Below, piece by piece: positions 1-64,000 of a DNA stretch of 64,000 nucleotides. Position 1 is the stretch's first letter. Every line of letters begins with the position of its first letter. The DNA is from Lactiplantibacillus songbeiensis (GTDB taxonomy: Bacteria > Bacillota > Bacilli > Lactobacillales > Lactobacillaceae): assembly GCF_005405125.1 (NCBI RefSeq), contig NZ_BJDL01000010.1, positions 1 to 64,000 of the forward strand, written 5' to 3'. The notes below the pieces were generated by a model that saw only the letters and a program-made list of their open reading frames with translations, did no database searches and had not been told where the DNA came from. Both the position numbers and the translations under genes were made by a program.

Positions 1-108
1 CGTTGTAACGATGACCGATTAGGAGCCATGAATATTGCAATGCTTGGGCAAGACTGGTTGAACGGTGTCAAGCACCCCAAAATTAAGAAGCTAACAACTG
101 CTGGGTAA
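1..108 (+). CDS. tnpB: TnpB, C-terminal end (truncated by window edge)
   Basis: The first 35 codons are open from the window edge to a TAA at 106-108. They read RCNDDRLGAMNIAMLGQ and end KKLTTAG. The C-terminal NDDRLGAMNIA stretch is characteristic of the RuvC III region of TnpB (OrfB of IS200/IS605 elements), where the Asp is a catalytic residue. TnpB is an RNA-guided nuclease that keeps the element in place. The rest of the gene lies outside the window, so completeness and the presence of TnpA cannot be judged. Confidence 0.8.
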   Translation, partial: RCNDDRLGAMNIAMLGQDWLNGVKHPKIKKLTTAG

Positions 109-246
109 ACCTGGCAGTTAAACGGGTAGCTGTCAATTACCCGATGATGTTGCCACTACGAGTAGGAGTGCCTAACGGGTATGTTGGACTACTGTGCCGT
201 CAGACACGTGAGCGACAAGCCTCTGAATTTATTCAGGGGCAATTGA
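109..246 (+). ncRNA. Putative right end and omega-RNA region of the IS605-type element
   Basis: Directly after the tnpB stop is about 140 bp with nested inverted repeats: CGGGTA at 124 pairs with TACCCG at 139, and GCCTCTGAAT/ATTCAGGGGC lies at 219-240. TnpB elements end in an imperfect palindrome near the right end, and the guide (omega) RNA runs from the tnpB 3' region to that end, taking its guide from the flank. By that rule the guide would begin just after about 245, in the sequence TATCACCATTG. The exact element border is inferred. Confidence 0.5.
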
Positions 247-405
247 CTATCACCATTGTAAGTTACCCACAATCCTTTAGCTAGTCATTTCAGTCCTAAC
301 TAACCCAATTCAATAGCTCAAACACTTGGACACTAGTACAGTAGCTTAAAATGAGCTTATCGTTAAATTCTCTATATATTTTCACATTTTTATTTAATTT
401 TCATA

Positions 406-434
406 TTGACAAGCCGCAATAAACTTGGTAAATT
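406..434 (+). promoter_or_regulatory. Promoter of the serine operon
   Basis: TTGACA at 406-411 and TAAATT at 429-434, 17 bp apart, match the sigma-A consensus. They lie about 30 bp before the leader peptide start. Between 246 and 405 I see AT-rich sequence and no gene. Confidence 0.7.
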
Positions 435-465
435 GGGGGCATACGAAATCAAAGGAGTGGTCAAG

Positions 466-534
466 ATGTTTATGAACCAAAATGCCAATTTAATCGTCTC
501 CTCCTGGTCAACACAATCATCTGTGTCGGCCTAA
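466..534 (+). CDS. Serine-rich leader peptide (22 aa)
   Basis: A short ORF starts at ATG 466, with AAAGGAG at 451-457 as ribosome binding site, and stops at TAA 532. Its second half reads SSWSTQSSVSA, so codons 12-21 hold six serines, in a leader that directly precedes serC and serA. Amino-acid-rich leader peptides of this layout act as translation sensors in attenuation, as in the his, thr and trp leaders of enteric bacteria. The inferred role is ribosome stalling when charged seryl-tRNA is scarce. It is too small for ordinary annotation. Confidence 0.75.
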   Translation: MFMNQNANLIVSSWSTQSSVSA

Positions 535-649
535 TTTCGTGTAAACACTAGCCCGAACATGGATGTTAACCAACATTCAATGATGAGGGCAGTTATTCTA
601 TTTGACGTTAACAGTCCTCGTGGTCATCTGACCATTGGGACTTTTTTTA
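535..649 (+). promoter_or_regulatory. Attenuator of the ser operon: antiterminator and terminator
   Basis: A terminator is plain. AGTCC (613-617) and TGGTCA (621-626) pair with TGACCA (629-634) and GGACT (638-642), followed by seven T (642-648). A competing pairing is visible: GGATGTTAAC (561-570) can pair with GTTAACAGTCC (607-617, one bulged G), which would occupy the 5' arm of the terminator. A small hairpin, ATGTT (563-567) with AACAT (572-576), could sequester the upstream antiterminator strand. TCGGC at the end of the leader ORF can pair with GCCCGA at 551-556. The fold and its coupling to the leader peptide are inferred. Confidence 0.65.
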
Positions 650-683
650 TAGCTAATTTTAATAATGAAAGTGGGAACTTTTA

Positions 684-1787
684 ATGACAACTTATAACTT
701 TGCAGCGGGTCCCGCCGTTATGCCGAAACCCGTAATTGACCAAATTCAAGCTGAACTACCGTCGTTCCAAGGTTCTGGCATGAGTATTATGGAAATCTCA
801 CATCGCTCCGCCCTCTTCGATCAAGTTATCAATGACGCCGAAGCGGATCTGCGTGAGTTACTGGGGATTCCAGCTAATTATCGCGTGCTCTTCTTCCAAG
901 GTGGTGGCACCTTGCAATTCACCGCGGCACCTTTAAATCTAGCCACGAAGCATCACCACATTGGGCTATTAGATAGTGGGCATTGGGCGAGTCGGGCAGC
1001 CGATGAAGCCCGGCGCGTTGGTACTAAAGTTGATATTCTTGGCACGGCTGCGGACAATCACTTCACGGCACTACCAACACTGGAGCAGCCAGTTGATCAA
1101 GCCCTCGACTACGTGCATCTCACGACTAACAATACGATCGAAGGCACGGCGTACACGACGCTCCCACAAACAGGTAATGTTCCGTTGGTGGCAGATATGT
1201 CGTCAAACTTTTTAGGCCAACAGTATCAAGTGACCGACTTTGGCATGATCTTTGCCGGCGCCCAAAAGAACTTAGGCCCCGCCGGATTAACGATCGTCAT
1301 TATCCGCGATGACCTGATTGGCCAGGCACAAGATTTACCAAGTATGGTCGATTACCAACTCTTCGCCGACAAGCGTTCAATGTTCAACACGCCACCCGTC
1401 TTTGCTATTTATGCGGCCGGATTAGTTTTGAAATGGTTAAAAGCCCAAGGTGGTTTAGCCGCAATGGAACAGCGCAATCGTGACAAAGCCGCGTTGTTAT
1501 ATGACTTCTTAGACCAATCAAAACTCTTCACAAGTCACGTCAAACCCGCTGACCGCTCGTTAATGAACATGCCATTTGTCACTGGTAAACCGGCATTGGA
1601 TGCCCAAGTCATCGCGGGCGCCACGGATCGTGGGCTCTTAAACTTAAAGGGCCACCGGTTAGTCGGCGGTATGCGCGCCAGTCTGTATAACGCCATGCCG
1701 AAAGCCGGGGTCCAAGCACTAGTTGATTATTTAGCTGATTTTGAAGCGACTCATGCCAAGGAGGAATTGACCGATGTATCAAATTAA
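684..1787 (+). CDS. serC: Phosphoserine aminotransferase
   Basis: SerC uses glutamate to aminate 3-phosphohydroxypyruvate to O-phosphoserine, the second step of serine synthesis, with PLP in the cytoplasm. The N-terminus NFAAGPAVMP and the motif GAQKNLGPAG (about residue 193), whose Lys binds PLP, are typical. The length of 367 aa is normal for the family. The reading frame follows the attenuator at 613-649 and overlaps serA by 14 bp, which indicates translational coupling. No SerB (phosphatase) is visible in the window. Confidence 0.93.
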   Translation: MTTYNFAAGPAVMPKPVIDQIQAELPSFQGSGMSIMEISHRSALFDQVINDAEADLRELLGIPANYRVLFFQGGGTLQFTAAPLNLATKHHHIGLLDSGHWASRAADEARRVGTKVDILGTAADNHFTALPTLEQPVDQALDYVHLTTNNTIEGTAYTTLPQTGNVPLVADMSSNFLGQQYQVTDFGMIFAGAQKNLGPAGLTIVIIRDDLIGQAQDLPSMVDYQLFADKRSMFNTPPVFAIYAAGLVLKWLKAQGGLAAMEQRNRDKAALLYDFLDQSKLFTSHVKPADRSLMNMPFVTGKPALDAQVIAGATDRGLLNLKGHRLVGGMRASLYNAMPKAGVQALVDYLADFEATHAKEELTDVSN

Positions 1788-2943
1788 AACTTATAATGCG
1801 ATTGCGCAAGCTGGTCTGGATGCCTTTACAACCGATTATCAATTAAATCAAAGTGACGAACCGGATGCTTATTTGATTCGCTCCGTTGATCTGCACCACC
1901 AAGCTTTACCAAAATCCCTCAAAGTCATCGCCCGGGCCGGTGCTGGGGTAAACAATGTGCCCTTAGAGGCTGCCACGGCGAACGGGACTGCCGTCTTCAA
2001 CACGCCCGGTAGCAACGCCAACGCGGTCAAAGAATTGATTATTGCGCTTCTGATAATCGCGTCACGCAACTTGATGGCTGCGGCCAACTACTCCGCCCAA
2101 CACACGGAAGCCGATGTCTCACAACGGACAGAACACGATAAGACGAAGTTTAACGGCACTGAATTATTAGGCAAGACCCTGGCTGTCATTGGCTTAGGCC
2201 ACGTCGGCTCTCTGGTCGCTAATGCTGCCCTAGGTCTCGGGATGCACGTTATCGGTTACGACCCATATTTGTCAGCCGACGCTGCTTGGAACATTGCCAA
2301 ACAAGTCCAACGCGCCGATAGCATCGAAACTGCCGTTAAAAACGCAGATTATGTCACTGTTCACGTACCTAAAGAAGAAGACACGTTAAACTTACTAGGC
2401 GCTCCTGAGCTGGCCGCAATGCAGCCACAAGTCCAACTGTTTAATTACTCGCGGGGTGGGATTGTCGATAACGGGGCTGTTTTGGATGCCTTAAAAGCCG
2501 GCAGACTCGCACATTATTACACCGACTTTGGTGAGCCACGAATAGCTAATCACGCTGATATTACCGTCACGCCACATATTGGCGGGTCCACCATTGAAGC
2601 CGAGGTCAACGGGGCCACACAAGCTGCTCAGACGATTATGACCTATTTGGAGACTGGCAATGTTCAATATGCGATTAATCTGCCAACGTTAAACGTGCCC
2701 TTCAATGCTGCTTATCGCTTCACTGTCATCCATCAAAACGTGCCTAATATGGTCAGCCAAATCACGCAAAAGTTAGCCGCCGCCGGATTAAACATCGCCA
2801 CGATGGCTAACGCTGCCAAGAAGCAGACCGCCTACACGATTATTGATGTTGATGACTTGGATCACGAAAGCAGTCAACAACTTATCGACGCGCTAAATAA
2901 AATTCCGGCAGTCAATCGCGTCCGACTGTTAATCAATCACTAA
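1774..2943 (+). CDS. serA: D-3-phosphoglycerate dehydrogenase
   Basis: SerA oxidises 3-phosphoglycerate with NAD+ and is the entry step to serine. The 389-aa protein has the D-2-hydroxyacid dehydrogenase fold: a Rossmann motif GLGHVGSLVA near residue 142, SRGGIVDN near 226 and the catalytic His in TPHIGGST near 268. A C-terminal ACT-like domain (about residue 315 on, RFTVIHQNVPNMVSQI) is the usual place for serine binding. An AAGGAGGA ribosome binding site lies inside the serC 3' end. The short form, without the extra ASB domain, suits Firmicutes. Confidence 0.92.
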   Translation: MYQIKTYNAIAQAGLDAFTTDYQLNQSDEPDAYLIRSVDLHHQALPKSLKVIARAGAGVNNVPLEAATANGTAVFNTPGSNANAVKELIIALLIIASRNLMAAANYSAQHTEADVSQRTEHDKTKFNGTELLGKTLAVIGLGHVGSLVANAALGLGMHVIGYDPYLSADAAWNIAKQVQRADSIETAVKNADYVTVHVPKEEDTLNLLGAPELAAMQPQVQLFNYSRGGIVDNGAVLDALKAGRLAHYYTDFGEPRIANHADITVTPHIGGSTIEAEVNGATQAAQTIMTYLETGNVQYAINLPTLNVPFNAAYRFTVIHQNVPNMVSQITQKLAAAGLNIATMANAAKKQTAYTIIDVDDLDHESSQQLIDALNKIPAVNRVRLLINH

Positions 2944-2955
2944 GGATTCGGTCAA

Positions 2956-3390
2956 ATGCAGATACAAACCTTGAAACAACCTACGGATCAACAACTTGAT
3001 CAGCTGATGTCACTCTGGTTAGCCGGCAACCTGCATGCTCACGACTTCGTGCGTGCTGATTATTGGCGTAAACAAGCCGCCGCGGTTCGTCAGGCGTTAC
3101 CGCAAGCAATTTTGATTGCGGCGCTGGAAACCGACCAAATCCTTGGCTTTATTGGTCTGCAAGGTAACGATATTGCTGGGCTATTCGTCCAACCAACGGC
3201 CCAGCAACATGGCGTTGGGACCGCATTATTAGATGCTGCTAAAGCCCAGCATCATAAATTGCAGCTTTCGGTATATGTGGCCAATCGTAATGCCGTTGCC
3301 TTCTACCATCACAGCGGCTTTCACGTGCACAAGCAAGGTGTTGATAAAGCCACCCATCAACCGGAATACACGATGCGTTGGTACCGTTAA
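2956..3390 (+). CDS. GNAT-family N-acetyltransferase
   Basis: A 144-aa acetyl-CoA-dependent acyltransferase starts 12 bp after serA, so it is probably the third gene of the operon. The acetyl-CoA loop is seen in VQPTAQQHGVGTALLDAAK (about residues 77-95), and NRNAVAFYHHSGF (about 111-123) is the conserved GNAT motif B region. It resembles small proteins of the YjaB/YiaC type. The substrate is unknown. The operon position suggests, without proving, a link to serine or a related amine. Confidence 0.8.
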   Translation: MQIQTLKQPTDQQLDQLMSLWLAGNLHAHDFVRADYWRKQAAAVRQALPQAILIAALETDQILGFIGLQGNDIAGLFVQPTAQQHGVGTALLDAAKAQHHKLQLSVYVANRNAVAFYHHSGFHVHKQGVDKATHQPEYTMRWYR

Positions 3391-3396
3391 TTCACA

Positions 3397-3437
3397 AAAG
3401 CCCACTCACCCTTTAAATCAAGGCTGGGTGGGTTTTT
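3397..3437 (+). terminator. Terminator of the ser operon
   Basis: CCCACTCACCC at 3401 pairs with GGCTGGGTGGG ending at 3432, and a run of T follows. Confidence 0.75.
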
Positions 3438-3542
3438 GTGTCCCCCTAAATTAAATTATTAAAAAATAACAGTTGATTTTAATCCAATTCTAATGTATTC
3501 TCATACACATATCATAAAAAGAACTAGGGGGATATTATACAT

Positions 3543-5201
3543 ATGCAATTAAAAAAAGTTTCAACCATCTTAGCCGTTACAGCAGCGGCCGGTTTCTTAT
3601 TAACCGCTTGCGGTAGCAAAAGCTCAAGTTCTAGCAGCAGTGCCACTTCAGGTAATTTGGCCAAGTCCCAAGTCTTAAATTGGTCCGAAAACGGCCAAGA
3701 CTTATCCACATTGGACCCATCATTGGCCATTGATGTTATCAGTGGGACGATGATTAACAATTCGCAAGAAGGGTTGTATCGTTTAGGTAAAGATAGCAAA
3801 GCGACCCCCGGAATTGCCACGGCCACTAAAGTCTCTAAAGATAAAAAGACTTACACCTTCACGTTACGCAAGAACGCTAAATGGAGCAACGGCGATAAAG
3901 TCACCGCTAAAGATTTCGTCTATGGCTGGCGTCGTACCGTTAATCCAAAGACGGCCTCACAATACGCTTACCTCTACTCTGGGATCAAAAACGCTGACAA
4001 GATCACGAATGGTAAAGCGAAACCATCAACATTAGGGATCAAAGCAGATGGCAATTACAAGTTAACTGTCACATTGGAAAAACCCATGCAATACTTTAAA
4101 CTCTTGATGGGCTTCGTGGTCTTCTTCCCACAAAACCAACACGCCGTTGAAAAGTACGGTAAGGATTACGGGACCAGCTCCAGCAAGATGGTCTACGATG
4201 GCCCATTCAAGATGACCGGTTGGCAAGGCACGAACTCAACTTGGACCTTGGTTAAGAACAACAGCTACTGGGATAAGAAGCACGTCCACTTGACTAAGAT
4301 CAACGATCAAGTTGTGAAGTCGACCACGACCGCCTTTAACTTATTCCAAAGCGGTAAGTTAGACGTCGCCACCTTATCTGGTCAACAAGTTAAGAACGAA
4401 AAGAACAACAGTAAGCTCACCATTCGTAAATCTTCTCGTTTGAATTACTTGGAATACAACCAAAAGAAAGTTAAAGCACTCGCTAACAAGCAGGTGCGCC
4501 AAGCAATGTCCATGACATTGAACCGTAAAGAATTGGTTAACAATGTCTTAGGCGATGGTTCCGTAACCCCAACTGGCTTTGTCACCGCTGGTTTAGCTAA
4601 GGACCCAACTACTAAGAAAGATTTCGCCACCGAAAATGAAGTCAAAGCTTCGGTCACGCAAAACAACGCCAAGGCTAAGGCCCTTTGGAAACAAGGTCTA
4701 AAAGAACTTGGCAAGAAGAAGCTAACCTTAACCTTGACTCATGACGATACCGACCAAATGAAAGCTTTATCTGAATATGTCCAAGGTCAATTGGAAAAAG
4801 AATTACCTGGTTTGACGGTTAAGAGTGTCACCGTTCCTTATAAGACCCGGATTTCACGCGAAGTCGCTGGGAACTTCCAGTTGGTTATCTCCGCATGGCA
4901 AGCCGACTTTGCCGATCCAATCTCTGACTTAGGGATCATGACTTCAACCAATGACTACAACTTCGGGAAATGGCAAAACAAGCAATTTGACGCTGCCGTT
5001 AAGACTGCTAACAGCACAACCAGCACGAAGAAGCGTTGGGAAGCTTTGGCAACAGCCGAAAAGACAATTGGAACTGATCAAGGGGTCGCACCACTTTCAC
5101 AAAACGTGGTCGCTCAAATGGTCAATCCTAAGTTGAAGGGCTTGGTTTATAACACTGCCGGCATCAACTACAACTTCAAGGATGCTTACATGGCTAAATA
5201 A
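3543..5201 (+). CDS. oppA: Oligopeptide ABC transporter substrate-binding lipoprotein
   Basis: The 552-aa protein belongs to the SBP_bac_5 family (OppA). It has a lipoprotein signal, with lipobox LLTACG ending at Cys 23, followed by a Ser-rich linker, so it should be anchored outside the membrane. The body shows the family signatures YTFTLRKNAKWSNGDKVTA (about residue 100) and the late peptide-binding lobe. It stands alone with its own terminator and no permease or ATPase beside it, so it probably feeds an Opp transporter encoded elsewhere. The start is ATG 3543 after AGGGGGAT. Confidence 0.9.
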   Translation: MQLKKVSTILAVTAAAGFLLTACGSKSSSSSSSATSGNLAKSQVLNWSENGQDLSTLDPSLAIDVISGTMINNSQEGLYRLGKDSKATPGIATATKVSKDKKTYTFTLRKNAKWSNGDKVTAKDFVYGWRRTVNPKTASQYAYLYSGIKNADKITNGKAKPSTLGIKADGNYKLTVTLEKPMQYFKLLMGFVVFFPQNQHAVEKYGKDYGTSSSKMVYDGPFKMTGWQGTNSTWTLVKNNSYWDKKHVHLTKINDQVVKSTTTAFNLFQSGKLDVATLSGQQVKNEKNNSKLTIRKSSRLNYLEYNQKKVKALANKQVRQAMSMTLNRKELVNNVLGDGSVTPTGFVTAGLAKDPTTKKDFATENEVKASVTQNNAKAKALWKQGLKELGKKKLTLTLTHDDTDQMKALSEYVQGQLEKELPGLTVKSVTVPYKTRISREVAGNFQLVISAWQADFADPISDLGIMTSTNDYNFGKWQNKQFDAAVKTANSTTSTKKRWEALATAEKTIGTDQGVAPLSQNVVAQMVNPKLKGLVYNTAGINYNFKDAYMAK

Positions 5202-5221
5202 CTGACTAAGCGTTCACATTT

Positions 5222-5269
5222 AAAACAAGGCTACAAGCTAATTTGATTTAGCTTGTGGCCTTGTTTTGG
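5222..5269 (+). terminator. Terminator after oppA
   Basis: A long near-perfect stem: AACAAGGCTACAAGCTAA at 5224 pairs with TTAGCTTGTGGCCTTGTT ending at 5267. Confidence 0.85.
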
Positions 5270-5283
5270 GTTATGGTGCTTAA

Positions 5284-5462
5284 ATCTCGTTCCGCCAGGC
5301 AAGCACGCTATCCGGTGGGGACCGGTCATAGCTTAAGTACATCTACGCCCTCGCCTCAAGGCCGGAACCCACGTCTCTAAGGTCGTGTCCCATGCAGACC
5401 CAGCCTATCCCGCTGGCTAACTGCATCGACACGGGAGATACCATGCCTGCCCTGCTCCGCTT
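5284..5462. repeat. Structured intergenic element, type II
   Basis: A GC-rich block between oppA and the next gene, rich in inverted repeats, for example ATGCAG/CTGCAT around 5393-5432. On the reverse strand it carries CCGTGTCG followed by a hairpin containing TTAG and then ACGTGGGTT, features shared with the element at 45260-45440. It looks like a diverged relative of the type I repeats found elsewhere in the window. The remaining 5463-5780 is AT-rich with no gene; a palindrome ATTTTTCATGAAAAT near 5715 could be an operator. Confidence 0.5.
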
Positions 5463-5780
5463 AAACTAGTCCTATTAATTAAATTCCCGACAATAGTCCT
5501 TTTTAAAGCGCTAGAACACCATGAACCATTCTGAAGTTTTCAAAACTGTCGTTGTCCTAAGTCCGAGTATTTTGGAAATCAACCTCACAGCCAAGATAAC
5601 TAATTAACAAAGATAATCGACTAAAGTCTTCTTTTCTGGTGAAAGTTTACTGCTACCTTCCATTCAGCCCGACCAAATACCGGCCTGATGCGGTCAATTT
5701 AGGGATATGTATTCATTTTTCATGAAAATCAATCAATAAAAACAATATATTTTCAGAATATCAAGTATGCTTTATAAATA

Positions 5781-5809
5781 TTGACAAAATTATATAAACA
5801 TTGTTTAAT
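5781..5809 (+). promoter_or_regulatory. Promoter of the XRE-TPR regulator gene
   Basis: TTGACA (5781-5786) and TTTAAT (5804-5809) are separated by 17 bp in very AT-rich DNA, about 70 bp before the start codon. Confidence 0.55.
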
Positions 5810-5880
5810 TAAAGATAAGAGCGCATCTCAGCCCCGATACTATTGGTAATCTAATTGCCTTTCAAGGGAGGAAAATATAA

Positions 5881-6723
5881 ATGAATATCGAATTATTCAT
5901 TGCCCGTCGAAAGGCACTAGGTTTATCCCAGAAAGCCTTATCCGACGGCATTTGTACACAAGCAACTTTAAGTAAATTTGAAAACAATGGTAAAGCGCCA
6001 GCGATTCGCATCGTTGCACAGCTTTGTCAGCGACTGCATTTACAATTAGAAGATGTCTTTCCAACTGAGCGTGTTGCCGATGCGGCGGTCTTAAAAGAAC
6101 TCGCCACGATTGAATTCGACCTCATCACTAGTGAATATACGGACGCCGAAAATCGACTAAGTAAAATCACCGATAAACCGCGTCATGACTTGGAAACTAA
6201 GCTACAATACTGTTATCTAAAAGGCTACGTTGCCGCTTTAAATCAGCACCCAATCAGTGACGTGTTATTTAACTTCGATCAAATTATTACAGATTTAGAT
6301 GAACCCCATGCCACAATCTATACCCAATTGGCTTATTGTGGTACTGGGATCGCCTATCAAAATAATCACGAACCGGATAAAGCCGAATATTATTTTGAAA
6401 AAGTCCGTCAAGCTTTAACCGATCTTTCATTAGAAACTACCGCCAGTGTTTGGCGCGTCATCAATTTGGCTTACTATACCGGTAATTTTTATGCCAAGAT
6501 TGGCGAAGAAACTATCAGTAGAACGTTGCTCGCCTATGCAATTACCGTTTGCGCAGAACATCATGTGACTTACTACGTCGCAAAGATTAAATTCTTACAA
6601 GCACAATTAAGTGCCGGTGGTCCTGAACAACAAGAATTATTAAGCGATGCTTGTGCCTTTGCAAGAATCAACAATAACCGGCAATTACTTAAGAAAATTA
6701 CAAATTATTCAAATTCGCTTTAA
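5881..6723 (+). CDS. XRE-family regulator with TPR-like C-terminal domain
   Basis: A 280-aa cytoplasmic regulator. Residues 1-60 form a helix-turn-helix (RRKALGLSQKALSDGI, then TLSKFENNGKAPAI). The rest is helical with TPR-like repeats, for example NHEPDKAEYYFEKVRQAL near 160. This two-part plan is that of the Rgg/MutR/PlcR (RRNPP) peptide-sensing regulators. A good GGGAGG site precedes ATG 5881. The next ORF encodes a short hydrophobic peptide, which fits a peptide/receptor pair, although the cognate peptide is not proven. The target genes are unknown. Confidence 0.8.
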   Translation: MNIELFIARRKALGLSQKALSDGICTQATLSKFENNGKAPAIRIVAQLCQRLHLQLEDVFPTERVADAAVLKELATIEFDLITSEYTDAENRLSKITDKPRHDLETKLQYCYLKGYVAALNQHPISDVLFNFDQIITDLDEPHATIYTQLAYCGTGIAYQNNHEPDKAEYYFEKVRQALTDLSLETTASVWRVINLAYYTGNFYAKIGEETISRTLLAYAITVCAEHHVTYYVAKIKFLQAQLSAGGPEQQELLSDACAFARINNNRQLLKKITNYSNSL

Positions 6724-6810
6724 GGACCAGCTTATTAATTGCAATTCTTGCCCAAGTCGCCTAAACTGCAAGTATCAAGAAGCGGAAATGACGATAGGAG
6801 GTCCTGGATT

Positions 6811-6942
6811 ATGTTACTAGCAGGTTTATTAGCGGCCGCGGGTTTGGCTGCCGTCGCCGGCGTTTTGGCAGGCGGGCGGACACCCGCTGCTCAACCAGTG
6901 CGAGTACGTCATGATGAGGAGTCTGGCCAGAATCGTCGCTAA
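6811..6942 (+). CDS. Small hydrophobic peptide (43 aa)
   Basis: ATG 6811 is preceded by AGGAGG at 6797-6802 with a good spacing. The product has a strongly hydrophobic N-terminal half (LLAGLLAAAGLAAVAGVLAGG) and a charged tail ending DEESGQNRR. It could be a signal-peptide-like precursor or a one-pass membrane peptide. It follows the XRE-TPR regulator by 87 bp on the same strand, ahead of a shared terminator. An in-frame ATG upstream (6739) lacks a ribosome binding site, so the shorter form is preferred. Function unrecognised. Confidence 0.6.
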   Translation: MLLAGLLAAAGLAAVAGVLAGGRTPAAQPVRVRHDEESGQNRR

Positions 6943-6953
6943 ACTTAAACAAG

Positions 6954-7006
6954 AAAAAAGTTCATTCAGCACCTCAAAATTTTGAGATGTCGAACGAACT
7001 TTTTTT
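6954..7006. terminator. Bidirectional terminator
   Basis: AAAAAAGTTC at 6954 and GAACTTTTTT ending near 7006 flank an imperfect stem with TCAAAATTTTGA at its tip. It serves both the + strand peptide gene and the convergent adhesin gene. Confidence 0.8.
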
Positions 7007-10000
7007 AGTCTAACCTTTTAAAACGTGCATAACTTAAGCCGCTTAATAACAAGCCAATTAGCCCTAATAACTTTAACCAAAGTGCAGTCGCATCATTAGT
7101 TTGTGGCAATTGTTGGTGGGCAACTTTCGGCGTGGCCGTTTTAGTTGGCATCACCGTCGCAGCACTGGCAGTCACCGTTGTGGTTACTACTGTTGGCCGA
7201 TCGGTTGAAGACTTTGTCACCGTGGTTAACTGTGGTTGTTTTGGCGTAATGCCACCATAGTATTCACCAAACGTGACCCCCGCTGGTTGATCTGGCGTTA
7301 CCGTCACGGTCACCACATCAGGGTATCCCGGTTGTTCTGGTTTAACCGGAACAACTGGTTTAGTCGGAATTATTGGTATTGTCGGTTGCCTTGGTTGTTC
7401 TGGTTTCGTCGGTGTTACTGGCGTCACAGGAACAACTGGCTTAACTGGTGGTACAACGGTCGCGGTATCCGCAACCGTGATCGATTGCATGGTCGTCTCC
7501 CCGATTGTCACCAGTTGTGGCTTAGTATTTAAATCATAACCAGCTGGCGCAGTCGTTTCAACGACTTGATACGTCCCATAAGTTAAGTTGTTAAACATGA
7601 CTTGACCATTTTCAGCAGTCATACCACTCGCAACCAAGTTTCCACTGACATCGCGCAAGTCAAAAGCGGCACCGGCTAAACAATGTTTAGTTGTGGCATC
7701 AACTTTAATCACTTGCAACGACCCAGTTGGAGTTGGAATAACTGGTACCTTGACCCAAGTGTTGGTAATATCAGCGACCCCGTTAACGACGTTGCCACCA
7801 GTTGTGGTATAACCCGCAATTGGAGTTTCAACAACCGTATAAGTCATCGCTTGGTCATTGGCATCGTTCACTGCTAAGTTCGTGAACTGGCCCGTGTACC
7901 CATTAGCTGCCGTCAACGTTAAGGTTTGATCAGTTAACGTCCCATTAGCCACTAAGGTTACCGTGACACTTGGCGTCGTCGTTGACGCTGGCACTTGTAC
8001 CCAGTGTTTGTTAACGGTAATTGTGGTCGTTGGTGGCACAACAATTACGGGTACTGCGACATCCGCCACCGTAATACCAGCCGCTTTAGCACTAGTCGCA
8101 TCGACCGTTACCATTTGATCAGCGGCTAACTGATAGCCAGTTGGCGCAGTCGCTTCATGTGACGTATAGGTGCCACTAACTAGACCAGTAAAGGTTAATC
8201 GGCCTTGCGCATCCGTAGTGCCAGTCTGAACAAGCTGTCCATTAGCATCACGCAAGTCAAAGGTCGCACCGGCTAAAGCTGCTTGCGTCTGACTGTCAAC
8301 TTTTGTAATGGTTAACGAACCCGTTTGTAGCGTATTCGTAAAGTCAACCACACCGTCAACTAGCTGACCACCACTCATCGTATAACCTGCAACTGGTGTT
8401 TCACTAACGGTATACACAATCGGTGTCCCATCAGCAGTGGTCATGGCTAAGTTCGTAAACTGACCCGTATAGCCAGTTTCGGCTGTTAGGATTAACGTTT
8501 GTACCGCCTTGCCATTCGCTGATAAGGTCATCGTCACCGGCGATGTTACCGCCTTGCCTTGGGTATTGGCCCAATGCTTGTTAACCGTAATGGTCGTCAT
8601 TGGGATAACTGGATCAGTGATAGCTAAATTAGCGGTATAACCATTAGTATAGTCAACTGTAATTGTTTGATCAGCAACTAGCTGGTAGCCAGCTGGTGCA
8701 TTGGTTTCTTTCAAGGTATAACTACCTTGATTCAAATCAGTGAACACTAATTGGCCTTGATTATCAGTCGTCCCAGTCTTAACAATCTGACCATTTCCAT
8801 CAACTAAAGCAAAGGTTGCACCAGCCAAAGCAGTCTTGGTATCACTACCAGTTTTGACGATGTTGATTGTCCCAGTTTGATAGGTATTGGTGATAGTCAC
8901 TTGATGACCATCAGTTGTTTGTGCACTCGTATAACCAGTTGGTACAGTTTCAACAACCGTATAAATAATGGTCTTTCCATACGCATCGGTGGCATCCAAG
9001 TTACTAAATGTCCCTTGATAATTATTAGCACTGGACAACGTTAAAGTCTGACCTGTACTTGTGAGTGTGTCATCAGCATTTTTAATATATAACGTCACCG
9101 TCACAGCTGGTGTCACCACGTTTGTTGGTACTTGCGACCAGATTTTTTTCACATTAAGCGCCGTTTTGGCAATGGGTAGATCCTGAACTACTAGATTAAT
9201 ATCAGCATTAACTACTGTAACTTTATGCAAGGTTTCATCTAATAGGTAGCCAGTAGGTGCCATTGTTTCTTGGATATAATAATCACCTGGTATAACATTA
9301 GTCACTGTTACCTGTCCCAAATAATTGGTTTCTAACCCTGATTGTAAAAGTGTTTTGCCATCAGAATCATATAAGCTAAATAACGCATGTGAAAGTGGCT
9401 TTTCTTCCGAACCAACTTTCTTAATGACAATATTATAGTCTTGCCAATTAGCAGTACCACCAGCACCCTGAGAATAATCGTGTCGAGCTTGAACCACAGT
9501 CGGCTCAGTATTGTTACTATTACCAGCATCTCCACTGCCTGATCCAGACGATGACCCACCATCACCTGGATTATTACCAGCATCAGGAATGTAGGATAAT
9601 TTAGCACTATTTGAATAACCTTGTGCAACTTCATTAACCGAAACTGTATAAAAGATATATAGTGCCTGCGTAATATTACCGATATTCAACGTCAAAACAT
9701 TACCATCATACTTAGCTTGCACACTTTTCGAAATATCTTGGCTCATCGTAAACTTATCAGCCTTCAAGTCATATGAGCCAACTTGGACAGTTAAATTATC
9801 TGGATTAAAGCTCTGATATTTGCCGAGTGAATCAGTAATCACAACTTGATTCCAGCTGTAACTATTAGGATTAGCAACGATATTCCATGTCATTTCTGAA
9901 ATATTTTTTTCGTCATCCCATTTAGTAGGCCAGCCCGCTTTGTTGATATCAAAGCTACTGCCTGTCGCTGAAGTATTAGTACTTTCTACACTAGCCCAAA

Positions 10001-11066
10001 AAGTATTTCCATCGCGCCCGGTAAGGTGTGTTGTATAAAAATCATTAAAAGTTAATATTCCTGTGGAAGAGCCTTGTACCGCTGAAAACGTTGCAATAAC
10101 ATTTTTATCATCATCTACAATAGAAGCTGCATTGGCAGCAGTAAAAACGACTTTATCTGGTAATGTTATTGTGTATTGGTCTCCATCATGAACAACAAAG
10201 CCATCTGGTAACGACCAAGAATAGATAACTTTATACTGATTACCAGAAAACATACCATTACTAATGGTCGTATTGTCAAGATTAGAAAAAGTTGCATTTT
10301 CAGGATTCAGCCCAACTATTGGCAAAGTCGCTCTAGCTAATAAAGATTTGAAACTGGCAAACGGTAATATGCCAGTAGCTAAATGATTGGCAAGTGACGA
10401 TCCTTTCTGACTCGTTGTTACCGCGCTATACATCTGTGTGTTCAGTTGCGAATTAGCAAGCGTCGCACTAGTCGATTTGGTTTGACTTTGGACAAGTAAC
10501 TGCTGTTGATTAAGTTCACTGACAGCTGGATTCGCGGTTGATGACACATCGGAGACCGTCGTATCGGGCGTTGCGTCTTTGACTGTTGAATCGGCTTTTA
10601 CCGGACTAACCGGTGCTGGTGTTGACGAACTTGAAGCACTGGCACTTGGCGTACTAGAACTTGAATCATCAGAACTTGAATTACTAGAACTCGAAGCACT
10701 AGAGCTTACAGAACTAGAACTTGTAGAGCTAGAGCTTACAGAGCTAGAACTCGCAGAACTAGAACTCGTAGAACTAGAACTCGTAGAACTAGAACTTACA
10801 GAGCTAGAACTTGCAGAACTAGAACTTGTAGAACTACTACCATTAGTCGCGGTACCGTTACTAGTGTCGTTGCTACCACCACTAGAGTCAGCGCTACTAT
10901 TATGTAACGTGACAACCTGTTTCGTTGTCGTAGCTGAACTAGTCGCAGTCGTATCCGCATCACTAGTTGCTGTTGTACTTTGACTAGCAGCCTGAGCTTT
11001 CACTGTATTGGCTGCCATTAAGGTTAACAACGTTGCGGTACCGGCTAAAATTGTTTTTAATCGCAT
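7005..11066 (-). CDS. LPQTN-anchored surface adhesin with SpaA/Cna_B repeats
   Basis: A cell-wall protein of 1,353 aa. I start it at ATG 11066, preceded by AAGGAGG; the TTG at 11087 lies upstream of that site. In order it has a signal peptide (cleavage after VKAQA), a Ser-rich stretch (about residues 75-155), an adhesin-like region (about 240-500), a Gly/Ser linker, then four SpaA-like and three Cna_B-like domains that alternate, a Pro-rich KPVVPVKPEQP wall-spanning stretch, and LPQTN with a hydrophobic segment and RFKRLD tail for sortase. The E-x-x-x-P-x-GY motifs suggest isopeptide-stabilised domains. Host or polymer binding is inferred. Confidence 0.9.
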   Translation of the reverse strand: MRLKTILAGTATLLTLMAANTVKAQAASQSTTATSDADTTATSSATTTKQVVTLHNSSADSSGGSNDTSNGTATNGSSSTSSSSASSSSVSSSSTSSSSTSSSSASSSSVSSSSTSSSSVSSSASSSSNSSSDDSSSSTPSASASSSSTPAPVSPVKADSTVKDATPDTTVSDVSSTANPAVSELNQQQLLVQSQTKSTSATLANSQLNTQMYSAVTTSQKGSSLANHLATGILPFASFKSLLARATLPIVGLNPENATFSNLDNTTISNGMFSGNQYKVIYSWSLPDGFVVHDGDQYTITLPDKVVFTAANAASIVDDDKNVIATFSAVQGSSTGILTFNDFYTTHLTGRDGNTFWASVESTNTSATGSSFDINKAGWPTKWDDEKNISEMTWNIVANPNSYSWNQVVITDSLGKYQSFNPDNLTVQVGSYDLKADKFTMSQDISKSVQAKYDGNVLTLNIGNITQALYIFYTVSVNEVAQGYSNSAKLSYIPDAGNNPGDGGSSSGSGSGDAGNSNNTEPTVVQARHDYSQGAGGTANWQDYNIVIKKVGSEEKPLSHALFSLYDSDGKTLLQSGLETNYLGQVTVTNVIPGDYYIQETMAPTGYLLDETLHKVTVVNADINLVVQDLPIAKTALNVKKIWSQVPTNVVTPAVTVTLYIKNADDTLTSTGQTLTLSSANNYQGTFSNLDATDAYGKTIIYTVVETVPTGYTSAQTTDGHQVTITNTYQTGTINIVKTGSDTKTALAGATFALVDGNGQIVKTGTTDNQGQLVFTDLNQGSYTLKETNAPAGYQLVADQTITVDYTNGYTANLAITDPVIPMTTITVNKHWANTQGKAVTSPVTMTLSANGKAVQTLILTAETGYTGQFTNLAMTTADGTPIVYTVSETPVAGYTMSGGQLVDGVVDFTNTLQTGSLTITKVDSQTQAALAGATFDLRDANGQLVQTGTTDAQGRLTFTGLVSGTYTSHEATAPTGYQLAADQMVTVDATSAKAAGITVADVAVPVIVVPPTTTITVNKHWVQVPASTTTPSVTVTLVANGTLTDQTLTLTAANGYTGQFTNLAVNDANDQAMTYTVVETPIAGYTTTGGNVVNGVADITNTWVKVPVIPTPTGSLQVIKVDATTKHCLAGAAFDLRDVSGNLVASGMTAENGQVMFNNLTYGTYQVVETTAPAGYDLNTKPQLVTIGETTMQSITVADTATVVPPVKPVVPVTPVTPTKPEQPRQPTIPIIPTKPVVPVKPEQPGYPDVVTVTVTPDQPAGVTFGEYYGGITPKQPQLTTVTKSSTDRPTVVTTTVTASAATVMPTKTATPKVAHQQLPQTNDATALWLKLLGLIGLLLSGLSYARFKRLD
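10655..10850. repeat. 15-bp coding tandem repeat (Ser-rich)
   Basis: About a dozen 15-bp units encode SSSS followed by A, V or T on the minus strand. Because the unit is a multiple of three, slippage would change the length of the stalk without a frameshift. Confidence 0.8.
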
Positions 11067-11134
11067 GTATTTTCCTCCTTTCTTCAAGGATTGGTAGTAT
11101 TAGTTCAATCTAAATAAACTAACACCACGATTTA

Positions 11135-11164
11135 ATTATAAATCACTTTATCTATTACAGACAA
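11135..11164 (-). promoter_or_regulatory. Promoter of the adhesin gene
   Basis: On the minus strand TTGTCT (11164-11159) and TATAAT (11140-11135) are 18 bp apart, about 70 bp before the ATG. Confidence 0.55.
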
Positions 11165-11243
11165 TGATTATTATTAAATATTATTAAACCCGTTAGTCAA
11201 TTCGCCTAATTAAGTCGTTGACTGTCCAAACTTGTCAAACGAA

Positions 11244-11273
11244 TTGACTTGTAAACGTTATCGCAATTATACT
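11244..11273 (+). promoter_or_regulatory. Promoter of the small membrane protein gene
   Basis: TTGACT (11244-11249) and TATACT (11268-11273) are 18 bp apart. A cre-like TGTAAACGTTATCG lies within the spacer, so catabolite control is possible. Confidence 0.55.
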
Positions 11274-11325
11274 TAGTTCCAAATTATAAGTAAGTTTGCT
11301 AGCATTACTTGAGAGGAAAATTACC

Positions 11326-11535
11326 TTGGATCAGAAATTTATTATGACCAATGGCCGCTTGATTTTCGCCTTAATTAGCGTCATTGGCGCCGCTTTGATT
11401 ACATTGCGAGTTAGCCCTGCAACTTTATATCCGACACTACGATTATATTTAACCGGTATGGTTATTCTGGGTATTGGTTTAGATATCTTCGGCCGGATTG
11501 AATTGGCTAAGTTTGATACTGACGATGATGACTAA
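11326..11535 (+). CDS. Small membrane protein
   Basis: I start this at TTG 11326, nine bases after GAGAGG, giving 69 aa; an upstream TTG (11296) has no ribosome binding site. The protein has two likely membrane segments (LIFALISVIGAALITL and LTGMVILGIGLDIF) and an acidic tail DTDDDD. No family is recognised. It has its own promoter and a strong terminator, so it is a single-gene unit between two convergent or divergent neighbours. Confidence 0.6.
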   Translation: MDQKFIMTNGRLIFALISVIGAALITLRVSPATLYPTLRLYLTGMVILGIGLDIFGRIELAKFDTDDDD

Positions 11536-11594
11536 TAAACTAATGGTGGTAATTCTTATAAAAATTAAGAATTGCCACCATTAGTTTATTTTTT
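11533..11594. terminator. Bidirectional terminator
   Basis: A near-perfect stem, AAACTAATGGTGGTAATTCTT against its complement ending at 11587, separated by an AT-rich loop. It is followed by T on one strand and adequate AT on the other. Confidence 0.85.
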
Positions 11595-12179
11595 CATTTT
11601 ATATTGTAACGTGCTAGCTAGTGGTAGACCTGAAACTGAAACTAATAAGTCTAAGCTAACACGTTGCTGTTGCCGTGCATACATCAACGTCAACAGCTGA
11701 CTATTGTCAAATATCTGAATATTATCGCAATATTGAGCCAATTTGCCAAGATTACTTAGCGATTGTTGATAACATTTATAGACCAACTCTGTCGGTACAC
11801 CATGACCACCAAGAAGCACCCGCTGTTGCACACGTTTCACGGCTAATTGTACATTTGCGACAACAACATATAGTAACGTGATTGAATAGCCTTGTTGATG
11901 TGCTAGTTCAATTAGGTCCAGCTGAGTTCTATCATTTCCAGCTAAAGCCGTTTCAACATGTAATGACTTTCCACTCATTATCGTCTGTTTCAATAAGATT
12001 AGCTCTTGCCGCATCGCACGAAAATTATCCGCCCGTTTACGCCGATCACCTTGCTGTTGTCTTAAAATTTCATCAGCATTAAACCGTTTAGACGCTTTGA
12101 ATAGACCGGGTTGCGTCTCAAACAATGTGCTTTTTCCAGCACCATTAACCCCAGCCACAATGATGTAGTCCGACATCAA
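11586..12179 (-). CDS. Zeta-toxin-like P-loop kinase
   Basis: A 197-aa protein with Walker A GVNGAGKST at residues 9-17. FNADEI near 33 and the later HVETALAG and R-rich stretches follow the zeta-toxin/UDP-N-acetylglucosamine kinase pattern. Zeta toxins phosphorylate a peptidoglycan precursor and are held in check by a small partner. Here the small upstream gene overlaps it by 4 bp (ATGA), a typical toxin-antitoxin arrangement. Some chromosomal members of this family are simple kinases without toxicity, so toxicity is inferred only. Confidence 0.7.
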   Translation of the reverse strand: MMSDYIIVAGVNGAGKSTLFETQPGLFKASKRFNADEILRQQQGDRRKRADNFRAMRQELILLKQTIMSGKSLHVETALAGNDRTQLDLIELAHQQGYSITLLYVVVANVQLAVKRVQQRVLLGGHGVPTELVYKCYQQSLSNLGKLAQYCDNIQIFDNSQLLTLMYARQQQRVSLDLLVSVSGLPLASTLQYKMKK

Positions 12180-12361
12180 ATCGTAAACGCTCGTCGTTTA
12201 ATAACTTGAATCTGACGAGTATCCAATGCATAATCATAGAGTGCCTTAAGAACTGCCTGCTTTGCTGGATCCTGTTCATGTAACACTACCTGTAGTAAAA
12301 CATCCAAATTCATCGTTTTAGTTTGGTTTAGGATCTCATTTAGTTGTTGCTCATCAGTCAT
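12176..12361 (-). CDS. Small partner of the zeta-like kinase (candidate antitoxin)
   Basis: The start is set at ATG 12361, preceded by AGGTGG, giving 61 aa; the longer open frame upstream has no ribosome binding site. It is acidic and helical at the start (MTDEQQLNEILNQTK) and basic at the end (VIKRRAFTI). It does not resemble the epsilon antitoxin or the HTH-type PezA that I know. The 4-bp overlap with the kinase gene indicates coupled translation. The antitoxin role is inferred from position. Confidence 0.55.
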   Translation of the reverse strand: MTDEQQLNEILNQTKTMNLDVLLQVVLHEQDPAKQAVLKALYDYALDTRQIQVIKRRAFTI

Positions 12362-12440
12362 CGTAACCACCTGGCTTTCAAGCTTAATTATCCGAAAAAA
12401 CACATTCAGCGTCCACGTATTAGCTGCAGCCTGAAACCAC

Positions 12441-12470
12441 AAAAAGCACCCGAACAAGTCGAGTGCTTTT
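12441..12470 (-). terminator. Terminator after the MFS transporter gene
   Basis: AAAAGCACCCGA and TCGAGTGCTTTT form a hairpin just beyond the transporter stop. On the minus strand it ends in five T. Confidence 0.75.
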
Positions 12471-12480
12471 AAATTCAGTA

Positions 12481-13722
12481 TTAAGCTTTCGCCGCTTCAG
12501 CGTTCCCTTTACCTTGACTACGGCGCTTCACGATAACCGCTAAAGCGACCCCAATCAACGTAATCACAACGTTCAGCAAGATAATCATCCGCGGTGCGCT
12601 GGCACCAGTGGCCTTAGTCAAGTAAGCCGCTAAGGATAAGACGGCATAGTTGGCTACACTTGAGGCAATCATGACTAACGACGTGGCCAGTCCCTTACTG
12701 TCTGGGAAGAAACCAACTGTCGTTGAGGTCGCGAGTTGTAGAACCCCGCCAGCCGCGGCATAACCAATCACGAAACTACCGATATACAAGATAACCGGTG
12801 TTTGAATGAAGTAGCAGAGTAACAACATCACTATTGAAATACTTGGATATAAAATCAAAACAGTGGTTTCTTTTAAGCCCATGTGAATGAACTGAGCGGT
12901 TAACAAGACCGCAATCGTCGCCCCAACCGCATAAAATGATTGCAACACACTTGGATCTTTAATCCCATAACTAATCCCTAATTCTTGATTACAGTTCAAC
13001 CAAATCATAAAGGTTGCAGAACTCGTAAATCCGATTAAGATTGACGCAATTGATGCCGCTGAAAAATGAGTTTTCGGCTTAGCAGTCGTCCCATCGCCGT
13101 TGGCTGGCGTTTTACCAGCTTGCTTAGGAAATGGCAGAATCAAAACTAAGATGGCATCGATAATCATCAAGATCCCACAGCCAATGAAGATTGCTTTGTA
13201 CGACATATTGGCCGTTGCCACTAACCCAATCACGAATGGTAACACGAATTGGGCGACCGTAATGGCAAACTTCGTAAACAAATTGGCAATTGACGCCGAA
13301 TTTGGAAAGATTTCCATGACACTCGGTGACACACAGGTATCCAAGAAAGAGTTAGCGACCCCGTTCATAATCCCGACACCATAAGCGAACCACATGCTGT
13401 GAGCACTAATCATGCCGAAGAAGAACGCCGCGTATAACGCCATCCCAATGAAGCCACTGACCCGCCGACCGACTTTATCGGAAACGGGACCCGCAAATGG
13501 ATAGGCAATCAAGCGGCCTAACCCATAAGCCGCAATGACGGAAACGACCATACTAACATCGATCGCGCCACTAGGTAAGGTCGAGGCCCCCCAGGCTTTG
13601 GCGAACTCGGTCTTGTATTGGCCCATAATGGAAGACGCAATCCCTAAGATAAAGTAGGCAAAGTATAAGGCTAGCGCGGTCGGGTAAAACTTTTTATTCG
13701 AACTCGTCGGTGTTGTTGACAT
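12481..13722 (-). CDS. MFS transporter of the shikimate/quinate-like cluster
   Basis: I start this at ATG 13722 (MSTTPTSSNKKF), one base after the upstream aroE stop and eight bases after GGGGG. It has 413 aa and about twelve membrane segments. The motif GPVSDKVGRRVSG (loop 2-3) is the MFS signature. It is the last gene of a set with two shikimate-dehydrogenase-like proteins, so it may import shikimate, quinate or a related cyclitol acid. The substrate is inferred from context only. Confidence 0.8.
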   Translation of the reverse strand: MSTTPTSSNKKFYPTALALYFAYFILGIASSIMGQYKTEFAKAWGASTLPSGAIDVSMVVSVIAAYGLGRLIAYPFAGPVSDKVGRRVSGFIGMALYAAFFFGMISAHSMWFAYGVGIMNGVANSFLDTCVSPSVMEIFPNSASIANLFTKFAITVAQFVLPFVIGLVATANMSYKAIFIGCGILMIIDAILVLILPFPKQAGKTPANGDGTTAKPKTHFSAASIASILIGFTSSATFMIWLNCNQELGISYGIKDPSVLQSFYAVGATIAVLLTAQFIHMGLKETTVLILYPSISIVMLLLCYFIQTPVILYIGSFVIGYAAAGGVLQLATSTTVGFFPDSKGLATSLVMIASSVANYAVLSLAAYLTKATGASAPRMIILLNVVITLIGVALAVIVKRRSQGKGNAEAAKA

Positions 13723-13723
13723 G

Positions 13724-14608
13724 TTAATGACCCCCAGTATCGCTGAAGAAGAGCCGTTTGACATCATCAACAGGCATTTCTTGACCAGTGTACAGCTTGA
13801 AAGCTGCGGCCCCTTGCCAAACGAGCATGCCTTTACCACCGATAGCTTGACTACCATGGGCCGCCGCATCGACTAACATCTTCGTCGTTGCGGGACTGTA
13901 GACCGTATCCGTGACAACCAGATCATCACGAAAGACACTTAAATCTTTAATGTTACTTTGGTCAGCATGTGGATTCATCCCAACTTTCGTGGCGTTCGCT
14001 AAAATGTCACTGGCTTTAATGGACGCAGCTAATGCGGCTTGGTCATTAATATCGCCAACTTCAACGTGGCAAGCTGGGACCTTTTTCATAATCTTTTGTG
14101 CGGTGAGTTCCGCATTCTTATAAAAGTCATCTTTCGGGTTAAAGATCCGAATCGAAGCAGCGCCTTCTAAGGCCATCTGAACCGCAATCGCCGTCCCAGC
14201 GCCACCAGCACCAAGGACCGTCAATTTCTTACCCTTGGGATCAACGCCATGGTGCCGTAAATTCTCAACATACCCCGCGCCATCAGTATTATGACCCACT
14301 AAAACGCCATCATTATTGACGATCGTATTGACCGCACCAATTAATTCAGCGGCTGGCGAGAGTTCATCAACCAATTCCGCAGCGACTTTTTTACAAGGCA
14401 TCGTCACATTAGCACCGCGCATATTGAAGATGCGCATCTTTTCTAAAGCACTAGCCATTTGATCGGCTTGAATATCAAATGCCAAATACGCATCGTTAAT
14501 CCCCGCTTGTTCAAAACTGTAGTTATACATGGCCGGTGACCCGGAATGCCCCACTGGCGACCCAAATAATCCTAACATTGTCGTATGTCCATCAATTCTT
14601 GCTTCCAT
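13724..14608 (-). CDS. aroE: Shikimate/quinate dehydrogenase-like protein, copy B
   Basis: A 294-aa member of the AroE family, NAD(P)-dependent enzymes that interconvert 3-dehydroshikimate and shikimate (or quinate pairs). Visible motifs are GHSGSPAMYN (substrate binding, residues 18-27), NVTMPCKK with the catalytic Lys (about 68-75), HNTDGAGYV with the catalytic Asp, and the dinucleotide loop GAGGAGTA. It lies 26 bp from the paralogue upstream. Clustering with a transporter and an SDR argues for catabolism rather than the aromatic biosynthesis role. Confidence 0.85.
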   Translation of the reverse strand: MEARIDGHTTMLGLFGSPVGHSGSPAMYNYSFEQAGINDAYLAFDIQADQMASALEKMRIFNMRGANVTMPCKKVAAELVDELSPAAELIGAVNTIVNNDGVLVGHNTDGAGYVENLRHHGVDPKGKKLTVLGAGGAGTAIAVQMALEGAASIRIFNPKDDFYKNAELTAQKIMKKVPACHVEVGDINDQAALAASIKASDILANATKVGMNPHADQSNIKDLSVFRDDLVVTDTVYSPATTKMLVDAAAHGSQAIGGKGMLVWQGAAAFKLYTGQEMPVDDVKRLFFSDTGGH

Positions 14609-14634
14609 CAGCGTTAATCCCCTTTCAGTCTAAT

Positions 14635-15519
14635 TTAATGTTGTGCTGCCGCTTGTTTGGCTTCGTAAGCTTGATACTCATCCGTTGGCATGTCTTTGCC
14701 AGTAAATAAGGTATAAGCTGCCGCACCTTGCCATAAGAGCATCCCTTTACCAGGTGCCACCGTGCAACCTAGACTTTCGGCATCTTCGATCAACTTCGTC
14801 TTCAATGGGTTATAAACCGTATCTGCAACGACTAAATCTTGCCGTAAGAAGGCTGGATCAACCAATGATTGACCATCTAATGGCTTCATCCCAACAATCG
14901 TAGCGTTAACCAAGATGTCGGCACTGTCGATTTCGGCCTTTAGCTTTGCTTGGTCAGCTAAAGGATAGACGTTAACCTCAACTTCAGGCTTAGCTTCCTT
15001 AATCTTCGCCTGTGTCTTTTCAGCATTAGCATAAAATTCATCATCTTGGTTAAAGATTGAGATGGCTTTAGCCCCATCCAACGCACTTTGGACTTGTAAG
15101 GCTGTCGCCGCACCGCCAGCACCAATGACCACTAGCTTTTTGCCAGCAACCTCGACGCCGTTTTCTTTCAAATTACGGACAAAGCCAATCCCATCAGTAA
15201 TATGACCGGTTAATTTGCCGTTATCATTAACGATGACGTTAATTGCGCCGATAATCTTAGCAGCTGGTGAAAGTTCATCAACCAACGTCGCTGCGACACT
15301 CTTGCAAGGCATGGTGACATTGCTGCCCCGAACTTTAAATAACCGTAAGGCATCGATGGCTTGTGGCATTTGTTCTTTTTTAACATCAAACGCCATATAA
15401 GCGTAATCTAGCCCTTGCTTTTGGAAGCTAAAGTTATACATGGCTGGTGAGCCAGAGTGACCCACGGGGGTACCTAGTAACGTAAATAAACCGGTTGTTC
15501 CTGAAATGCGTTTTTCCAT
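14635..15519 (-). CDS. aroE: Shikimate/quinate dehydrogenase-like protein, copy A
   Basis: I start this at ATG 15519 (MEKRISGTTG) after ATAGGAGTG; a longer open frame has no site. It is 294 aa and clearly paralogous to copy B, with GHSGSPAMYN, NVTMPCKS and GAGGAATA. It reads HITDGIGFV where copy B has HNTDGAGYV: the catalytic Asp stays but the preceding Asn is Ile. The two copies may act on different substrates or cofactors. A terminator-like hairpin sits 46 bp upstream of the start. Confidence 0.85.
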   Translation of the reverse strand: MEKRISGTTGLFTLLGTPVGHSGSPAMYNFSFQKQGLDYAYMAFDVKKEQMPQAIDALRLFKVRGSNVTMPCKSVAATLVDELSPAAKIIGAINVIVNDNGKLTGHITDGIGFVRNLKENGVEVAGKKLVVIGAGGAATALQVQSALDGAKAISIFNQDDEFYANAEKTQAKIKEAKPEVEVNVYPLADQAKLKAEIDSADILVNATIVGMKPLDGQSLVDPAFLRQDLVVADTVYNPLKTKLIEDAESLGCTVAPGKGMLLWQGAAAYTLFTGKDMPTDEYQAYEAKQAAAQH

Positions 15520-15564
15520 AATCAAAGACACTCCTATCTCAATTTGATTGATCAATTTATCGAA

Positions 15565-15597
15565 CAAAAGAGACCGAGACAGTTGTCCCAGTCTCTC
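15565..15597 (-). terminator. Terminator-like hairpin between the SDR gene and aroE
   Basis: On the minus strand GAGACTGGGAC and GTCTCGGTCTC pair, with TTTTG following. It would end or attenuate transcription arriving from the SDR gene just before aroE copy A. Confidence 0.55.
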
Positions 15598-15604
15598 TTC
15601 GACT

Positions 15605-16012
15605 TAAACGTTCAATTTTAAATGGTCCCGTTCATTGTCGCCGACCGGTTGGCCAGGCTGACGCTGGAACGTGGTGGGCACGTTTTCGAGCCAAAGGACG
15701 GTCTCGAAAGCCGGCCTTTAGCTAAGTCACCAGCAAATCACTGGTAACTTAGCTAAATTTCACCACTGAGCATCAGCCTGACCGCCCTCACGGCTAAGCT
15801 AGTTTCTACTATATAAATAGATTTAATAATAGCGTTCAGTTAGCCGAGAGGGTGAGCGCCAAAATGCTCAGCCGTGTCGTTGGTCTTAATCTGGGTGAAT
15901 TTCCCGGATTTAGACCAAGGTCAATTTGGAAGACCGACTTTTGGCTTCCAAATGACCCATGGCGTTCCAGCGTTTTGGCGCTCACCCGGCAGGCGGCAAC
16001 TTAATCACTAAC
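15605..16012. repeat. Type I structured repeat, full two-module copy (diverged)
   Basis: A full-length but divergent copy of the window-wide repeat. The left module has GCTGGAACGTGGTGG and CACCACTGAGC with two inner hairpins. The right module runs GCTCAGCCGTGTCGTT to GCGTTCCAGC, also with two inner hairpins, and has a long stem GGGTGAGCGCCAAAATGC. It lies inside the shikimate-like gene cluster, filling most of the gap between SDR and aroE. Confidence 0.8.
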
Positions 16013-16019
16013 TCAGCGC

Positions 16020-16859
16020 TTATTTCTTGGCTGGTTGATGATGATCGATGGCGTATTGACGACGGCCACCTGGCTTTGGAATCATGTCAGAAATCATCAT
16101 GTTCAACCCACCATCAACGGTAACTTCGCCGCCATTAGTGTAGTCAGAACGATCACTAGCTAACCAAAGCACCGTGTTTGCGATATCGTCTAAGTTACCA
16201 ATCCGCTTGCTGGCAACTAAGCGCTTGCGACCATCTTCAACTTTAGGATCACTGTAGAAGTTAGCGGATAATGGTGTCTTAACTAAGCATGGGAGGACAC
16301 AGTTACTGCGAACCCCGTATTGGCCCCATTCAGCAGCCATTTGCTTCGACATCATGTTGACGCCGGCTTTAGTCGTACTGTAAGCGCCACTGTAAGTTTC
16401 AGGATAACGCGATGCAACGGTTGAAATATGAACCATGTTGCCGTGCTTTTGTTGAATCATGACTTTCCCGAAACGTTGTGACATTAAGAAATAACCAGTC
16501 AAGTTAACGTTTAAAGCTGCTTGCCATTCATCTAAGCGCAAGTCTTCTAATGGTGAGAAGCGTAAGATGGCAGCGGTGTTTACTAAGACATCGACAACAC
16601 CGAATGTGTCAACGACTTTCTTAACGGCTGCATCAACATCGGCTTCGCTAGTCGTGTTGCAGACAACGGCAACGGTTTTGATTCCGTATTCGTCAGCCAA
16701 CTTCTTAGCGGCCGCTTCCGTCTTATCTTTTAACATATCAACTAAAGCAATGTTAGCACCTTGCTTAGCAAATTCTTCACAGAACTTTGTACCCATCCCA
16801 CCGACAGCACCGGTGATGACAACAACTTTACCGTTTAATCCTAACCAACTGTTACTCAT
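16020..16859 (-). CDS. Short-chain dehydrogenase/reductase
   Basis: A 279-aa SDR. The cofactor loop VVVITGAVGGMGTKF begins at residue 11, an NTAA motif (VLVNTAAIL) follows, and the active site is Ser of HISTVAS with the YSTTK Tyr-Lys pair near 165. Asp at the end of beta-2 (ALVDML) favours NAD(H). Its gene follows the isomerase gene by 41 bp. The context suggests oxidation of a cyclitol acid or related hydroxy acid. The substrate is not evident. Confidence 0.85.
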   Translation of the reverse strand: MSNSWLGLNGKVVVITGAVGGMGTKFCEEFAKQGANIALVDMLKDKTEAAAKKLADEYGIKTVAVVCNTTSEADVDAAVKKVVDTFGVVDVLVNTAAILRFSPLEDLRLDEWQAALNVNLTGYFLMSQRFGKVMIQQKHGNMVHISTVASRYPETYSGAYSTTKAGVNMMSKQMAAEWGQYGVRSNCVLPCLVKTPLSANFYSDPKVEDGRKRLVASKRIGNLDDIANTVLWLASDRSDYTNGGEVTVDGGLNMMISDMIPKPGGRRQYAIDHHQPAKK

Positions 16860-16900
16860 AATTTAGTTCCTCCTAATCAGTTTTCAATCGTTATTAAATG

Positions 16901-17752
16901 TTATGCATTTACTGGATCTTGTAAAATTTCAGGCCAAGCTTTCTTCAAAGTTGCGACCGTTTGCTTGTAAGTGTAATCGGCAACATAATCAATGCCTTTA
17001 GCCATGTAAGCATCAGAAATAACTTCAACCCCGATCACCTTGGGATCAACGCCGGCATCCTTGATCATCTTAACGAAGCCAGCCGTATCCAAGTCACCCG
17101 CACCTGGTGCCAAACGATCGTGCATGGATTCGTCACGTAAGATGGATTCAGCGTAAGGACGAGTGTAAGCGTCATCAATTTGGATTGAGATAACCCGCTT
17201 AGCTTGTTCCTTAGTCAACAGATCGTATGGTTGGTTAGCTCGAACCCAGTGCCACATATCTAATAACATGTAGACATTGTCGCAGTTGGCCTTTTGCATG
17301 ATCTTCCAAGTCTTATCTAAGTTTGGTAAGCCACTGTATGGCATTGGTTCCAACGCGATAATATGCTTGCCAGCGCGAGCAGCCAATTCTTGTAACTTCT
17401 TGGCGGTATAGTCAATGGAATAATCTTCCATTAAACCAGTGTTGATATGTTTAACACCGAACAAGTCACACATATGGAAACAAGCTTGTTCCTTGTATTT
17501 TTGTTCGTATGAGCGTTCAGGTTCACACCATTGCACGATATATTCGACTTCGGTACAACGAATGTTGTATTTAGCTAAGGTATCCAAGATATCTTGGTCG
17601 CTCAACCCTTCGTTTACAGCATCAACGTAAGTTTCAGCCCGTAAACCAATCCCATCATAACCAGCTTCACTAGCGGCTTTGCACCGATCTGCGAAACTGC
17701 ATTTGTCACCTAAAGTCCATGAACTAACTGTAATTGGATGTGTCTTTGTCAT
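16901..17752 (-). CDS. TIM-barrel isomerase/dehydratase-like protein
   Basis: The start is ATG 17752 after GGAGGA, giving 283 aa. It belongs to the sugar phosphate isomerase/epimerase (AP_endonuc_2) superfamily. Probable metal ligands are Glu in ALEPMPYSG, Asp in LLDMWHW, His in MHDRLAPGAGD and Glu in GVEVISD. The superfamily includes xylose isomerases, inosose dehydratases and 3-dehydroshikimate dehydratases. As the first gene of a shikimate-like cluster, a dehydratase or isomerase on that pathway is attractive but unproven. Confidence 0.75.
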   Translation of the reverse strand: MTKTHPITVSSWTLGDKCSFADRCKAASEAGYDGIGLRAETYVDAVNEGLSDQDILDTLAKYNIRCTEVEYIVQWCEPERSYEQKYKEQACFHMCDLFGVKHINTGLMEDYSIDYTAKKLQELAARAGKHIIALEPMPYSGLPNLDKTWKIMQKANCDNVYMLLDMWHWVRANQPYDLLTKEQAKRVISIQIDDAYTRPYAESILRDESMHDRLAPGAGDLDTAGFVKMIKDAGVDPKVIGVEVISDAYMAKGIDYVADYTYKQTVATLKKAWPEILQDPVNA

Positions 17753-17876
17753 AATTGCTTCCTCCAAATCGTGGATTTTTCAACATGCATGCTCTTTAAT
17801 TCACATAATTTATTTTACAAGACTAATGTAATCGTTTTCCAAAGCAGCGTCCAATTGCTTTTATCCGCAGTGAACG

Positions 17877-17926
17877 ATAGCTAAAAGTTATCAATTCTGT
17901 TATATTAGCTATAGTAAGCGCTAACG
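17877..17926. promoter_or_regulatory. Candidate operator region for LysR and the shikimate-like operon
   Basis: The 216-bp divergent gap holds an inverted repeat ATAGCT (17877-17882) and AGCTAT (17907-17912). Directly after it is AGTAAGCGCTAACG, close to the CcpA cre consensus. LysR regulators usually bind such dyads between their own gene and the divergent target. Confidence 0.45.
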
Positions 17927-17968
17927 AGTCGCTGATAACTCGCGATTTCACGGGAGGTTTTGTTACTC

Positions 17969-18874
17969 ATGAACTTAGATCATTTACGTTACTTTGTGGC
18001 CCTATCCCGGACCGAAAACTATACTCAGACTGCTAAACTGTTACATATTACACAACCAAGTCTAACTAAAGCCATCCATTCGTTAGAGAATGAACTGAAT
18101 ATCGCCCTCTTCAAACGGACCGGCCGTAATGTCGCTTTAACCCCCGCTGGCAAGCTATTTGCCAACGGTGTGGAATCTTCCTTAATCACCTTGGATAAGA
18201 GTATTGCCGATGTGAAGACCTTTAATCTGCAAAAGGCCATCATTCGCGTAGCCGCCTTACGGACGTTAAGTATCAAATGGCTACCGGATATGGCCCAACG
18301 CTTCTTACATGCGACCGACAATCCGGCCATTCGCTTCCAATTCAATACCGATACTGGCTTATCCCCGGATATTTTAAATGGATTACGATCTAAAAAATAC
18401 GACGTCGCTTTTTGTTCCAAAATGGACAACTATCCGGATATCAACTTTTTTCCAGTCGCTGAACAGACTATGGTTTGTATCACCCCATTAGATCATGCGC
18501 TAGCAACACGTTCGAGCATTAACCTGACCGAAACCTTGGCCTATCCGCAGATTACGTTTTCTGAACGCAGTGGCCTGCATCCCATCATGACCAAGCTATT
18601 CAATGACTGTGGCGGTCAACCGATTAGTGCTTACTCAGTCGAAGAAGATCAAGCGATTGCTGGATTAGTCGCCAATGGATTCGGAATTGCCGTCGTGCCA
18701 AACATGTCGATGCTACAAACTATGCCCGTTAAAATCATTCCATTATCATTCCCCAAATGGCAGCGAATTCTCTATATGGCTGCCTTAAAAAATGCGACAC
18801 CACAACCGGCCATCACGCATTTCATTGACTTTGTCCGGGAACAAAGCGACCAGTTGTCGGTCAATAATATTTAA
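17969..18874 (+). CDS. LysR-type regulator of the shikimate-like cluster
   Basis: The start is ATG 17969; the TTG at 17960 is too close to the GGGAGG site. A 301-aa protein with an N-terminal winged HTH (MNLDHLRYFVALSRTENYTQTAKLLHITQPS...) and a periplasmic-binding-like effector domain. Divergent placement next to the isomerase operon is the classical LysR layout, so it probably activates that operon in response to a pathway intermediate. The effector is unknown. Confidence 0.85.
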   Translation: MNLDHLRYFVALSRTENYTQTAKLLHITQPSLTKAIHSLENELNIALFKRTGRNVALTPAGKLFANGVESSLITLDKSIADVKTFNLQKAIIRVAALRTLSIKWLPDMAQRFLHATDNPAIRFQFNTDTGLSPDILNGLRSKKYDVAFCSKMDNYPDINFFPVAEQTMVCITPLDHALATRSSINLTETLAYPQITFSERSGLHPIMTKLFNDCGGQPISAYSVEEDQAIAGLVANGFGIAVVPNMSMLQTMPVKIIPLSFPKWQRILYMAALKNATPQPAITHFIDFVREQSDQLSVNNI

Positions 18875-18908
18875 CCGGTACGCTTGGTTGATTAACACAC
18901 CCCTAAAT

Positions 18909-19220
18909 GCTTGGTGCTAGTTGGTTTAAATTGCCACTCTGGTTGGCCCAGAATCGGCTGGAACGTGGTGGCCACGTTTTCGAGCCATAGTGCGGTCTCG
19001 AGAGCCGGGCTTTATCTAAGTCGGAAAATCACCGACCAAGATAAACGACACCACTGAGCCAATTCTGGTCCGCCCGCTGTTAATTAACGGGAAAAGTTAA
19101 CGATTGATTATTCTTAGTTCAATCATTAGCCGAGAGGTTGGTTCCTAAAATGCTCAGCCATGTCGTTCCAGCATTTTAGGAACCAACCGGCAGGCGGCAA
19201 TTTCAACTAGCACCAAGCGC
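18909..19220 (+). repeat. Type I structured repeat, right module emptied
   Basis: A 312-bp copy with ends GCTTGGTGCTAGTTG and CAACTAGCACCAAGC. The left module is complete. The right module joins GTCGTT straight to CCAGC, lacking the two inner hairpins present in other copies. It sits after the LysR gene. Confidence 0.85.
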
Positions 19221-19369
19221 AACCCCAAAACTAATGACTAATTTTCTAGTAAACGTCCTGCATTCGCAGGGCGCTTTTAATTAACCACAATCAACAGTTG
19301 TTATAATTAAAATTAATACTCAACTTACGAACTACCTTTAAAAACGGCATTTGCGTGTTATAAATCGGC

Positions 19370-20140
19370 TTTAGTATTATAATTGCTTATAGTTATTAAG
19401 GGATTAAGCTCGTTTTTACTCATTGGACGCTTAACTCAGTGCGATTTGATAACTACGACACCCCTTTAAGTGATAAATCGAATTTATTTAGCTAAGGACA
19501 ATTTCCTAATCTAGCAAGCTTTAGACGTTATTCATTAAAAATGGTATTACTGACGATTATAGCTTTGACCCGTTAACTAATTTAGTTGTGCCAGTCTGCC
19601 GTTCAGTCTTGCGCGATTAATCAACGCAATCCAACAACCCCTTAACCGATAACTAATAATTATAGTCAGTTATCATGTGATAGTGAATTAACAGTTGATA
19701 ACTGACTTATTAACTGCTAAGGTATTATAAGTTTTTATACTTTAAACCCATTAACTATTTTGAAATCAGCATCGTCAGCAACTGTCTTTTCATCAACAAT
19801 TAATAATCATTATTCTCCTTTAATAATTTGACTTAACTAATTGGCACCCCCGCTTAACCAATAAGCCAAAATCATAGCTAAAATCTAAGTACTCCGCTAT
19901 GATAGAGCGTGGACCAATTTGCTATTTCTGAGTATTAATTTCTGTTATAGCTTTAAGCCATTAACTATCGGCAGTTAACTAGCGGTTAAACACGACCTTG
20001 CAACTATAAATTGCGCCTTTTCGTGATTAATCGTGGTATGATTGAGTGGCCGATTGATAATTAAACTAACCAACGACCATAATTGAACACCACCTTAACT
20101 GATAACCTTTATTTATAACATCGTCGTCAGCAGGTCACCT
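19370..20140. repeat. Gene-free stretch with a degenerate iterated motif
   Basis: This 770-bp AT-rich stretch contains no credible ORF. A motif close to GTATTA-N9-TTATAGCTTTAAGCCATTAACTA recurs at 19374, 19544, 19722 and 19932, on the same strand, and further AACTGATAA-like words lie between. Spacings are about 170, 178 and 210 bp. It looks like an old tandem duplication that has drifted, or a large regulatory region before the next LysR gene. No function is evident. Confidence 0.4.
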
Positions 20141-20207
20141 ATTTTTGACTGTTACTGGCGCTTATTGTTAATTACTAATTAATAATCTTTATGGAGGCTG
20201 CGTTTTC

Positions 20208-21101
20208 ATGAATATTAAGGATTTGTACTATTTTCAACGTTTGATTAGTACGCAGAGTTATACGCAAACGGCCGCCGATTTCCACGTCAGCCAGCCCACG
20301 ATTTCTCAAGCCATCAAACGTCTGGAACGACATTTTCAAACAACCTTATTCTTCCGTCAAGCTAAGACAAAAGCTTTAGTCTTAACCCCTAGCGGTCAAC
20401 AATTACTACTAGCAGCAAACGATATCATCGCCAATTGGCAACATGTTAACGAATCGATTGGTCACTTACGGCAACATACGTTACGGTTAGGTGTTGAACC
20501 TTCTGTCGGCGAACGTTACTTACCAGCCTTAACCCAACCCATCGTTGAACAAGACCTACTTAAAAGTATCCACACTGTTGAAATGGGCGCCAATCAATTG
20601 GTCAAACAAGTCTTGGGTGGTCAATTAGACCTCGCCATCAGTTGTAATCTTGACCAGACATTAGATGAACGATTAGCGGTAACCCCATTAAAACCGTTCC
20701 ATTTCAAGATCCTTTGCAGTCCTGAACATGCCTTAACAAAGTTGGAAAACCCAACGTTTAAGGACGCTTTACAATATCCGTTCGTCATCTTGAATGCGAC
20801 TTACTTAAACAAACTTGTCTTCCATCAATTGGCCGAACAACTATCGATCGAACCACAAGTGATGTTTGAATCTGACAACAGTACCTTAATCAGTGGTTTA
20901 GTTCGCGAAAACCTCGCACTCGGCTTTATCTCCGATATTGGGATGGCCCCGACCGATGATCTGGTTGAGATTCCGATTACCGACGTTCAAGCACCAAGTG
21001 TGCATATTAACTTGATTCGCCGGGCGCACCAGTTCCCAATCGGGCTTTTCAAGCAAGTCATGGATATTGTCGAAGATACCTTTAATGTTAAAGTTAACTA
21101 A
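20208..21101 (+). CDS. LysR-type transcriptional regulator
   Basis: A 297-aa LysR family protein with HTH at residues 1-60 (YFQRLISTQSYTQTAADFHVSQPT) and an effector-binding domain. ATG 20208 is preceded by TGGAGG. It is monocistronic, ending in the hairpin at 21118-21176. The adjacent genes encode a secreted protein and a distant LysR, so no target is obvious. Its upstream region is the repetitive AT-rich stretch. Confidence 0.85.
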   Translation: MNIKDLYYFQRLISTQSYTQTAADFHVSQPTISQAIKRLERHFQTTLFFRQAKTKALVLTPSGQQLLLAANDIIANWQHVNESIGHLRQHTLRLGVEPSVGERYLPALTQPIVEQDLLKSIHTVEMGANQLVKQVLGGQLDLAISCNLDQTLDERLAVTPLKPFHFKILCSPEHALTKLENPTFKDALQYPFVILNATYLNKLVFHQLAEQLSIEPQVMFESDNSTLISGLVRENLALGFISDIGMAPTDDLVEIPITDVQAPSVHINLIRRAHQFPIGLFKQVMDIVEDTFNVKVN

Positions 21102-21117
21102 ATTTTCAGAAAAAATA

Positions 21118-21176
21118 CCACCCGCGCTGAAAAAAAGCTACAATGGACATTGTAGCTTTAAAATCAGCGGGGGTTT
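21118..21176 (+). terminator. Hairpin ending lysR and covering the next ribosome binding site
   Basis: CCACCCGCGCTGA (21118) pairs with TCAGCGGGGGTTT (to 21176), with an inner stem AAAGCTACAATG/CATTGTAGCTTT. The G-run at 21169-21173 is also the only ribosome binding site for the gene starting at 21182. Confidence 0.7.
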
Positions 21177-21181
21177 TATTT

Positions 21182-22621
21182 ATGAACAGCAAATTTATCG
21201 GGGGACTAATTGGCAGTGCCCTGATTATAGGGCTCAGCTTACCGGCGATCACCGGCCAAGCCGCTACCAAGTCCTATCAAGTAAAAAAATTAACCAAAAC
21301 AGCACACCACCACTACTATGTCCCAACCAAAGACTTTAGTCAGCATAGCTGGTACCTAGGTTTGCACGGCAAACATGCCACCTTAAAGCATGCACATAGA
21401 TTATCTAAGACGGCCCGCAACACCTATACCAGTGATAAACAAATTCAGTTGAAGACTGGCAAAAAAACGTTTAAGTTGCTGGGAGTTAAGCCTAGTGCTC
21501 ATGCGGCCGTTGTTTGGATCAATACCCAGTATTTACACAGCGGTAAGAACCCAAATCGGATCCGGTCAACCCGTACGTCTAAAGGACATTACACGCAACA
21601 TGGCGATGCTTTAGACTGGTTTAACGGCAGTCATTTCAAGACACTCAGCAACGCGGATTATTATGTCACCACCTATCCATTCGCACGCAGCAGTGACTAT
21701 CAACAATCGGCTTACCAAAAGACACCATCGACCATCAAAGCCGTCTCCGGTAATCATTTGGCTAGCTTCAAGACCTTGGCCTACTTGCCGATTACGATGC
21801 AAACAACTGGTGACTATAGCAATCCACAAAGTATCGTGATGACCCCACATGGGCAAGGCATGTACATCATGCAAACAACCCACAGTTATTCGACAACTGG
21901 CCGAGTCGTTTACTATAATCTAGCCGGCTTAAAAAAGTATGGGATTACCAGCACGCATATGGACCGTTTACGGCGCGCCACACACGATCACGCAACTAAC
22001 AAACTAACGGCGACCGACCGCGAGATTCTGACTCAAGTTAAAGTTGGGCCGCAGTTTAACACTGGCCATGGGCAGTCATTAGCCTATAATCCACATAACC
22101 ATCAGCTTTGGTTCATCGGTCACGGCGGTAAGCATGCTAATGTTCAGCGGCTTTCGAAGACGACACTCAAGCCGATTCGCAAGATCAACTTCCATCTGGG
22201 CAATCGTATTAAAGTCGGCAGTGTTTTAACGTTTGATCAACACGGAACCGCCTACTTCTACAGTCAAACGGCCACTGTCGGCAAGTCTCCCAAACGATCG
22301 GTTAAGCTCTTTGCTGGTAAAATTGGTGCCAAGACAGTACGGTTCCACTTAATCATGCAGGGTCTCCGTTACAGTCCGGGTACAATCACCCAAGCAATGA
22401 GCTATAATCCACGTCGTAACCGACTTTACTTAGTTTCAAACGGCAGTATTACCTCACTACCGGTTGCACACTTAGGGCACCTCAAACATGGCAATATCGA
22501 ATCCACCATGTTCCAAACAACCCGTGAATTTGAAGGGTTAAGCTTTACCACTAATGGTCAAGCAAATCTGCTCGTTAATCGGGGCGCAGAAGTTTTAAAA
22601 GCAACTAGTAATGATTTCTAA
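21182..22621 (+). CDS. Secreted protein of unknown function
   Basis: I start this at ATG 21182 (MNSKFIGGLIGSAL), which gives 479 aa with a clear signal peptide cut near TGQAA. The rest is basic and extracellular, with repeated segments such as YNPHNHQLWFIGH and YNPRRNRLYLV that look like blades of a beta-propeller. No LPxTG motif or lipobox is present, so it is released or loosely held. Its ribosome binding site lies within the 3' arm of the preceding hairpin. Family not recognised. Confidence 0.65.
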   Translation: MNSKFIGGLIGSALIIGLSLPAITGQAATKSYQVKKLTKTAHHHYYVPTKDFSQHSWYLGLHGKHATLKHAHRLSKTARNTYTSDKQIQLKTGKKTFKLLGVKPSAHAAVVWINTQYLHSGKNPNRIRSTRTSKGHYTQHGDALDWFNGSHFKTLSNADYYVTTYPFARSSDYQQSAYQKTPSTIKAVSGNHLASFKTLAYLPITMQTTGDYSNPQSIVMTPHGQGMYIMQTTHSYSTTGRVVYYNLAGLKKYGITSTHMDRLRRATHDHATNKLTATDREILTQVKVGPQFNTGHGQSLAYNPHNHQLWFIGHGGKHANVQRLSKTTLKPIRKINFHLGNRIKVGSVLTFDQHGTAYFYSQTATVGKSPKRSVKLFAGKIGAKTVRFHLIMQGLRYSPGTITQAMSYNPRRNRLYLVSNGSITSLPVAHLGHLKHGNIESTMFQTTREFEGLSFTTNGQANLLVNRGAEVLKATSNDF

Positions 22622-22629
22622 AGATAATT

Positions 22630-22673
22630 AAAAAGGATTTACTTTGATTGAAATCAAGGTAAATCCTTTTTTA
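22630..22673 (+). terminator. Terminator after the secreted protein gene
   Basis: AAAAAGGATTTACTTTGATT and AATCAAGGTAAATCCTTTTT form a near-perfect stem. Confidence 0.85.
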
Positions 22674-22682
22674 GCGATAAAA

Positions 22683-23089
22683 TACGCTTGGTGCTAGTTG
22701 GATTAACATGCCACTCTGGTTGGTCCAGAATTGGCTGGAACGTGGCGGCCGCGTTTTCGAGCCATAGAGCGGGCTCGAAAGCCGGGCTTTATCTAAGTCG
22801 ACAACCCACGACTAAGATAAACGACACCACTGAGCCAATTTTGGCCCGCCCGGCGTTAAATAACGGGTCTTAAAAAGTTAACGATTGATTATTTTCAGTC
22901 CAGTCACTTAGCCGAGAGGTTGGTTTCTAAAATGCTCAGCCGTGTCGTTGACCTTAGTGCGAGTGCTTTTCTCGGACTTAGGCCAAGGTCAGTTTTGAAG
23001 ACCGGTTTTTGGCTTCAAAATGACCCATGGCGTTCCAGCATTTTAGGAACCAACTGGCAGGCGGCAATTTTAACTAGTCCCAAGCGTAA
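22683..23089 (+). repeat. Type I structured repeat, full two-module copy
   Basis: A 407-bp copy between two convergent genes. Ends are TACGCTTGGTGCTAGTTG and CTAGTCCCAAGCGTA. Both modules carry their inner hairpins: in the right module, CTTAGTGCGAG with CTCGGACTTAG, and TTTTGAAGACCG with GGCTTCAAAA. Confidence 0.9.
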
Positions 23090-23102
23090 CTGACACGCTT
23101 CA

Positions 23103-25622
23103 TCAATTTGCGATAAAAATAAAATCTTTCAATAGCTGATACAAAAGTTCAATCTCATAATCTTGAATACGAATATTAAATTTTTGTTCGATTGGTTGAA
23201 AAATACCACTTGAAAGTGAGAAGAATTCTTGCTCTTTAGCTGTTAGGGTGTCCTGTTTAATGACATTTTCGGAACCCTTAGTATCCATAATCATCCGCTC
23301 AATCATTAATGACAAGTGCATATAGAGATTAAGCTTGAGACGCGGACTGAACTTCACATTATAGAAATCTTCATAATGCGCCACGATGTCCTGACTATCC
23401 TGAATCACAATATCGGGATTCAAGATTTGTAGTCGCCCACGAATACCTTCAATCGATAAGAAACGCAACAGTCGTTCAATCAACAAATCACTAGATTCCT
23501 GATTTTCACCGGCATGACGTAAGACTGATTGTAATTTCAGTGAGGTCGCTTTATCAAAAATATTATAGATATTCATAATATTCAAATCATAATCGCCACT
23601 GACATCTGTCGTGGTCAAGATTAATTGCGTATTCGCAAAAAATTGCCGGTCATGATTTTTTAGTAAGCCATGCAATTTTTTGTAGTCCACTGCAATGACT
23701 TCCAGTGATGGTGACAACGTAGATTCGATCAATTTCTTAAGTTCCTCTGATAGACCCACACCCGACATACACGAAACAATAATATTCTTTCGATTCGACA
23801 AGCCTTCGTAATATTGCGCATCGGTCGTTGAACTATACTTTTTGCTGGCCTCCGCAATTGATTGGAACGTCTCGTTACGTTGTACCCGCAACCCAATATC
23901 TAAAGCCATCGCCGTTGTCACATTATTCACAACCAAAAGTTCTTGATTCGATATTTTCTTAATCTCACTAAACATCTCGCGCAGTGAGCCCATGTCAAAT
24001 AATACAATATTCCCCTTCGTCGCCGGGGCCTGATCGACTAAATAACTGCGCACGTACTCATTGATCTTTTCCAATGAGACATCAATCGGCATATCAAACG
24101 CTTCAAAAAAGTAATTGCCACATAACGTGTTGACAACCTGCTGAATACTTGAGGCTGTCTTTTCACCATGTGCCAACAAAATCGCATTATAGTGAACCGA
24201 TTCGACTTTATCCGTACATTGCGCCATCAGGATAAAGAACGGCAAACAATAATAATTGCTCTGAGTGTACTGCGGCCCTAATTGCTTTAAAAACTGGTTA
24301 AACAAATAGTAACTTCTAGGGTAACGATCCTTGAGTGCAATCTCTACCTTGGCCAGCACCTGATTAGTTGGCAGATTATCATTGCATAGACTTGCAAATA
24401 TAAAGGCTAAGGCTACATTACGCCAAAATACGGCATCCGGCGGAAATCCAATACCGTATCGGTGGGTAATTGTCGTTCGTGTGACCGTTTGAAGCCGCTT
24501 CGCAAAGGCTGTTAGCAAAGTTTCACTGATGGTTGTATCAATCTGATTAAGCACTTTCAGCACGGCAAAGTTCTGCTCAGTCAAGGTCTCACCATTAACT
24601 AACGACTCTGATAATGACTTAAATAACAGTTCTGCCGTGGGGCCTAATTGCAACACATTAATAATCAGTGACCGAATTCGATCCGTCAACATGGACTGAT
24701 TAGGCGTGATACAAATCGCATCGGCAGTGGCGCCAGCAATGATTAATTGCTCGGCATCCGGCGTCTGAGCATACGTCGCCGCACAAAGTAGTTGAATCCG
24801 ATTGCTGAGTTCCCGAATGTTAGTCGTATGTTCCGAGGCCGCCAGTTCAATCAGTTTATTAGGCATAATCATGATTCTTCGACCAATTTGGTTCGCCTGT
24901 TGCTGTAAAAACATCGCAACAAAGGTCATCCGTTCATCAAATGGCCGTTCATTTAACGGTTTTAAGTTAAGTTGCACTGCGGCCGCCTTAAAAAAGAGAC
25001 CATTAGCTTTCGAATCCGATTGAGTTGCTGAAAAAATATACCGAATACCAGTTGTCTCTTGCTGATTCGCCTCATTGAACAAGTAATGCTGAGCTGACGA
25101 ATTCAGCGCTTGCAGATTTTCAATATACAGATAACCGGTCTTTTCCGCAGTAAAGTCTTGAATAGTTGTGTTTAATGCCTGCTTAAACGCTTCCGGCTGA
25201 CCTTTATAGCTCGCACAATCAACGGTTTTAAAAATGGCCGTTGCCGGCAAAATCTGCCGACGCACCGCTTCGCGATAGATTGCCCGGGCCATCGCTAACT
25301 TACCACTACCAGCAATTCCAGTCATAAAAATGGGTAAGCCGTTGACCGGATAAACAATGGCTTCTAGCGCATGCTGAATATCAGTGCTTAAACTGCCCCG
25401 ATAACCGATTAATCCGTCAAAAGCTGAGTGTGCACGTTTAACCTGCCAATAAACTGGCCGCGTTCCAGTTTTGATTAATTTTCCGCGTTTATGCAGTTGT
25501 GATAAATAACTACTGGTGACGCCACGAGTTAGTCCGACTGCCGTTGCGGCTTGTTTAGTTGTGATCCGTTCATTGGGAAATTGCTGCGAAATTGTCGTAT
25601 AAAGCTTATCGATTGCATCCAA
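23103..25622 (-). CDS. LevR/ManR-like PTS regulator with decayed AAA+ domain
   Basis: An 839-aa regulator with an N-terminal HTH (ATAVGLTRGVTSSYLSQL), an AAA+-like region (about 95-300), PRDs, an EIIA-Man-like part with His in LLAHGEKTASS, an EIIB-like part with Cys in VSCMSGVG, and a C-terminal PRD. LevR-type proteins normally activate sigma-54 promoters of mannose-family PTS. Here the Walker A reads GSGKLAMA (no Ser/Thr after Lys), the Walker B Asp-Glu is Glu-Asn (YIENLQ), and the GAFTGA loop is missing. It is divergent from the PTS operon. Confidence 0.85.
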   Translation of the reverse strand: MDAIDKLYTTISQQFPNERITTKQAATAVGLTRGVTSSYLSQLHKRGKLIKTGTRPVYWQVKRAHSAFDGLIGYRGSLSTDIQHALEAIVYPVNGLPIFMTGIAGSGKLAMARAIYREAVRRQILPATAIFKTVDCASYKGQPEAFKQALNTTIQDFTAEKTGYLYIENLQALNSSAQHYLFNEANQQETTGIRYIFSATQSDSKANGLFFKAAAVQLNLKPLNERPFDERMTFVAMFLQQQANQIGRRIMIMPNKLIELAASEHTTNIRELSNRIQLLCAATYAQTPDAEQLIIAGATADAICITPNQSMLTDRIRSLIINVLQLGPTAELLFKSLSESLVNGETLTEQNFAVLKVLNQIDTTISETLLTAFAKRLQTVTRTTITHRYGIGFPPDAVFWRNVALAFIFASLCNDNLPTNQVLAKVEIALKDRYPRSYYLFNQFLKQLGPQYTQSNYYCLPFFILMAQCTDKVESVHYNAILLAHGEKTASSIQQVVNTLCGNYFFEAFDMPIDVSLEKINEYVRSYLVDQAPATKGNIVLFDMGSLREMFSEIKKISNQELLVVNNVTTAMALDIGLRVQRNETFQSIAEASKKYSSTTDAQYYEGLSNRKNIIVSCMSGVGLSEELKKLIESTLSPSLEVIAVDYKKLHGLLKNHDRQFFANTQLILTTTDVSGDYDLNIMNIYNIFDKATSLKLQSVLRHAGENQESSDLLIERLLRFLSIEGIRGRLQILNPDIVIQDSQDIVAHYEDFYNVKFSPRLKLNLYMHLSLMIERMIMDTKGSENVIKQDTLTAKEQEFFSLSSGIFQPIEQKFNIRIQDYEIELLYQLLKDFIFIAN

Positions 25623-25705
25623 TACGGTTCCTCCTTAAGCACTATTTTTGATAATTAAGCACAACATACAGGTGACATTTGACTTGTATGTGATTAACAT
25701 AGTCA

Positions 25706-25721
25706 TTGTAAGCGTTAACTT
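25706..25721. promoter_or_regulatory. cre-like CcpA site before the PTS operon
   Basis: TTGTAAGCGTTAACTT matches the catabolite-responsive element with one deviation. It lies in the gap between the LevR-like gene and the PTS genes, where it would give glucose repression. Confidence 0.5.
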
Positions 25722-25784
25722 TATTTAAGTCCAGATGAGTATGGCAAACGACCTACACATTTCAAATTGAAAGGAGGTGCTTCC

Positions 25785-25871
25785 TTGACGGTAACAATCA
25801 TCGTGACATCCCGTCACCATGATTGGCAATTACCGTTTTCTGCAAGCTCGTTTAACGACACTACAGATTAG
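25785..25871 (+). CDS. Small leader ORF before the PTS operon (28 aa)
   Basis: TTG 25785 follows a near-perfect AAAGGAGGTG (25770-25779). The frame runs 28 codons to TAG 25871, which abuts the ribosome binding site of the EIIA gene 12 bp later. The peptide begins MTVTIIVTSRHHDW and ends FNDTTD. The strong site, the short distance and the overlap of stop with the next site suggest translational coupling. No amino-acid bias is visible, so an attenuator role is not supported. Confidence 0.5.
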   Translation: MTVTIIVTSRHHDWQLPFSASSFNDTTD

Positions 25872-25882
25872 GAAGAAATTAA

Positions 25883-26320
25883 ATGAAATATTTGTTACTC
25901 GTTAGCCACGGTGATTTTTCAAGTGGGCTAAAACAAACCTTAAGCATGTTTGCCGGAGGGGATCCGATTAACTCGGTGATTGCAGTCGGGCTGAAACCTG
26001 ATGAAGCCGCTTCAACATTAGGTACACGGTTTGAAGCCACTTTAGCAGAGCTTCCCGCTGACGCTCAGTTCATCGTTTTGGCTGATGTTATTGGTGGTAG
26101 TCCGCTCACCACAGTCTGCAACGTTTTAAGTAATCACGGTAAGTTACAAGACAGCCTAATCATCGGTGGCATGAACTTTCCAATGGCCATCACCGCCACA
26201 ATGTCTAAAGATACTTTAGATAACGCGGCCTTAAAAGAAAAGATTTTCGCTGAAGCAACTAGTGCAATCAAAGTATTTAATACAAACACATCATCAGATT
26301 TTTCAGATGATGATATTTAG
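25883..26320 (+). CDS. Mannose-family PTS component EIIA
   Basis: A 145-aa EIIA-Man domain. The phosphorylatable His is in SHGDFSSG at residue 9. It takes phosphate from HPr and passes it to EIIB. First gene of a four-subunit operon; the EIIB gene starts 11 bp later. The sugar is not defined by sequence. Confidence 0.9.
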   Translation: MKYLLLVSHGDFSSGLKQTLSMFAGGDPINSVIAVGLKPDEAASTLGTRFEATLAELPADAQFIVLADVIGGSPLTTVCNVLSNHGKLQDSLIIGGMNFPMAITATMSKDTLDNAALKEKIFAEATSAIKVFNTNTSSDFSDDDI

Positions 26321-26331
26321 GAGGATGCATC

Positions 26332-26826
26332 ATGGCAGTTTCTTTTGTACGAATTGACGATCGAATGATTCACGGTTTAATTACGGTACGTTGGGGTAAA
26401 GAATATCCTTGCGATGGCATTATTGCCATTAATGATAAGGCCGCTAACAACCCGATTTTATCAGAGGCTTACAAAGCCGCATCTGATAAGAAGACCTTTG
26501 TTTGGACCTTGGCTCACTTTGAACAAGTAAAAGATAAAGTCTTAAATTCAGCAACTAAGTACTTCGTGATTACCAAGAATCCACAAGACATGAAACAAAT
26601 CTTAGTTGATATGGCCTTCAAACCTGGCGACATTAAGACGATCATCGTTGGTCCTGGTAACGATCGCGAAAATGCGATCAAACTTGGCGACAACCAGTCC
26701 TTTACTCAAGCTGAAGGTGATGCCTTTGAAGCCATCGAAAAAGCCGGCTACAAAGTTGAATTTGCTTTGTTACCAGATCAACACATCGGTAGCTGGGACA
26801 AGTTCAAGTCAAGATTTGGTTATTAA
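26332..26826 (+). CDS. Mannose-family PTS component EIIB
   Basis: A 164-aa EIIB-Man/Fru/Sor domain with the active-site His in VRIDDRMIHG (residue 15). It transfers phosphate to the incoming sugar bound by EIIC and EIID. ATG follows AGGAGG. The gene lies between EIIA and EIIC genes. Confidence 0.9.
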   Translation: MAVSFVRIDDRMIHGLITVRWGKEYPCDGIIAINDKAANNPILSEAYKAASDKKTFVWTLAHFEQVKDKVLNSATKYFVITKNPQDMKQILVDMAFKPGDIKTIIVGPGNDRENAIKLGDNQSFTQAEGDAFEAIEKAGYKVEFALLPDQHIGSWDKFKSRFGY

Positions 26827-26857
26827 CAGCTAAGCTTTCAAAAGAAGGGGTATTAAA

Positions 26858-27718
26858 ATGACAATTAGTTGGTTTCAAGCAGCTATTTTAGGAATATTCG
26901 CTTGTTTATGTTCCAACTCATGTATGGCCGGTCAAGCAGTTGGTAATTATACGATTGGTCGTCCATTAGTTGGTGGACTTGTTTGTGGGATTGTCCTTGG
27001 CAATATGCCATTAGGGATTGCCTGTGGGGTTGCGATGCAATTAGTTTACATCGCTTTAGTAACACCAGGTGGGACGGTTTCAGCTGATGTCCGGGCTATT
27101 TCTTACATTGGGATTCCTTTGGCCATGGTCGCTATCTCCGCTCAAGGTTTAAATCCATTAGGCGGTAGTGCTGCTGACTTAGCTAAGTCAGTTGGGACTT
27201 TAGTCGGGACTGTTGGGACGGTGCTCTATTACGCCGTTGCAACCATGAACTTGGTTTGGCAATCATTCGGTTGGAAAGATGTTCATAAAGGTAAGTTAGA
27301 TAAATTAACCGCTGTTAACTTTGGCTGGCCTTGGATTTCACATGCTTTATTCTCATTCTTACCGACCATGTTTTTAACTTACTACGGTGCAACCGCGGTT
27401 ACAGCTTTACGGAATGCGTTACCAATGGATGGTATCGCAATGAAGACTTTATTTACAGTTGGTGGCATGTTGCCATGTGTTGGGATTGCAATTTTACTTC
27501 GTCAAATTATCGGCCATCCAATTGATTTCGTGCCATTCCTAGTCGGCTTTACCTTAGCGGCTTCATTACATCTGAACTTAGTTTCCGTTACGGTTATTTC
27601 CTTATTGTTCGCCGTCATCTTCTATGAAGTTGAAATGGCTAGAGATGCTGGTAATGGTTCTGGCAAAGGCCCAGTTGCTGAAGGTCCTGCCGATAACGAT
27701 GATGAGGAGGATATTTGA
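26858..27718 (+). CDS. Mannose-family PTS component EIIC
   Basis: A 286-aa membrane protein with several transmembrane segments, the sorbose-specific EIIC type. It forms the sugar channel with EIID. An acidic C-terminus (NDDEEDI) overlaps the next start codon. The stop TGA (27716-27718) shares a base with the EIID ATG. Confidence 0.88.
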   Translation: MTISWFQAAILGIFACLCSNSCMAGQAVGNYTIGRPLVGGLVCGIVLGNMPLGIACGVAMQLVYIALVTPGGTVSADVRAISYIGIPLAMVAISAQGLNPLGGSAADLAKSVGTLVGTVGTVLYYAVATMNLVWQSFGWKDVHKGKLDKLTAVNFGWPWISHALFSFLPTMFLTYYGATAVTALRNALPMDGIAMKTLFTVGGMLPCVGIAILLRQIIGHPIDFVPFLVGFTLAASLHLNLVSVTVISLLFAVIFYEVEMARDAGNGSGKGPVAEGPADNDDEEDI

Positions 27719-28566
27719 TGATGCAAAACACTAGTAATTCGAATCAGCTTGATAAAAAGACCCTTACCAAATCATTTCATCGTTGGTTCTGGGGTGCGTT
27801 GACCTGCTTCTCTCAAGAACATATGCAGACTTTTGGCTACATGGCTTCCATGTTACCAATCCTTAAAAAGTTATATCCTAAACATGATGACCAAGTTAAA
27901 GCGATTCAAGCCTATACTGCCTTCTTCAACACTAACCCAATGCTTGGGACAGTGATTGTTGGGATCACCGCTAGTATGGAACAAGCCCGAGCAAATGGTC
28001 AAGATATTGACGGCGAAACGATCAACGATATGCGGGCCGGCTTAATGGGCCCGATTGCCGGGATCGGTGATTCATTGATTGATGGGACCTTGATTCCAAT
28101 TCTCTTAGGGATTTCCCTAGGGATGTCTTCCGGCGGTTCACCGGTTGGGGCAATCTTCTATATTATCGCTTGGGTCTTAATTGCTTACTTCGGTCAACGT
28201 TTCCTTTATTTCCGTGGTTACAAGTTCGGTGATCAAGCGGTCAGCTTCCTAGTTGGGAAGCAAGGCGCTGCTATTCGCCACGCGATTGGGATTGTCGGTA
28301 GTATGGTCGTTGGTGGTGTCTTGGCTTCATGGGTCAACGTTACAACGTCACTTAAACTATATGGGTCAAACGGTAAAGTCTTCTTAAATCTTCAAGATAA
28401 ATTAGACAGTATCTACCCTGGTATCTTAACCGTCGCGGTAACATTCTTCTGCTGGTGGTTAATGACTAAGAAGCATGTATCCGCTATTTGGACCATGTTA
28501 ATTCTAGTAGTTATTTCACTCATCGGGGTCTTATTAGGATTCTTCAATCCTGGTCTTTCATACTAA
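27718..28566 (+). CDS. Mannose-family PTS component EIID
   Basis: I start this at ATG 27718, seven bases after GAGGAGG, giving 282 aa; the TTG at 27715 is unneeded. The motif RAGLMGPIAGIGDSLIDGT is the EIID-Man signature. Mostly cytoplasmic N-terminus with C-terminal membrane segments. Pairs with EIIC in the membrane. Confidence 0.9.
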   Translation: MMQNTSNSNQLDKKTLTKSFHRWFWGALTCFSQEHMQTFGYMASMLPILKKLYPKHDDQVKAIQAYTAFFNTNPMLGTVIVGITASMEQARANGQDIDGETINDMRAGLMGPIAGIGDSLIDGTLIPILLGISLGMSSGGSPVGAIFYIIAWVLIAYFGQRFLYFRGYKFGDQAVSFLVGKQGAAIRHAIGIVGSMVVGGVLASWVNVTTSLKLYGSNGKVFLNLQDKLDSIYPGILTVAVTFFCWWLMTKKHVSAIWTMLILVVISLIGVLLGFFNPGLSY

Positions 28567-28604
28567 ATTTCAAGTTGACAACAAGCTGGAGGAGATGAAG
28601 TAAA

Positions 28605-28910
28605 ATGACAATTAAAGAAATGAGAACCGGTTATGAACAAGAAGTTGCTTACCAGAAACACATGCTCAGAAATCTCGGGTATTGGTTTCAACTTTGGACC
28701 ATTACTGGCGGTATTGGCATCGTCCTCACTTACTTTTTCCATGCCAAAAGCTTGGGGCTGACGATCTTTGGTATCACCCTACTCGTCATTGGGGCATTAG
28801 GCATGCTAATGTTTGGCTATTCCGGTTGGAAAGGCCAACAGAATATTAAAGCATTGGTGAATGATTACGAGTTAAAAATTGATTATCTACAAAAACATGC
28901 TGCTAAATAA
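28605..28910 (+). CDS. Small membrane protein of the PTS operon
   Basis: A 101-aa protein with two membrane helices (LWTITGGIGIVLTYFF and LTIFGITLLVIGALGMLMFG) and a helical, charged C-terminus. It is 38 bp after EIID with a good GGAGGAG site, ahead of the operon terminator. Small accessory membrane proteins are known in some mannose-family PTS operons. No specific role is recognised. Confidence 0.7.
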   Translation: MTIKEMRTGYEQEVAYQKHMLRNLGYWFQLWTITGGIGIVLTYFFHAKSLGLTIFGITLLVIGALGMLMFGYSGWKGQQNIKALVNDYELKIDYLQKHAAK

Positions 28911-28971
28911 ATCCGTATCCAGTCGATTAATCAAACTAGTCTGAGACTGAGATTCAGGTATTAGTGCTGCT

Positions 28972-29011
28972 AAAAAGACATCTTGAGAAATTTTCTCAGG
29001 ATGTCTTTTTG
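28972..29011 (+). terminator. Terminator of the PTS operon
   Basis: AAAAAGACATCTTGAGAA and TTCTCAGGATGTCTTTTT pair around a short loop. Confidence 0.85.
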
Positions 29012-29030
29012 TCTTAGAAGTTAATCACTA

Positions 29031-29342
29031 TGCTAGTTAGATTAAGTTGCCACTCTGGTTGGCCCAGAATTGGCTGGAACGTGGTGGCCGCGTTTGCGAG
29101 CCAAAGTACAGTCTCGCAAGCCGGGCTTTATCTAAGTCGGAAAATCACCGACTAAGATAAACGACACCACTGAGCCAATTCTAGTCCGCCCGGCGTTAAG
29201 TAACGGGTCTTAAAAAAGTAACGATTGATTATTTTCAGTCTGGTCACTTAGCCAAGAGGTTATTTCCTAAAATGCTCAGCCATGGCGTTCCAGCGTTTTA
29301 GAAACCAACCGGCAGGCGGCCATTGTAACTAGCGCCAAGTGT
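29031..29342 (+). repeat. Type I structured repeat, right module emptied
   Basis: A 312-bp copy between two convergent transcription units. The left module is full. The right module is reduced to GCTCAGCCATGGCGTTCCAGC, without inner hairpins. Confidence 0.85.
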
Positions 29343-29364
29343 ATTTCTATTGAACAAGTCTGCG

Positions 29365-31041
29365 TTAAAACTGATAAATCTTCGCTTCATACGGCCGCAA
29401 TGTCGCACCTTGGTCGTCGGTATAATTACCAATCAATCGTTGCGCATCACTAGGCAACTGGTCGTAATCGCGCACTTGATCATGCGCCGTAAAGTTACAA
29501 ATTACCAGTAACTGCTGCTCACCGGTCGTCCGCAAATAGGCATACACAGCCCCATCGTCAGCGTCCAATAGTTGATAATCGCCTGTCGTCAAAATAGCGT
29601 TCGTATGCCGTAACTGAATCAACTGTTGATAATAAGTAAAGATTGAGTTGGACGCAGCCAAGGTTTGCTGGACATTCAATTGCGGATAGTTCGGATTAAC
29701 TTGTAACCATGGCGTCCCCGTTGAAAAACCGGCATTTAAGCTATTATCCCATTGCATCGGTGTCCGGGCGTTATCACGTGACATATGCGCAAGGTCGGCC
29801 AACATCTGTGTACTGCTGAGCCGGTGTTCTTCATCAACTAAATGGTGATACGCATTCAGGCTTTCTAGATCTTTATAATTACTCAATTCCGTAAAGTGCG
29901 CATTCGTCATGCCGATTTCTTCGCCCTCGTAAATGTATGGTGTGCCTTGCAGGCCATGCAACATTGTGGCTAACATCTCAGCCGAAACCACCCGATATTT
30001 TGGATCATCATTGCCAAACCGGGAAACAATCCGCGGTTGGTCATGATTATTCCAATACAAACTATTCCAAGCTTTACCGTGCAGCCCCGTTTGCCACTTA
30101 CTTAAACTCTGCTTCAGGTCAATCAAATTAACCGGCTGATCGTTCCACTTCCCTAAAACCGGATTCGAATTGCCATCCAGGTTCATATGTTCAAATTCAA
30201 AAACCATATTCAATTCGTTGGTCGTCAATCCGGCTGATTGTTGCGCATCTTTGATTGTTGCATTCGGCGTTTCACCGACCGTAATCAAATCTGCGCCAGC
30301 TAAGACTTGGGTATGCATTTCTTGTAAGAAGGCACTTAACCGGTGCCCATTAGCGATAATCGGGCCGATATCTGCGTACGGTTCGCCAGAATTTGGTTGA
30401 CCATCGACAAAGTCGATCGGTTTCGAGATTAGATTAATGACATCTAACCGAAACCCGTCAACGCCTTTTTTGACCCAAAAGTTCATCATGTCATAGATGG
30501 TCTGCCGCAATTTGGGATTTTCCCAGTTCAAATCAGGTTGTTCAACCGCAAAAGAATGCAAGTAATATTGTTGCCGCGCAGGGACATACGTCCAAGCAGA
30601 ACCACTGAAGAACGAGCCCCAGTTAGTCGGCGCATGACCATCGACCGGATCACGCCAAATATAATAATCTGCATAAGGATTATCTTGACTCTTAGCACTT
30701 TCAATAAACCACTGATGTTGATTTGAGGTGTGATTAACCACAATATCCATCATTAGTTTTAAACCGCGTTGATGTAGCTGGGCTAACAAGTGGTCAAAAT
30801 CCGCCATCGTCCCAAATTCCGGATTGATCGCCTCATAATCACTGATATCATAACCATTATCGACACCTGGCGACTGATAAATTGGATTTAACCAAACGAC
30901 ATCAGCACCCAACTTTTTAATGTAATCTAATCGACTTGTAATCCCCGGTAAGTCCCCAATCCCATCACCATTTGAATCCTGAAACGACCTTGGATATACT
31001 TGATAAACGACCGCTTTTTGCCACCATTGCGTTGTTGCCAT
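29365..31041 (-). CDS. GH13 alpha-glucosidase (oligo-1,6-glucosidase type)
   Basis: A 558-aa cytoplasmic GH13 subfamily-31-type enzyme. Opening motif VYQVYPRSFQDSNGDGIGDL is typical. Catalytic residues are Asp in GFRLDVINL, Glu in TVGETPN and Asp in NHDQPR. It would hydrolyse short alpha-1,6 or alpha-1,4 glucosides, perhaps after import by the neighbouring PTS, which it faces. ATG 31041 follows AGGAGAGC. Confidence 0.88.
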   Translation of the reverse strand: MATTQWWQKAVVYQVYPRSFQDSNGDGIGDLPGITSRLDYIKKLGADVVWLNPIYQSPGVDNGYDISDYEAINPEFGTMADFDHLLAQLHQRGLKLMMDIVVNHTSNQHQWFIESAKSQDNPYADYYIWRDPVDGHAPTNWGSFFSGSAWTYVPARQQYYLHSFAVEQPDLNWENPKLRQTIYDMMNFWVKKGVDGFRLDVINLISKPIDFVDGQPNSGEPYADIGPIIANGHRLSAFLQEMHTQVLAGADLITVGETPNATIKDAQQSAGLTTNELNMVFEFEHMNLDGNSNPVLGKWNDQPVNLIDLKQSLSKWQTGLHGKAWNSLYWNNHDQPRIVSRFGNDDPKYRVVSAEMLATMLHGLQGTPYIYEGEEIGMTNAHFTELSNYKDLESLNAYHHLVDEEHRLSSTQMLADLAHMSRDNARTPMQWDNSLNAGFSTGTPWLQVNPNYPQLNVQQTLAASNSIFTYYQQLIQLRHTNAILTTGDYQLLDADDGAVYAYLRTTGEQQLLVICNFTAHDQVRDYDQLPSDAQRLIGNYTDDQGATLRPYEAKIYQF

Positions 31042-31138
31042 ATTAGTCAGCTCTCCTTTTTGTCTACGCTTACATTAAAGCCATTCTATCATGTTGGTCA
31101 TCCCATTCGTAGTGCTTACCGCCATGTTAGCGGTAACT

Positions 31139-31228
31139 AAATACTAGTTGGTTTAAATTGCCACTCTGGTTGGTCCAACATTTTAGAAACCAACCGGTAG
31201 GTGGCAAGTTCAACTAGCACCAAGCGTT
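31139..31228 (+). repeat. Type I repeat reduced to its ends
   Basis: A 90-bp remnant. Left end CTAGTTG..GCCACTCTGGTTGG is joined directly to ACATTTTAG and the right end CAACTAGCACCAAGCG. Almost all of both modules is missing, so this is an internal deletion. Confidence 0.85.
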
Positions 31229-31276
31229 AGTAGCCATCGATTTTAGCTCTTATTTAAAATAGTTGAGCATCAATCG

Positions 31277-31306
31277 AACATACGTTTGGATTTAATGGTA
31301 TACTTA
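31277..31306 (+). promoter_or_regulatory. LexA (SOS) box and promoter of recA
   Basis: CGAACATACGTTTG (31277-31290) matches the Gram-positive LexA/DinR box CGAAC-N4-GTTYG. A TATACT -10 with an upstream TGG lies at 31301-31306. The box would cover the -35 region, so LexA binding would block RNA polymerase. The start codon is 37 bp downstream. Confidence 0.8.
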
Positions 31307-31342
31307 GAACATTAACAAACGAGTTAAAAGGAGGATTTGACC

Positions 31343-32422
31343 ATGGGTAAGAAATCACTAGCAACCGCGACTCCCAGTGCGATTGATCAGACAGAAACAT
31401 CCGCCCGTAAAACGGCTTTAGATAAGGCTTTGGGTAAGATCAAAAAAGAATTCGGTGATGGTGCCGTCATGAAAATGGGCGACAATCGTTTAGCAAACGT
31501 TGAACGACTCAGTACCGGAATTCTCTCACTGGATCAAATTACCGGTGGCGGCTTACCACGCGGTCGTATCATCGAAATGTACGGTCCCGAAAGCTCCGGT
31601 AAAACGACCGTGGCCCTGCAAGCGGCTGCGGCCGTCCAAAAAGCTGGCGGTAAAGTGGCTTATATCGATGCCGAAAATGCGTTAGATCCTGCCTACATGA
31701 AAAACCTCGGCGTTGATCTAGACGACCTGCTCTTGTCACAACCGAATACCGGTGAAGAAGGTTTGGAAATTGCCAACACTTTAATCGAATCCGGGGCCAT
31801 CGCGTTAGTCGTCGTCGATTCTGTCGCCGCCTTAGTGCCGAAAGCTGAAATTGATGGTGAGATTGGGGACGCTCACGTGGGGATTCAAGCCCGCTTGATG
31901 TCTCAAGCGTTACGTAAGATTTCCAGTGCTGTCCATTCGACGCAAACCGTCGTTATTTTCATCAACCAACTCCGTGAAAAGGTCGGTGTGATGTTTGGGA
32001 GCCCAGAAGTGACTCCTGGGGGCCGCGCTTTGAAATTTTACGCCTCAATCCGACTCGATATTCGACGAACCGGCCAAATCAAAGATAAGGTGGACGGTGA
32101 AGTTCAAGTCGTTGGGAATACCGTGCGCTTAAAAGTAACTAAGAATAAAGTTTTTCCACCATTTAAAGTCGCCGAAGTCCAAATGGATTACGGCTATGGC
32201 ATTTCCCGAACGGCGGATATCTTAGACCAAGCGACCAAGGCGGATATTGTCCAAAAATCTGGCGCTTGGTACTCATACCATGATGAACATATTGGCCAAG
32301 GCCGCATTAATGCCATTAAATATTTGAATGACCGACCAGAACTAGTCGAAGACCTGATGCAACAAGTGTTACACCCTGCCCCAGACCCTGAACCGGCAGA
32401 GCCAACGACCAAAGACGCTTGA
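31343..32422 (+). CDS. recA: RecA recombinase (possible second copy)
   Basis: A 359-aa RecA. ATG 31343 is chosen because AAAGGAGG precedes it; the upstream TTG is not needed. Core motifs are intact: Walker A GPESSGKT, Walker B region LVVVDSV, L1 [10 protein letters not shown] and L2 ([22 protein letters not shown]). RecA assembles on ssDNA for strand exchange and LexA cleavage. The C-terminal tail is Pro-rich ([17 protein letters not shown]) and ends in basic Lys rather than a strongly acidic run. There is no cinA upstream, unlike the usual recA locus, which suggests a paralogue. Its LexA box fits SOS control. Confidence 0.9.
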
Positions 32423-32448
32423 CGGTAGCCCGGGCAACATGCTATCAT
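32419..32448 (+). promoter_or_regulatory. Promoter of the T-box leader, overlapping the recA stop
   Basis: TTGACG (32419-32424) and TATCAT (32443-32448) are 18 bp apart. The -35 hexamer shares bases with the recA stop codon. Confidence 0.6.
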
Positions 32449-32711
32449 CACAACAACTTAATTAATGAACGTTACGTCCCCTCCCAAGTAAAACAATAGC
32501 TGAGCGTCAGGAAGTCGGTGGTTGCTGCGAACCGATCAGGCTAGTTGCTTTGAAATACGGGGGATCACGTCCGGATACGTCCGGCGGTTAATAACTAGAC
32601 CCGTTACCTTGCTAGTGAGTGGAAAAGTCTTCGGATTTTTCAAGCTGGGTGGTACCACGGTCCAATCAATCGTCCCTGTTGTCTTTATTGACAACAGGGA
32701 CGATTTTTTTG
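32449..32711 (+). promoter_or_regulatory. T-box riboswitch leader
   Basis: The hallmark TGGGTGGTACCACGG is at 32646-32660, just before a strong terminator (32669-32711: ATCGTCCCTGTTGTC with its complement, then T-run). Upstream is a long Stem I with apical GTTGCTGCGAACC and the loop-E parts AGTA (5') and GAA (3'). T-boxes sense uncharged tRNA and allow read-through. The specifier region reads GAAATACGG. UAC (Tyr) is my preferred codon, but the exact register is uncertain and AUA (Ile) is possible. Confidence 0.9.
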
Positions 32712-32914
32712 TTTTAACTTTGTTGGTTTGGTTTACATTGCCGCTACAGTTAGGCTGGATTGATCAAGAAAGTTCAAAATCAATAATGTTATCTGTCATA
32801 TGACATCAATCATAGTCGCAGTGACTAGCAGGTCTGCCCCATCGCGAACCTGTTGGTCAACGAAGACGGGCAACTTAACACCAACTACAATTATAAATTT
32901 TGGAGGAATGTACA

Positions 32915-34312
32915 ATGAAAAAGCAACGACCATGGCGACCAGTGAGTTTACCGGAAGCTTTAATTGTTTTATTAATCATGTTAGCCATCATGGGCTTAGG
33001 CGTCATTAAGTTTGGCCTTTCACCACAAACACCGGTGATTTTAGTGATTGCGCTAGTTATCCTATGGGCGCGGATTCGGGGTGCCGCTTGGGATGATATT
33101 CATGGCGGCATCATTGAAGGGATTAAGACTGGGATCATTCCCATCTTTATCTTCTTACTGATTGGGGCCTTAATCAGTGTCTGGATTGCGGCCGGAATTA
33201 TCCCCTCAATGATGGTATTTGGCTTTCACCTCATCTCAGCACAATGGTTTGTGCCCTCAGTCTTTCTGGTCTGTGCCATTATTGGGACATCCATTGGGAG
33301 TGCCTTTACGATTATCTCAACAATTGGGATCGCCCTTTTCGGGATTGGGACAACCATGGGCATCAACCCGGCCTTGATCGCCGGAGCCATTATTTCTGGG
33401 GCCATCTTTGGTGATAAGACCTCGCCGTTATCTGACTCCACCAACTTGGCTGCCGCGATCGCTGAAAGTGATCTGTTCAGTCATATCCGTAACTTGATGT
33501 GGTCGACAATTCCTGCGTTTATTGTCTCTTTAATTGGCTACACGATTCTCGGGATGGGCGCCGCAACTGAGACCCATCTCGGCAAAATCAACACCACGTT
33601 AGCCGTCTTAAATCAGCATTTTACCATCAGCTGGTGGGCCGCCTTACCGTTAATCTTGATGCTAGTCTGTGCCGTACGGAAAATTCCCGCGATTGCCACA
33701 TTATTAATGAATATTACTTTAGCGATTGTGATGATTTTTATTGAACACCCACACATTGCCATCAGTAAAATCGCGACAATGGTTGAAACTGGCTTCGTTG
33801 CTAAAACTGGGAACGTCGGCGTTGACCAATTACTCTCGCGTGGTGGGATTAGTGCCATGATGGGGACCGTTTCCCTAATCTTACTGACCCTGTCGTTAGG
33901 TGGCTTGCTAATGCAGTTTAACTTGATTCAAACCGCAATGGTGCCCTTAGCTAAGCGATTAAACAACAGCGGTTCGACCGTTACCGCCGCCATTTTAGCC
34001 GGAATTGGCGTTAATATCTTCGTTGGAGAACAATACTTATCTGTGATTTTGCCAGGGAAAGCTTTCAAAAAGACGTTTAACGACCAAGGCCTAGCGAACC
34101 TAGCCTTAAGTCGTGTGCTGGAAGATGGCGGGACCGTCATTAACTACTTGATTCCTTGGGGCGTGGCCGGGGCTTTTGCCGCTAACACGTTAGGTGTCTC
34201 AACCTTAGCTTACTTACCATTTTGCTTCTTCAGCTTACTTTCACCAGTCTTCTCCATTATTAGTGGATTCACCGGTTGGGGACTCAAGCGTCAACCTAAA
34301 GCGACGGTTTAG
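32915..34312 (+). CDS. NhaC-family transporter under T-box control
   Basis: I start this at ATG 32915 after TGGAGG, giving 465 aa with about twelve membrane segments. The motif SDSTNLAAAIAESDLFSHIRN is characteristic of NhaC-type sodium/proton antiporters. The T-box leader argues for an amino-acid link: NhaC relatives behind tyrosine T-boxes have been proposed as amino-acid transporters. Tyrosine uptake is inferred from the tentative specifier. No other gene is in this transcript before the next start at 34423. Confidence 0.85.
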   Translation: MKKQRPWRPVSLPEALIVLLIMLAIMGLGVIKFGLSPQTPVILVIALVILWARIRGAAWDDIHGGIIEGIKTGIIPIFIFLLIGALISVWIAAGIIPSMMVFGFHLISAQWFVPSVFLVCAIIGTSIGSAFTIISTIGIALFGIGTTMGINPALIAGAIISGAIFGDKTSPLSDSTNLAAAIAESDLFSHIRNLMWSTIPAFIVSLIGYTILGMGAATETHLGKINTTLAVLNQHFTISWWAALPLILMLVCAVRKIPAIATLLMNITLAIVMIFIEHPHIAISKIATMVETGFVAKTGNVGVDQLLSRGGISAMMGTVSLILLTLSLGGLLMQFNLIQTAMVPLAKRLNNSGSTVTAAILAGIGVNIFVGEQYLSVILPGKAFKKTFNDQGLANLALSRVLEDGGTVINYLIPWGVAGAFAANTLGVSTLAYLPFCFFSLLSPVFSIISGFTGWGLKRQPKATV

Positions 34313-34422
34313 TCACTAACTAAACAAAGTCTCGAATGTAATGGTTCTGACTTGTGGTTTCGCCCTTGTGCCCGCTACAATTGGGCTAAAGGATTTTTTG
34401 CCACAAGGAGGGGGATTCTACG

Positions 34423-35349
34423 ATGCTTGCATATGGTTATCGAAAATTTGGGGGACCCGCCGTTTTTGAAACAATTCGGCAACCGGCCTTAGAACCTGCA
34501 CCAAATGAAGCGGTGATTGAAACACTCGCCGTTAATTTAAATGACGCTGATCGGATCGAACGTTTAGGGGCCACGCCGACGACGCCATTACCACTGATTC
34601 CCGGTCATGATGTCGTTGGCCGGGTCATCAAAGTTGGTACCGCGGTCACCGATTTGCCACTAGGGACAATTGTGGCGGCACATACGGACCACACTTACGC
34701 TGAGCAAGTGTGCTTAGACGCTGATACCGTCGTCACTGTTCCGGATAATCTCAGTCCAGCCCAAGCGGTTAGCCTGATCACACCCGGGATTACGGCCTAC
34801 AAAGCCGTTCGTTACTTTGCCGATATTCATCCCGGACAAACCGTTATCGTTAAAGGCGCTGCGGGTGGCGTTGGCTCATTGGCAGTCCAATTGGCCCAAC
34901 GTTTAGGGGCAAAAGTTATTGCCATCGCTAGTCAGCGCCATGCCGAAACCGTTAAAAACTTGGGTGTGGCTCAGTTCGTGGCTTATGATCACCATGATCC
35001 AGCTCACGTGCTCGCTGACCGTGGTGATGTCATTATCAATGTGTCCTTGAATGGTGCCGATGGTAAAACTGATCTAGCAATGGCCCGGTTTGATGCCACA
35101 ATTGTGTCAGTGGCAAAACGCCTGCCGGCAACAAGTAAGTCGATTGAGTTTCATTCGATTCATCCGACCAATGCGATTTCAGATCAGGCCGCCTTACAAA
35201 TGTTATTTAAGTTACTAAGTACCGACCAGCTACAGACCAATATCGGCTACCATCTGCCGTTCACTTTAGCGGGCTTTATCCAAGGCCACGCGTTGTTAGA
35301 TGAACCGCACAATGGTCGTATCATTATTGAAAAAGAGCTTACTGAATAG
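34423..35349 (+). CDS. Zinc-independent MDR dehydrogenase (quinone oxidoreductase type)
   Basis: A 308-aa medium-chain dehydrogenase/reductase. Substrate region opens MLAYGYRKFGGPAVFE. The NADPH loop GAAGGVGSLAVQLAQ lies near residue 147. No zinc-binding Cys set is seen, so the quinone oxidoreductase (Qor) group is likely. The gene is 110 bp after the NhaC-type gene with AAGGAGGGGG. The actual electron acceptor is unknown. Confidence 0.85.
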   Translation: MLAYGYRKFGGPAVFETIRQPALEPAPNEAVIETLAVNLNDADRIERLGATPTTPLPLIPGHDVVGRVIKVGTAVTDLPLGTIVAAHTDHTYAEQVCLDADTVVTVPDNLSPAQAVSLITPGITAYKAVRYFADIHPGQTVIVKGAAGGVGSLAVQLAQRLGAKVIAIASQRHAETVKNLGVAQFVAYDHHDPAHVLADRGDVIINVSLNGADGKTDLAMARFDATIVSVAKRLPATSKSIEFHSIHPTNAISDQAALQMLFKLLSTDQLQTNIGYHLPFTLAGFIQGHALLDEPHNGRIIIEKELTE

Positions 35350-35351
35350 CT

Positions 35352-35389
35352 AAAAACAGACTAGTGCAAATCGCATTAGTCTGTTTTTA
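35352..35389 (+). terminator. Terminator after the MDR dehydrogenase gene
   Basis: AAAAACAGACTAGTGC and GCATTAGTCTGTTTTT form a stem with five bases in the loop. Confidence 0.85.
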
Positions 35390-35397
35390 GTTCTAGT

Positions 35398-35777
35398 TAC
35401 ACTTAGTGCTAGTTGGATTAGATTGCCACTCTGGTTGGGCCAGCATCGGCTGGAACGTGGTGGCCGCGTTTGGAAGCCAAAGTTCGGTCTTCCAAGCCGG
35501 GCTTTATCTAAGTCGGAAAATCACCGACAAAGATAAACGACACCACTGAGCCAATGCTGGCCCGCCCGGCGTTAGTTAGTGGAAATTAATGATGATCTAT
35601 TATCGACCACAAATTTAGCCAAGAGGTTGGTTTCTAAAATACCCAGCCGTGTCGTTGGACTTAGACCAAGGTCAGCTTTGAAGCCAAAGCCCGGGCTTTG
35701 GCTTCAAAATAGCCCATGACGTTCCAGCGTTTTAGAAACCAATCGGCTGGCGGCAATTTCAACTAGTATCAAGCGTA
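35398..35777 (+). repeat. Type I structured repeat, two modules
   Basis: A 380-bp copy with ends ACACTTAGTGCTAGTTG and CAACTAGTATCAAGCGTA. The left module is full. In the right module the second hairpin is kept (TTTGAAGCC..GGCTTCAAA) but the first is shortened to GGACTTAGACCAAGGTC. Confidence 0.85.
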
Positions 35778-35869
35778 TATCCTTTTTTTAATGACTATCA
35801 CCCCACAATCATTTTGATAAGCAATGTATAGCGATTTTCAATAACTAAATCAACATTTTAATGTAACCG

Positions 35870-35898
35870 TTCACAAGTTGTTGTAAAAAGTGTATACT
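35870..35898 (+). promoter_or_regulatory. Promoter of the fructokinase gene
   Basis: TTCACA (35870-35875) and TATACT (35893-35898), 17 bp apart, about 55 bp before the ATG. Confidence 0.55.
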
Positions 35899-35952
35899 AA
35901 TAATAAAAAGTATATACATTTATTGATAACTGAAATTTTGGAGGACTTAATT

Positions 35953-36819
35953 ATGACATTAGGCGCAATTGAAGCCGGCGGGACTAAATTTGTCTGCGCG
36001 ATCGGCACTGAAACCGGGGACGTTTTGGACCGAGTTTCGATCCCCACGACGACTCCTGATAAAACGATGGCCGCCGTTGATGACTATTTTAAAGCACATC
36101 CAGTCGATGCGATTGGGATTGGCTCATTTGGCCCCATCGGTGTGAACCCAACTGACCCTAAGTACGGCTACATTACCACGACCCCTAAACCCGGCTGGGG
36201 TGACTTCGACTTTCTCGGTCACTTAAAACAACACGTTGATGTGCCGCTTTATTGGACGACCGACGTTAACGAAGCGGCGTATGGCGAAGCTGAACTCGGG
36301 ATTGCTAAAGACGTGCCGAATAGTATTTATGTGACGATTGGGACGGGTGTTGGCGCTGGTGTGATTAGCAACAACCAGATTTTTAATGGCCGCACGCACA
36401 CTGAACTGGGGCATATGCGCTTGAATCGCCTACCGGGTGATGACTTTGAAAACAACTGCCCGTATCATGATATTTGTCTTGAAGGCATGGCAGCCGGCCC
36501 AGCAGTTGGCAAGCGCACCGGTAAAGCCGGTAAAGATGTTGCCGCAGATGATCCCGTCTGGACGATTGTCGCTGACTACATTGCCCAGGCCTGTGTGAAC
36601 TTAACCGTCTCCTTTGCCCCTGACAAGATTATTTTAAACGGTGGCGTCATGAAGCAAACGCAACTCTTCCCAATTATTCGTGAAAAGTTTGACGCTTACT
36701 TGAACCACTATGAAGACGTGCCGGCTTTGGACGACTATATCGTCCCCGCTGGTCTTGGTGACAACTCTGGGGTCGTTGGTGGGCTTTTACTAGCCAAGCT
36801 TGCATTAAGCCAAGCCTAA
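35953..36819 (+). CDS. scrK: Fructokinase (ROK family)
   Basis: I start this at ATG 35953 (MTLGAIEAGGTKF) after GGAGGAC, giving 288 aa; the longer frame has no site. It is a ROK kinase: ATP loop GAIEAGGTKF, and the zinc site with His and Cys residues in HTELGHMRL and CPYHDICLEGMAAGPA. It phosphorylates fructose to fructose-6-phosphate. In lactobacilli this gene often sits near sucrose genes, but none is seen here. Confidence 0.9.
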   Translation: MTLGAIEAGGTKFVCAIGTETGDVLDRVSIPTTTPDKTMAAVDDYFKAHPVDAIGIGSFGPIGVNPTDPKYGYITTTPKPGWGDFDFLGHLKQHVDVPLYWTTDVNEAAYGEAELGIAKDVPNSIYVTIGTGVGAGVISNNQIFNGRTHTELGHMRLNRLPGDDFENNCPYHDICLEGMAAGPAVGKRTGKAGKDVAADDPVWTIVADYIAQACVNLTVSFAPDKIILNGGVMKQTQLFPIIREKFDAYLNHYEDVPALDDYIVPAGLGDNSGVVGGLLLAKLALSQA

Positions 36820-36882
36820 ATCTTTACACATTCCATACACAACCTTTATCAGAACTATGTAATCGATTGGTACACTATGTTT

Positions 36883-37005
36883 GTAAACATTGTTAGCCAA
36901 CCCCTATAAATGTTTTCGGTGTGATGCGTTACCACACCCACCTCGTTTAGGTCAATCTAACGAGTAAGCGCGCGACTCACAGCTTGTTGTGAGTCGCGCG
37001 CTTTT
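36883..37005 (+). ncRNA. Candidate small RNA downstream of scrK
   Basis: Three successive hairpins fill 36918-37005. GGTGTG/CACACC lies at 36918-36938, CTCGTTTAG/CTAACGAG at 36942-36964, and a perfect 14-bp GC-rich stem (GCGCGCGACTCACA) at 36968-37001 ends in TTTT. An extended -10 (TGGTACACT, TACACT at 36871-36876) precedes it. No ORF is present. It could equally be a structured 3' end of the scrK transcript, though the last hairpin lies about 150 bp after the stop. Confidence 0.45.
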
Positions 37006-37027
37006 GGGTTGGATAAGAATACGATAA

Positions 37028-37340
37028 TACGCTTGGCATCCGTTAAATTGCCGCCTGCAGGTTGGTTCCTAAAATATTGGAACGCACTAATGGCAACGAC
37101 CCGGCTGAGTATTTTAGGAACCAACCTCTCGGCCAAATGACTGGACTAAAAATAATCAATCGTTAATTCTTTAATACCCGCTACCTAACGCCGGGCGGGC
37201 CAGCATTGGCTCAGTGGTGTCGTTTATCTTGGTCGGTGATTTTCCGACTTAGATAAAGCCCGGCTTTTGAGACCGCACTATGGCTCAAAAACGCGGCCAC
37301 CACGTTCCAGCCGATGCTGGCCCAACCAGAGTGACAAGCT
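37028..37340 (-). repeat. Type I structured repeat, inverted copy
   Basis: A 313-bp copy in reverse orientation between two convergent genes. It reads TACGCTTGG, then the short right module, then the full left module ending AACCAGAGTGACAAGCTT. The right terminal repeat is lost. Confidence 0.85.
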
Positions 37341-37354
37341 TCACCTTAACTGAG

Positions 37355-37595
37355 TTATTTTTTTCGAGCCGAAACGTGTTCGGGCCGACTGGGGATTCCG
37401 CTTGCTACGCCAGTCAACTATACCGGAAACCCACCGCCACTCTTGCCTGCGAGCCGAAACGTGTTCAGGCCGACTGACGGTTCCGCTTGCTACGCTAAGT
37501 CAACTACTCGGAAAACCACCGAGTAATTGACTTAGCTAGGCAATGCTCACCATCAACCCGTCGGCCCGAACACTCTACAAAAAGAGAGCCACGCG
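37355..37595. repeat. Unrelated structured element with internal duplication
   Basis: CGAGCCGAAACGTGTTC occurs twice (37357 and 37450), each followed by GGCCGACTG and GGATTCCGCTTGCTACGC or a close variant. TTGACTTAGCTAG later pairs with the CTAAGTCAA. It is GC-rich and hairpin-rich, abuts the type I repeat and runs to the mapA 3' side. It holds no ORF of interest. Confidence 0.5.
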
Positions 37596-37715
37596 ACAAC
37601 ACATCACGCAGCCCTCAAAGGAGTAGGTTAGAATGAGTTTGACATCATTCCAGGGTTTGGGACTTGATCCCGACAAGTTTCGGACACGTCGGAATCAAGT
37701 TTAAAGTTAGCAATC

Positions 37716-39983
37716 TTAAGCTTTAACCGTATCATTTAAAGCAACATCTTGACCGTTTAATTCAATAGTTAATGGATCCCCACTAACCAAGGTTACGGTC
37801 GTCCCTTGTTGATCAACTTCAACTTTCAACAAACGTCCACGGAAGTTGACATGGAATTGATATTGCTGCCATTCTTTAGGGACGAATGGGGCAAATGAAA
37901 TCTTATCATCACGGACTCGCATCCCAGCGAAACCTTGCACAATTGCTAGCCATGACCCAGTCATTGACGTAATGTGCAAGCCATCGACCGTATCATTGTT
38001 GTAGTTATCCAAGTCCAACCGAGCTGTCCGGGCATACATTTCAACCGCTTTGTCTTCATAGTGCAAATCAGCAGCTAGAATCGCATGCACGGCTGGTGAC
38101 AAGCTAGATTCATGGACAGTCAATGGTTCGTAAAAGTCAAAGTTGGCTTTCTTCTGGGCATGGGTGAAGTCATCCATAAAGTAGTAGATGCCTTGTAATA
38201 CATCCGCTTGCTTGATATAAGGTGACCGCAAGATCTTATCCCATGACCAGTTCTGATTAATTGGTCGTTGATCAGCTGGAATTGATGAAGCCGGTTTCAA
38301 GTCTTTATCCAAATACGTATCATTTTGGACGAAGATGCCAAGCTTGTCATCATGTGGGAAGTACATCCGATCGATGATATCTTGCCACTTAGCTAATTCA
38401 GCCGCGGAGATATTCAACGAAGCCCGCTTTGTTTCATCCAACTTGTCCAAGCTAGCTAACGTATATTGCAACGTCCAGCGTGCCATGAAGTTAGTGTACC
38501 AGTTGTTGTTAACATTGTTTTCATATTCATTCGGGCCAGTGACCCCATGAATCATGTATTGTTGCTTACGTTCTGAGAAATGAACCCGGTCCGCCCAGAA
38601 ACGTGAAATCGCCGTTAAAACATCGATGCCTTTGGTCTTCAAGTAAGTCTCATCGCCAGTATAGCGCGTGTAGTTGAAGATAGCATAAGCAATCGAGCCA
38701 TTGCGATGAATTTCTTCAAACGTGATTTCCCATTCATTATGACATTCGATCCCGTTAAACGTCACCATTGGGAAGAGTGCCCCATCTAGCCCTTGCATCT
38801 GGGCATTGTGATAGGCACCATCCAATTGATTATAACGATAAGTGAGCAAGTTTTCGGTCACTTTTGGTTTCGCTAACGACAAGTAGAATGGAACCCCGAA
38901 CGCTTCGGTATCCCAATAAGTTGCCCCACCGTATTTTTCACCGGTAAAGCCTTTCGGGCCGAGGTTCAGACGACTATCCTCGCCATAATAAGTCGAGAAT
39001 AACTGGAATAAGTTGAACCGAATTCCTTGTTGCGCTGCATCATCACCGCTAATGGCGACATCCGCCAATTCCCAGCGTTTTGCCCAGGCATCCGTATGCG
39101 CTTTTAATAACGCTTCATACGATTGTACGGCGACCCGTTCGCTGATTTCAGCTAACCCATTGCGTAATGCTGGTAAGTCTTCGTAATCACGCGACGTCAC
39201 CACGACGACCCGCTTTTCAAAGTTCTTCGTTTCGTCAGGATCTAAGTGACCCCGGAAGATATTGGTAACCGCTTTTTCGGTTTCAGGAGCATTGGCGCCC
39301 CGAAAGTCCGTCTGGTGCAGCATCTGCATGCCTAAGGTAAAGCGCGGTGTGCCGAAGTCATTGGGCTTGGTCTCCGCAATCATACTGCCACCCGTAATTG
39401 CATGGCTTTTATCTAAGACCTGCCAGAACTGTTCATCATAGTTCGCATCTTCGTTGAACACATCCGCGTCAATCTGCGAGATAAAGCCCAGTTGAACGGG
39501 TGATTCACTCAAGTTATGCACACTGTAATGGACATCGAATAATTCTTTTTGAGCCACACTGACGAAACGGTCAATCATGAATTGGACTCGCTTGTCGCCT
39601 TTAGTGACGATAAATGAGCGCCGTAACACGCCAGTATGCATATCCAAATCCAAGGTGAAATCACTAATCTCATCTTTGGCTAAATCGACCTGATCACCAT
39701 CAATTGTCAGGTTAACTTTGATGAAGTTGACCGCATTGATAACCTTACCGAAGTAAGCCGGATAACCATTCTTCCACCAACCGACCCGGGTCTTATCAGG
39801 ATACCAGACGCCCCCGAGGTAAATGCCTTTAAGCGTGTCGTTGGAGTAATGCTCCTCAAACATCCCGCGCATCCCCATATAGCCGTTACCAATACTTGTA
39901 ATACTTTCTTGTAGTCGTTTATCCGTAGGGACCAGTTCATGACTGATGACGTGCCACGGATCAACTTCAAAAATTCGTTTCAT
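37716..39983 (-). CDS. mapA: Maltose phosphorylase (GH65)
   Basis: A 755-aa cytoplasmic GH65 enzyme. It splits maltose with phosphate into glucose and beta-glucose-1-phosphate. The general acid Glu is in HNEWEITFEEIHR, and the N- and C-terminal GH65 domains are both present. Normal length for the family. It is the last gene of the maltose import operon, with AGGAGGACG before ATG 39983. The beta-phosphoglucomutase that usually accompanies it is absent here. Confidence 0.92.
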   Translation of the reverse strand: MKRIFEVDPWHVISHELVPTDKRLQESITSIGNGYMGMRGMFEEHYSNDTLKGIYLGGVWYPDKTRVGWWKNGYPAYFGKVINAVNFIKVNLTIDGDQVDLAKDEISDFTLDLDMHTGVLRRSFIVTKGDKRVQFMIDRFVSVAQKELFDVHYSVHNLSESPVQLGFISQIDADVFNEDANYDEQFWQVLDKSHAITGGSMIAETKPNDFGTPRFTLGMQMLHQTDFRGANAPETEKAVTNIFRGHLDPDETKNFEKRVVVVTSRDYEDLPALRNGLAEISERVAVQSYEALLKAHTDAWAKRWELADVAISGDDAAQQGIRFNLFQLFSTYYGEDSRLNLGPKGFTGEKYGGATYWDTEAFGVPFYLSLAKPKVTENLLTYRYNQLDGAYHNAQMQGLDGALFPMVTFNGIECHNEWEITFEEIHRNGSIAYAIFNYTRYTGDETYLKTKGIDVLTAISRFWADRVHFSERKQQYMIHGVTGPNEYENNVNNNWYTNFMARWTLQYTLASLDKLDETKRASLNISAAELAKWQDIIDRMYFPHDDKLGIFVQNDTYLDKDLKPASSIPADQRPINQNWSWDKILRSPYIKQADVLQGIYYFMDDFTHAQKKANFDFYEPLTVHESSLSPAVHAILAADLHYEDKAVEMYARTARLDLDNYNNDTVDGLHITSMTGSWLAIVQGFAGMRVRDDKISFAPFVPKEWQQYQFHVNFRGRLLKVEVDQQGTTVTLVSGDPLTIELNGQDVALNDTVKA

Positions 39984-40010
39984 TACTGCGTCCTCCTAAT
40001 TGGTCCCGAT

Positions 40011-40048
40011 AAAAAGAGCCTGAGACATTCCTGTCACCAGACTCTTTT
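40011..40048 (-). terminator. Terminator-like hairpin between msmX and mapA
   Basis: On the minus strand AAAAGAGTCTGG and a complementary CTCAGGCTCTTTTT form a stem with a T-run, between the msmX stop and mapA. It may reduce mapA expression relative to the upstream genes. Confidence 0.6.
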
Positions 40049-40084
40049 CAGCAGCACTAACTTAACCGCCTAACGCTTGATTAA

Positions 40085-41188
40085 TTATTCAATCGTCAAT
40101 TCGGTATCGTCATCGAAGAAATGAGCCTTACTCATTTCAAAGGCCATCTTGACTTCTTCGCCTGGTTTATGATAATCACGAGCATTAACTTGAGCGACAA
40201 ACTCAGTATCGCCAGTCCGTGAATAGAGCATTGAATCAGTTCCTAAGAATTCAGAAACTTCGACCTTCGCATTCACTACGGCATCGGACATGGCTTCTAA
40301 GGCCACTTGTTCCGTGTGAATATCTTCGGGACGTACCCCAACGGTAACCTTCTTGCCATCATAACCTTTGTCGCGCAGGACTTTTAAGCGGCCTTCTGGT
40401 ACGGCAACATCGAGGCCTTTACCGTTTGAGACCCGGCCATCTTTGAGGACAGCGTCGAAGAAGTTCATCGATGGTGACCCCATAAATCCGGCCACAAACT
40501 TGTTCGTTGGCTTATTGTATAAGTCATCAGGTGTCCCGACTTGTTGCACCTTCCCGTCATTCATAATGACGATCCGGTCCGCCATCGTCATGGCTTCAAC
40601 TTGGTCATGAGTGACATAGATCATGTTCGTCTTCAAACGCTGATGCAATTGGGCGATTTGCGTCCGCATTTGCACCCGCAACTTGGCATCCAAGTTAGAT
40701 AAGGGTTCGTCAAGTAAGAATAACTTGGCATCCCGGACAATCGCACGGCCTAAAGCGACCCGTTGCCGTTGCCCACCAGATAAAGCCCCTGGTTTACGTT
40801 TCAAGTATTCCGTTAAGCCCAAGATTTCAGCGGCATTATTAACCCGCTTTTGAATTTCATCTTTAGGCATCTTGCGAATCTTTAACCCGAAGGCCATGTT
40901 GTCGAAAACGGTCATTTGAGGATACAAAGCATAGTTTTGAAAGACCATCGCGATGTTCCGATCTTTAGGGTGGACATTGTTCATGACTTCCCCATCGATC
41001 TTCAAATCACCTTTAGTAATATCTTCAAGCCCAGCAATCATCCGTAAAGTCGTGGACTTCCCACAACCAGACGGTCCAACGAAAACGATAAATTCATTAT
41101 CTTTAATATCTAAGTTAAAGTCAGTTACCGAATCCGTATCGTTGCCAGGATAACGTTTATAAATGTGTTCTAGTTTTATTTCTGCCAT
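40085..41188 (-). CDS. msmX: Sugar ABC transporter ATPase (MsmX/MalK type)
   Basis: A 367-aa ABC ATPase of the CUT1 sugar group. Walker A GPSGCGKST near residue 38, Q-loop VFQNYALYPQ, signature LSGGQRQR, Walker B LFLLDEPLS, H-loop VTHDQ. The C-terminal regulatory domain (MOBE-like, HTEQVALEAM) is present. It energises the MalF-MalG permease encoded upstream. The gene sits 36 bp after the DUF624 gene. Confidence 0.92.
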   Translation of the reverse strand: MAEIKLEHIYKRYPGNDTDSVTDFNLDIKDNEFIVFVGPSGCGKSTTLRMIAGLEDITKGDLKIDGEVMNNVHPKDRNIAMVFQNYALYPQMTVFDNMAFGLKIRKMPKDEIQKRVNNAAEILGLTEYLKRKPGALSGGQRQRVALGRAIVRDAKLFLLDEPLSNLDAKLRVQMRTQIAQLHQRLKTNMIYVTHDQVEAMTMADRIVIMNDGKVQQVGTPDDLYNKPTNKFVAGFMGSPSMNFFDAVLKDGRVSNGKGLDVAVPEGRLKVLRDKGYDGKKVTVGVRPEDIHTEQVALEAMSDAVVNAKVEVSEFLGTDSMLYSRTGDTEFVAQVNARDYHKPGEEVKMAFEMSKAHFFDDDTELTIE

Positions 41189-41224
41189 TATGCAAACGCT
41201 CCTTCAATTTCCATATTCATTTCG

Positions 41225-41893
41225 TCAGCTTTGCTGTTCGGTCGCATCCTTCGTGAGTGACCGCGGGTTGAACAACCGGTAAGTTGCTAACGCCGCTAAT
41301 GACATGCTGAACAACAGGATGAAGAAGATCAAGTGCAACTCAAAGTTGAGTGCAAATAAGATCACCGTCGCCACTGCTGATAGCACTAACTTCACGGGAT
41401 GCGCCACCATTAAGGCTAATAAGGACTGCTTTTCAAACTGACTGTAATTCCATCCGTTCCAAACGGTTAAAAGCACTAAGCCATAGACTAGCGTTGCCAC
41501 ATGCAACATGACATTACCGGTCGTGGTCCGTAACAGGATCAACCAGCCGCTAGCAAAGACCGCGCCTAACAGATTGGGCTGCCAGTGCATTAAAGCTTGC
41601 AAGTAAGCGTGCCAAGTCACTTTAATAAAGGACCCGCTATCCGTTGTCTGCCACTCATGAACGGCATGGTATGCCGCCGTGGTTGCTGGCATCGTGAAGG
41701 CCACTAACATGATCGTCACGAGCGTCATCGTCATCGCATACATCTGGTTCAACGGTAAGGTGAAACTCAAGATCAGCATAATCAACACGGGCAGGTTAAT
41801 CACAAACCAGACCAAGTTAATCGTCACCAGTGCGGCGACCCAATTACCAATCGTCATCAACTTTTGACCGAATTTCGATTGTAAATTTAACAT
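41225..41893 (-). CDS. DUF624 membrane protein (YesL-like)
   Basis: A 222-aa integral membrane protein with about five helices, starting MLNLQSKFGQKLMTIGNWVAALV. This matches the DUF624/YesL family, often found beside CUT1 sugar transporters. ATG follows AAAGGAGGG. Placed between malG and msmX in the operon, it probably supports the transporter. The mechanism is unknown. Confidence 0.75.
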   Translation of the reverse strand: MLNLQSKFGQKLMTIGNWVAALVTINLVWFVINLPVLIMLILSFTLPLNQMYAMTMTLVTIMLVAFTMPATTAAYHAVHEWQTTDSGSFIKVTWHAYLQALMHWQPNLLGAVFASGWLILLRTTTGNVMLHVATLVYGLVLLTVWNGWNYSQFEKQSLLALMVAHPVKLVLSAVATVILFALNFELHLIFFILLFSMSLAALATYRLFNPRSLTKDATEQQS

Positions 41894-41924
41894 TAGGACC
41901 CTCCTTTCGCTTACAAGACTTTAA

Positions 41925-42737
41925 TTACTTAACCGCACCATCGGTAACACCTTTGATAATGTAACGTTGGGCAAAGATGTAGAAGAGAATAACTGGAATA
42001 ATCGACAAGGTCAATCCGGCTAAGGCTAAATGCCATTGCTTCGTGTATTCACCGAAGAAGAAGAACATCTGCAGTGGAATCGTGTATTGATTTTGCGGTA
42101 AAACCAGTGATGGTAACAGGTAGTCGTTCCAAATCGCAATGATGTTTAAGATCCCGACCGTCACCGTAATTGGTGTCAGCATTGGGAAGATAATCTTAAA
42201 GAAGATTTGGAACCGGTTGGCGCCTTCCAATTCAGCGGATTCATCCATCGCGATTGGAATACTACCCATCGTCCCTTGATATAAGAAGATCGACAAGCTG
42301 GCGTCAAAGCCTAAATACATAAACATTAAGCCCCACATGTTTAACATGTGGACGTGACCAAAGTTAGCTGTTAACGGAATCATAACCGTTTGGAAAGGAA
42401 TCAACATCGCGGAAACAAATAACATTAACAACGCGCCACTTAACTTACTCTTGTTCCGTTGCAATGCGTAAGCGGCCATCGATGAGAAGAACACGATGAT
42501 CAATACGGAAATCACGGTAATTAAGAGTGAGTGACCTAGTGAATTCATGAAATCCAACGCTTTAAAGGAATTGCCGTAGTTCGCAGTCGTCCCATTAGTT
42601 GGGAGACTGAGGACTGAAGCGAAGATTCCTTTGGGCGTCTTGAAGGAGTTCGTTAAAATCATGTAAAACGGGAAGATCCAGATAATGCCTAAAATGAGAC
42701 CGAAGATTCCCAGAAAGAACCGACTCGTCTTTTTCAT
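41925..42737 (-). CDS. malG: Maltodextrin ABC permease MalG
   Basis: A 270-aa CUT1 inner-membrane permease with six helices. The EAA loop for contact with the ATPase reads ESAELEGANRFQIFFKIIFP. Its ATG shares a base with the malF stop (TAATG), so the two are coupled. Works with MalF, MalE and MsmX. Confidence 0.9.
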   Translation of the reverse strand: MKKTSRFFLGIFGLILGIIWIFPFYMILTNSFKTPKGIFASVLSLPTNGTTANYGNSFKALDFMNSLGHSLLITVISVLIIVFFSSMAAYALQRNKSKLSGALLMLFVSAMLIPFQTVMIPLTANFGHVHMLNMWGLMFMYLGFDASLSIFLYQGTMGSIPIAMDESAELEGANRFQIFFKIIFPMLTPITVTVGILNIIAIWNDYLLPSLVLPQNQYTIPLQMFFFFGEYTKQWHLALAGLTLSIIPVILFYIFAQRYIIKGVTDGAVK

Positions 42738-43597
42738 TACAGATCCACCTCCCGCTTACGATTATAGTAAACTTGCAATAATGAGATTGCCGCAACAATT
42801 AGGAAGAAGATCAAGGCTTTAGCTTCCGCTAAGGCGAAGTTATTTTCCGAATAGGCGGTATTAACAATGTTCATCGCTAACATTTCAGTTGATTTGTAAG
42901 GACCACCATTCGTCAAGGACAAGTTTTGGTCATAAATCTTGAACCCGTTAGAAAGCGTTAAGAACATGCAGACCGTGAAGGCTGGTGCAATCATTGGGAA
43001 CGTAATATGAACGAACCGTTGCCAAGGTGAGGCTCCATCCATTTCAGCAGCTTCAATAACTTCACTCGGAATATTTTGTAAGTAGGCAATGTAGATAATC
43101 ATGATATACCCACTCATTTGCCAGACCGTCACGATGACTAAGCCCCAAAAACCAGTCTTGCCATCAGTCAGCCAGCCGGTCAGCCAAGCCATATGGAAAG
43201 CCTTGCCTAACGCATCAAAAGCTTCGGTGAAGATAAATTGCCAAATGAATCCTAAAATCAACCCACCAATTAGGTTTGGCATAAAGAACACGGTTCGTAA
43301 GAGATTACTACCCTTGAATTTCTGGGTAACTAGTAATGCCAATCCTAAACCGATCACGTTGAGTAAGATTACGGTTACAATTACAAACTTGACGGTAAAC
43401 CATAAAGCGGCTAAAAAGCCGCTATTATGGAAGAGCGTGATGTAATTTTTGAAACCGAGCATCTCAGTATAGCCAAGGCCGTCCCAGTTAGTGAATGAGT
43501 AAAAGATCCCCATGATGGCTGGAATAAAGACGACCAGTGCTAACGCAACGAGGGTTGGCGTCAGAAAGAGCCAGAACGATAAGCTTCGATTCTTCAT
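42737..43597 (-). CDS. malF: Maltodextrin ABC permease MalF
   Basis: A 286-aa CUT1 permease with six helices. The EAA loop is EAAEMDGASPWQRFVHITFPM. It starts about 50 bp after malE. This short form lacks the large extra domain of enteric MalF, as usual in Gram-positives. Confidence 0.9.
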   Translation of the reverse strand: MKNRSLSFWLFLTPTLVALALVVFIPAIMGIFYSFTNWDGLGYTEMLGFKNYITLFHNSGFLAALWFTVKFVIVTVILLNVIGLGLALLVTQKFKGSNLLRTVFFMPNLIGGLILGFIWQFIFTEAFDALGKAFHMAWLTGWLTDGKTGFWGLVIVTVWQMSGYIMIIYIAYLQNIPSEVIEAAEMDGASPWQRFVHITFPMIAPAFTVCMFLTLSNGFKIYDQNLSLTNGGPYKSTEMLAMNIVNTAYSENNFALAEAKALIFFLIVAAISLLQVYYNRKREVDL

Positions 43598-43648
43598 AAA
43601 TAAATCCCCTCTATCTGAAATACTTTTTCAATGAGTTAACAGCTCACG

Positions 43649-44950
43649 CTAGTTGGATGATGATTGTTGTTCGTTCCAACCCTTGATTGAGTTCTTAACT
43701 GTGGTGTTCCAACTTTGCTTGCCTGAGAGATACTTTTGTAAGTTTGGTTGGAACGTGTTTGGATCCCATGATGTCCCAGTGTAAGCAGGGAAGGCCCAGC
43801 CAATCGTCTTGTGTTGTTGTGAGTACTTGAAGACCACTTGAGTCAAAGCATCTGGCATCTTCATACCAGTGTAACCTTTGTAGGCAGGTACGAAGTGTAA
43901 CTTGTTAACAACGAGCTTCTTACCTTGTTTCGACGTGTATAACCAGTCCAAGAAGTTCTTAGCAGCAGTTTGTTCTGCTTGTGACTTGTTCTTGTTAACA
44001 CCCCAGTAGAGTGACGTCCCAACAGGCATCTTGTTTTCATAACCCTTAACAGGAATTGGAATCATACCAACATCTTTTTGAGCAAACTTCTTGTCGATTT
44101 GTTCAACAGTTGGATAGATCCAGTCACCTTGTTGAATCATAGCAACTTTACCTTGTGAGAAGTTTTGGTTAACTTGAGCGGAGTAATCCAATTGCATAAC
44201 TGGGCCAACGGAGTACTTCTTTTGTAAGTCGATCATGGACTTCATTTCTTTGTTAGCAGTGAATTTCATGCTCTTTGACTTGTACATCTTTTGCGCATTG
44301 CCACCGAATTCTTGGCCGACGTATAAGTTAGCTAAATGGTCAGACAAGATCCAAGTTTCCTTACCAGGTAAGGCGAAGACACCCTTGATGCCTAACTTCG
44401 ACTTCTGTGAATCAATCTTCTTAACCGCAGCTGTCAATTTTGACATCGTGGTTAAGCTAGTTGGGTCAATCCCAGCCTTCTTGAAAATGGTCTTGTTATA
44501 AACAAAGCCATAACCTTCAACGTTAAATGGTAACCCAACGGTCTTGCCATTTGACTTAACGGCATCCAAAGTCCCTGGTTGAGCGGCTTTAGCAGCTTTA
44601 GTGTTGGACAAATCAGCTTCTTGAGAAGCAAATTGTTTAACATCGGCTGGACCAGCCAAACTAAAGATTGTTGGTGCATTCCCAGAAGAAATCCGGGTCT
44701 TTAAAACGGGACTGTAATCTGTACCGCCACCAACTGATGAAACTGAAATGGTGACATTTGGATGTAACTTATGATATGTTGCTGCAATTTGTTTGAATTG
44801 CTTGTTCGATTCAACCTTCCCTTGGAAGATCGTAATCTTAACTTTCTTGTCAGACGAACTTGAAGAATTGCTTTTACCACATCCGACCAATGTTAATGCC
44901 ATTGCGCCGGCTAAAACAGAAACGCCTAACTTTTTCCATCCCTTTGTCAT
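43649..44950 (-). CDS. malE: Maltodextrin-binding lipoprotein MalE
   Basis: A 433-aa SBP_bac_1 family binding protein. The lipobox is TLVGCGKS, with the Cys at residue 24 followed by a Ser-rich linker, so it is tethered outside. The body (KVKITIFQGKVES on) matches carbohydrate binders. The first gene of the mal operon; ATG 44950 follows AGGGGGT, and operators lie upstream. Confidence 0.9.
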   Translation of the reverse strand: MTKGWKKLGVSVLAGAMALTLVGCGKSNSSSSSDKKVKITIFQGKVESNKQFKQIAATYHKLHPNVTISVSSVGGGTDYSPVLKTRISSGNAPTIFSLAGPADVKQFASQEADLSNTKAAKAAQPGTLDAVKSNGKTVGLPFNVEGYGFVYNKTIFKKAGIDPTSLTTMSKLTAAVKKIDSQKSKLGIKGVFALPGKETWILSDHLANLYVGQEFGGNAQKMYKSKSMKFTANKEMKSMIDLQKKYSVGPVMQLDYSAQVNQNFSQGKVAMIQQGDWIYPTVEQIDKKFAQKDVGMIPIPVKGYENKMPVGTSLYWGVNKNKSQAEQTAAKNFLDWLYTSKQGKKLVVNKLHFVPAYKGYTGMKMPDALTQVVFKYSQQHKTIGWAFPAYTGTSWDPNTFQPNLQKYLSGKQSWNTTVKNSIKGWNEQQSSSN

Positions 44951-45018
44951 GATGTTACCCCCTACTTAATTTTATTAAGATATATATAACCTTTATGACA
45001 CTTTCAATTATGCCAATC

Positions 45019-45134
45019 TGAAAGCGGTTTCGCAACCCTTTTCACAATGTTACCGATAACAAGATTTATGACCTTTTTATAAACGCTGTTATATCAAGGT
45101 CGTTAAGGGCTTAAACTGAATGCAATCGGTTGCA
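45019..45134. promoter_or_regulatory. Operator cluster upstream of the mal operon
   Basis: Three palindromes precede malE: TGAAAGCGGTTTCGCA (45019-45034, cre-like), TGTTACCGATAACA (45048-45061) and TGCAATCGGTTGCA (45121-45134). The second type recurs at 48855-48868 and the third at 51383-51396. They fit binding by CcpA and the two LacI-family proteins of this locus. Confidence 0.65.
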
Positions 45135-45167
45135 GAAATTCATGGTTCTATCATATTTTCATCAAAT

Positions 45168-45228
45168 AAAAAGCCTAAAGTGTTGGCCTATACCAGTTGT
45201 ATTGTGTAGGCTTTCACTTTAGGTTTTT
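45168..45228. terminator. Terminator downstream of the amylase operon
   Basis: AAAAGCCTAAAGTG and CACTTTAGGTTTTT form a stem with an internal CCTA/TAGG pair; T-runs flank both strands. It separates the GH13 operon from malE. Confidence 0.65.
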
Positions 45229-45259
45229 AGTTTAAATCCTGAAATTTTGAACTTGAGCG

Positions 45260-45440
45260 CTGATTGTTCGCCTGCACTGACCAGGACGTTCGCGGTGGGG
45301 CAAACCCTGCCAGCCACAGCCCGGTCTGCCAGGCGCTGGTCAGCCGTAACCCACGTCTAACCAGTCGGCCCAGTCACTAAGGTCGGCAACCCACCGACCT
45401 AACTGACTCGACACGGCGAACGACCTGGTCGACTCCGGCT
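45260..45440. repeat. Structured intergenic element, type II
   Basis: Very GC-rich, with GTTCGC/GCGAAC ends. On the reverse strand it carries CCGTGTCG, a hairpin with TTAGGTCGG, a hairpin whose tip is AGACCGGGCTGTGGCT, and CCACCGCGAAC. This matches the type I module core in order, so the two types are probably related. Between 45441 and 45649 I see no gene or clear structure. Confidence 0.55.
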
Positions 45441-45649
45441 ATGATTGGTGATAAATTGCAGATCTGATAAAGTGCAAGCCCCCGAATCACGACTATTAGC
45501 TTGATGCTATCCAGAATCGACACTTGCGTAATCTGCTCTAATGTCTCTGAGTCCTCATAGTTAGTAAATTAACTGTATTAATGGCAGCTTAATATCACCT
45601 AAAATCATCACCCAGACTTAAACGACATCTGACATGAACAACTGACCGG

Positions 45650-45812
45650 TTAATTAACGCCGGGCGGGCCAACATTGGCTCAGTGGTGTCGTTTGACTTA
45701 GCTGAGTGACTTTTCTCGGCTTAGTCAAAGCCCGGCTTTTGAGACCGCCCTTCGGCTCAAAAACGTGGCCACCACGTTCCAGCCAATGTTGGCCCAACCA
45801 GAGTGGCAATCA
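45650..45812 (-). repeat. Type I structured repeat, single left module
   Basis: Only the left module is present, in reverse orientation, running from the GGCTCAGTGGTGTCGTT side to AACCAGAGTGGCAA. It ends two bases before the stop codon of the amylase gene. Confidence 0.8.
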
Positions 45813-45813
45813 G

Positions 45814-47094
45814 CTACTGCACAAAAATCAGGGGTTCGTTATCAAGGCTAACTTGATGGTCCACAACATCGATAACTTGGCCGGTCAATTGGTTGCGATA
45901 CTGACCATCTGCTAATTCACAACTGATCGTGCCACTGAACGGCCGTAGTGCAAAGTAGCCTAACGCCACTTTACCTGCCGCTTGATAGCGAATCGCCATC
46001 ACTTGGTCATTGACTGGTTGGACGCTATAGGCCCCACTGACGAAGAGTTGGTTATGCTTCACCGACGTGATCCGTTGAATTGTCGCCGTCAAGTCAATCG
46101 GCCCTTGTAACGCAACTGGATCGGCATCAAACAGACTTGGTAAATGGTCTGCGCCAAATTCTTCACCCGCATAGATCAGCCCACTGCCCTTTTCGAATAA
46201 GTTAAAAGCTAACCAGTTGCGTAATAATTGCGGATCACGTAAATAACTAGCAGCGCGCGGAACATCATGATTTTCAAGGAAACGCATCTTGACGTAATTC
46301 TTTGGAAAGGTCACATCTTGCTTCATTAAGATACGGGCAAATTCGCCCAAGCTGCGTTCGCCCATCGCCGTGGCATGTAAATCATCTAAGACATCATAGT
46401 CGTAGACCATATCAAAGGCTTGATAAAGTTCGCTATCGGATAAATCTTCAAAGCCGCCATCACGAACTTGTTTTAAGAACCCAGAATCATTGCTTTCAGC
46501 CAGCCACACCAACCCCGGCTTATAATCGGCCAAAGCTTGCCGCGCCGCTAACCAGAAGTCTAACGGCACTAGCGGAGCCACGTCACAACGGAAACCATCC
46601 ACATAGGTTGCCCACTGTTTGAGCGTTTCAATCTGATAGGCCCACAAGTCATGATTACTGTAATCCAAATCAATAATATCTGACCAATCGGCCACCCGAT
46701 TGCCAAAGCTCCCATCAGCCTTACGGAAGAACCATTCAGGATGGACCTGACGCAACTTTGAATCTGGCGAGGTGTGATTATACACAATATCAATCATCAC
46801 CCGCATCCCCTGGGCATGGATGGCCTTGGTCAAATTAATAAAGTCGGCCATCGACCCTAATTCGGGATTAATCGCCCGATAGTCTTTGATAGCATAAGGT
46901 GACCCCAAAGTACCTTTGCGATTCATCGCCCCGATGGGATACATCGGCATTAGCCAAATCATATCGGTTCCTAACGCCTTGATCCGCGGCAAATCGGCTT
47001 GGACCGCCTTGAATGTGCCAGTCGGGCCATAATTACGAGTGAAGACTGAATAAATTAATTGTTGACGTAAATTCGTATCTGTATCACGTGCCAT
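45814..47094 (-). CDS. GH13 alpha-amylase-type glucanohydrolase
   Basis: A 426-aa GH13 enzyme with no signal peptide, so it acts in the cytoplasm on imported maltodextrins. Catalytic residues are Asp in GFRCDVAPL, Glu in VWLAESND and Asp in ENHDVPR. It is shorter than the glucosidases nearby and lacks extra domains. The gene starts 13 bp after the glucosidase gene, with AGGAGG, so both form one operon. Confidence 0.85.
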   Translation of the reverse strand: MARDTDTNLRQQLIYSVFTRNYGPTGTFKAVQADLPRIKALGTDMIWLMPMYPIGAMNRKGTLGSPYAIKDYRAINPELGSMADFINLTKAIHAQGMRVMIDIVYNHTSPDSKLRQVHPEWFFRKADGSFGNRVADWSDIIDLDYSNHDLWAYQIETLKQWATYVDGFRCDVAPLVPLDFWLAARQALADYKPGLVWLAESNDSGFLKQVRDGGFEDLSDSELYQAFDMVYDYDVLDDLHATAMGERSLGEFARILMKQDVTFPKNYVKMRFLENHDVPRAASYLRDPQLLRNWLAFNLFEKGSGLIYAGEEFGADHLPSLFDADPVALQGPIDLTATIQRITSVKHNQLFVSGAYSVQPVNDQVMAIRYQAAGKVALGYFALRPFSGTISCELADGQYRNQLTGQVIDVVDHQVSLDNEPLIFVQ

Positions 47095-47107
47095 TGCAAA
47101 ATTCCTC

Positions 47108-48766
47108 CTAATTCTGAGTCACGGTTAAGGTCCACGGTTGGTAAGTCGTCTGCTGGCCACTGTGGCTCACACTGCCTTCCAGTAACTGCACTTCCGTCGT
47201 CGTATCGGTCATCACTGTGATGGGTTGATTACTTAGATTGCAAGTGACCGTCGCCGTTGTTTGGTCAAGTTGCCGAGTAAACCGAAAAATACCCGCTGGG
47301 GTGGCTTGAATAATTTCATTACCTCGTGTGAATAGTGCTGTTTGCTTTAACTGTAATAAACGTTGATAAAAATGTAGTAAGCTCTGCGAGTCAGCCTGTT
47401 CACTGGCCACATCAGCCGTTTTAGTCAGGCCGTCTAACCACGGCGTTACCGTCGAAAAGCCAGCATTCGGTTGTTTGGCGTCCCATTGCATCGGCCCACG
47501 CGCCGCCATCTTATGTGTTTGATTCAACATCGCTAAAGCTTCAGCGGACGAGTAGCCGACTGCTAAGGCGCGGTCATAAAATGGCTGGACGGTCCGATCA
47601 TTAAAGGCCGTTAGATCACTAAATTGTAAATTCTTTAAGCCCAATTCTTCACCATAATAAATAATCGGAATGCCCCGTTGTAAATACAGCATTGTTGCCA
47701 AACATTTCAAACTCCGCTGGTGATATTTTGGGCTGGCATAACGGGTCGCAACTCGGGCCATATCATGATTGCTCCAATACAGCACTGGTAAGCTTACACC
47801 GGCCAGCTTAGTTTGAATGGTGGTCAGCTGCCGCTTCATGCCTTCAACATCTAAGCCCTTAGGTTGAAATTCTGCGGGAATTTGCGGATCTAACTGGTCT
47901 TCACGATCCACCAAGGACCGAAACGTAATGACCGCATTACACTGATTATTTGCCGGTCGACTATAATCAATCAATAGTTCCGGACTCGCCGATGCTGCTT
48001 CACCAAGAATAAAGATATCCGGTTTGAGTTCCCGTAAAGCCCCACAAAACTTACTGAGATAAGGTTGCACATGTGGTAAGTGCGCATAAAAGGCTTCCGC
48101 AATCGTTGGTTCCGTCGATTGATTAGGGACATTTTGATGAAAATCGGCTTTATCAATATGAATAAAGGCATCTAGCCGTAATCCGTCAATCCCTTTACCG
48201 ACCCAGAACTTGGCGATTTCTAACATCGAATGGCGCACTTCTGGATTTTTCCAGTTCAAATCCGGCATATGCCGATCAAATAAATGAAAATAATACTGAT
48301 CAGTTGTACCAGGATCTGGTTCCCAGACACTACCACCAAAAAACGAGCCCCAATTATTCGGTAACTGCTTGGCCGGGGCATCTGCCCATAAATAATAGTC
48401 GCGATAAAGGCCTTGTGGATGCGCCACTGCATCTTGGAACCATGGATGCTGATCCGATGTATGATTCATGACAAAGTCTAACAATAAGTACATCCCATTC
48501 GCATGCAACGCCGCAATCAAGGCCTCAACATCGGCCATCGTTCCAAGTGATTGATCAATGGCATAGTAATTCGACACATCGTAACCATTATCAACTTGCG
48601 GTGACACATAGATGGGATTCAGCCAAATCGTCGTGACACCGAGCTGCTTTAGATACGGAATCCGCTGAATCACACCACGGAGATCCCCAATACCATCCTG
48701 ATTGGTATCTTGAAAACTTTTCGGATAAATCTGATAAATCACTTGTTGGTCATACCACTTCAACAT
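47108..48766 (-). CDS. malL: GH13 alpha-glucosidase (oligo-1,6-glucosidase type)
   Basis: A 552-aa GH13 subfamily-31-type enzyme. Opening IYQIYPKSFQDTNQDGIGDL. Catalytic Asp in GLRLDAFIH, Glu in ILGEAAS and Asp in NHDMAR. It would hydrolyse short maltose- or isomaltose-type sugars. It is paralogous to the 29365 enzyme. ATG 48766 follows AGGGGGTG; operators lie just upstream. Confidence 0.88.
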   Translation of the reverse strand: MLKWYDQQVIYQIYPKSFQDTNQDGIGDLRGVIQRIPYLKQLGVTTIWLNPIYVSPQVDNGYDVSNYYAIDQSLGTMADVEALIAALHANGMYLLLDFVMNHTSDQHPWFQDAVAHPQGLYRDYYLWADAPAKQLPNNWGSFFGGSVWEPDPGTTDQYYFHLFDRHMPDLNWKNPEVRHSMLEIAKFWVGKGIDGLRLDAFIHIDKADFHQNVPNQSTEPTIAEAFYAHLPHVQPYLSKFCGALRELKPDIFILGEAASASPELLIDYSRPANNQCNAVITFRSLVDREDQLDPQIPAEFQPKGLDVEGMKRQLTTIQTKLAGVSLPVLYWSNHDMARVATRYASPKYHQRSLKCLATMLYLQRGIPIIYYGEELGLKNLQFSDLTAFNDRTVQPFYDRALAVGYSSAEALAMLNQTHKMAARGPMQWDAKQPNAGFSTVTPWLDGLTKTADVASEQADSQSLLHFYQRLLQLKQTALFTRGNEIIQATPAGIFRFTRQLDQTTATVTCNLSNQPITVMTDTTTEVQLLEGSVSHSGQQTTYQPWTLTVTQN

Positions 48767-48787
48767 ACCAACACCCCCTAGCCACTT

Positions 48788-48868
48788 TATAAAGCGGTTT
48801 CATTAATAACTTTAGATTACTGATTATTTTAGCGGGAAACAAGGGGGGATATGGTGTTAACGGTAACA
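48788..48868. promoter_or_regulatory. Operator region upstream of malL
   Basis: A cre-like ATAAAGCGGTTTCATT lies at about 48790. The palindrome TGTTAACGGTAACA (48855-48868) resembles TGTTACCGATAACA before malE, so the two units are probably co-regulated. Confidence 0.6.
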
Positions 48869-48879
48869 GGTTTAAGCCG

Positions 48880-49272
48880 GTGTTAGTTGGCTTGACTTTG
48901 CCACTCTGGTTGGGCCAGAATCGGCTGGAACTTGGTGGCCACGTTTATGAGCCACAGTGCGTCTCATAAGCCGGGCTTTGACTAGGCTGAGAAAATCACT
49001 CAACTAAGTCAAATGACACCACTGAGCCAATTCTGGCCCGCCCGACGTTAATTGCCAACTGCTTATAAGTTACAATTATTCATTTTACCCAACGAATTTA
49101 GCCGAGAGGTTGGTTTTTAAAATGCTCAGCCGTGTCGTTGGCCTTAGTGCGAGCGGTCTTCTCGGACTTAGGTCAAGGCCATTTTGAAGACCGCACTTTG
49201 GCTTCAAAACGGCCCACAGCGTTCCAGCGTTTTAAAAACCAACCGGCAGGCGGCAACCACAGCCAGTCCTAA
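48880..49272 (+). repeat. Type I structured repeat, full two-module copy
   Basis: A 393-bp copy with the left and right modules both carrying inner hairpins. Ends are degraded (TGTTAGTTGG and CAGTCC). Confidence 0.85.
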
Positions 49273-49282
49273 AACACACCAA

Positions 49283-49309
49283 CAAAAAAGAAGCCAAAAT
49301 ATGGCTTCA
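49283..49309 (-). terminator. Terminator after the first LacI gene
   Basis: GAAGCCA (49290) and TGGCTTC (to 49308), with a six-base run of A that reads T on the minus strand. Confidence 0.75.
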
Positions 49310-49329
49310 AAAATAATAAATAAGTGCAA

Positions 49330-50289
49330 TTACAAGTTATCGTTGCGCGTAGACCCGGCAATCGATAAGGTCGGCGCTAATTGTTCAATGCCTTGGGGCT
49401 GCCCGTCTTTGGCAATCTTAGCCAATAACATTCGAGCACATTGAACACCCAATTCAAAAATAGGCTGCTGAACCGTCGTCAACTTTGGCGTCGCGACTTG
49501 GTTCAAAAAGACCCCATCAAAACCAATAACGCCAAAATCATTAGGAATATCAGCATTAAACAAATTCAACGCTTTTTCAACGCCAAACGCCAAACGGTCA
49601 CTGGCACAGACAAAGCACGTATTCGGCTTTAATTGTGACCACTGGCTCTGAATATATTCCATCGCTAAATGGCTGTGATTACTGAACCGTTTAATCTCCG
49701 TTGGTAGCTGGTGTTTTTGCATCGTCATCATATAACCCGCTTCACGCGAATATTCAAATGGTTCCTTTACATTAATCCCGATAAAAATCACCTGCTGATA
49801 GCCTTGCTTTAACGCGTATTCCGTCGCCATCTTGGTGCCCAGCGTATTATCAGTATCACAATAATCAAACTCCAGCCGATTTTCACCGAATAAGACAACT
49901 GGCCGTTCCAATCGTTGCAGCCATTCATAATCCGAGTGTCGCATACCAGTCACGATATAGCCATCGCAGCCACCAATATCGAAATGATGCTCCGTCACCA
50001 GTTGCAGTGCGTATTGTTCTTTCCCCAGCTCTTTGGAAATCCCGGTTAACAGGTTCATGTAATACGGTTCCGTTGTATCCATGTCTTCCAAGATGAATAA
50101 TTTTATAATCTGGGTCCGGTTATTGACTAAGGCCTTGGCCGCGACATTGGGGCGATAATCAAGTTCCCGCATCGCGTTAAAGACGCTGGTCTTCAATTCA
50201 TCACGGACTTGTTCGGGATGATTAATCACCCGCGAAACCGTCATTTTTGAGACATTGGCTTTCTTGGCCACATCTGATAAAGTCGTCAC
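49330..50289 (-). CDS. LacI-family regulator (maltose locus, first copy)
   Basis: A 319-aa LacI/GalR protein with GTG start at 50289 after GGGGGTGG. The HTH reads LSDVAKKANVSKMTVSRVINHPEQV. The ligand domain follows. It and the second LacI gene are adjacent (27 bp apart) at the centre of the mal regulon, so one likely acts as MalR. Which of the two binds which operator is not decidable here. Confidence 0.85.
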   Translation of the reverse strand: MTTLSDVAKKANVSKMTVSRVINHPEQVRDELKTSVFNAMRELDYRPNVAAKALVNNRTQIIKLFILEDMDTTEPYYMNLLTGISKELGKEQYALQLVTEHHFDIGGCDGYIVTGMRHSDYEWLQRLERPVVLFGENRLEFDYCDTDNTLGTKMATEYALKQGYQQVIFIGINVKEPFEYSREAGYMMTMQKHQLPTEIKRFSNHSHLAMEYIQSQWSQLKPNTCFVCASDRLAFGVEKALNLFNADIPNDFGVIGFDGVFLNQVATPKLTTVQQPIFELGVQCARMLLAKIAKDGQPQGIEQLAPTLSIAGSTRNDNL

Positions 50290-50316
50290 CCTGCCACCCC
50301 CTTCAACACTTTTATT

Positions 50317-51324
50317 TTACACCGTTGCGACTGAATGCCGTTCAATAATTTGGTGCGGGACGATTAATTTTGTCGATAGATTTTCACTCATTTGTAGACT
50401 GACCGCAATCTTGGCGGCTTCATTACCTAAGCGCCGCGGAAAGACTTCAACGGACGTTAATGCTGGATGGGCCGCTTCTGAATAAACTGAATTATTAAAC
50501 CCAATAATTGAGACTTGTCGGTCCGTCACCATTTTCGCTGACCGTAAGACTTGCTGAATCCGCAGTCCCAACATATCATCGACCGTTTCAAAGGCCGTAA
50601 TCTCTGGATGTTGCGTCAAATACTGGATGACCAATTGCCGGCCGCCCGGATATTCTTGGGCGGGCAATTCGAACGAGTTAATTAACAAGCCATTTTCCAT
50701 CATGACCCGTTGATAACCAAGCATCCGGTCATTTTGGACCATTTTTTTCAAATCATTATACACAAAACAGATATTTTTATGCCCATGGTTAACTAAGAAT
50801 TGGGCCGCGTCTGAACCTGCCAAGATATTGTCATTATCTACGTATGGTGTCTCGTTGACTAACTGATAAGGCTTGCCAATCATGACATACTGCGCATCTA
50901 ATTGGCGCAACTTCAACAAAATCGGGTCATTTTGTTCAGAATACAACACGATAAAACGCCGAATCATCCCCTGCGTCACCATAATATCAATACTATGTAA
51001 CAATTCGGCTTGTGACGACCCCGTGGCTAGATTCACCATCGCCTGCGCATGATAGCACGCTTCACTAATCCCACGCAGGACTTTTAAGAAAAATGGGTTC
51101 GTAAAAATTTCGTGATGGTCGACCGGCAGAATCACCCCAATCGCATTGCTGCGCTTATTCGCCAAGCTTTGCGCATTGAAATCCGGGGCATAGTGCAACG
51201 TTTGCATGGCTTTACGCACCCGGGCTTTCGTCTTCTCACTAATCGCCGGATTATCATGCATCGCCCGTGACGCGGTGGATGGTGAGACCTTAGCTAGTTT
51301 CGCTACATCTTTAATTGTCGCCAT
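50317..51324 (-). CDS. LacI-family regulator (maltose locus, second copy)
   Basis: A 335-aa LacI/GalR protein with HTH IKDVAKLAKVSPSTASRAMHDNPAIS. ATG 51324 is preceded by GGAGGAG. A TGCAATCGGTTGCA operator (51383-51396) lies 59 bp upstream of its start, shared with the malE region. This suggests autoregulation together with control of the transporter operon. The two LacI genes differ substantially, so they are not a recent duplication. Confidence 0.85.
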   Translation of the reverse strand: MATIKDVAKLAKVSPSTASRAMHDNPAISEKTKARVRKAMQTLHYAPDFNAQSLANKRSNAIGVILPVDHHEIFTNPFFLKVLRGISEACYHAQAMVNLATGSSQAELLHSIDIMVTQGMIRRFIVLYSEQNDPILLKLRQLDAQYVMIGKPYQLVNETPYVDNDNILAGSDAAQFLVNHGHKNICFVYNDLKKMVQNDRMLGYQRVMMENGLLINSFELPAQEYPGGRQLVIQYLTQHPEITAFETVDDMLGLRIQQVLRSAKMVTDRQVSIIGFNNSVYSEAAHPALTSVEVFPRRLGNEAAKIAVSLQMSENLSTKLIVPHQIIERHSVATV

Positions 51325-51357
51325 AAAATCTCCTCCAATATAACGCTTTCATAAGCC

Positions 51358-51396
51358 CATTGTAACGGTTTCATAGCAGCAGTGCAATCGGTTGCA
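51358..51396. promoter_or_regulatory. Operators upstream of the second LacI gene
   Basis: TTGTAACGGTTTCATA (about 51358-51373, cre-like) and TGCAATCGGTTGCA (51383-51396, perfect match to 45121-45134). Confidence 0.65.
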
Positions 51397-51406
51397 AGAA
51401 ATTGCA

Positions 51407-51440
51407 TAAAAAAAGAACCGCCACTAACACGACGATTCTT
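51407..51440 (-). terminator. Terminator after the GH31 gene
   Basis: On the minus strand AAGAATCGTC and GGCGGTTCTT pair imperfectly before seven T. Confidence 0.7.
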
Positions 51441-51446
51441 ACCAGG

Positions 51447-53687
51447 CTAACGCCCTATTAGTTCTGAAATCATACCTTTGATGCTTTCCGTATCTAGAGT
51501 ACTTAAATAACTCAAGACCCGCGCCGGATCTTCAGCTTCGCTATAGGCTTGCCAGATCGACCATTTGGCTTCAAAATCCAGCTTAGCAAACTGTAAACGT
51601 TGCTTGATTAACTCTGTGACTAGCGAATGTTGGTCAACCGCTTTAAAGTCTTGATAGGTCCAAGCCGTCGCTGTCTGATGATCTTTTTTCGCCACAGCCC
51701 CAACCAACACGACTTGATACTCCCGGTCAGCTGGTAACAGTTGATGCGGATCATCAGCCGTGACCGTTAATTTGTGTTGCGACTCATCCCAAGTCATCTC
51801 AGTAATCGCCACTTGTTCGCCTTGATGTTCCACCAATTGATAGTGGCCATCTGCACCTGGATAAACTTTTAAAACCAGCTTAGTCGGTAAGGCCGTTAGC
51901 GGCGTCATAAAGTTCGGATTCATCGGAATAATACTGCCCGCTTTAACAAAGACGGGGTAAGTTGCCTTTTCCCGATAAGCTCGGAAATACCGGTCACCAT
52001 GGTAACGCAAGCCGGTAAAGAAATCATACCAGCCACCTTTTGGTAACCAGACATCCGTGCTGGCCAGATTGGTTGCCGGATCGGCTGGTGACGTAATCGG
52101 TGCGACCACCATCGCTGGTCCAAATTGGAATTCATTAGGCACCTCATAGGCCAATCGCGTCTCTGGATGCCCATAATACATCGGTTGCACCAATGGGAGG
52201 CCCGCCGTATGAGTCTGGTAGTTAGCGCTATCCAGATAAGGGACTAACTGGCTACGTAATTGTAGAAAATCAATCATGACCGGCGCAATCGTCTGATCAT
52301 AGTTCCACGGTTCCTTACCCATAAAGATATTATTCGAACTATGCAGTCGCAAGATTGGACTAAAGACCCCTAGTTGTAGCCATCGCAACGATAGCTCACC
52401 GTCATACGTGCCCCGCATGTGGCCACCGATATCATGACTCCACCAGGTATAACCAATATTGCTGGCCGTCGCGGTGAAATACGGCTGGAACCGTAACGAG
52501 GCCCACGAAGCCACGGTATCACCGGAAAAGCCAATGGGATAGCGGTGACTGCCTGGACCAGCATAGCGTGACAAAATCAAGCCTTCGCCCGGATGACGGC
52601 GGGCATTATCCGTATAGTGATCAATGTTGAGTAACCATAAAGGATCAATTTTTTTAGCGCCACGTGCACCACCTTGTTGCCAATCAACCCACCAAAAATC
52701 CACACCTTGTTGTTCTAGGGGATGATGAACTAGTTTAAAGTAAACCGATTTGAATTGCGGATCTTGGAGATTGAACAAAGCTGGTTGCTCTTTTTTCGGA
52801 TCTAAGTGTAATTGCGCCGCTACGGCCGGATAACAGGCTTCACTTGACCGAATACCAGACGCTGGATGCACATTCAACGTCACTTTACGTCCCTGCGCAT
52901 GGAGTTGCTGCATCATTTTAGCCGGATCTGGGAAATAATCTCGATTCCACGTGTAACCCGTCCAGCCACTACCATATCTAGCCGGGATTTTCGTCGTATG
53001 CCAATTCATATCAAAGACCGTAACCGCAATCGGTACTTGCTGCCGGTCAAAAGTCTGCATGAGCTTTAAATATTCACTTTGCGTGTAAGGATAGAAGCGA
53101 CTCCACCAGTTGCCCAATGCATACCGCGGCACTAACGGTGGGAAGCCAGTCAGTTGATAATACACCTTGAGTGTCTGCCGATAATCGCGACCATAGGCAA
53201 AATAATAAAGATCCGTTTCTGAATCAGTCCGGGCTGTCACTTGGTCGCCGTCTAAAATAAATGACTGGGAATCATCCAAAACACTGAAACCATCCTTTGA
53301 CATTAAGCCATCTGCTAAGGGAATCGCCCCGTCTGCTCGATCCAAAGTCCGCGCAGTGCCTTTTAAGTTCTGCGCATTAGCTTCACCAAAGTGCCAACGA
53401 CTGTAATGCACACCATAATTGGACGCTGCATCAATAAACAAACTCCCCGCATCAAACGGCCCACCATCGTAGTAAAGGTGCAAGCCCGTCGTTATAATTT
53501 CTACCACATGACCATGTTCATTTTGAACCACCTGAAACGTTGGCGCTGGAAAATCTCGATGCTGGACCATTTGCGTTAATCGGTCTTCAAACTGACCGCT
53601 TGCCGAGTATTCCATCCGAATGAGTTGCGGTGTTAAGACCGTAAACCGAACGTGAGCACCTTGTACCATCTTGTCTGTCACTTGCAT
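51447..53687 (-). CDS. GH31 alpha-glucosidase/alpha-xylosidase-type
   Basis: I start this at ATG 53687 (MQVTDKMVQGAH) after GGAGGGG, giving 746 aa. A GH31 enzyme: nucleophile Asp in FWWVDWQQGG and acid/base Asp in GFSGDTVASW. Without a signal peptide it is cytoplasmic. The last 80 or so residues (about 660-746) are a helical tail not typical of the fold. It lies in the same direction as the LacI gene and follows its own promoter. Confidence 0.85.
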   Translation of the reverse strand: MQVTDKMVQGAHVRFTVLTPQLIRMEYSASGQFEDRLTQMVQHRDFPAPTFQVVQNEHGHVVEIITTGLHLYYDGGPFDAGSLFIDAASNYGVHYSRWHFGEANAQNLKGTARTLDRADGAIPLADGLMSKDGFSVLDDSQSFILDGDQVTARTDSETDLYYFAYGRDYRQTLKVYYQLTGFPPLVPRYALGNWWSRFYPYTQSEYLKLMQTFDRQQVPIAVTVFDMNWHTTKIPARYGSGWTGYTWNRDYFPDPAKMMQQLHAQGRKVTLNVHPASGIRSSEACYPAVAAQLHLDPKKEQPALFNLQDPQFKSVYFKLVHHPLEQQGVDFWWVDWQQGGARGAKKIDPLWLLNIDHYTDNARRHPGEGLILSRYAGPGSHRYPIGFSGDTVASWASLRFQPYFTATASNIGYTWWSHDIGGHMRGTYDGELSLRWLQLGVFSPILRLHSSNNIFMGKEPWNYDQTIAPVMIDFLQLRSQLVPYLDSANYQTHTAGLPLVQPMYYGHPETRLAYEVPNEFQFGPAMVVAPITSPADPATNLASTDVWLPKGGWYDFFTGLRYHGDRYFRAYREKATYPVFVKAGSIIPMNPNFMTPLTALPTKLVLKVYPGADGHYQLVEHQGEQVAITEMTWDESQHKLTVTADDPHQLLPADREYQVVLVGAVAKKDHQTATAWTYQDFKAVDQHSLVTELIKQRLQFAKLDFEAKWSIWQAYSEAEDPARVLSYLSTLDTESIKGMISELIGR

Positions 53688-53761
53688 CTTATTTGACCCC
53701 TCCAACGACTTTTTTATGTATGTCCCGGATATACCGGGATTGGGTAATATGTTCAGTGTAA

Positions 53762-53776
53762 TGTAAAACGGTTACA
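53762..53776. promoter_or_regulatory. cre/operator before the GH31 gene
   Basis: TGTAAAACGGTTACA is a near-perfect palindrome in the gap before the GH31 start, close to the CcpA cre consensus. Confidence 0.6.
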
Positions 53777-53827
53777 TTTTAAAGTGGTGATTTTCAAAAG
53801 GGGTGGCTTAACTACAGTTATGAGTAT

Positions 53828-53863
53828 CAAAAGAAACCACTAAATTTTAACTTTAGTGATTTC
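53828..53863 (-). terminator. Terminator after the AraC gene
   Basis: On the minus strand AAATCACTAAAGTT pairs with AATTTAGTGGTTT, then TCTTTT. Confidence 0.7.
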
Positions 53864-53877
53864 CTTCAGTCATACTT

Positions 53878-54810
53878 TTATTCAGTTAATACTGCCTGTC
53901 GTCGTTGTGCGGGCGACTCACCGTACCGTTCTTTAAACTTTTTGTAGAAAAATGACTTTGATGAATAACCGATGTACATCACAATCTCATCAATTGAAAT
54001 ATGTGGATTAGCTAGTAACGTCATTGCTGCTTCCATCCGCCGACTATCAACCAGTTGGATAAAGCTTTGACCAGTAGCCGACTTTAACCGGTTAGACAAA
54101 TAATTAGGATTGTAGTGAAACGCTTGTGCCATTGTTTTTAAAGTACAGACATCATAGTCCTGATCAATATACTGCAACAGATCCGCCGTCGTCACTTGGC
54201 GTTTTCCTCGCTGTAATCGCGGTGGCAAATAATTATCCAATCGCAATAATTCAATCACCATCAGATCAAAGAAATGCGTCACCCGCGTTGCTGCAAACAC
54301 TGCTGGACAGAGAACTTCACACAAGATTCGTTCGGTAATATAAGCCGGATCCTCAATCTTATCATTGTTAAATTGCGCATAATGCCAACGCCGATAATCC
54401 TGTTGAATCACGCTCAATTGTAACTTTAGTTGCGCATTATCCGTCACTGGCAATAGTGTTAATAGATCATGCGCCATCGGTAACAAGAGCGTCGTCAGGA
54501 TATCACCGGCTTTTAATGGCAGCACACGATATGTCTGTTGGGCAGCAACAAACACTAAGTTACCACTGGTCAACGTCAGACGCTGACCATTAATGTTAAC
54601 CAACACCGTGCCCGCGAATGCATATAACAACGTTGGTCGAGAATTACAATGACGATGGATACAACCATTTTCATTTTCAAAAAACGCGGTCACTACCGGT
54701 GTTAATGCAGACTTATTCGGAGCTAACGTGAGCCAGGTATCCAAACTTGTTAGTTGCTTAGCCACTAGTTGCCGCCGAAATAGTTCTTCACCAATATGAT
54801 AAATGTCCAT
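53878..54810 (-). CDS. AraC-family regulator
   Basis: A 310-aa protein with an N-terminal cupin-like sensor (about residues 30-150) and a C-terminal double HTH (about 208-305; FHYNPNYLSNRLKSATGQSF, then the second helix VMYIGYSSKSFFYKKFK). The gene lies downstream of the flavin reductase in the same direction with a 76-bp gap, so it may control it. It has a good AAGGAGG site. The ligand is unknown. Confidence 0.85.
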   Translation of the reverse strand: MDIYHIGEELFRRQLVAKQLTSLDTWLTLAPNKSALTPVVTAFFENENGCIHRHCNSRPTLLYAFAGTVLVNINGQRLTLTSGNLVFVAAQQTYRVLPLKAGDILTTLLLPMAHDLLTLLPVTDNAQLKLQLSVIQQDYRRWHYAQFNNDKIEDPAYITERILCEVLCPAVFAATRVTHFFDLMVIELLRLDNYLPPRLQRGKRQVTTADLLQYIDQDYDVCTLKTMAQAFHYNPNYLSNRLKSATGQSFIQLVDSRRMEAAMTLLANPHISIDEIVMYIGYSSKSFFYKKFKERYGESPAQRRQAVLTE

Positions 54811-54886
54811 GCCCCGAAGCCTCCTTGATACTGATTAAATCGCCCAGTTCAGTGTAGTCAATTACTCACCAATATTCAATCATCAA

Positions 54887-56809
54887 TTAGTTGTGTTTGA
54901 TTGACGTTGCTGCGTTTAAACCAGCTAAACGACCAGATGTGTATGCAAATCCTAATGTCCCGCCTTCAAAATCGACATAAATCTTGCCATACATCCCACC
55001 AGCATCGGCGCCAGCCACGTATAGGTTTGGAATGGCGGTACCATCTGTCTTAGTCGCTTGAATTTGATCATTAATCCGAACGCCGCCTAAAGTACCTAAG
55101 TTTCGTGCAACATACTTAATGGCATAATAAGGACCGGTCTTAACCTTAATTAACCGTTTCGGATTGGCAAAGAATTGCGTATCCTTGCCTTGCTTAATCG
55201 CACCATTATATTGCGTCACCGACTTCTGGAACGCAGTCTGGCTGATGCCCATTTGCCGAGCTAAGCCATCAATGGAATCACTCTTAAAGACAACGCCAGT
55301 TCCCGTTAATTTATTCAGTAATGGTGCAAAGTCCGTTGGGGTATTTTCTTGCTTGATACTCGTCTTAGTGTCTGATGGTTCATTAAATTCCATAAAGGAC
55401 TGCGGATTATGCTTCCACTTGCCGTATTGATCCTCAATCGCGACCGTTCCCTTAGCCTTAATTTTATTCAACATTGATTTATCAAAAATCACATATTCAG
55501 TCTGCTTAGGTTGCGCTGCAATTTCGGCACCTCGACGTGCATATAGTGTCGCGTCAGTTTCGTCACTAAATCGTTGGCCTTGTGTGTTAACACGTAAGTT
55601 TGGGAAAGCCGTAAAGGTATCTAGGGCAAAGTACTTATCACCAACTCGTTGTGTCATCTTCTTAACCCCAGCGTTAGTATAAGTTTCCCAGAAGTAATGC
55701 GTCGTATCTAAACCTTCTTTACCGGCCCCCGCTGACCAGGCCATTTTAATACCGTCACCCTTATTTTGTAAGACTTGACCTTTCGTATTCGGCTTGCCCA
55801 AGTACCGATTCAACATCTTTTGATTGCCGCCATAACCACCAGTAGCAATGATAACTTTCTTGGCATGGACGGTTAATTTAGCCCCATTAGCTTGTTTCGC
55901 AACGACGCCAACAACTTGATGCCGCTTATTAGTTAATAGTTTTTGAGCTGGCGTACCGAAGTAAACTTTACCGCCTGCATGCCGGTAGTTTTTAATTAAC
56001 GTTTTAATGGCAACGGTACCGCCTTTTTGATAGCCATGTAAGGTGGCCGGGTCCCCTTGATGAGCATAGCTACCACCAGTCCCAGCATCAACCAACTTCA
56101 TATCCGCACCGTTTTTATTCAGCCAATCCACTGTTGGACCAGATTGATCGATGATCCGCCGAACCAAAACGCCGTTCATATAACCTTGTGACGCATCCAG
56201 ATATTTATCATATAGCCACTTTTTCGAAACTGTTTTATGTTGGGCTTTTTGTTGCGCACTATCAGCCGCAAACATCCCGCCAGCCAATGTGCCAGCACCC
56301 ATTGGAGAAGCTGTCTTTTCCATTAAAACAACATTAACCCCTTGTTGCCGAGCTGCGAGTGCCGCCGCGGTGCCAGCCGCACCAGCACCAACAACAGCAA
56401 CATCGGTATGCGTTGATTTAGGTTTGACCGCTTGCTTTTTGGCTGCTTTATTCAATTGTGCATCGGTAGCGCCAGCTTTCTTCAACGCTTTTTTAGCCCC
56501 ATCGATAATCCCATTAGACGAGTGGGTTGCTCCAGAAACAACATCAACTTTAGTCGTTTGATCAGCGACAATTTCTTTGGTAATCTTCTTGGTTGCTTCA
56601 GCTGATAAGACCTGATTGTCATGAATACTAAGCACTTTGACTTGTTTAATCTTATTCTTATCGACTGTAACTTGAACCTTAACTGGACCATCCTTACCTT
56701 GCCCAGTCCCCGTATAAGTTCCCGCTTTATAAAGGCCATTACTACAACCTGCAACCCCTAGTAACAGCGCTGCTAAAGCTAATCCTGTTAACCCTTTTTT
56801 GAATCGCAT
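54887..56809 (-). CDS. Extracellular flavin reductase lipoprotein (fumarate-reductase-like)
   Basis: I start this at ATG 56809 (MRFKKGLTGLAL) after GGAGGGGATT, giving 640 aa. Lipobox LGVAGCSN, so it is tethered to the outer membrane face. An FMN-binding domain (about 30-115) has the VVSGATHSS motif in which Thr carries covalent FMN via ApbE. An FAD domain follows (VAVVGAGAAGTAAALAA near 135) with the flavocytochrome-c/fumarate reductase fold. Such enzymes take electrons from surface flavin chains and reduce unsaturated acids. The acceptor is unknown, and no membrane partner (Ndh2/EetAB) is in the window. Confidence 0.85.
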   Translation of the reverse strand: MRFKKGLTGLALAALLLGVAGCSNGLYKAGTYTGTGQGKDGPVKVQVTVDKNKIKQVKVLSIHDNQVLSAEATKKITKEIVADQTTKVDVVSGATHSSNGIIDGAKKALKKAGATDAQLNKAAKKQAVKPKSTHTDVAVVGAGAAGTAAALAARQQGVNVVLMEKTASPMGAGTLAGGMFAADSAQQKAQHKTVSKKWLYDKYLDASQGYMNGVLVRRIIDQSGPTVDWLNKNGADMKLVDAGTGGSYAHQGDPATLHGYQKGGTVAIKTLIKNYRHAGGKVYFGTPAQKLLTNKRHQVVGVVAKQANGAKLTVHAKKVIIATGGYGGNQKMLNRYLGKPNTKGQVLQNKGDGIKMAWSAGAGKEGLDTTHYFWETYTNAGVKKMTQRVGDKYFALDTFTAFPNLRVNTQGQRFSDETDATLYARRGAEIAAQPKQTEYVIFDKSMLNKIKAKGTVAIEDQYGKWKHNPQSFMEFNEPSDTKTSIKQENTPTDFAPLLNKLTGTGVVFKSDSIDGLARQMGISQTAFQKSVTQYNGAIKQGKDTQFFANPKRLIKVKTGPYYAIKYVARNLGTLGGVRINDQIQATKTDGTAIPNLYVAGADAGGMYGKIYVDFEGGTLGFAYTSGRLAGLNAATSIKHN

Positions 56810-56914
56810 CTTAATCCCCTCCAAGAGATATTGTTCTTAAGTAAACGTTACCAAACTGGGGTAACCCTTGATAAGACTAATATCACAGGTATCGATTCCG
56901 CTTTTCACAGGTTA

Positions 56915-56950
56915 GAAAAAAGCTACCCTCAATTTGAATTGAAAGTAGCT
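56915..56950 (-). terminator. Terminator after the DUF262 gene
   Basis: On the minus strand AGCTACTTTCAATT pairs with AATTGAGGGTAGCT and is followed by six T. Confidence 0.8.
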
Positions 56951-56960
56951 ACTTTTGAAT

Positions 56961-58577
56961 TTATCGCCAAAAACTAGCTGCCGGACTTAAAGCTGCTAAT
57001 TGCCGTTCAGTCACAAAATCATCATCGATAATCTTCACCTCAGCTAACTTACGGGTACCCGCAAACTTGGACTCAGCCAGAACCGTTTCAATCGGCTGAT
57101 TCTGTTTTCTAATACGGACATTTTCTTCCTTTGTAATTAAAACCTTATTACCAATTTGATTAGCATTTTCAATGTTGCCATTCAATATCAGCACCTTAAC
57201 CGCATTAATATCAATCTTAGCCTGTTCATCTTGATAGTACGTTTCGAAGAGCAAATGCTTCGCTACCTTCTCTGTCTTCACTTGGAAATGTACCCAGCTT
57301 TCCTTAAACTGGTCAACGGATATCATATCTTCAGCAATCGCGTCATTGATCGCTTTAACGGAAGTTAACCGATGATCATTCACCTGCTCAGCAATCGTTG
57401 AAAACGTCTTTTCATACTTATTGGCCACTAGACCACCAACGGTAAAGTTATAGACAATAAAGCTGTAAATCTTTTGTAGCACTGGTAACAGTTCCGCCTC
57501 AGAATACTTATTTTTCACCATAGCCAAGACTAACGGATAGAACGTCTTACCACCCATATCTTTTAAAACCATCAGCATGTCAACAACCTTAGTATCGCTA
57601 AAATACGCATTATTTTTCGGGCTAGTCATGGCCACAAACACATCCGCCAATCCGGCTAATTCTTCAGTAAATTGAACGGCCTCACTGCTAGTCGTAATAT
57701 GATTATGAATCGCCTTGTACAGTGACTTTTCGGTCGCAAATTTACGAGTTGCATTCCAATAAGCCCGAATAAAACGGGTCGTTGCCCCCGAATCATTATT
57801 CAGTGCATCCATCATCTGGTTCCAAGTTTCTTGTACCAGCTCTAGTTCATGTTGCGCTGTTCTGAAAATATGATTTTTCAATAAATCACTAGCATTTAGA
57901 TCCCGTCCACGCGCATTTAACGTTTCAAAAATCACAAAAGCCGCTGCTTCATCTGGAGTGACAATCGTAATCACAAAGAAACTTTGCGTTAGGTGTCGAT
58001 AAAGCATCTTTAAGTAATTCAAACGTTCATTACTTGTTGTATATTTATGCAGTGCATTCGTCACATTTTTCTGCAATAACGTAAATGTCTGATTAATATT
58101 CTTCAATGATTGCTTATTCGTTTTAGGCGCCTTACTAAAGGCATTCGGCGTTTGCACATACGTATCAAAGTAATCTCGTACCGAGTCGCTTTGCTCTAAA
58201 TGAAACTTCCCACGTTTGCCAAGAATATCATCCTGCAAATCGTTCGCACGAATCAATGCTTCTGAACCATTTTGATCATCACCAGCTGCCAGCGCCAGCA
58301 AAGCATCACGAATCACGGCTAAAAAAATAACCGTCGTCGTTAGCCGCTGTTGACCATCGATAATGTATTGCTTACCCTCACTATTGTTCATCACAATCTG
58401 ACCAAAGAAGTGATCAGACTGATCATCATCCATCACTTCCATTAAGTCATTCCACAAATCATCAACTTGATCCGCCCCCCATGCGTAGCCGCGTTGGTAG
58501 ATTGGAATCGCCATATTAGTGACTTCTTTAAAAAGTGCCTCTAAACTGTACTGCGTAAAAGATAGATTGCCTGCCAT
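56961..58577 (-). CDS. DUF262 (GmrS-like) protein with degenerate DUF1524-like end
   Basis: A 538-aa cytoplasmic protein. The DUF262 hallmark motifs are intact: IPIYQRGYAWGADQVDDLWNDL (about 24-45) and IIDGQQRLTT (about 73-82), a ParB-like nucleotide-binding fold. The last 100 residues keep the outline of DUF1524 (QIGNKVLITKEEN, final FWR), but I see no EHIxPQ motif, so the HNH-type catalytic His is missing. DUF262/DUF1524 proteins act in anti-phage defence against modified DNA. Here nuclease activity is doubtful. No partner gene is adjacent. Confidence 0.75.
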   Translation of the reverse strand: MAGNLSFTQYSLEALFKEVTNMAIPIYQRGYAWGADQVDDLWNDLMEVMDDDQSDHFFGQIVMNNSEGKQYIIDGQQRLTTTVIFLAVIRDALLALAAGDDQNGSEALIRANDLQDDILGKRGKFHLEQSDSVRDYFDTYVQTPNAFSKAPKTNKQSLKNINQTFTLLQKNVTNALHKYTTSNERLNYLKMLYRHLTQSFFVITIVTPDEAAAFVIFETLNARGRDLNASDLLKNHIFRTAQHELELVQETWNQMMDALNNDSGATTRFIRAYWNATRKFATEKSLYKAIHNHITTSSEAVQFTEELAGLADVFVAMTSPKNNAYFSDTKVVDMLMVLKDMGGKTFYPLVLAMVKNKYSEAELLPVLQKIYSFIVYNFTVGGLVANKYEKTFSTIAEQVNDHRLTSVKAINDAIAEDMISVDQFKESWVHFQVKTEKVAKHLLFETYYQDEQAKIDINAVKVLILNGNIENANQIGNKVLITKEENVRIRKQNQPIETVLAESKFAGTRKLAEVKIIDDDFVTERQLAALSPAASFWR

Positions 58578-58702
58578 GAGTATCCTCCAAGTTTTTTAGG
58601 TTTTCTATTAGTTAGTTACGCAAGGTCGGTTGGTTTCCACGTTAAAAGTTATGATTTAATTCGTACCGGAATAAAGAACGCTACAGCCACCATCTAGCTT
58701 AT

Positions 58703-58975
58703 CTAAATCAAGTCACTGTCCTCTAACAATTCTTCATAATCTGCCTCAATTCTAGCCAACAATTCCTCGTCCCACCGCTGGTAATCTTGAAACCAAGAAT
58801 GCGTTTCTAACCGATACGAGTCCGTCACGGCATTAAACCTGACTTCGAGTCAAAAGTCTGTATTCAAATTTTCAGCCATGGTCATTGTCAACGCAATCGC
58901 TTTTTGAACGGTTATTTGATGATTAGGTAATCGAGTTGCCATAAATTCTAAATAATTCACAAGTGTCGCTGTCAT
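58703..58975 (-). pseudogene. Small gene interrupted by an in-frame TGA
   Basis: A single reading frame runs from ATG 58975 to TAG 58703 (90 codons) and is broken only by TGA at 58852-58850 (codon 42). Part 1 begins MTATLVNYLEFMATRLPNH. Part 2 is strongly acidic and helical, ending LLEDSDLI. The frame continues with no shift, so a recent nonsense mutation is likely; stop readthrough is possible. The ribosome binding site is weak. No homologue is recognised, and it sits behind the DUF262 gene, upstream on the same strand. Confidence 0.55.
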
Positions 58976-59190
58976 TTACTAAAACGCCCCATCTAAAAAT
59001 ATTTTATTTTTAATGCGATCCGATCCTAACATGAGTGCCTACAGATCAAAACCATTTTCACTTGTGATTTTTGATCAATTAGCTAGTATAAAAATAATTA
59101 TTCATGAATCAACCCTCACCTACCACCGCTAGCTTTCACCACAGACAACCGCTATAATACGATCAAAATCACTGAGGGGGCTTCACACTA

Positions 59191-59709
59191 ATGACCACTA
59201 GTACACCTGTAAAATCACTCACGACACTTGGCGTTTTAACGGCCATGCAAATTATTCTCGGTAGTCTGCTATCGATTCAATTCTTAACCACCAAAATTGC
59301 CTTTGCATTTATCGTTGTCGCCATTACCGCCCGACTCTTTTCACCACTCGTTACAGCTGGCAGTACTGCTTTAGCATACTTCTTAGGGATGTTGCTATTT
59401 CCCAAATTCACATTCTTCCCAGGCTTTATTCTGACAGCCTTTTTAACCGGTCTCGTATTCGGCTATGCATTTCAACATCAGACTTCATTTATCCGTATCT
59501 TAATCGCTAACTTCATTGTGACGTTTATTTTGAATCTTTTCTTGAATAGTCTTTGGTTACACATTATGTATATGACGCCTTGGGCAGCTCTCTTAACGAC
59601 CCGTCTCATTCAAGAAATCGTCACTTTCACTTGTTATTCTGCCTTTTTGGTGATTCTTTTCAAAGTCCCCGTCATTAACCAATTAACCACCCGTTTTAAC
59701 CTAAAATAA
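59191..59709 (+). CDS. ECF transporter substrate-binding (S) component
   Basis: A 172-aa membrane protein with five or six helices. The first helix carries ALTTLGVLTAMQIILGSLLSI-like residues typical of S components that dock on EcfT. It most resembles FolT (folate) S proteins, but vitamin specificity is not certain. It works with the shared ECF module encoded elsewhere. It is followed 20 bp later by an unknown gene in the same direction. Confidence 0.7.
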   Translation: MTTSTPVKSLTTLGVLTAMQIILGSLLSIQFLTTKIAFAFIVVAITARLFSPLVTAGSTALAYFLGMLLFPKFTFFPGFILTAFLTGLVFGYAFQHQTSFIRILIANFIVTFILNLFLNSLWLHIMYMTPWAALLTTRLIQEIVTFTCYSAFLVILFKVPVINQLTTRFNLK

Positions 59710-59729
59710 ATCAAGGGAAGTCTAACGTT

Positions 59730-60419
59730 ATGCCAGTCAAACTAATGGACACCCACTACACTGTCGTGATTGAACGACAACCGAAAGTCTATCTGGTTAA
59801 ACTTTATGCCAACGACTTTGACCAAATTGCTAGTCTATGGTTAAAGAGCTGGTACACACCCGAGCAAGGTCATCACCCAATTAACGACCTTGCTTTTACC
59901 TTACGGACACGGATTTATCGACATATTACCAACTTGAGCCTGACTGGAGTTCAAGAACTGATTATCAGTAGTGCTCAACAATGGCACATCGACACGACGA
60001 CAATTGCTGCGCTAGTCATCGATGATCAATTAGGTACCAGCTTTACCCTCGCTGCCACTACTGGGGAACCGCTACAACCACTGCAGACCTACCTGCAGCA
60101 TTATTACACCGCATTGGTCGCAGCTGATACGCAACAAGATGACGCCACGATGCGATTGATTCGGACTGCCCTCTTAGACTACTTGGCTGAGCAACTAGCC
60201 GGCATTCCAAAATTAACAACTAAGACCCGCACGGATACCCGGTTATTTGCTGACTTGATTCATGGACTCACCTTGCTGTCACCAGCTGAATTACTGAACA
60301 CCATTATTATGGAAAACTACTTAGCCGATACCCCGATTGTGGCCGCCCATCAACAATGGCAACCACTCTATACTTTAACTGCGGTTGAAACTAATTCTTG
60401 GCAACAAAAAAGTCGCTGA
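59730..60419 (+). CDS. Protein of unknown function
   Basis: A 229-aa soluble-looking protein, probably in one operon with the ECF component (20-bp gap; AAGGGAAG site). It opens with a beta-rich segment (DTHYTVVIERQPKVYLVKLYAND) and ends in a helical region. No motif, membrane segment or catalytic signature is recognised. The 3' end overlaps the following terminator. Confidence 0.55.
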   Translation: MPVKLMDTHYTVVIERQPKVYLVKLYANDFDQIASLWLKSWYTPEQGHHPINDLAFTLRTRIYRHITNLSLTGVQELIISSAQQWHIDTTTIAALVIDDQLGTSFTLAATTGEPLQPLQTYLQHYYTALVAADTQQDDATMRLIRTALLDYLAEQLAGIPKLTTKTRTDTRLFADLIHGLTLLSPAELLNTIIMENYLADTPIVAAHQQWQPLYTLTAVETNSWQQKSR

Positions 60420-60439
60420 CACTCGTCAACGGCTTTTTT
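60406..60439. terminator. Bidirectional terminator
   Basis: AAAAAAGTCGCTGAC pairs with GTCAACGGCTTTTTT. It lies at the junction of the convergent genes and overlaps the preceding stop. Confidence 0.8.
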
Positions 60440-60450
60440 AACACTCACTA

Positions 60451-62148
60451 TTAAGGATATAACGACAAGCGTTCCGCTCGATACGACCAATCACCAGCCG
60501 TAAAGTTCGTGCGGTTCACATCAAAGACGACTTGATTCGTCTGCCGATTCACTTCAACGAACTCACTCCGTTTACCACTATCAGCGTAACCAAAGCCAAT
60601 CAAGGTATTACCTTGACCAACATTGTAACTACTACCGACAATATTAGTAAAGTTCGCTTGACCACGCGACTGACCATAAGACCAGAGCGTCTTCACCGCT
60701 TTTGCTTGCTGATTCAAACTGACTTCGGTGCCGAATGAATATTTTTTTGAAGTCTTCAAATCACCACGGGTTACCGCCACGTTGTTATCATAATATTCCA
60801 GATGTAAGACATTCCCGCCATCTGATTCGGCTAAAATATTAATGGCATGTTGACCGCCATTATATTGGAATTTGGTGCCTTTAGCCGGCTTAATTAAGTA
60901 CTTTTTATAAGCAGTCGGAATTTTCTGATCTGCTCCTAAAATCCACTTCAGCTTGCCAGTCCGATAATTCAAGCCTAAGATCATCGATTGATTCCGACCT
61001 GAAACAATCAACAGATTATGCTTTTGATCATAGACCATTGAATTTTGATGGAACCAATCTTTCTTGCCATCCGAACGATGCGTGGCCTTATATTTCGTAT
61101 ACGCTGATTTAAATAATACTCGTTTCAAATCAATGATCTTTTTAATCTTCCCACTTTGACGGTCAATCTGAATCATGGTGTCTTCCACGTATTTCGCACT
61201 ACCATCATCGACCGTCAGCAAGAAGTCGCCATTCGGCAGTTCAATCGCATCGTGATGAATCACAGTATTAACAGCCTGCTTGTTCGGATCGGCTTTCGTC
61301 GGGAACATTCCGCTAAAGTTGTACTGCTTATAAATACGTCCATAATAATCCGTAATTCGCAACGCATTATACTTTGAATCACGCGTCTTTTTCTTGGTTA
61401 ACACCAATAAACGACCGTTTTTTAATGGTTTAAAAACATGTGAAATCTTATTAGTTGCGTACCAGCGAACCTGGCCTTGCGCATCTAAGCCATAGGTCAA
61501 GCCTTGACTACTGACCGCAAACGTCAACTTCGTATTGCCAGTGCCCAACACCATCTTGCTAGGGGTACTGGTCTTAAGAGTATTCGTACCGATATCACTC
61601 GGTAACTTGCTTGTCTTAACAACATACGTCTGGACCGTTTTAGCACCAGCCTTAGTGGTATAAGTAACTTTAATCTGATTAGTCCGATTCGCATATAACC
61701 CGAGCACGCCAATCTGATGACCAGTCCGATACCCTTTAATCGTATGCGTTATCGTGGTCGCTGGGCTGTCACCAACGACTTCAGTGGTCACTTGCGTTGC
61801 CGCTTTCGTCTTCACTAGAATCAAGGCTGACAGCGGACTCGTACGGTACGGATTCGTGATCACCTTACCAGCTGAGCCGGCCTTTAGCAATTTTAACTGC
61901 TTCGTATAAGTTGCCGATAATCGCCGCGTCTGCGTAACTCCCGTCGTGCTTAAAGTGGGTTGTAACCGCTGCTTAATCGTGGCCGTCGCCAAGCCACCGG
62001 TACGTTCAACTTGCTTAGCATGCCGAGCGACATCTTTAACGGGAGCTGCGCGTGACTGTTGCCAATAAACACCGCCGCCCACAATAACCAATCCAATAAT
62101 TATCAAGCCACCGACTAGCCATGGCCGGTGCCGTGATGCTGACTTCAT
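60451..62148 (-). CDS. Arylsulfotransferase-family membrane-anchored protein
   Basis: A 565-aa protein with an N-terminal membrane anchor (LVGGLIIIGLVIVGGGVYW) and extracellular body. The body matches the arylsulfotransferase (AssT) beta-propeller: VIHHDAIELPNGDFLLTVDDG, DWFHQNSMVYDQKHN, SGRNQSMILGLNYRTG. AssT proteins transfer sulfate between phenols. Some Firmicute relatives have other, unclear roles. The catalytic His set is at least partly present. ATG 62148 has a weak ribosome binding site. Confidence 0.7.
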   Translation of the reverse strand: MKSASRHRPWLVGGLIIIGLVIVGGGVYWQQSRAAPVKDVARHAKQVERTGGLATATIKQRLQPTLSTTGVTQTRRLSATYTKQLKLLKAGSAGKVITNPYRTSPLSALILVKTKAATQVTTEVVGDSPATTITHTIKGYRTGHQIGVLGLYANRTNQIKVTYTTKAGAKTVQTYVVKTSKLPSDIGTNTLKTSTPSKMVLGTGNTKLTFAVSSQGLTYGLDAQGQVRWYATNKISHVFKPLKNGRLLVLTKKKTRDSKYNALRITDYYGRIYKQYNFSGMFPTKADPNKQAVNTVIHHDAIELPNGDFLLTVDDGSAKYVEDTMIQIDRQSGKIKKIIDLKRVLFKSAYTKYKATHRSDGKKDWFHQNSMVYDQKHNLLIVSGRNQSMILGLNYRTGKLKWILGADQKIPTAYKKYLIKPAKGTKFQYNGGQHAINILAESDGGNVLHLEYYDNNVAVTRGDLKTSKKYSFGTEVSLNQQAKAVKTLWSYGQSRGQANFTNIVGSSYNVGQGNTLIGFGYADSGKRSEFVEVNRQTNQVVFDVNRTNFTAGDWSYRAERLSLYP

Positions 62149-62203
62149 CTTAAATCACCAGTTTCTTTTCTGATTACACGTCTATATTAGCCAATTGTTT
62201 CAC

Positions 62204-62516
62204 TACGCTTAGTGCTAGTTGAAATTTCCGCCTGCCGGTTGGTTCCTAAAACGCTGAAACGACACAGCTGAGCATTTTATGAACCAACGGCTCGGCTAAA
62301 CTTATGGCCAACAATAAATAGTCAATAATCCCCGTTAGTTAACGTCGAGCGGACCAGAATTGGCTCAGTGGTGTCGTTTATCTTAGTCGGTGATTTTCCG
62401 ACTTAGATAAAGCCCGGCTTGGAAGACCGCTCTTCGGCTTCCAAACGTGGCCACCACGTTCCAGCCGATTCTGGGCCAACCAGAGTGGCAATTTAAGCCA
62501 ACTAACATCAAGCGTA
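62204..62516 (-). repeat. Type I structured repeat, inverted copy, right module emptied
   Basis: A 313-bp copy in reverse orientation. Ends are TACGCTTAGTGCTAGTTG and CTAACATCAAGCGTA. The short right module (GCTGAAACGACACAGCTGAGC) is followed by the full left module. Confidence 0.9.
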
Positions 62517-62568
62517 ATTGTTTCACTATATAAATATAATCATATCAAAAAAGACTGGTCACTGGCAA

Positions 62569-64000
62569 TTAATTCAAAGCCGCTAAGATCCCCGTTAAGA
62601 AGTCATCGACATTACCAACAAAGGCATGCTGCGCCACTTTAAAGATTGGCGCGGTTTCATCTTGGTTAACCGCCACGATATGCTTAGCCCCAACCATCCC
62701 AATAACGAATTGATCAGCACCGGAAATGCCTAACGTGATAATGACTTCTGGATTGACGGTCGCACCGCCAAGTCCAATCTGCTGATCAACACTGAATTGT
62801 TCCAACGTGGTTAGTGGTCGCGTAACCGCAATCGTCGCACCAATCCACTTCGCCAATTGTTGGGCCTTTAACACTACCGCTGGGTCAAGTGCCCCACGAC
62901 CGAGGGCAATAATCCGCTTGGCCGTGCTGACATTACCGACATTGACCGGCACATCTTCTGTTAAATGCAATTGTTTGACGACGCGATGTAAGTCCGCTAC
63001 TTGAATGCGCTTGGCCGTTGGAACCGGTTGTTGATTCAAGGTATCTTGTTGCACCATAACACCGAGTTCAATCGCCCCTAAATCTTGACTGATCCATTCA
63101 GACGATCCTTCCGCTAAATCTAAAGCCCGCACGTCCCGCAATAATTGTTCTAATGGGAACTCATGGGTATACGCAACGCCGCCGACAACTTGAATCGCTT
63201 CATTAGTCACCTTGAACCCTTGATGGCCGCCATAAAGCTTAGCCATCGCTGCCGCCGCTTCAAAGTCAGCACTCGCATCGACTTGTTGGGCCGCATCTAA
63301 AGCTAACAATTCAGCTGCACGCTTTTGCATCGTCATATTAGCAACCTTCGTTTGGACGGCCGGAATCGTATTCAACGTGCCATCCACAACTTCGCGTTTT
63401 TCAGCATAGCCTTTAACACAATCCAAGGCATGTTCCATAATACCGGCCGCAATCGCCCCCATCATAATACGAGCAACCGCCTGATTGCGCCGAGCAATCT
63501 CTAACCCTTGACCAGGACGTCCTAAGATGTTTTCAGCCGTGACTTTGACGTTGTGGAGATGCAGGCCAGCTACAGAGACCCCACGCAAGCCCATCGTGGT
63601 TTGCTTGTCCGCAGTCGTAACCCCTGGCATACTAGTATCAATAATAAAGGTCGCAAACTCACCTTGGTCAGTCCGCGCTAAAATCACATAAGTCGTCGCC
63701 TGGCCACCGTTAGTAACAAAGGCTTTTTCACCATTAATCAGCCAACCATCAGCCGTTTTAGTCGCCATCGTTTTAACCCCGAGCAAACTACCGCCACTCG
63801 GTTCAGTAATCGCAAACCCCATCAGATGATCAACTGCTGGCGTTAAATACTTGTCCTTTTGTTCAGTGGTCCCATAATGATCGATCTGTTCAGCCGCTTT
63901 CCATAAGCCTTCTAGCATGACTGCTAGACTAGCCGAACCACGGGCAATAATCGACAATACTAACGCACGCGATTGCATCCCTAGTCCCGCGCCATATGGC
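62569..64000 (-). CDS. Acyl-CoA dehydrogenase fused to an EtfA-like domain (5' end outside window)
   Basis: The frame is open to the window edge; the residues before Met 63978 read PYGAGLG, typical of the acyl-CoA dehydrogenase N-terminus, so the start lies beyond 64000. The dehydrogenase motifs are FAITEPSGGS, WLINGEKAFVTNGG, GFKVTNEAIQVVGGVAYTHEFPLEQLLRD. From about residue 300 an ETF alpha-like C-terminal domain follows (GLGGATVNPEVIITLGISGADQF). A dehydrogenase and its electron-transfer partner in one chain suggests direct flavin-to-flavin electron passage. The substrate is unknown; L. plantarum lacks ordinary beta-oxidation. Confidence 0.8.
   Translation of the reverse strand, partial: PYGAGLGMQSRALVLSIIARGSASLAVMLEGLWKAAEQIDHYGTTEQKDKYLTPAVDHLMGFAITEPSGGSLLGVKTMATKTADGWLINGEKAFVTNGGQATTYVILARTDQGEFATFIIDTSMPGVTTADKQTTMGLRGVSVAGLHLHNVKVTAENILGRPGQGLEIARRNQAVARIMMGAIAAGIMEHALDCVKGYAEKREVVDGTLNTIPAVQTKVANMTMQKRAAELLALDAAQQVDASADFEAAAAMAKLYGGHQGFKVTNEAIQVVGGVAYTHEFPLEQLLRDVRALDLAEGSSEWISQDLGAIELGVMVQQDTLNQQPVPTAKRIQVADLHRVVKQLHLTEDVPVNVGNVSTAKRIIALGRGALDPAVVLKAQQLAKWIGATIAVTRPLTTLEQFSVDQQIGLGGATVNPEVIITLGISGADQFVIGMVGAKHIVAVNQDETAPIFKVAQHAFVGNVDDFLTGILAALN

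Follow-up and report, generated by a model that had tools for sequence, protein, structure and literature searches.

A probable serine-responsive leader-peptide attenuator of the his-operon type before serC-serA in Lactobacillaceae

The window, by which we mean the whole stretch of 64,000 nucleotides analysed from Lactiplantibacillus songbeiensis (assembly GCF_005405125.1, contig NZ_BJDL01000010.1, positions 1 to 64,000), begins with about 400 bases that are mostly without long open reading frames (ORFs), followed by a promoter, a leader ORF, a terminator, serC and a serA-like gene (Table 1). An ORF cut by the window start leaves a C-terminal piece at 1-108 on the + strand (RCNDDRLGAMNIAMLGQDWLNGVKHPKIKKLTTAG); it had no Pfam match, and we take it to resemble the end of a transposon-associated TnpB-like protein. 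The serA-like ORF overlaps serC by 14 nt; its score of 254 bits for TIGR01327 is below the equivalog cut-off of 454, and the name serA rests on this match together with the position after serC.

The promoter is sigma-70-like (TTGACA-17-TAAATT, 10/12 consensus bases, with TG ahead of the second hexamer), and a similar promoter lies 10-60 nt ahead of the leader in 18/20 genus members and in 80/102 of the leaders described below, compared to 33/102 in one shuffled set. An earlier note, made from the letters of the window, had described a 22-aa ORF with a good ribosome binding site, in which six of ten positions hold Ser codons; this description is borne out by the translation, by the AAGGAG found 8 nt ahead of the ATG, and by the Ser codons at 499, 502, 508, 517, 520 and 526. 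The binomial chance of at least six Ser in ten positions is 8e-6 (at an assumed p=0.06 per codon). The terminator with a T-run that the note had placed after the leader is also present, as an intrinsic terminator at 613-648 (stem 613-642, -17.0 kcal/mol). A simple terminator scan reported none at the locus, probably since the stem at 613-642 has an internal mismatch.

Table 1. Features of the serC-serA leader region, in window coordinates
Feature	Position	Strand	Remarks
Promoter	406-434	+	-35 TTGACA 406-411, -10 TAAATT 429-434
Shine-Dalgarno AAGGAG of leader ORF	452-457	+	read in the sequence
Serine leader peptide ORF, 22 aa	466-534	+	translation MFMNQNANLIVSSWSTQSSVSA*; conserved
Putative sensing codons Ser-Ser-Trp-Ser (UCC UCC UGG UCA)	499-510	+	Ser in 97/98, 97/98 and 98/98 leaders; Trp position variable
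Segment A	506-515	+	pairs with A'; covariation and swap test
Segment A'	518-533	+	pairs with A (522-531) or B; extends into the stop codon
Segment B	549-567	+	partner A' (549-565) or B' (551-567)
Segment B'	572-594	+	partner B (572-590) or C (580-594)
Segment C, 5' terminator arm	610-625	+	partner B' (610-624) or C' (613-625)
Segment C' (630-642) and T-run (642-648), intrinsic terminator	630-648	+	hairpin with T-rich tail
serC, phosphoserine transaminase	684-1787	+	NCBIfam TIGR01364, 465 bits, above cut-off
serA-like D-3-phosphoglycerate dehydrogenase	1774-2943	+	best NCBIfam match TIGR01327 (PGDH), 254 bits

To follow the leader across relatives, we searched for SerC, which matched in 20/21 genomes of the genus and, among 397 Lactobacillaceae genomes including the genus, in 172 at E<=0.001, a few of these matches being weak or partial; the DNA upstream of serC was taken from 149 of the 172. 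A leader ORF with a ribosome binding site and a Ser core was found at 102/149 serC loci, compared to 8/149 on the reverse complements and 4-7/149 in five shuffled sets; because the finder selects for Ser, the Ser counts are partly built in. Within the genus of the window, 20/20 serC loci have the leader, and the sole genus genome without serC (G007) had no match to the covariance model described below. Thus, the Ser-codon leader is conserved before serC-serA, as the earlier note had expected. The 47/149 loci without a leader fall chiefly in g31 (14), g23 (8), g34 (7), g3 (7) and g17 (5). At four loci (L005, L024, L017 and L018) extra DNA separates the terminator from serC by 580, 369, 172 and 167 nt, respectively, and the leader is kept.

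We counted residues by codon position in 98 leaders, omitting four without the anchor (L045, L106, L139, L140); the core anchor itself constrains two of the three core Ser positions, to S/F and to S. The first two core Ser codons vary nearly only at the third base (TCC 80/81, TCA 9/10, TCT 8/6, one Phe each, for the first and second, respectively), and the residue ahead of the core is Ser in 58/98 leaders, through both TCN and AGY codons, and otherwise mostly Val. The x residue of the SSxS core, the variation of which is not built in by the finder, is Trp in 68, Leu in 11, Arg in 8, Lys in 8, Gln in 2 and Gly in 1. The prevalence of Trp (68/98) would suit a leader that senses tryptophan, or a general slow-down of translation, through the Trp codon or the ribosome as such rather than through serine. 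We consider this extremely unlikely, since in 30/98 leaders another residue (Leu, Arg, Lys, Gln or Gly) replaces Trp while the flanking Ser are kept, and since the downstream genes make serine. The same variation bears on the idea that the peptide itself, and not slow decoding, stalls the ribosome, as in arrest peptides such as TnaC and the Erm leaders. A short conserved core in a fixed place relative to the hairpins is what such a peptide might show, but here residues vary within the core (x being W, L, R, K, Q or G) as well as around it, and the leaders range from 16 to 27 codons, and we give an arrest peptide very little credence. As to the decoding of serine, the third core Ser codon lies in arm A of the leader RNA, and its conservation can stem from that arm.

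The leaders also differ from other genes in their choice of Ser codons, with 447 TCN and 40 AGY in the 102 leaders compared to 54 and 38 in five window ORFs (p=7e-14, a value that is too small because the leaders are related). Part of this TCN preference is fixed by arm A, which holds the third Ser codon. In B. subtilis starved of serine, ribosomes are reported to become denser at UCN codons and not at AGC/AGU (PMC3862929); thus, the leaders favour the codons that are expected to be sensitive.

The leader RNA from within the core onwards contains six segments that can form five pairings in two exclusive sets, a stop set (A:A', B:B' and C:C') and a go set (A':B and B':C). We aligned 80 of the 102 leaders; the 22 others were omitted by hand choice, and of these 19 are close to kept rows and L062, L139 and L140 are divergent. 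In the terminating fold, 91.3% of cells were paired, and changes on both sides of a pair numbered 200, compared to 58.2 in shuffled alignments and at most 81 when the pairing was slid. In the antiterminating fold, the corresponding values were 83.4% and 144, compared to 50.5 shuffled and at most 85 slid; on coarser counts, its number of pairs with both-side changes was equalled by 11/500 shuffles and its number of further pair types by 2/500. Both folds therefore covary, as they should according to a check that the earlier note had named beforehand. A swap test, which leans less on pair columns, compared the duplex energy of each segment with its own partner to that with partners from other genera in 77 of the 80 rows (three g13 rows, in which B was misplaced, were omitted). 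The own partner was better than the mean foreign partner in 58 (A:A'), 72 (A':B), 71 (B:B'), 74 (B':C) and 77 (C:C') of the 77 rows, and for all five pairings 0/400 derangements among genera were as good as the own partners; for the control pairings A:B and A':B', 185/400 and 37/400 were as good. Moreover, the best hairpin with a T-rich tail before serC outdid that of the same stretch after shuffling in 102/102 leaders, with energies from -11.8 to -32.8 kcal/mol.

The identity of the antiterminator differs from that proposed in the earlier note, in which 561-570 paired with 607-617. That duplex can form (-10.8 kcal/mol), but it does not covary (88/500 shuffles reach its score), and we ruled it out as the antiterminator. 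The alignments support instead a predicted antiterminator formed by 580-594 with 610-624 and released by the pairing of 518-533 with 549-565; an alignment of the genus by itself backs this pairing, more weakly, and does not back 561-570/607-617. The extra layer formed by 518-533/549-565 would make the leader a six-segment cascade of the his type. A further pairing seen in the window fold, 441-449/534-542, is only partly kept across the genus. Two divergent g17 leaders, L139 and L140 (MTVFTFNLASSSTQSLV and MTEFKVNLASSSTQSLV), have the terminator just 35 nt past the stop codon, which seems too close for B:B'; these are possibly a shorter design that lacks this pairing.

The register of segment A to the leader ORF was identical in 80/80 leaders, a result partly built in by the Ser-based choice of ORF. 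If a ribosome is taken to cover some 12 nt beyond the first base of its A-site codon, then in the window leader one that waits at codon 12 or 13 covers A and leaves A' free, at codon 15 it covers the first bases of A', and at the stop codon it would mask A' in 79/80 leaders. At the three Ser codons that follow the core in the window leader (517, 520 and 526) it would sit over A', which would explain which Ser codons are kept: in relatives, these three positions are Ser in 16/94, 52/87 and 10/29, respectively. Thus, of the six Ser codons counted in the earlier note, the first three (499, 502 and 508) alone appear placed to sense, as judged by this geometry; at the later three, which are more variable, the ribosome would lie over A'.

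We infer the following course of events, in which transcription would start near 441 and a ribosome would translate the leader. When seryl-tRNA is ample, the ribosome would reach the stop codon (532) and mask A', such that B:B' would form, C would be free for C', and RNA polymerase would halt at the T-run. Under a shortage of seryl-tRNA, the ribosome would wait at the first Ser codons (499, 502, 508) and mask A, leaving A' largely free; A':B would then free B' to pair with C, the terminator would be blocked, and serC-serA would be transcribed. We examined these states with a folding model in 98 leaders and found that C was more likely to be paired upstream when the ribosome stood at the second Ser codon of the core than at the stop codon in 95/98, with a mean probability of upstream pairing of C, before C' is made, of 0.81 in the stalled state, 0.54 at the stop codon and 0.66 with no ribosome. 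The separation varied among genera (means, stalled and stop, of 0.82 and 0.71 in g1, and 1.00 and 0.99 in g24), and in the window itself the states were hardly separated (0.73 at Ser13, 0.71 at stop and 0.70 without a ribosome). Stepwise folding of the window with a stall at Ser13 gave A':B at RNA end 578 and A':B with B':C at 628; with the stop-codon mask it gave B:B' at RNA end 600, whereas the equilibrium at 628 favours B':C, as it also does without a ribosome. Since the equilibrium at 628 favours B':C even with the ribosome at the stop codon, the off state must rest on B:B' forming first, and this dependence of the modelled window off state on folding order is the weakest link in the proposed mechanism. 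The ORF and its conservation, its codon choice, the covariation of all five pairings, the constant register between ORF and hairpins, and the terminators are shown by comparison of sequences, and from these we consider it very probable that the serC-serA leader works by ribosome-mediated transcription attenuation of the his-operon type and responds to serine.

We considered whether a metabolite-binding riboswitch or a T-box controls serC-serA, with the ORF being incidental. The leader is indeed structured and ends in a terminator, and T-boxes are common in the window genome (38 candidates, 15 of them above the family cut-off). No Rfam family fits, however: at 380-700 the search gave a single chance match (a plant snoRNA, E=2.8), and the His, Trp, Leu and Thr leaders and the serC motif (RF00517) had no match at the locus up to E=5. 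Specifically, the T-box (RF00230) was absent from the locus by the family model, and a pattern search found no T-box motif in 149 serC upstream regions, in agreement with the earlier note, which had seen no T-box before serC-serA; we ruled out T-box control of these genes on both grounds. Furthermore, conservation extends to the ORF, to its ribosome binding site and to the register between ORF and segment A, and its first two Ser codons change at third bases. Taken together, these results make a riboswitch or T-box a very unlikely controller of serC-serA.

T-boxes were also absent before serC in the 20 loci tested of the 47 without a leader. A tRNA gene does lie upstream of serC at nine loci (L141-L149; g7, g17 and g2) of 14 scanned; in all nine it encodes tRNA-Leu (CAG), and we ruled out a link to tRNA-Ser at the leader-less loci. 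Elsewhere in the window genome, a T-box lies directly before each of the two serS genes (L160 684-886, and L179 1501-1687 on the - strand), one of the two scoring below the cut-off. Thus, judging from these matches and the leader, this genome probably has, side by side, two RNA systems responsive to seryl-tRNA. In the text available to us, T-boxes are described before serS in nearly all Firmicutes studied (PMC2494555), and 291 T-boxes are counted in 15 genomes in a study of regulatory RNAs that includes Lactobacillaceae (PMC3766115). The window itself contains a further T-box match at 32465-32680 (+; 70 bits, below the Rfam gathering score) before an Na+/H+ antiporter family gene (32900-34312).

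To find how far the leader extends, we used 42 of the leaders to build a covariance model, R1. R1 had matches at E<=7e-8 in 101 of the 397 family genomes, in 100/172 with a SerC match compared to 1/225 without (G054, in which the match is a Val leader). At this threshold it recovered 98/102 leaders, missing L106, L119, L139 and L140, and one additional strong match (L246) is a Ser leader before serC. At E<=0.001, 129/397 family genomes matched, 28 of them only weakly (4e-6 or worse); the weak matches that we read (L243 and L244 of the 28, and a second match, L247) were no Ser leaders, nor were three inspected of the seven weaker matches in the window genome (E=8e-4 and worse). With stricter filters in 395 genomes of the order, including the family, the two strongest matches outside the family (L242 and L245; E=3e-7 and 1e-5) were not leaders. 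Likewise, ahead of serC at 20 loci in other families of the order we found no short ORF with both a ribosome binding site and clustered Ser codons, and no Rfam match.

Among named records, of which 38 of 80 were examined, a Ser leader lies before serC in Lactiplantibacillus, Companilactobacillus, Lentilactobacillus, Secundilactobacillus and Agrilactobacillus, as well as in Periweissella beninensis, a record named Lactobacillus ruminis, Ligilactobacillus equi and Limosilactobacillus ingluviei; in Lacticaseibacillus pantheris it lies 700 nt upstream of serC. Three Enterococcus loci and one Floricoccus serC locus had no leader, and one Streptococcus locus had an unrelated ORF. A record labelled Faecalicatena absiana, a name outside Lactobacillaceae (L298 1330-1600), has a Ser leader and hairpins, then serC and a serA-like gene, which may reflect transfer or a fault in the label.

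In G054, the family member without a SerC match (L241:240-500), the leader MLLRTNSEFNITEQVVVVVSVLD, which is Val-rich (VVVVVSV), stands before a Pfam AA_permease gene; two permease paralogs in the same genome have an Ile-rich 39-aa leader (L351) and a leader with WWW (L354), and three other paralogs examined have no such leader. Each of the Val, Ile and Trp leaders is followed by a CCTCAC...GTGAGG-style terminator like that of the serine leader. In addition, six permease relatives in g24 (L364-L366 and L368-L370) have a short ORF with clustered Cys codons, then a terminator; five of the ORFs contain C-D-C-C (CDCCK; one of the five read by eye), and the divergent L368 has CC, also read by eye. 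It is possible, from this codon content, that the g24 ORF is a cysteine leader; a g37 permease relative had no Cys or other such leader. These Val, Ile, Trp and Cys leaders are single observations or come from close relatives, and are known from reading of the sequence. We raise tentatively, at somewhat under an even chance, the idea that Lactobacillaceae have a modular family of his-type leader attenuators beside their T-boxes, with a common scaffold retargeted by its codons to Ser, Val, Ile, Trp and perhaps Cys. If so, this would be an attenuator family unrecognised so far, with serC-serA and amino acid permeases as targets.

In Lactobacillaceae, control of amino acid genes is usually ascribed to T-boxes; here coupled translation appears to be used instead for serine synthesis, by a candidate serine sensor backed by covariation in a group of food and probiotic bacteria. 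A single tRNA pool would then be read in one cell by two kinds of RNA device, with the leader preferring the TCN codons that are sensitive to serine starvation. If the attenuator works as proposed, transcription and translation in these bacteria must be coupled closely enough for attenuation.

The proposed switch would follow the principle of the classic attenuators of histidine and tryptophan genes in gut bacteria. The closest known architecture is that of the his operon leader of enteric bacteria (Rfam His_leader), with AB/CD/EF pairings opposed to BC/DE. The serine leader resembles it in having six segments, two exclusive pairing sets and a terminator at the end, and differs in its amino acid (serine, not histidine), in its Lactobacillaceae host and in lacking any Rfam leader match up to E=5. 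Within Firmicutes, the available text of three papers describes leader-peptide attenuation for branched-chain amino acids in Listeria (PMC5864092) and for leucine in S. aureus (PMC5794164), and predicts histidine leader peptides at hisS/hisZ in bacilli (PMC2965389). Listeria Rli60 shares ribosome-mediated leader-peptide attenuation in a Firmicute, but answers to branched-chain amino acids, uses segments 3 and 4 as terminator and belongs to other families. The bacilli hisS/hisZ leaders are similar in that a leader peptide stands in the stead of a T-box in Firmicutes, but are predicted for histidine and for tRNA ligase genes; the main text of that paper does not contain the word serine, terms regular leader peptides in Firmicutes noticeable, and places a hisS T-box in lactobacilli (PMC2965389). 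In Paenibacillus polymyxa, serA is preceded by a serine T-box, according to the text available (PMC8002221); like the leader proposed here, that element is an RNA switch responsive to tRNA-Ser status ahead of a gene for serine synthesis, but it binds uncharged tRNA directly, without a leader peptide. The serC motif (RF00517), which a table in PMC3766115 lists, shares the serC name and is a separate RNA family with no match at the locus. The available portions of PMC2494555, PMC3766115, PMC1262725 (on leader peptides in Actinobacteria) and PMC8632094 (on new motifs, including a Cys leader) do not mention a serine leader peptide. We found no serine leader-peptide attenuator in the open-access literature, in agreement with the earlier note, which had taken such an attenuator to be undescribed in this group; one may be reported in subscription papers on Firmicute attenuation. 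Thus, the mechanism that we propose is of an already known kind, ribosome-mediated attenuation, and its serine version is new with respect to the open-access literature.
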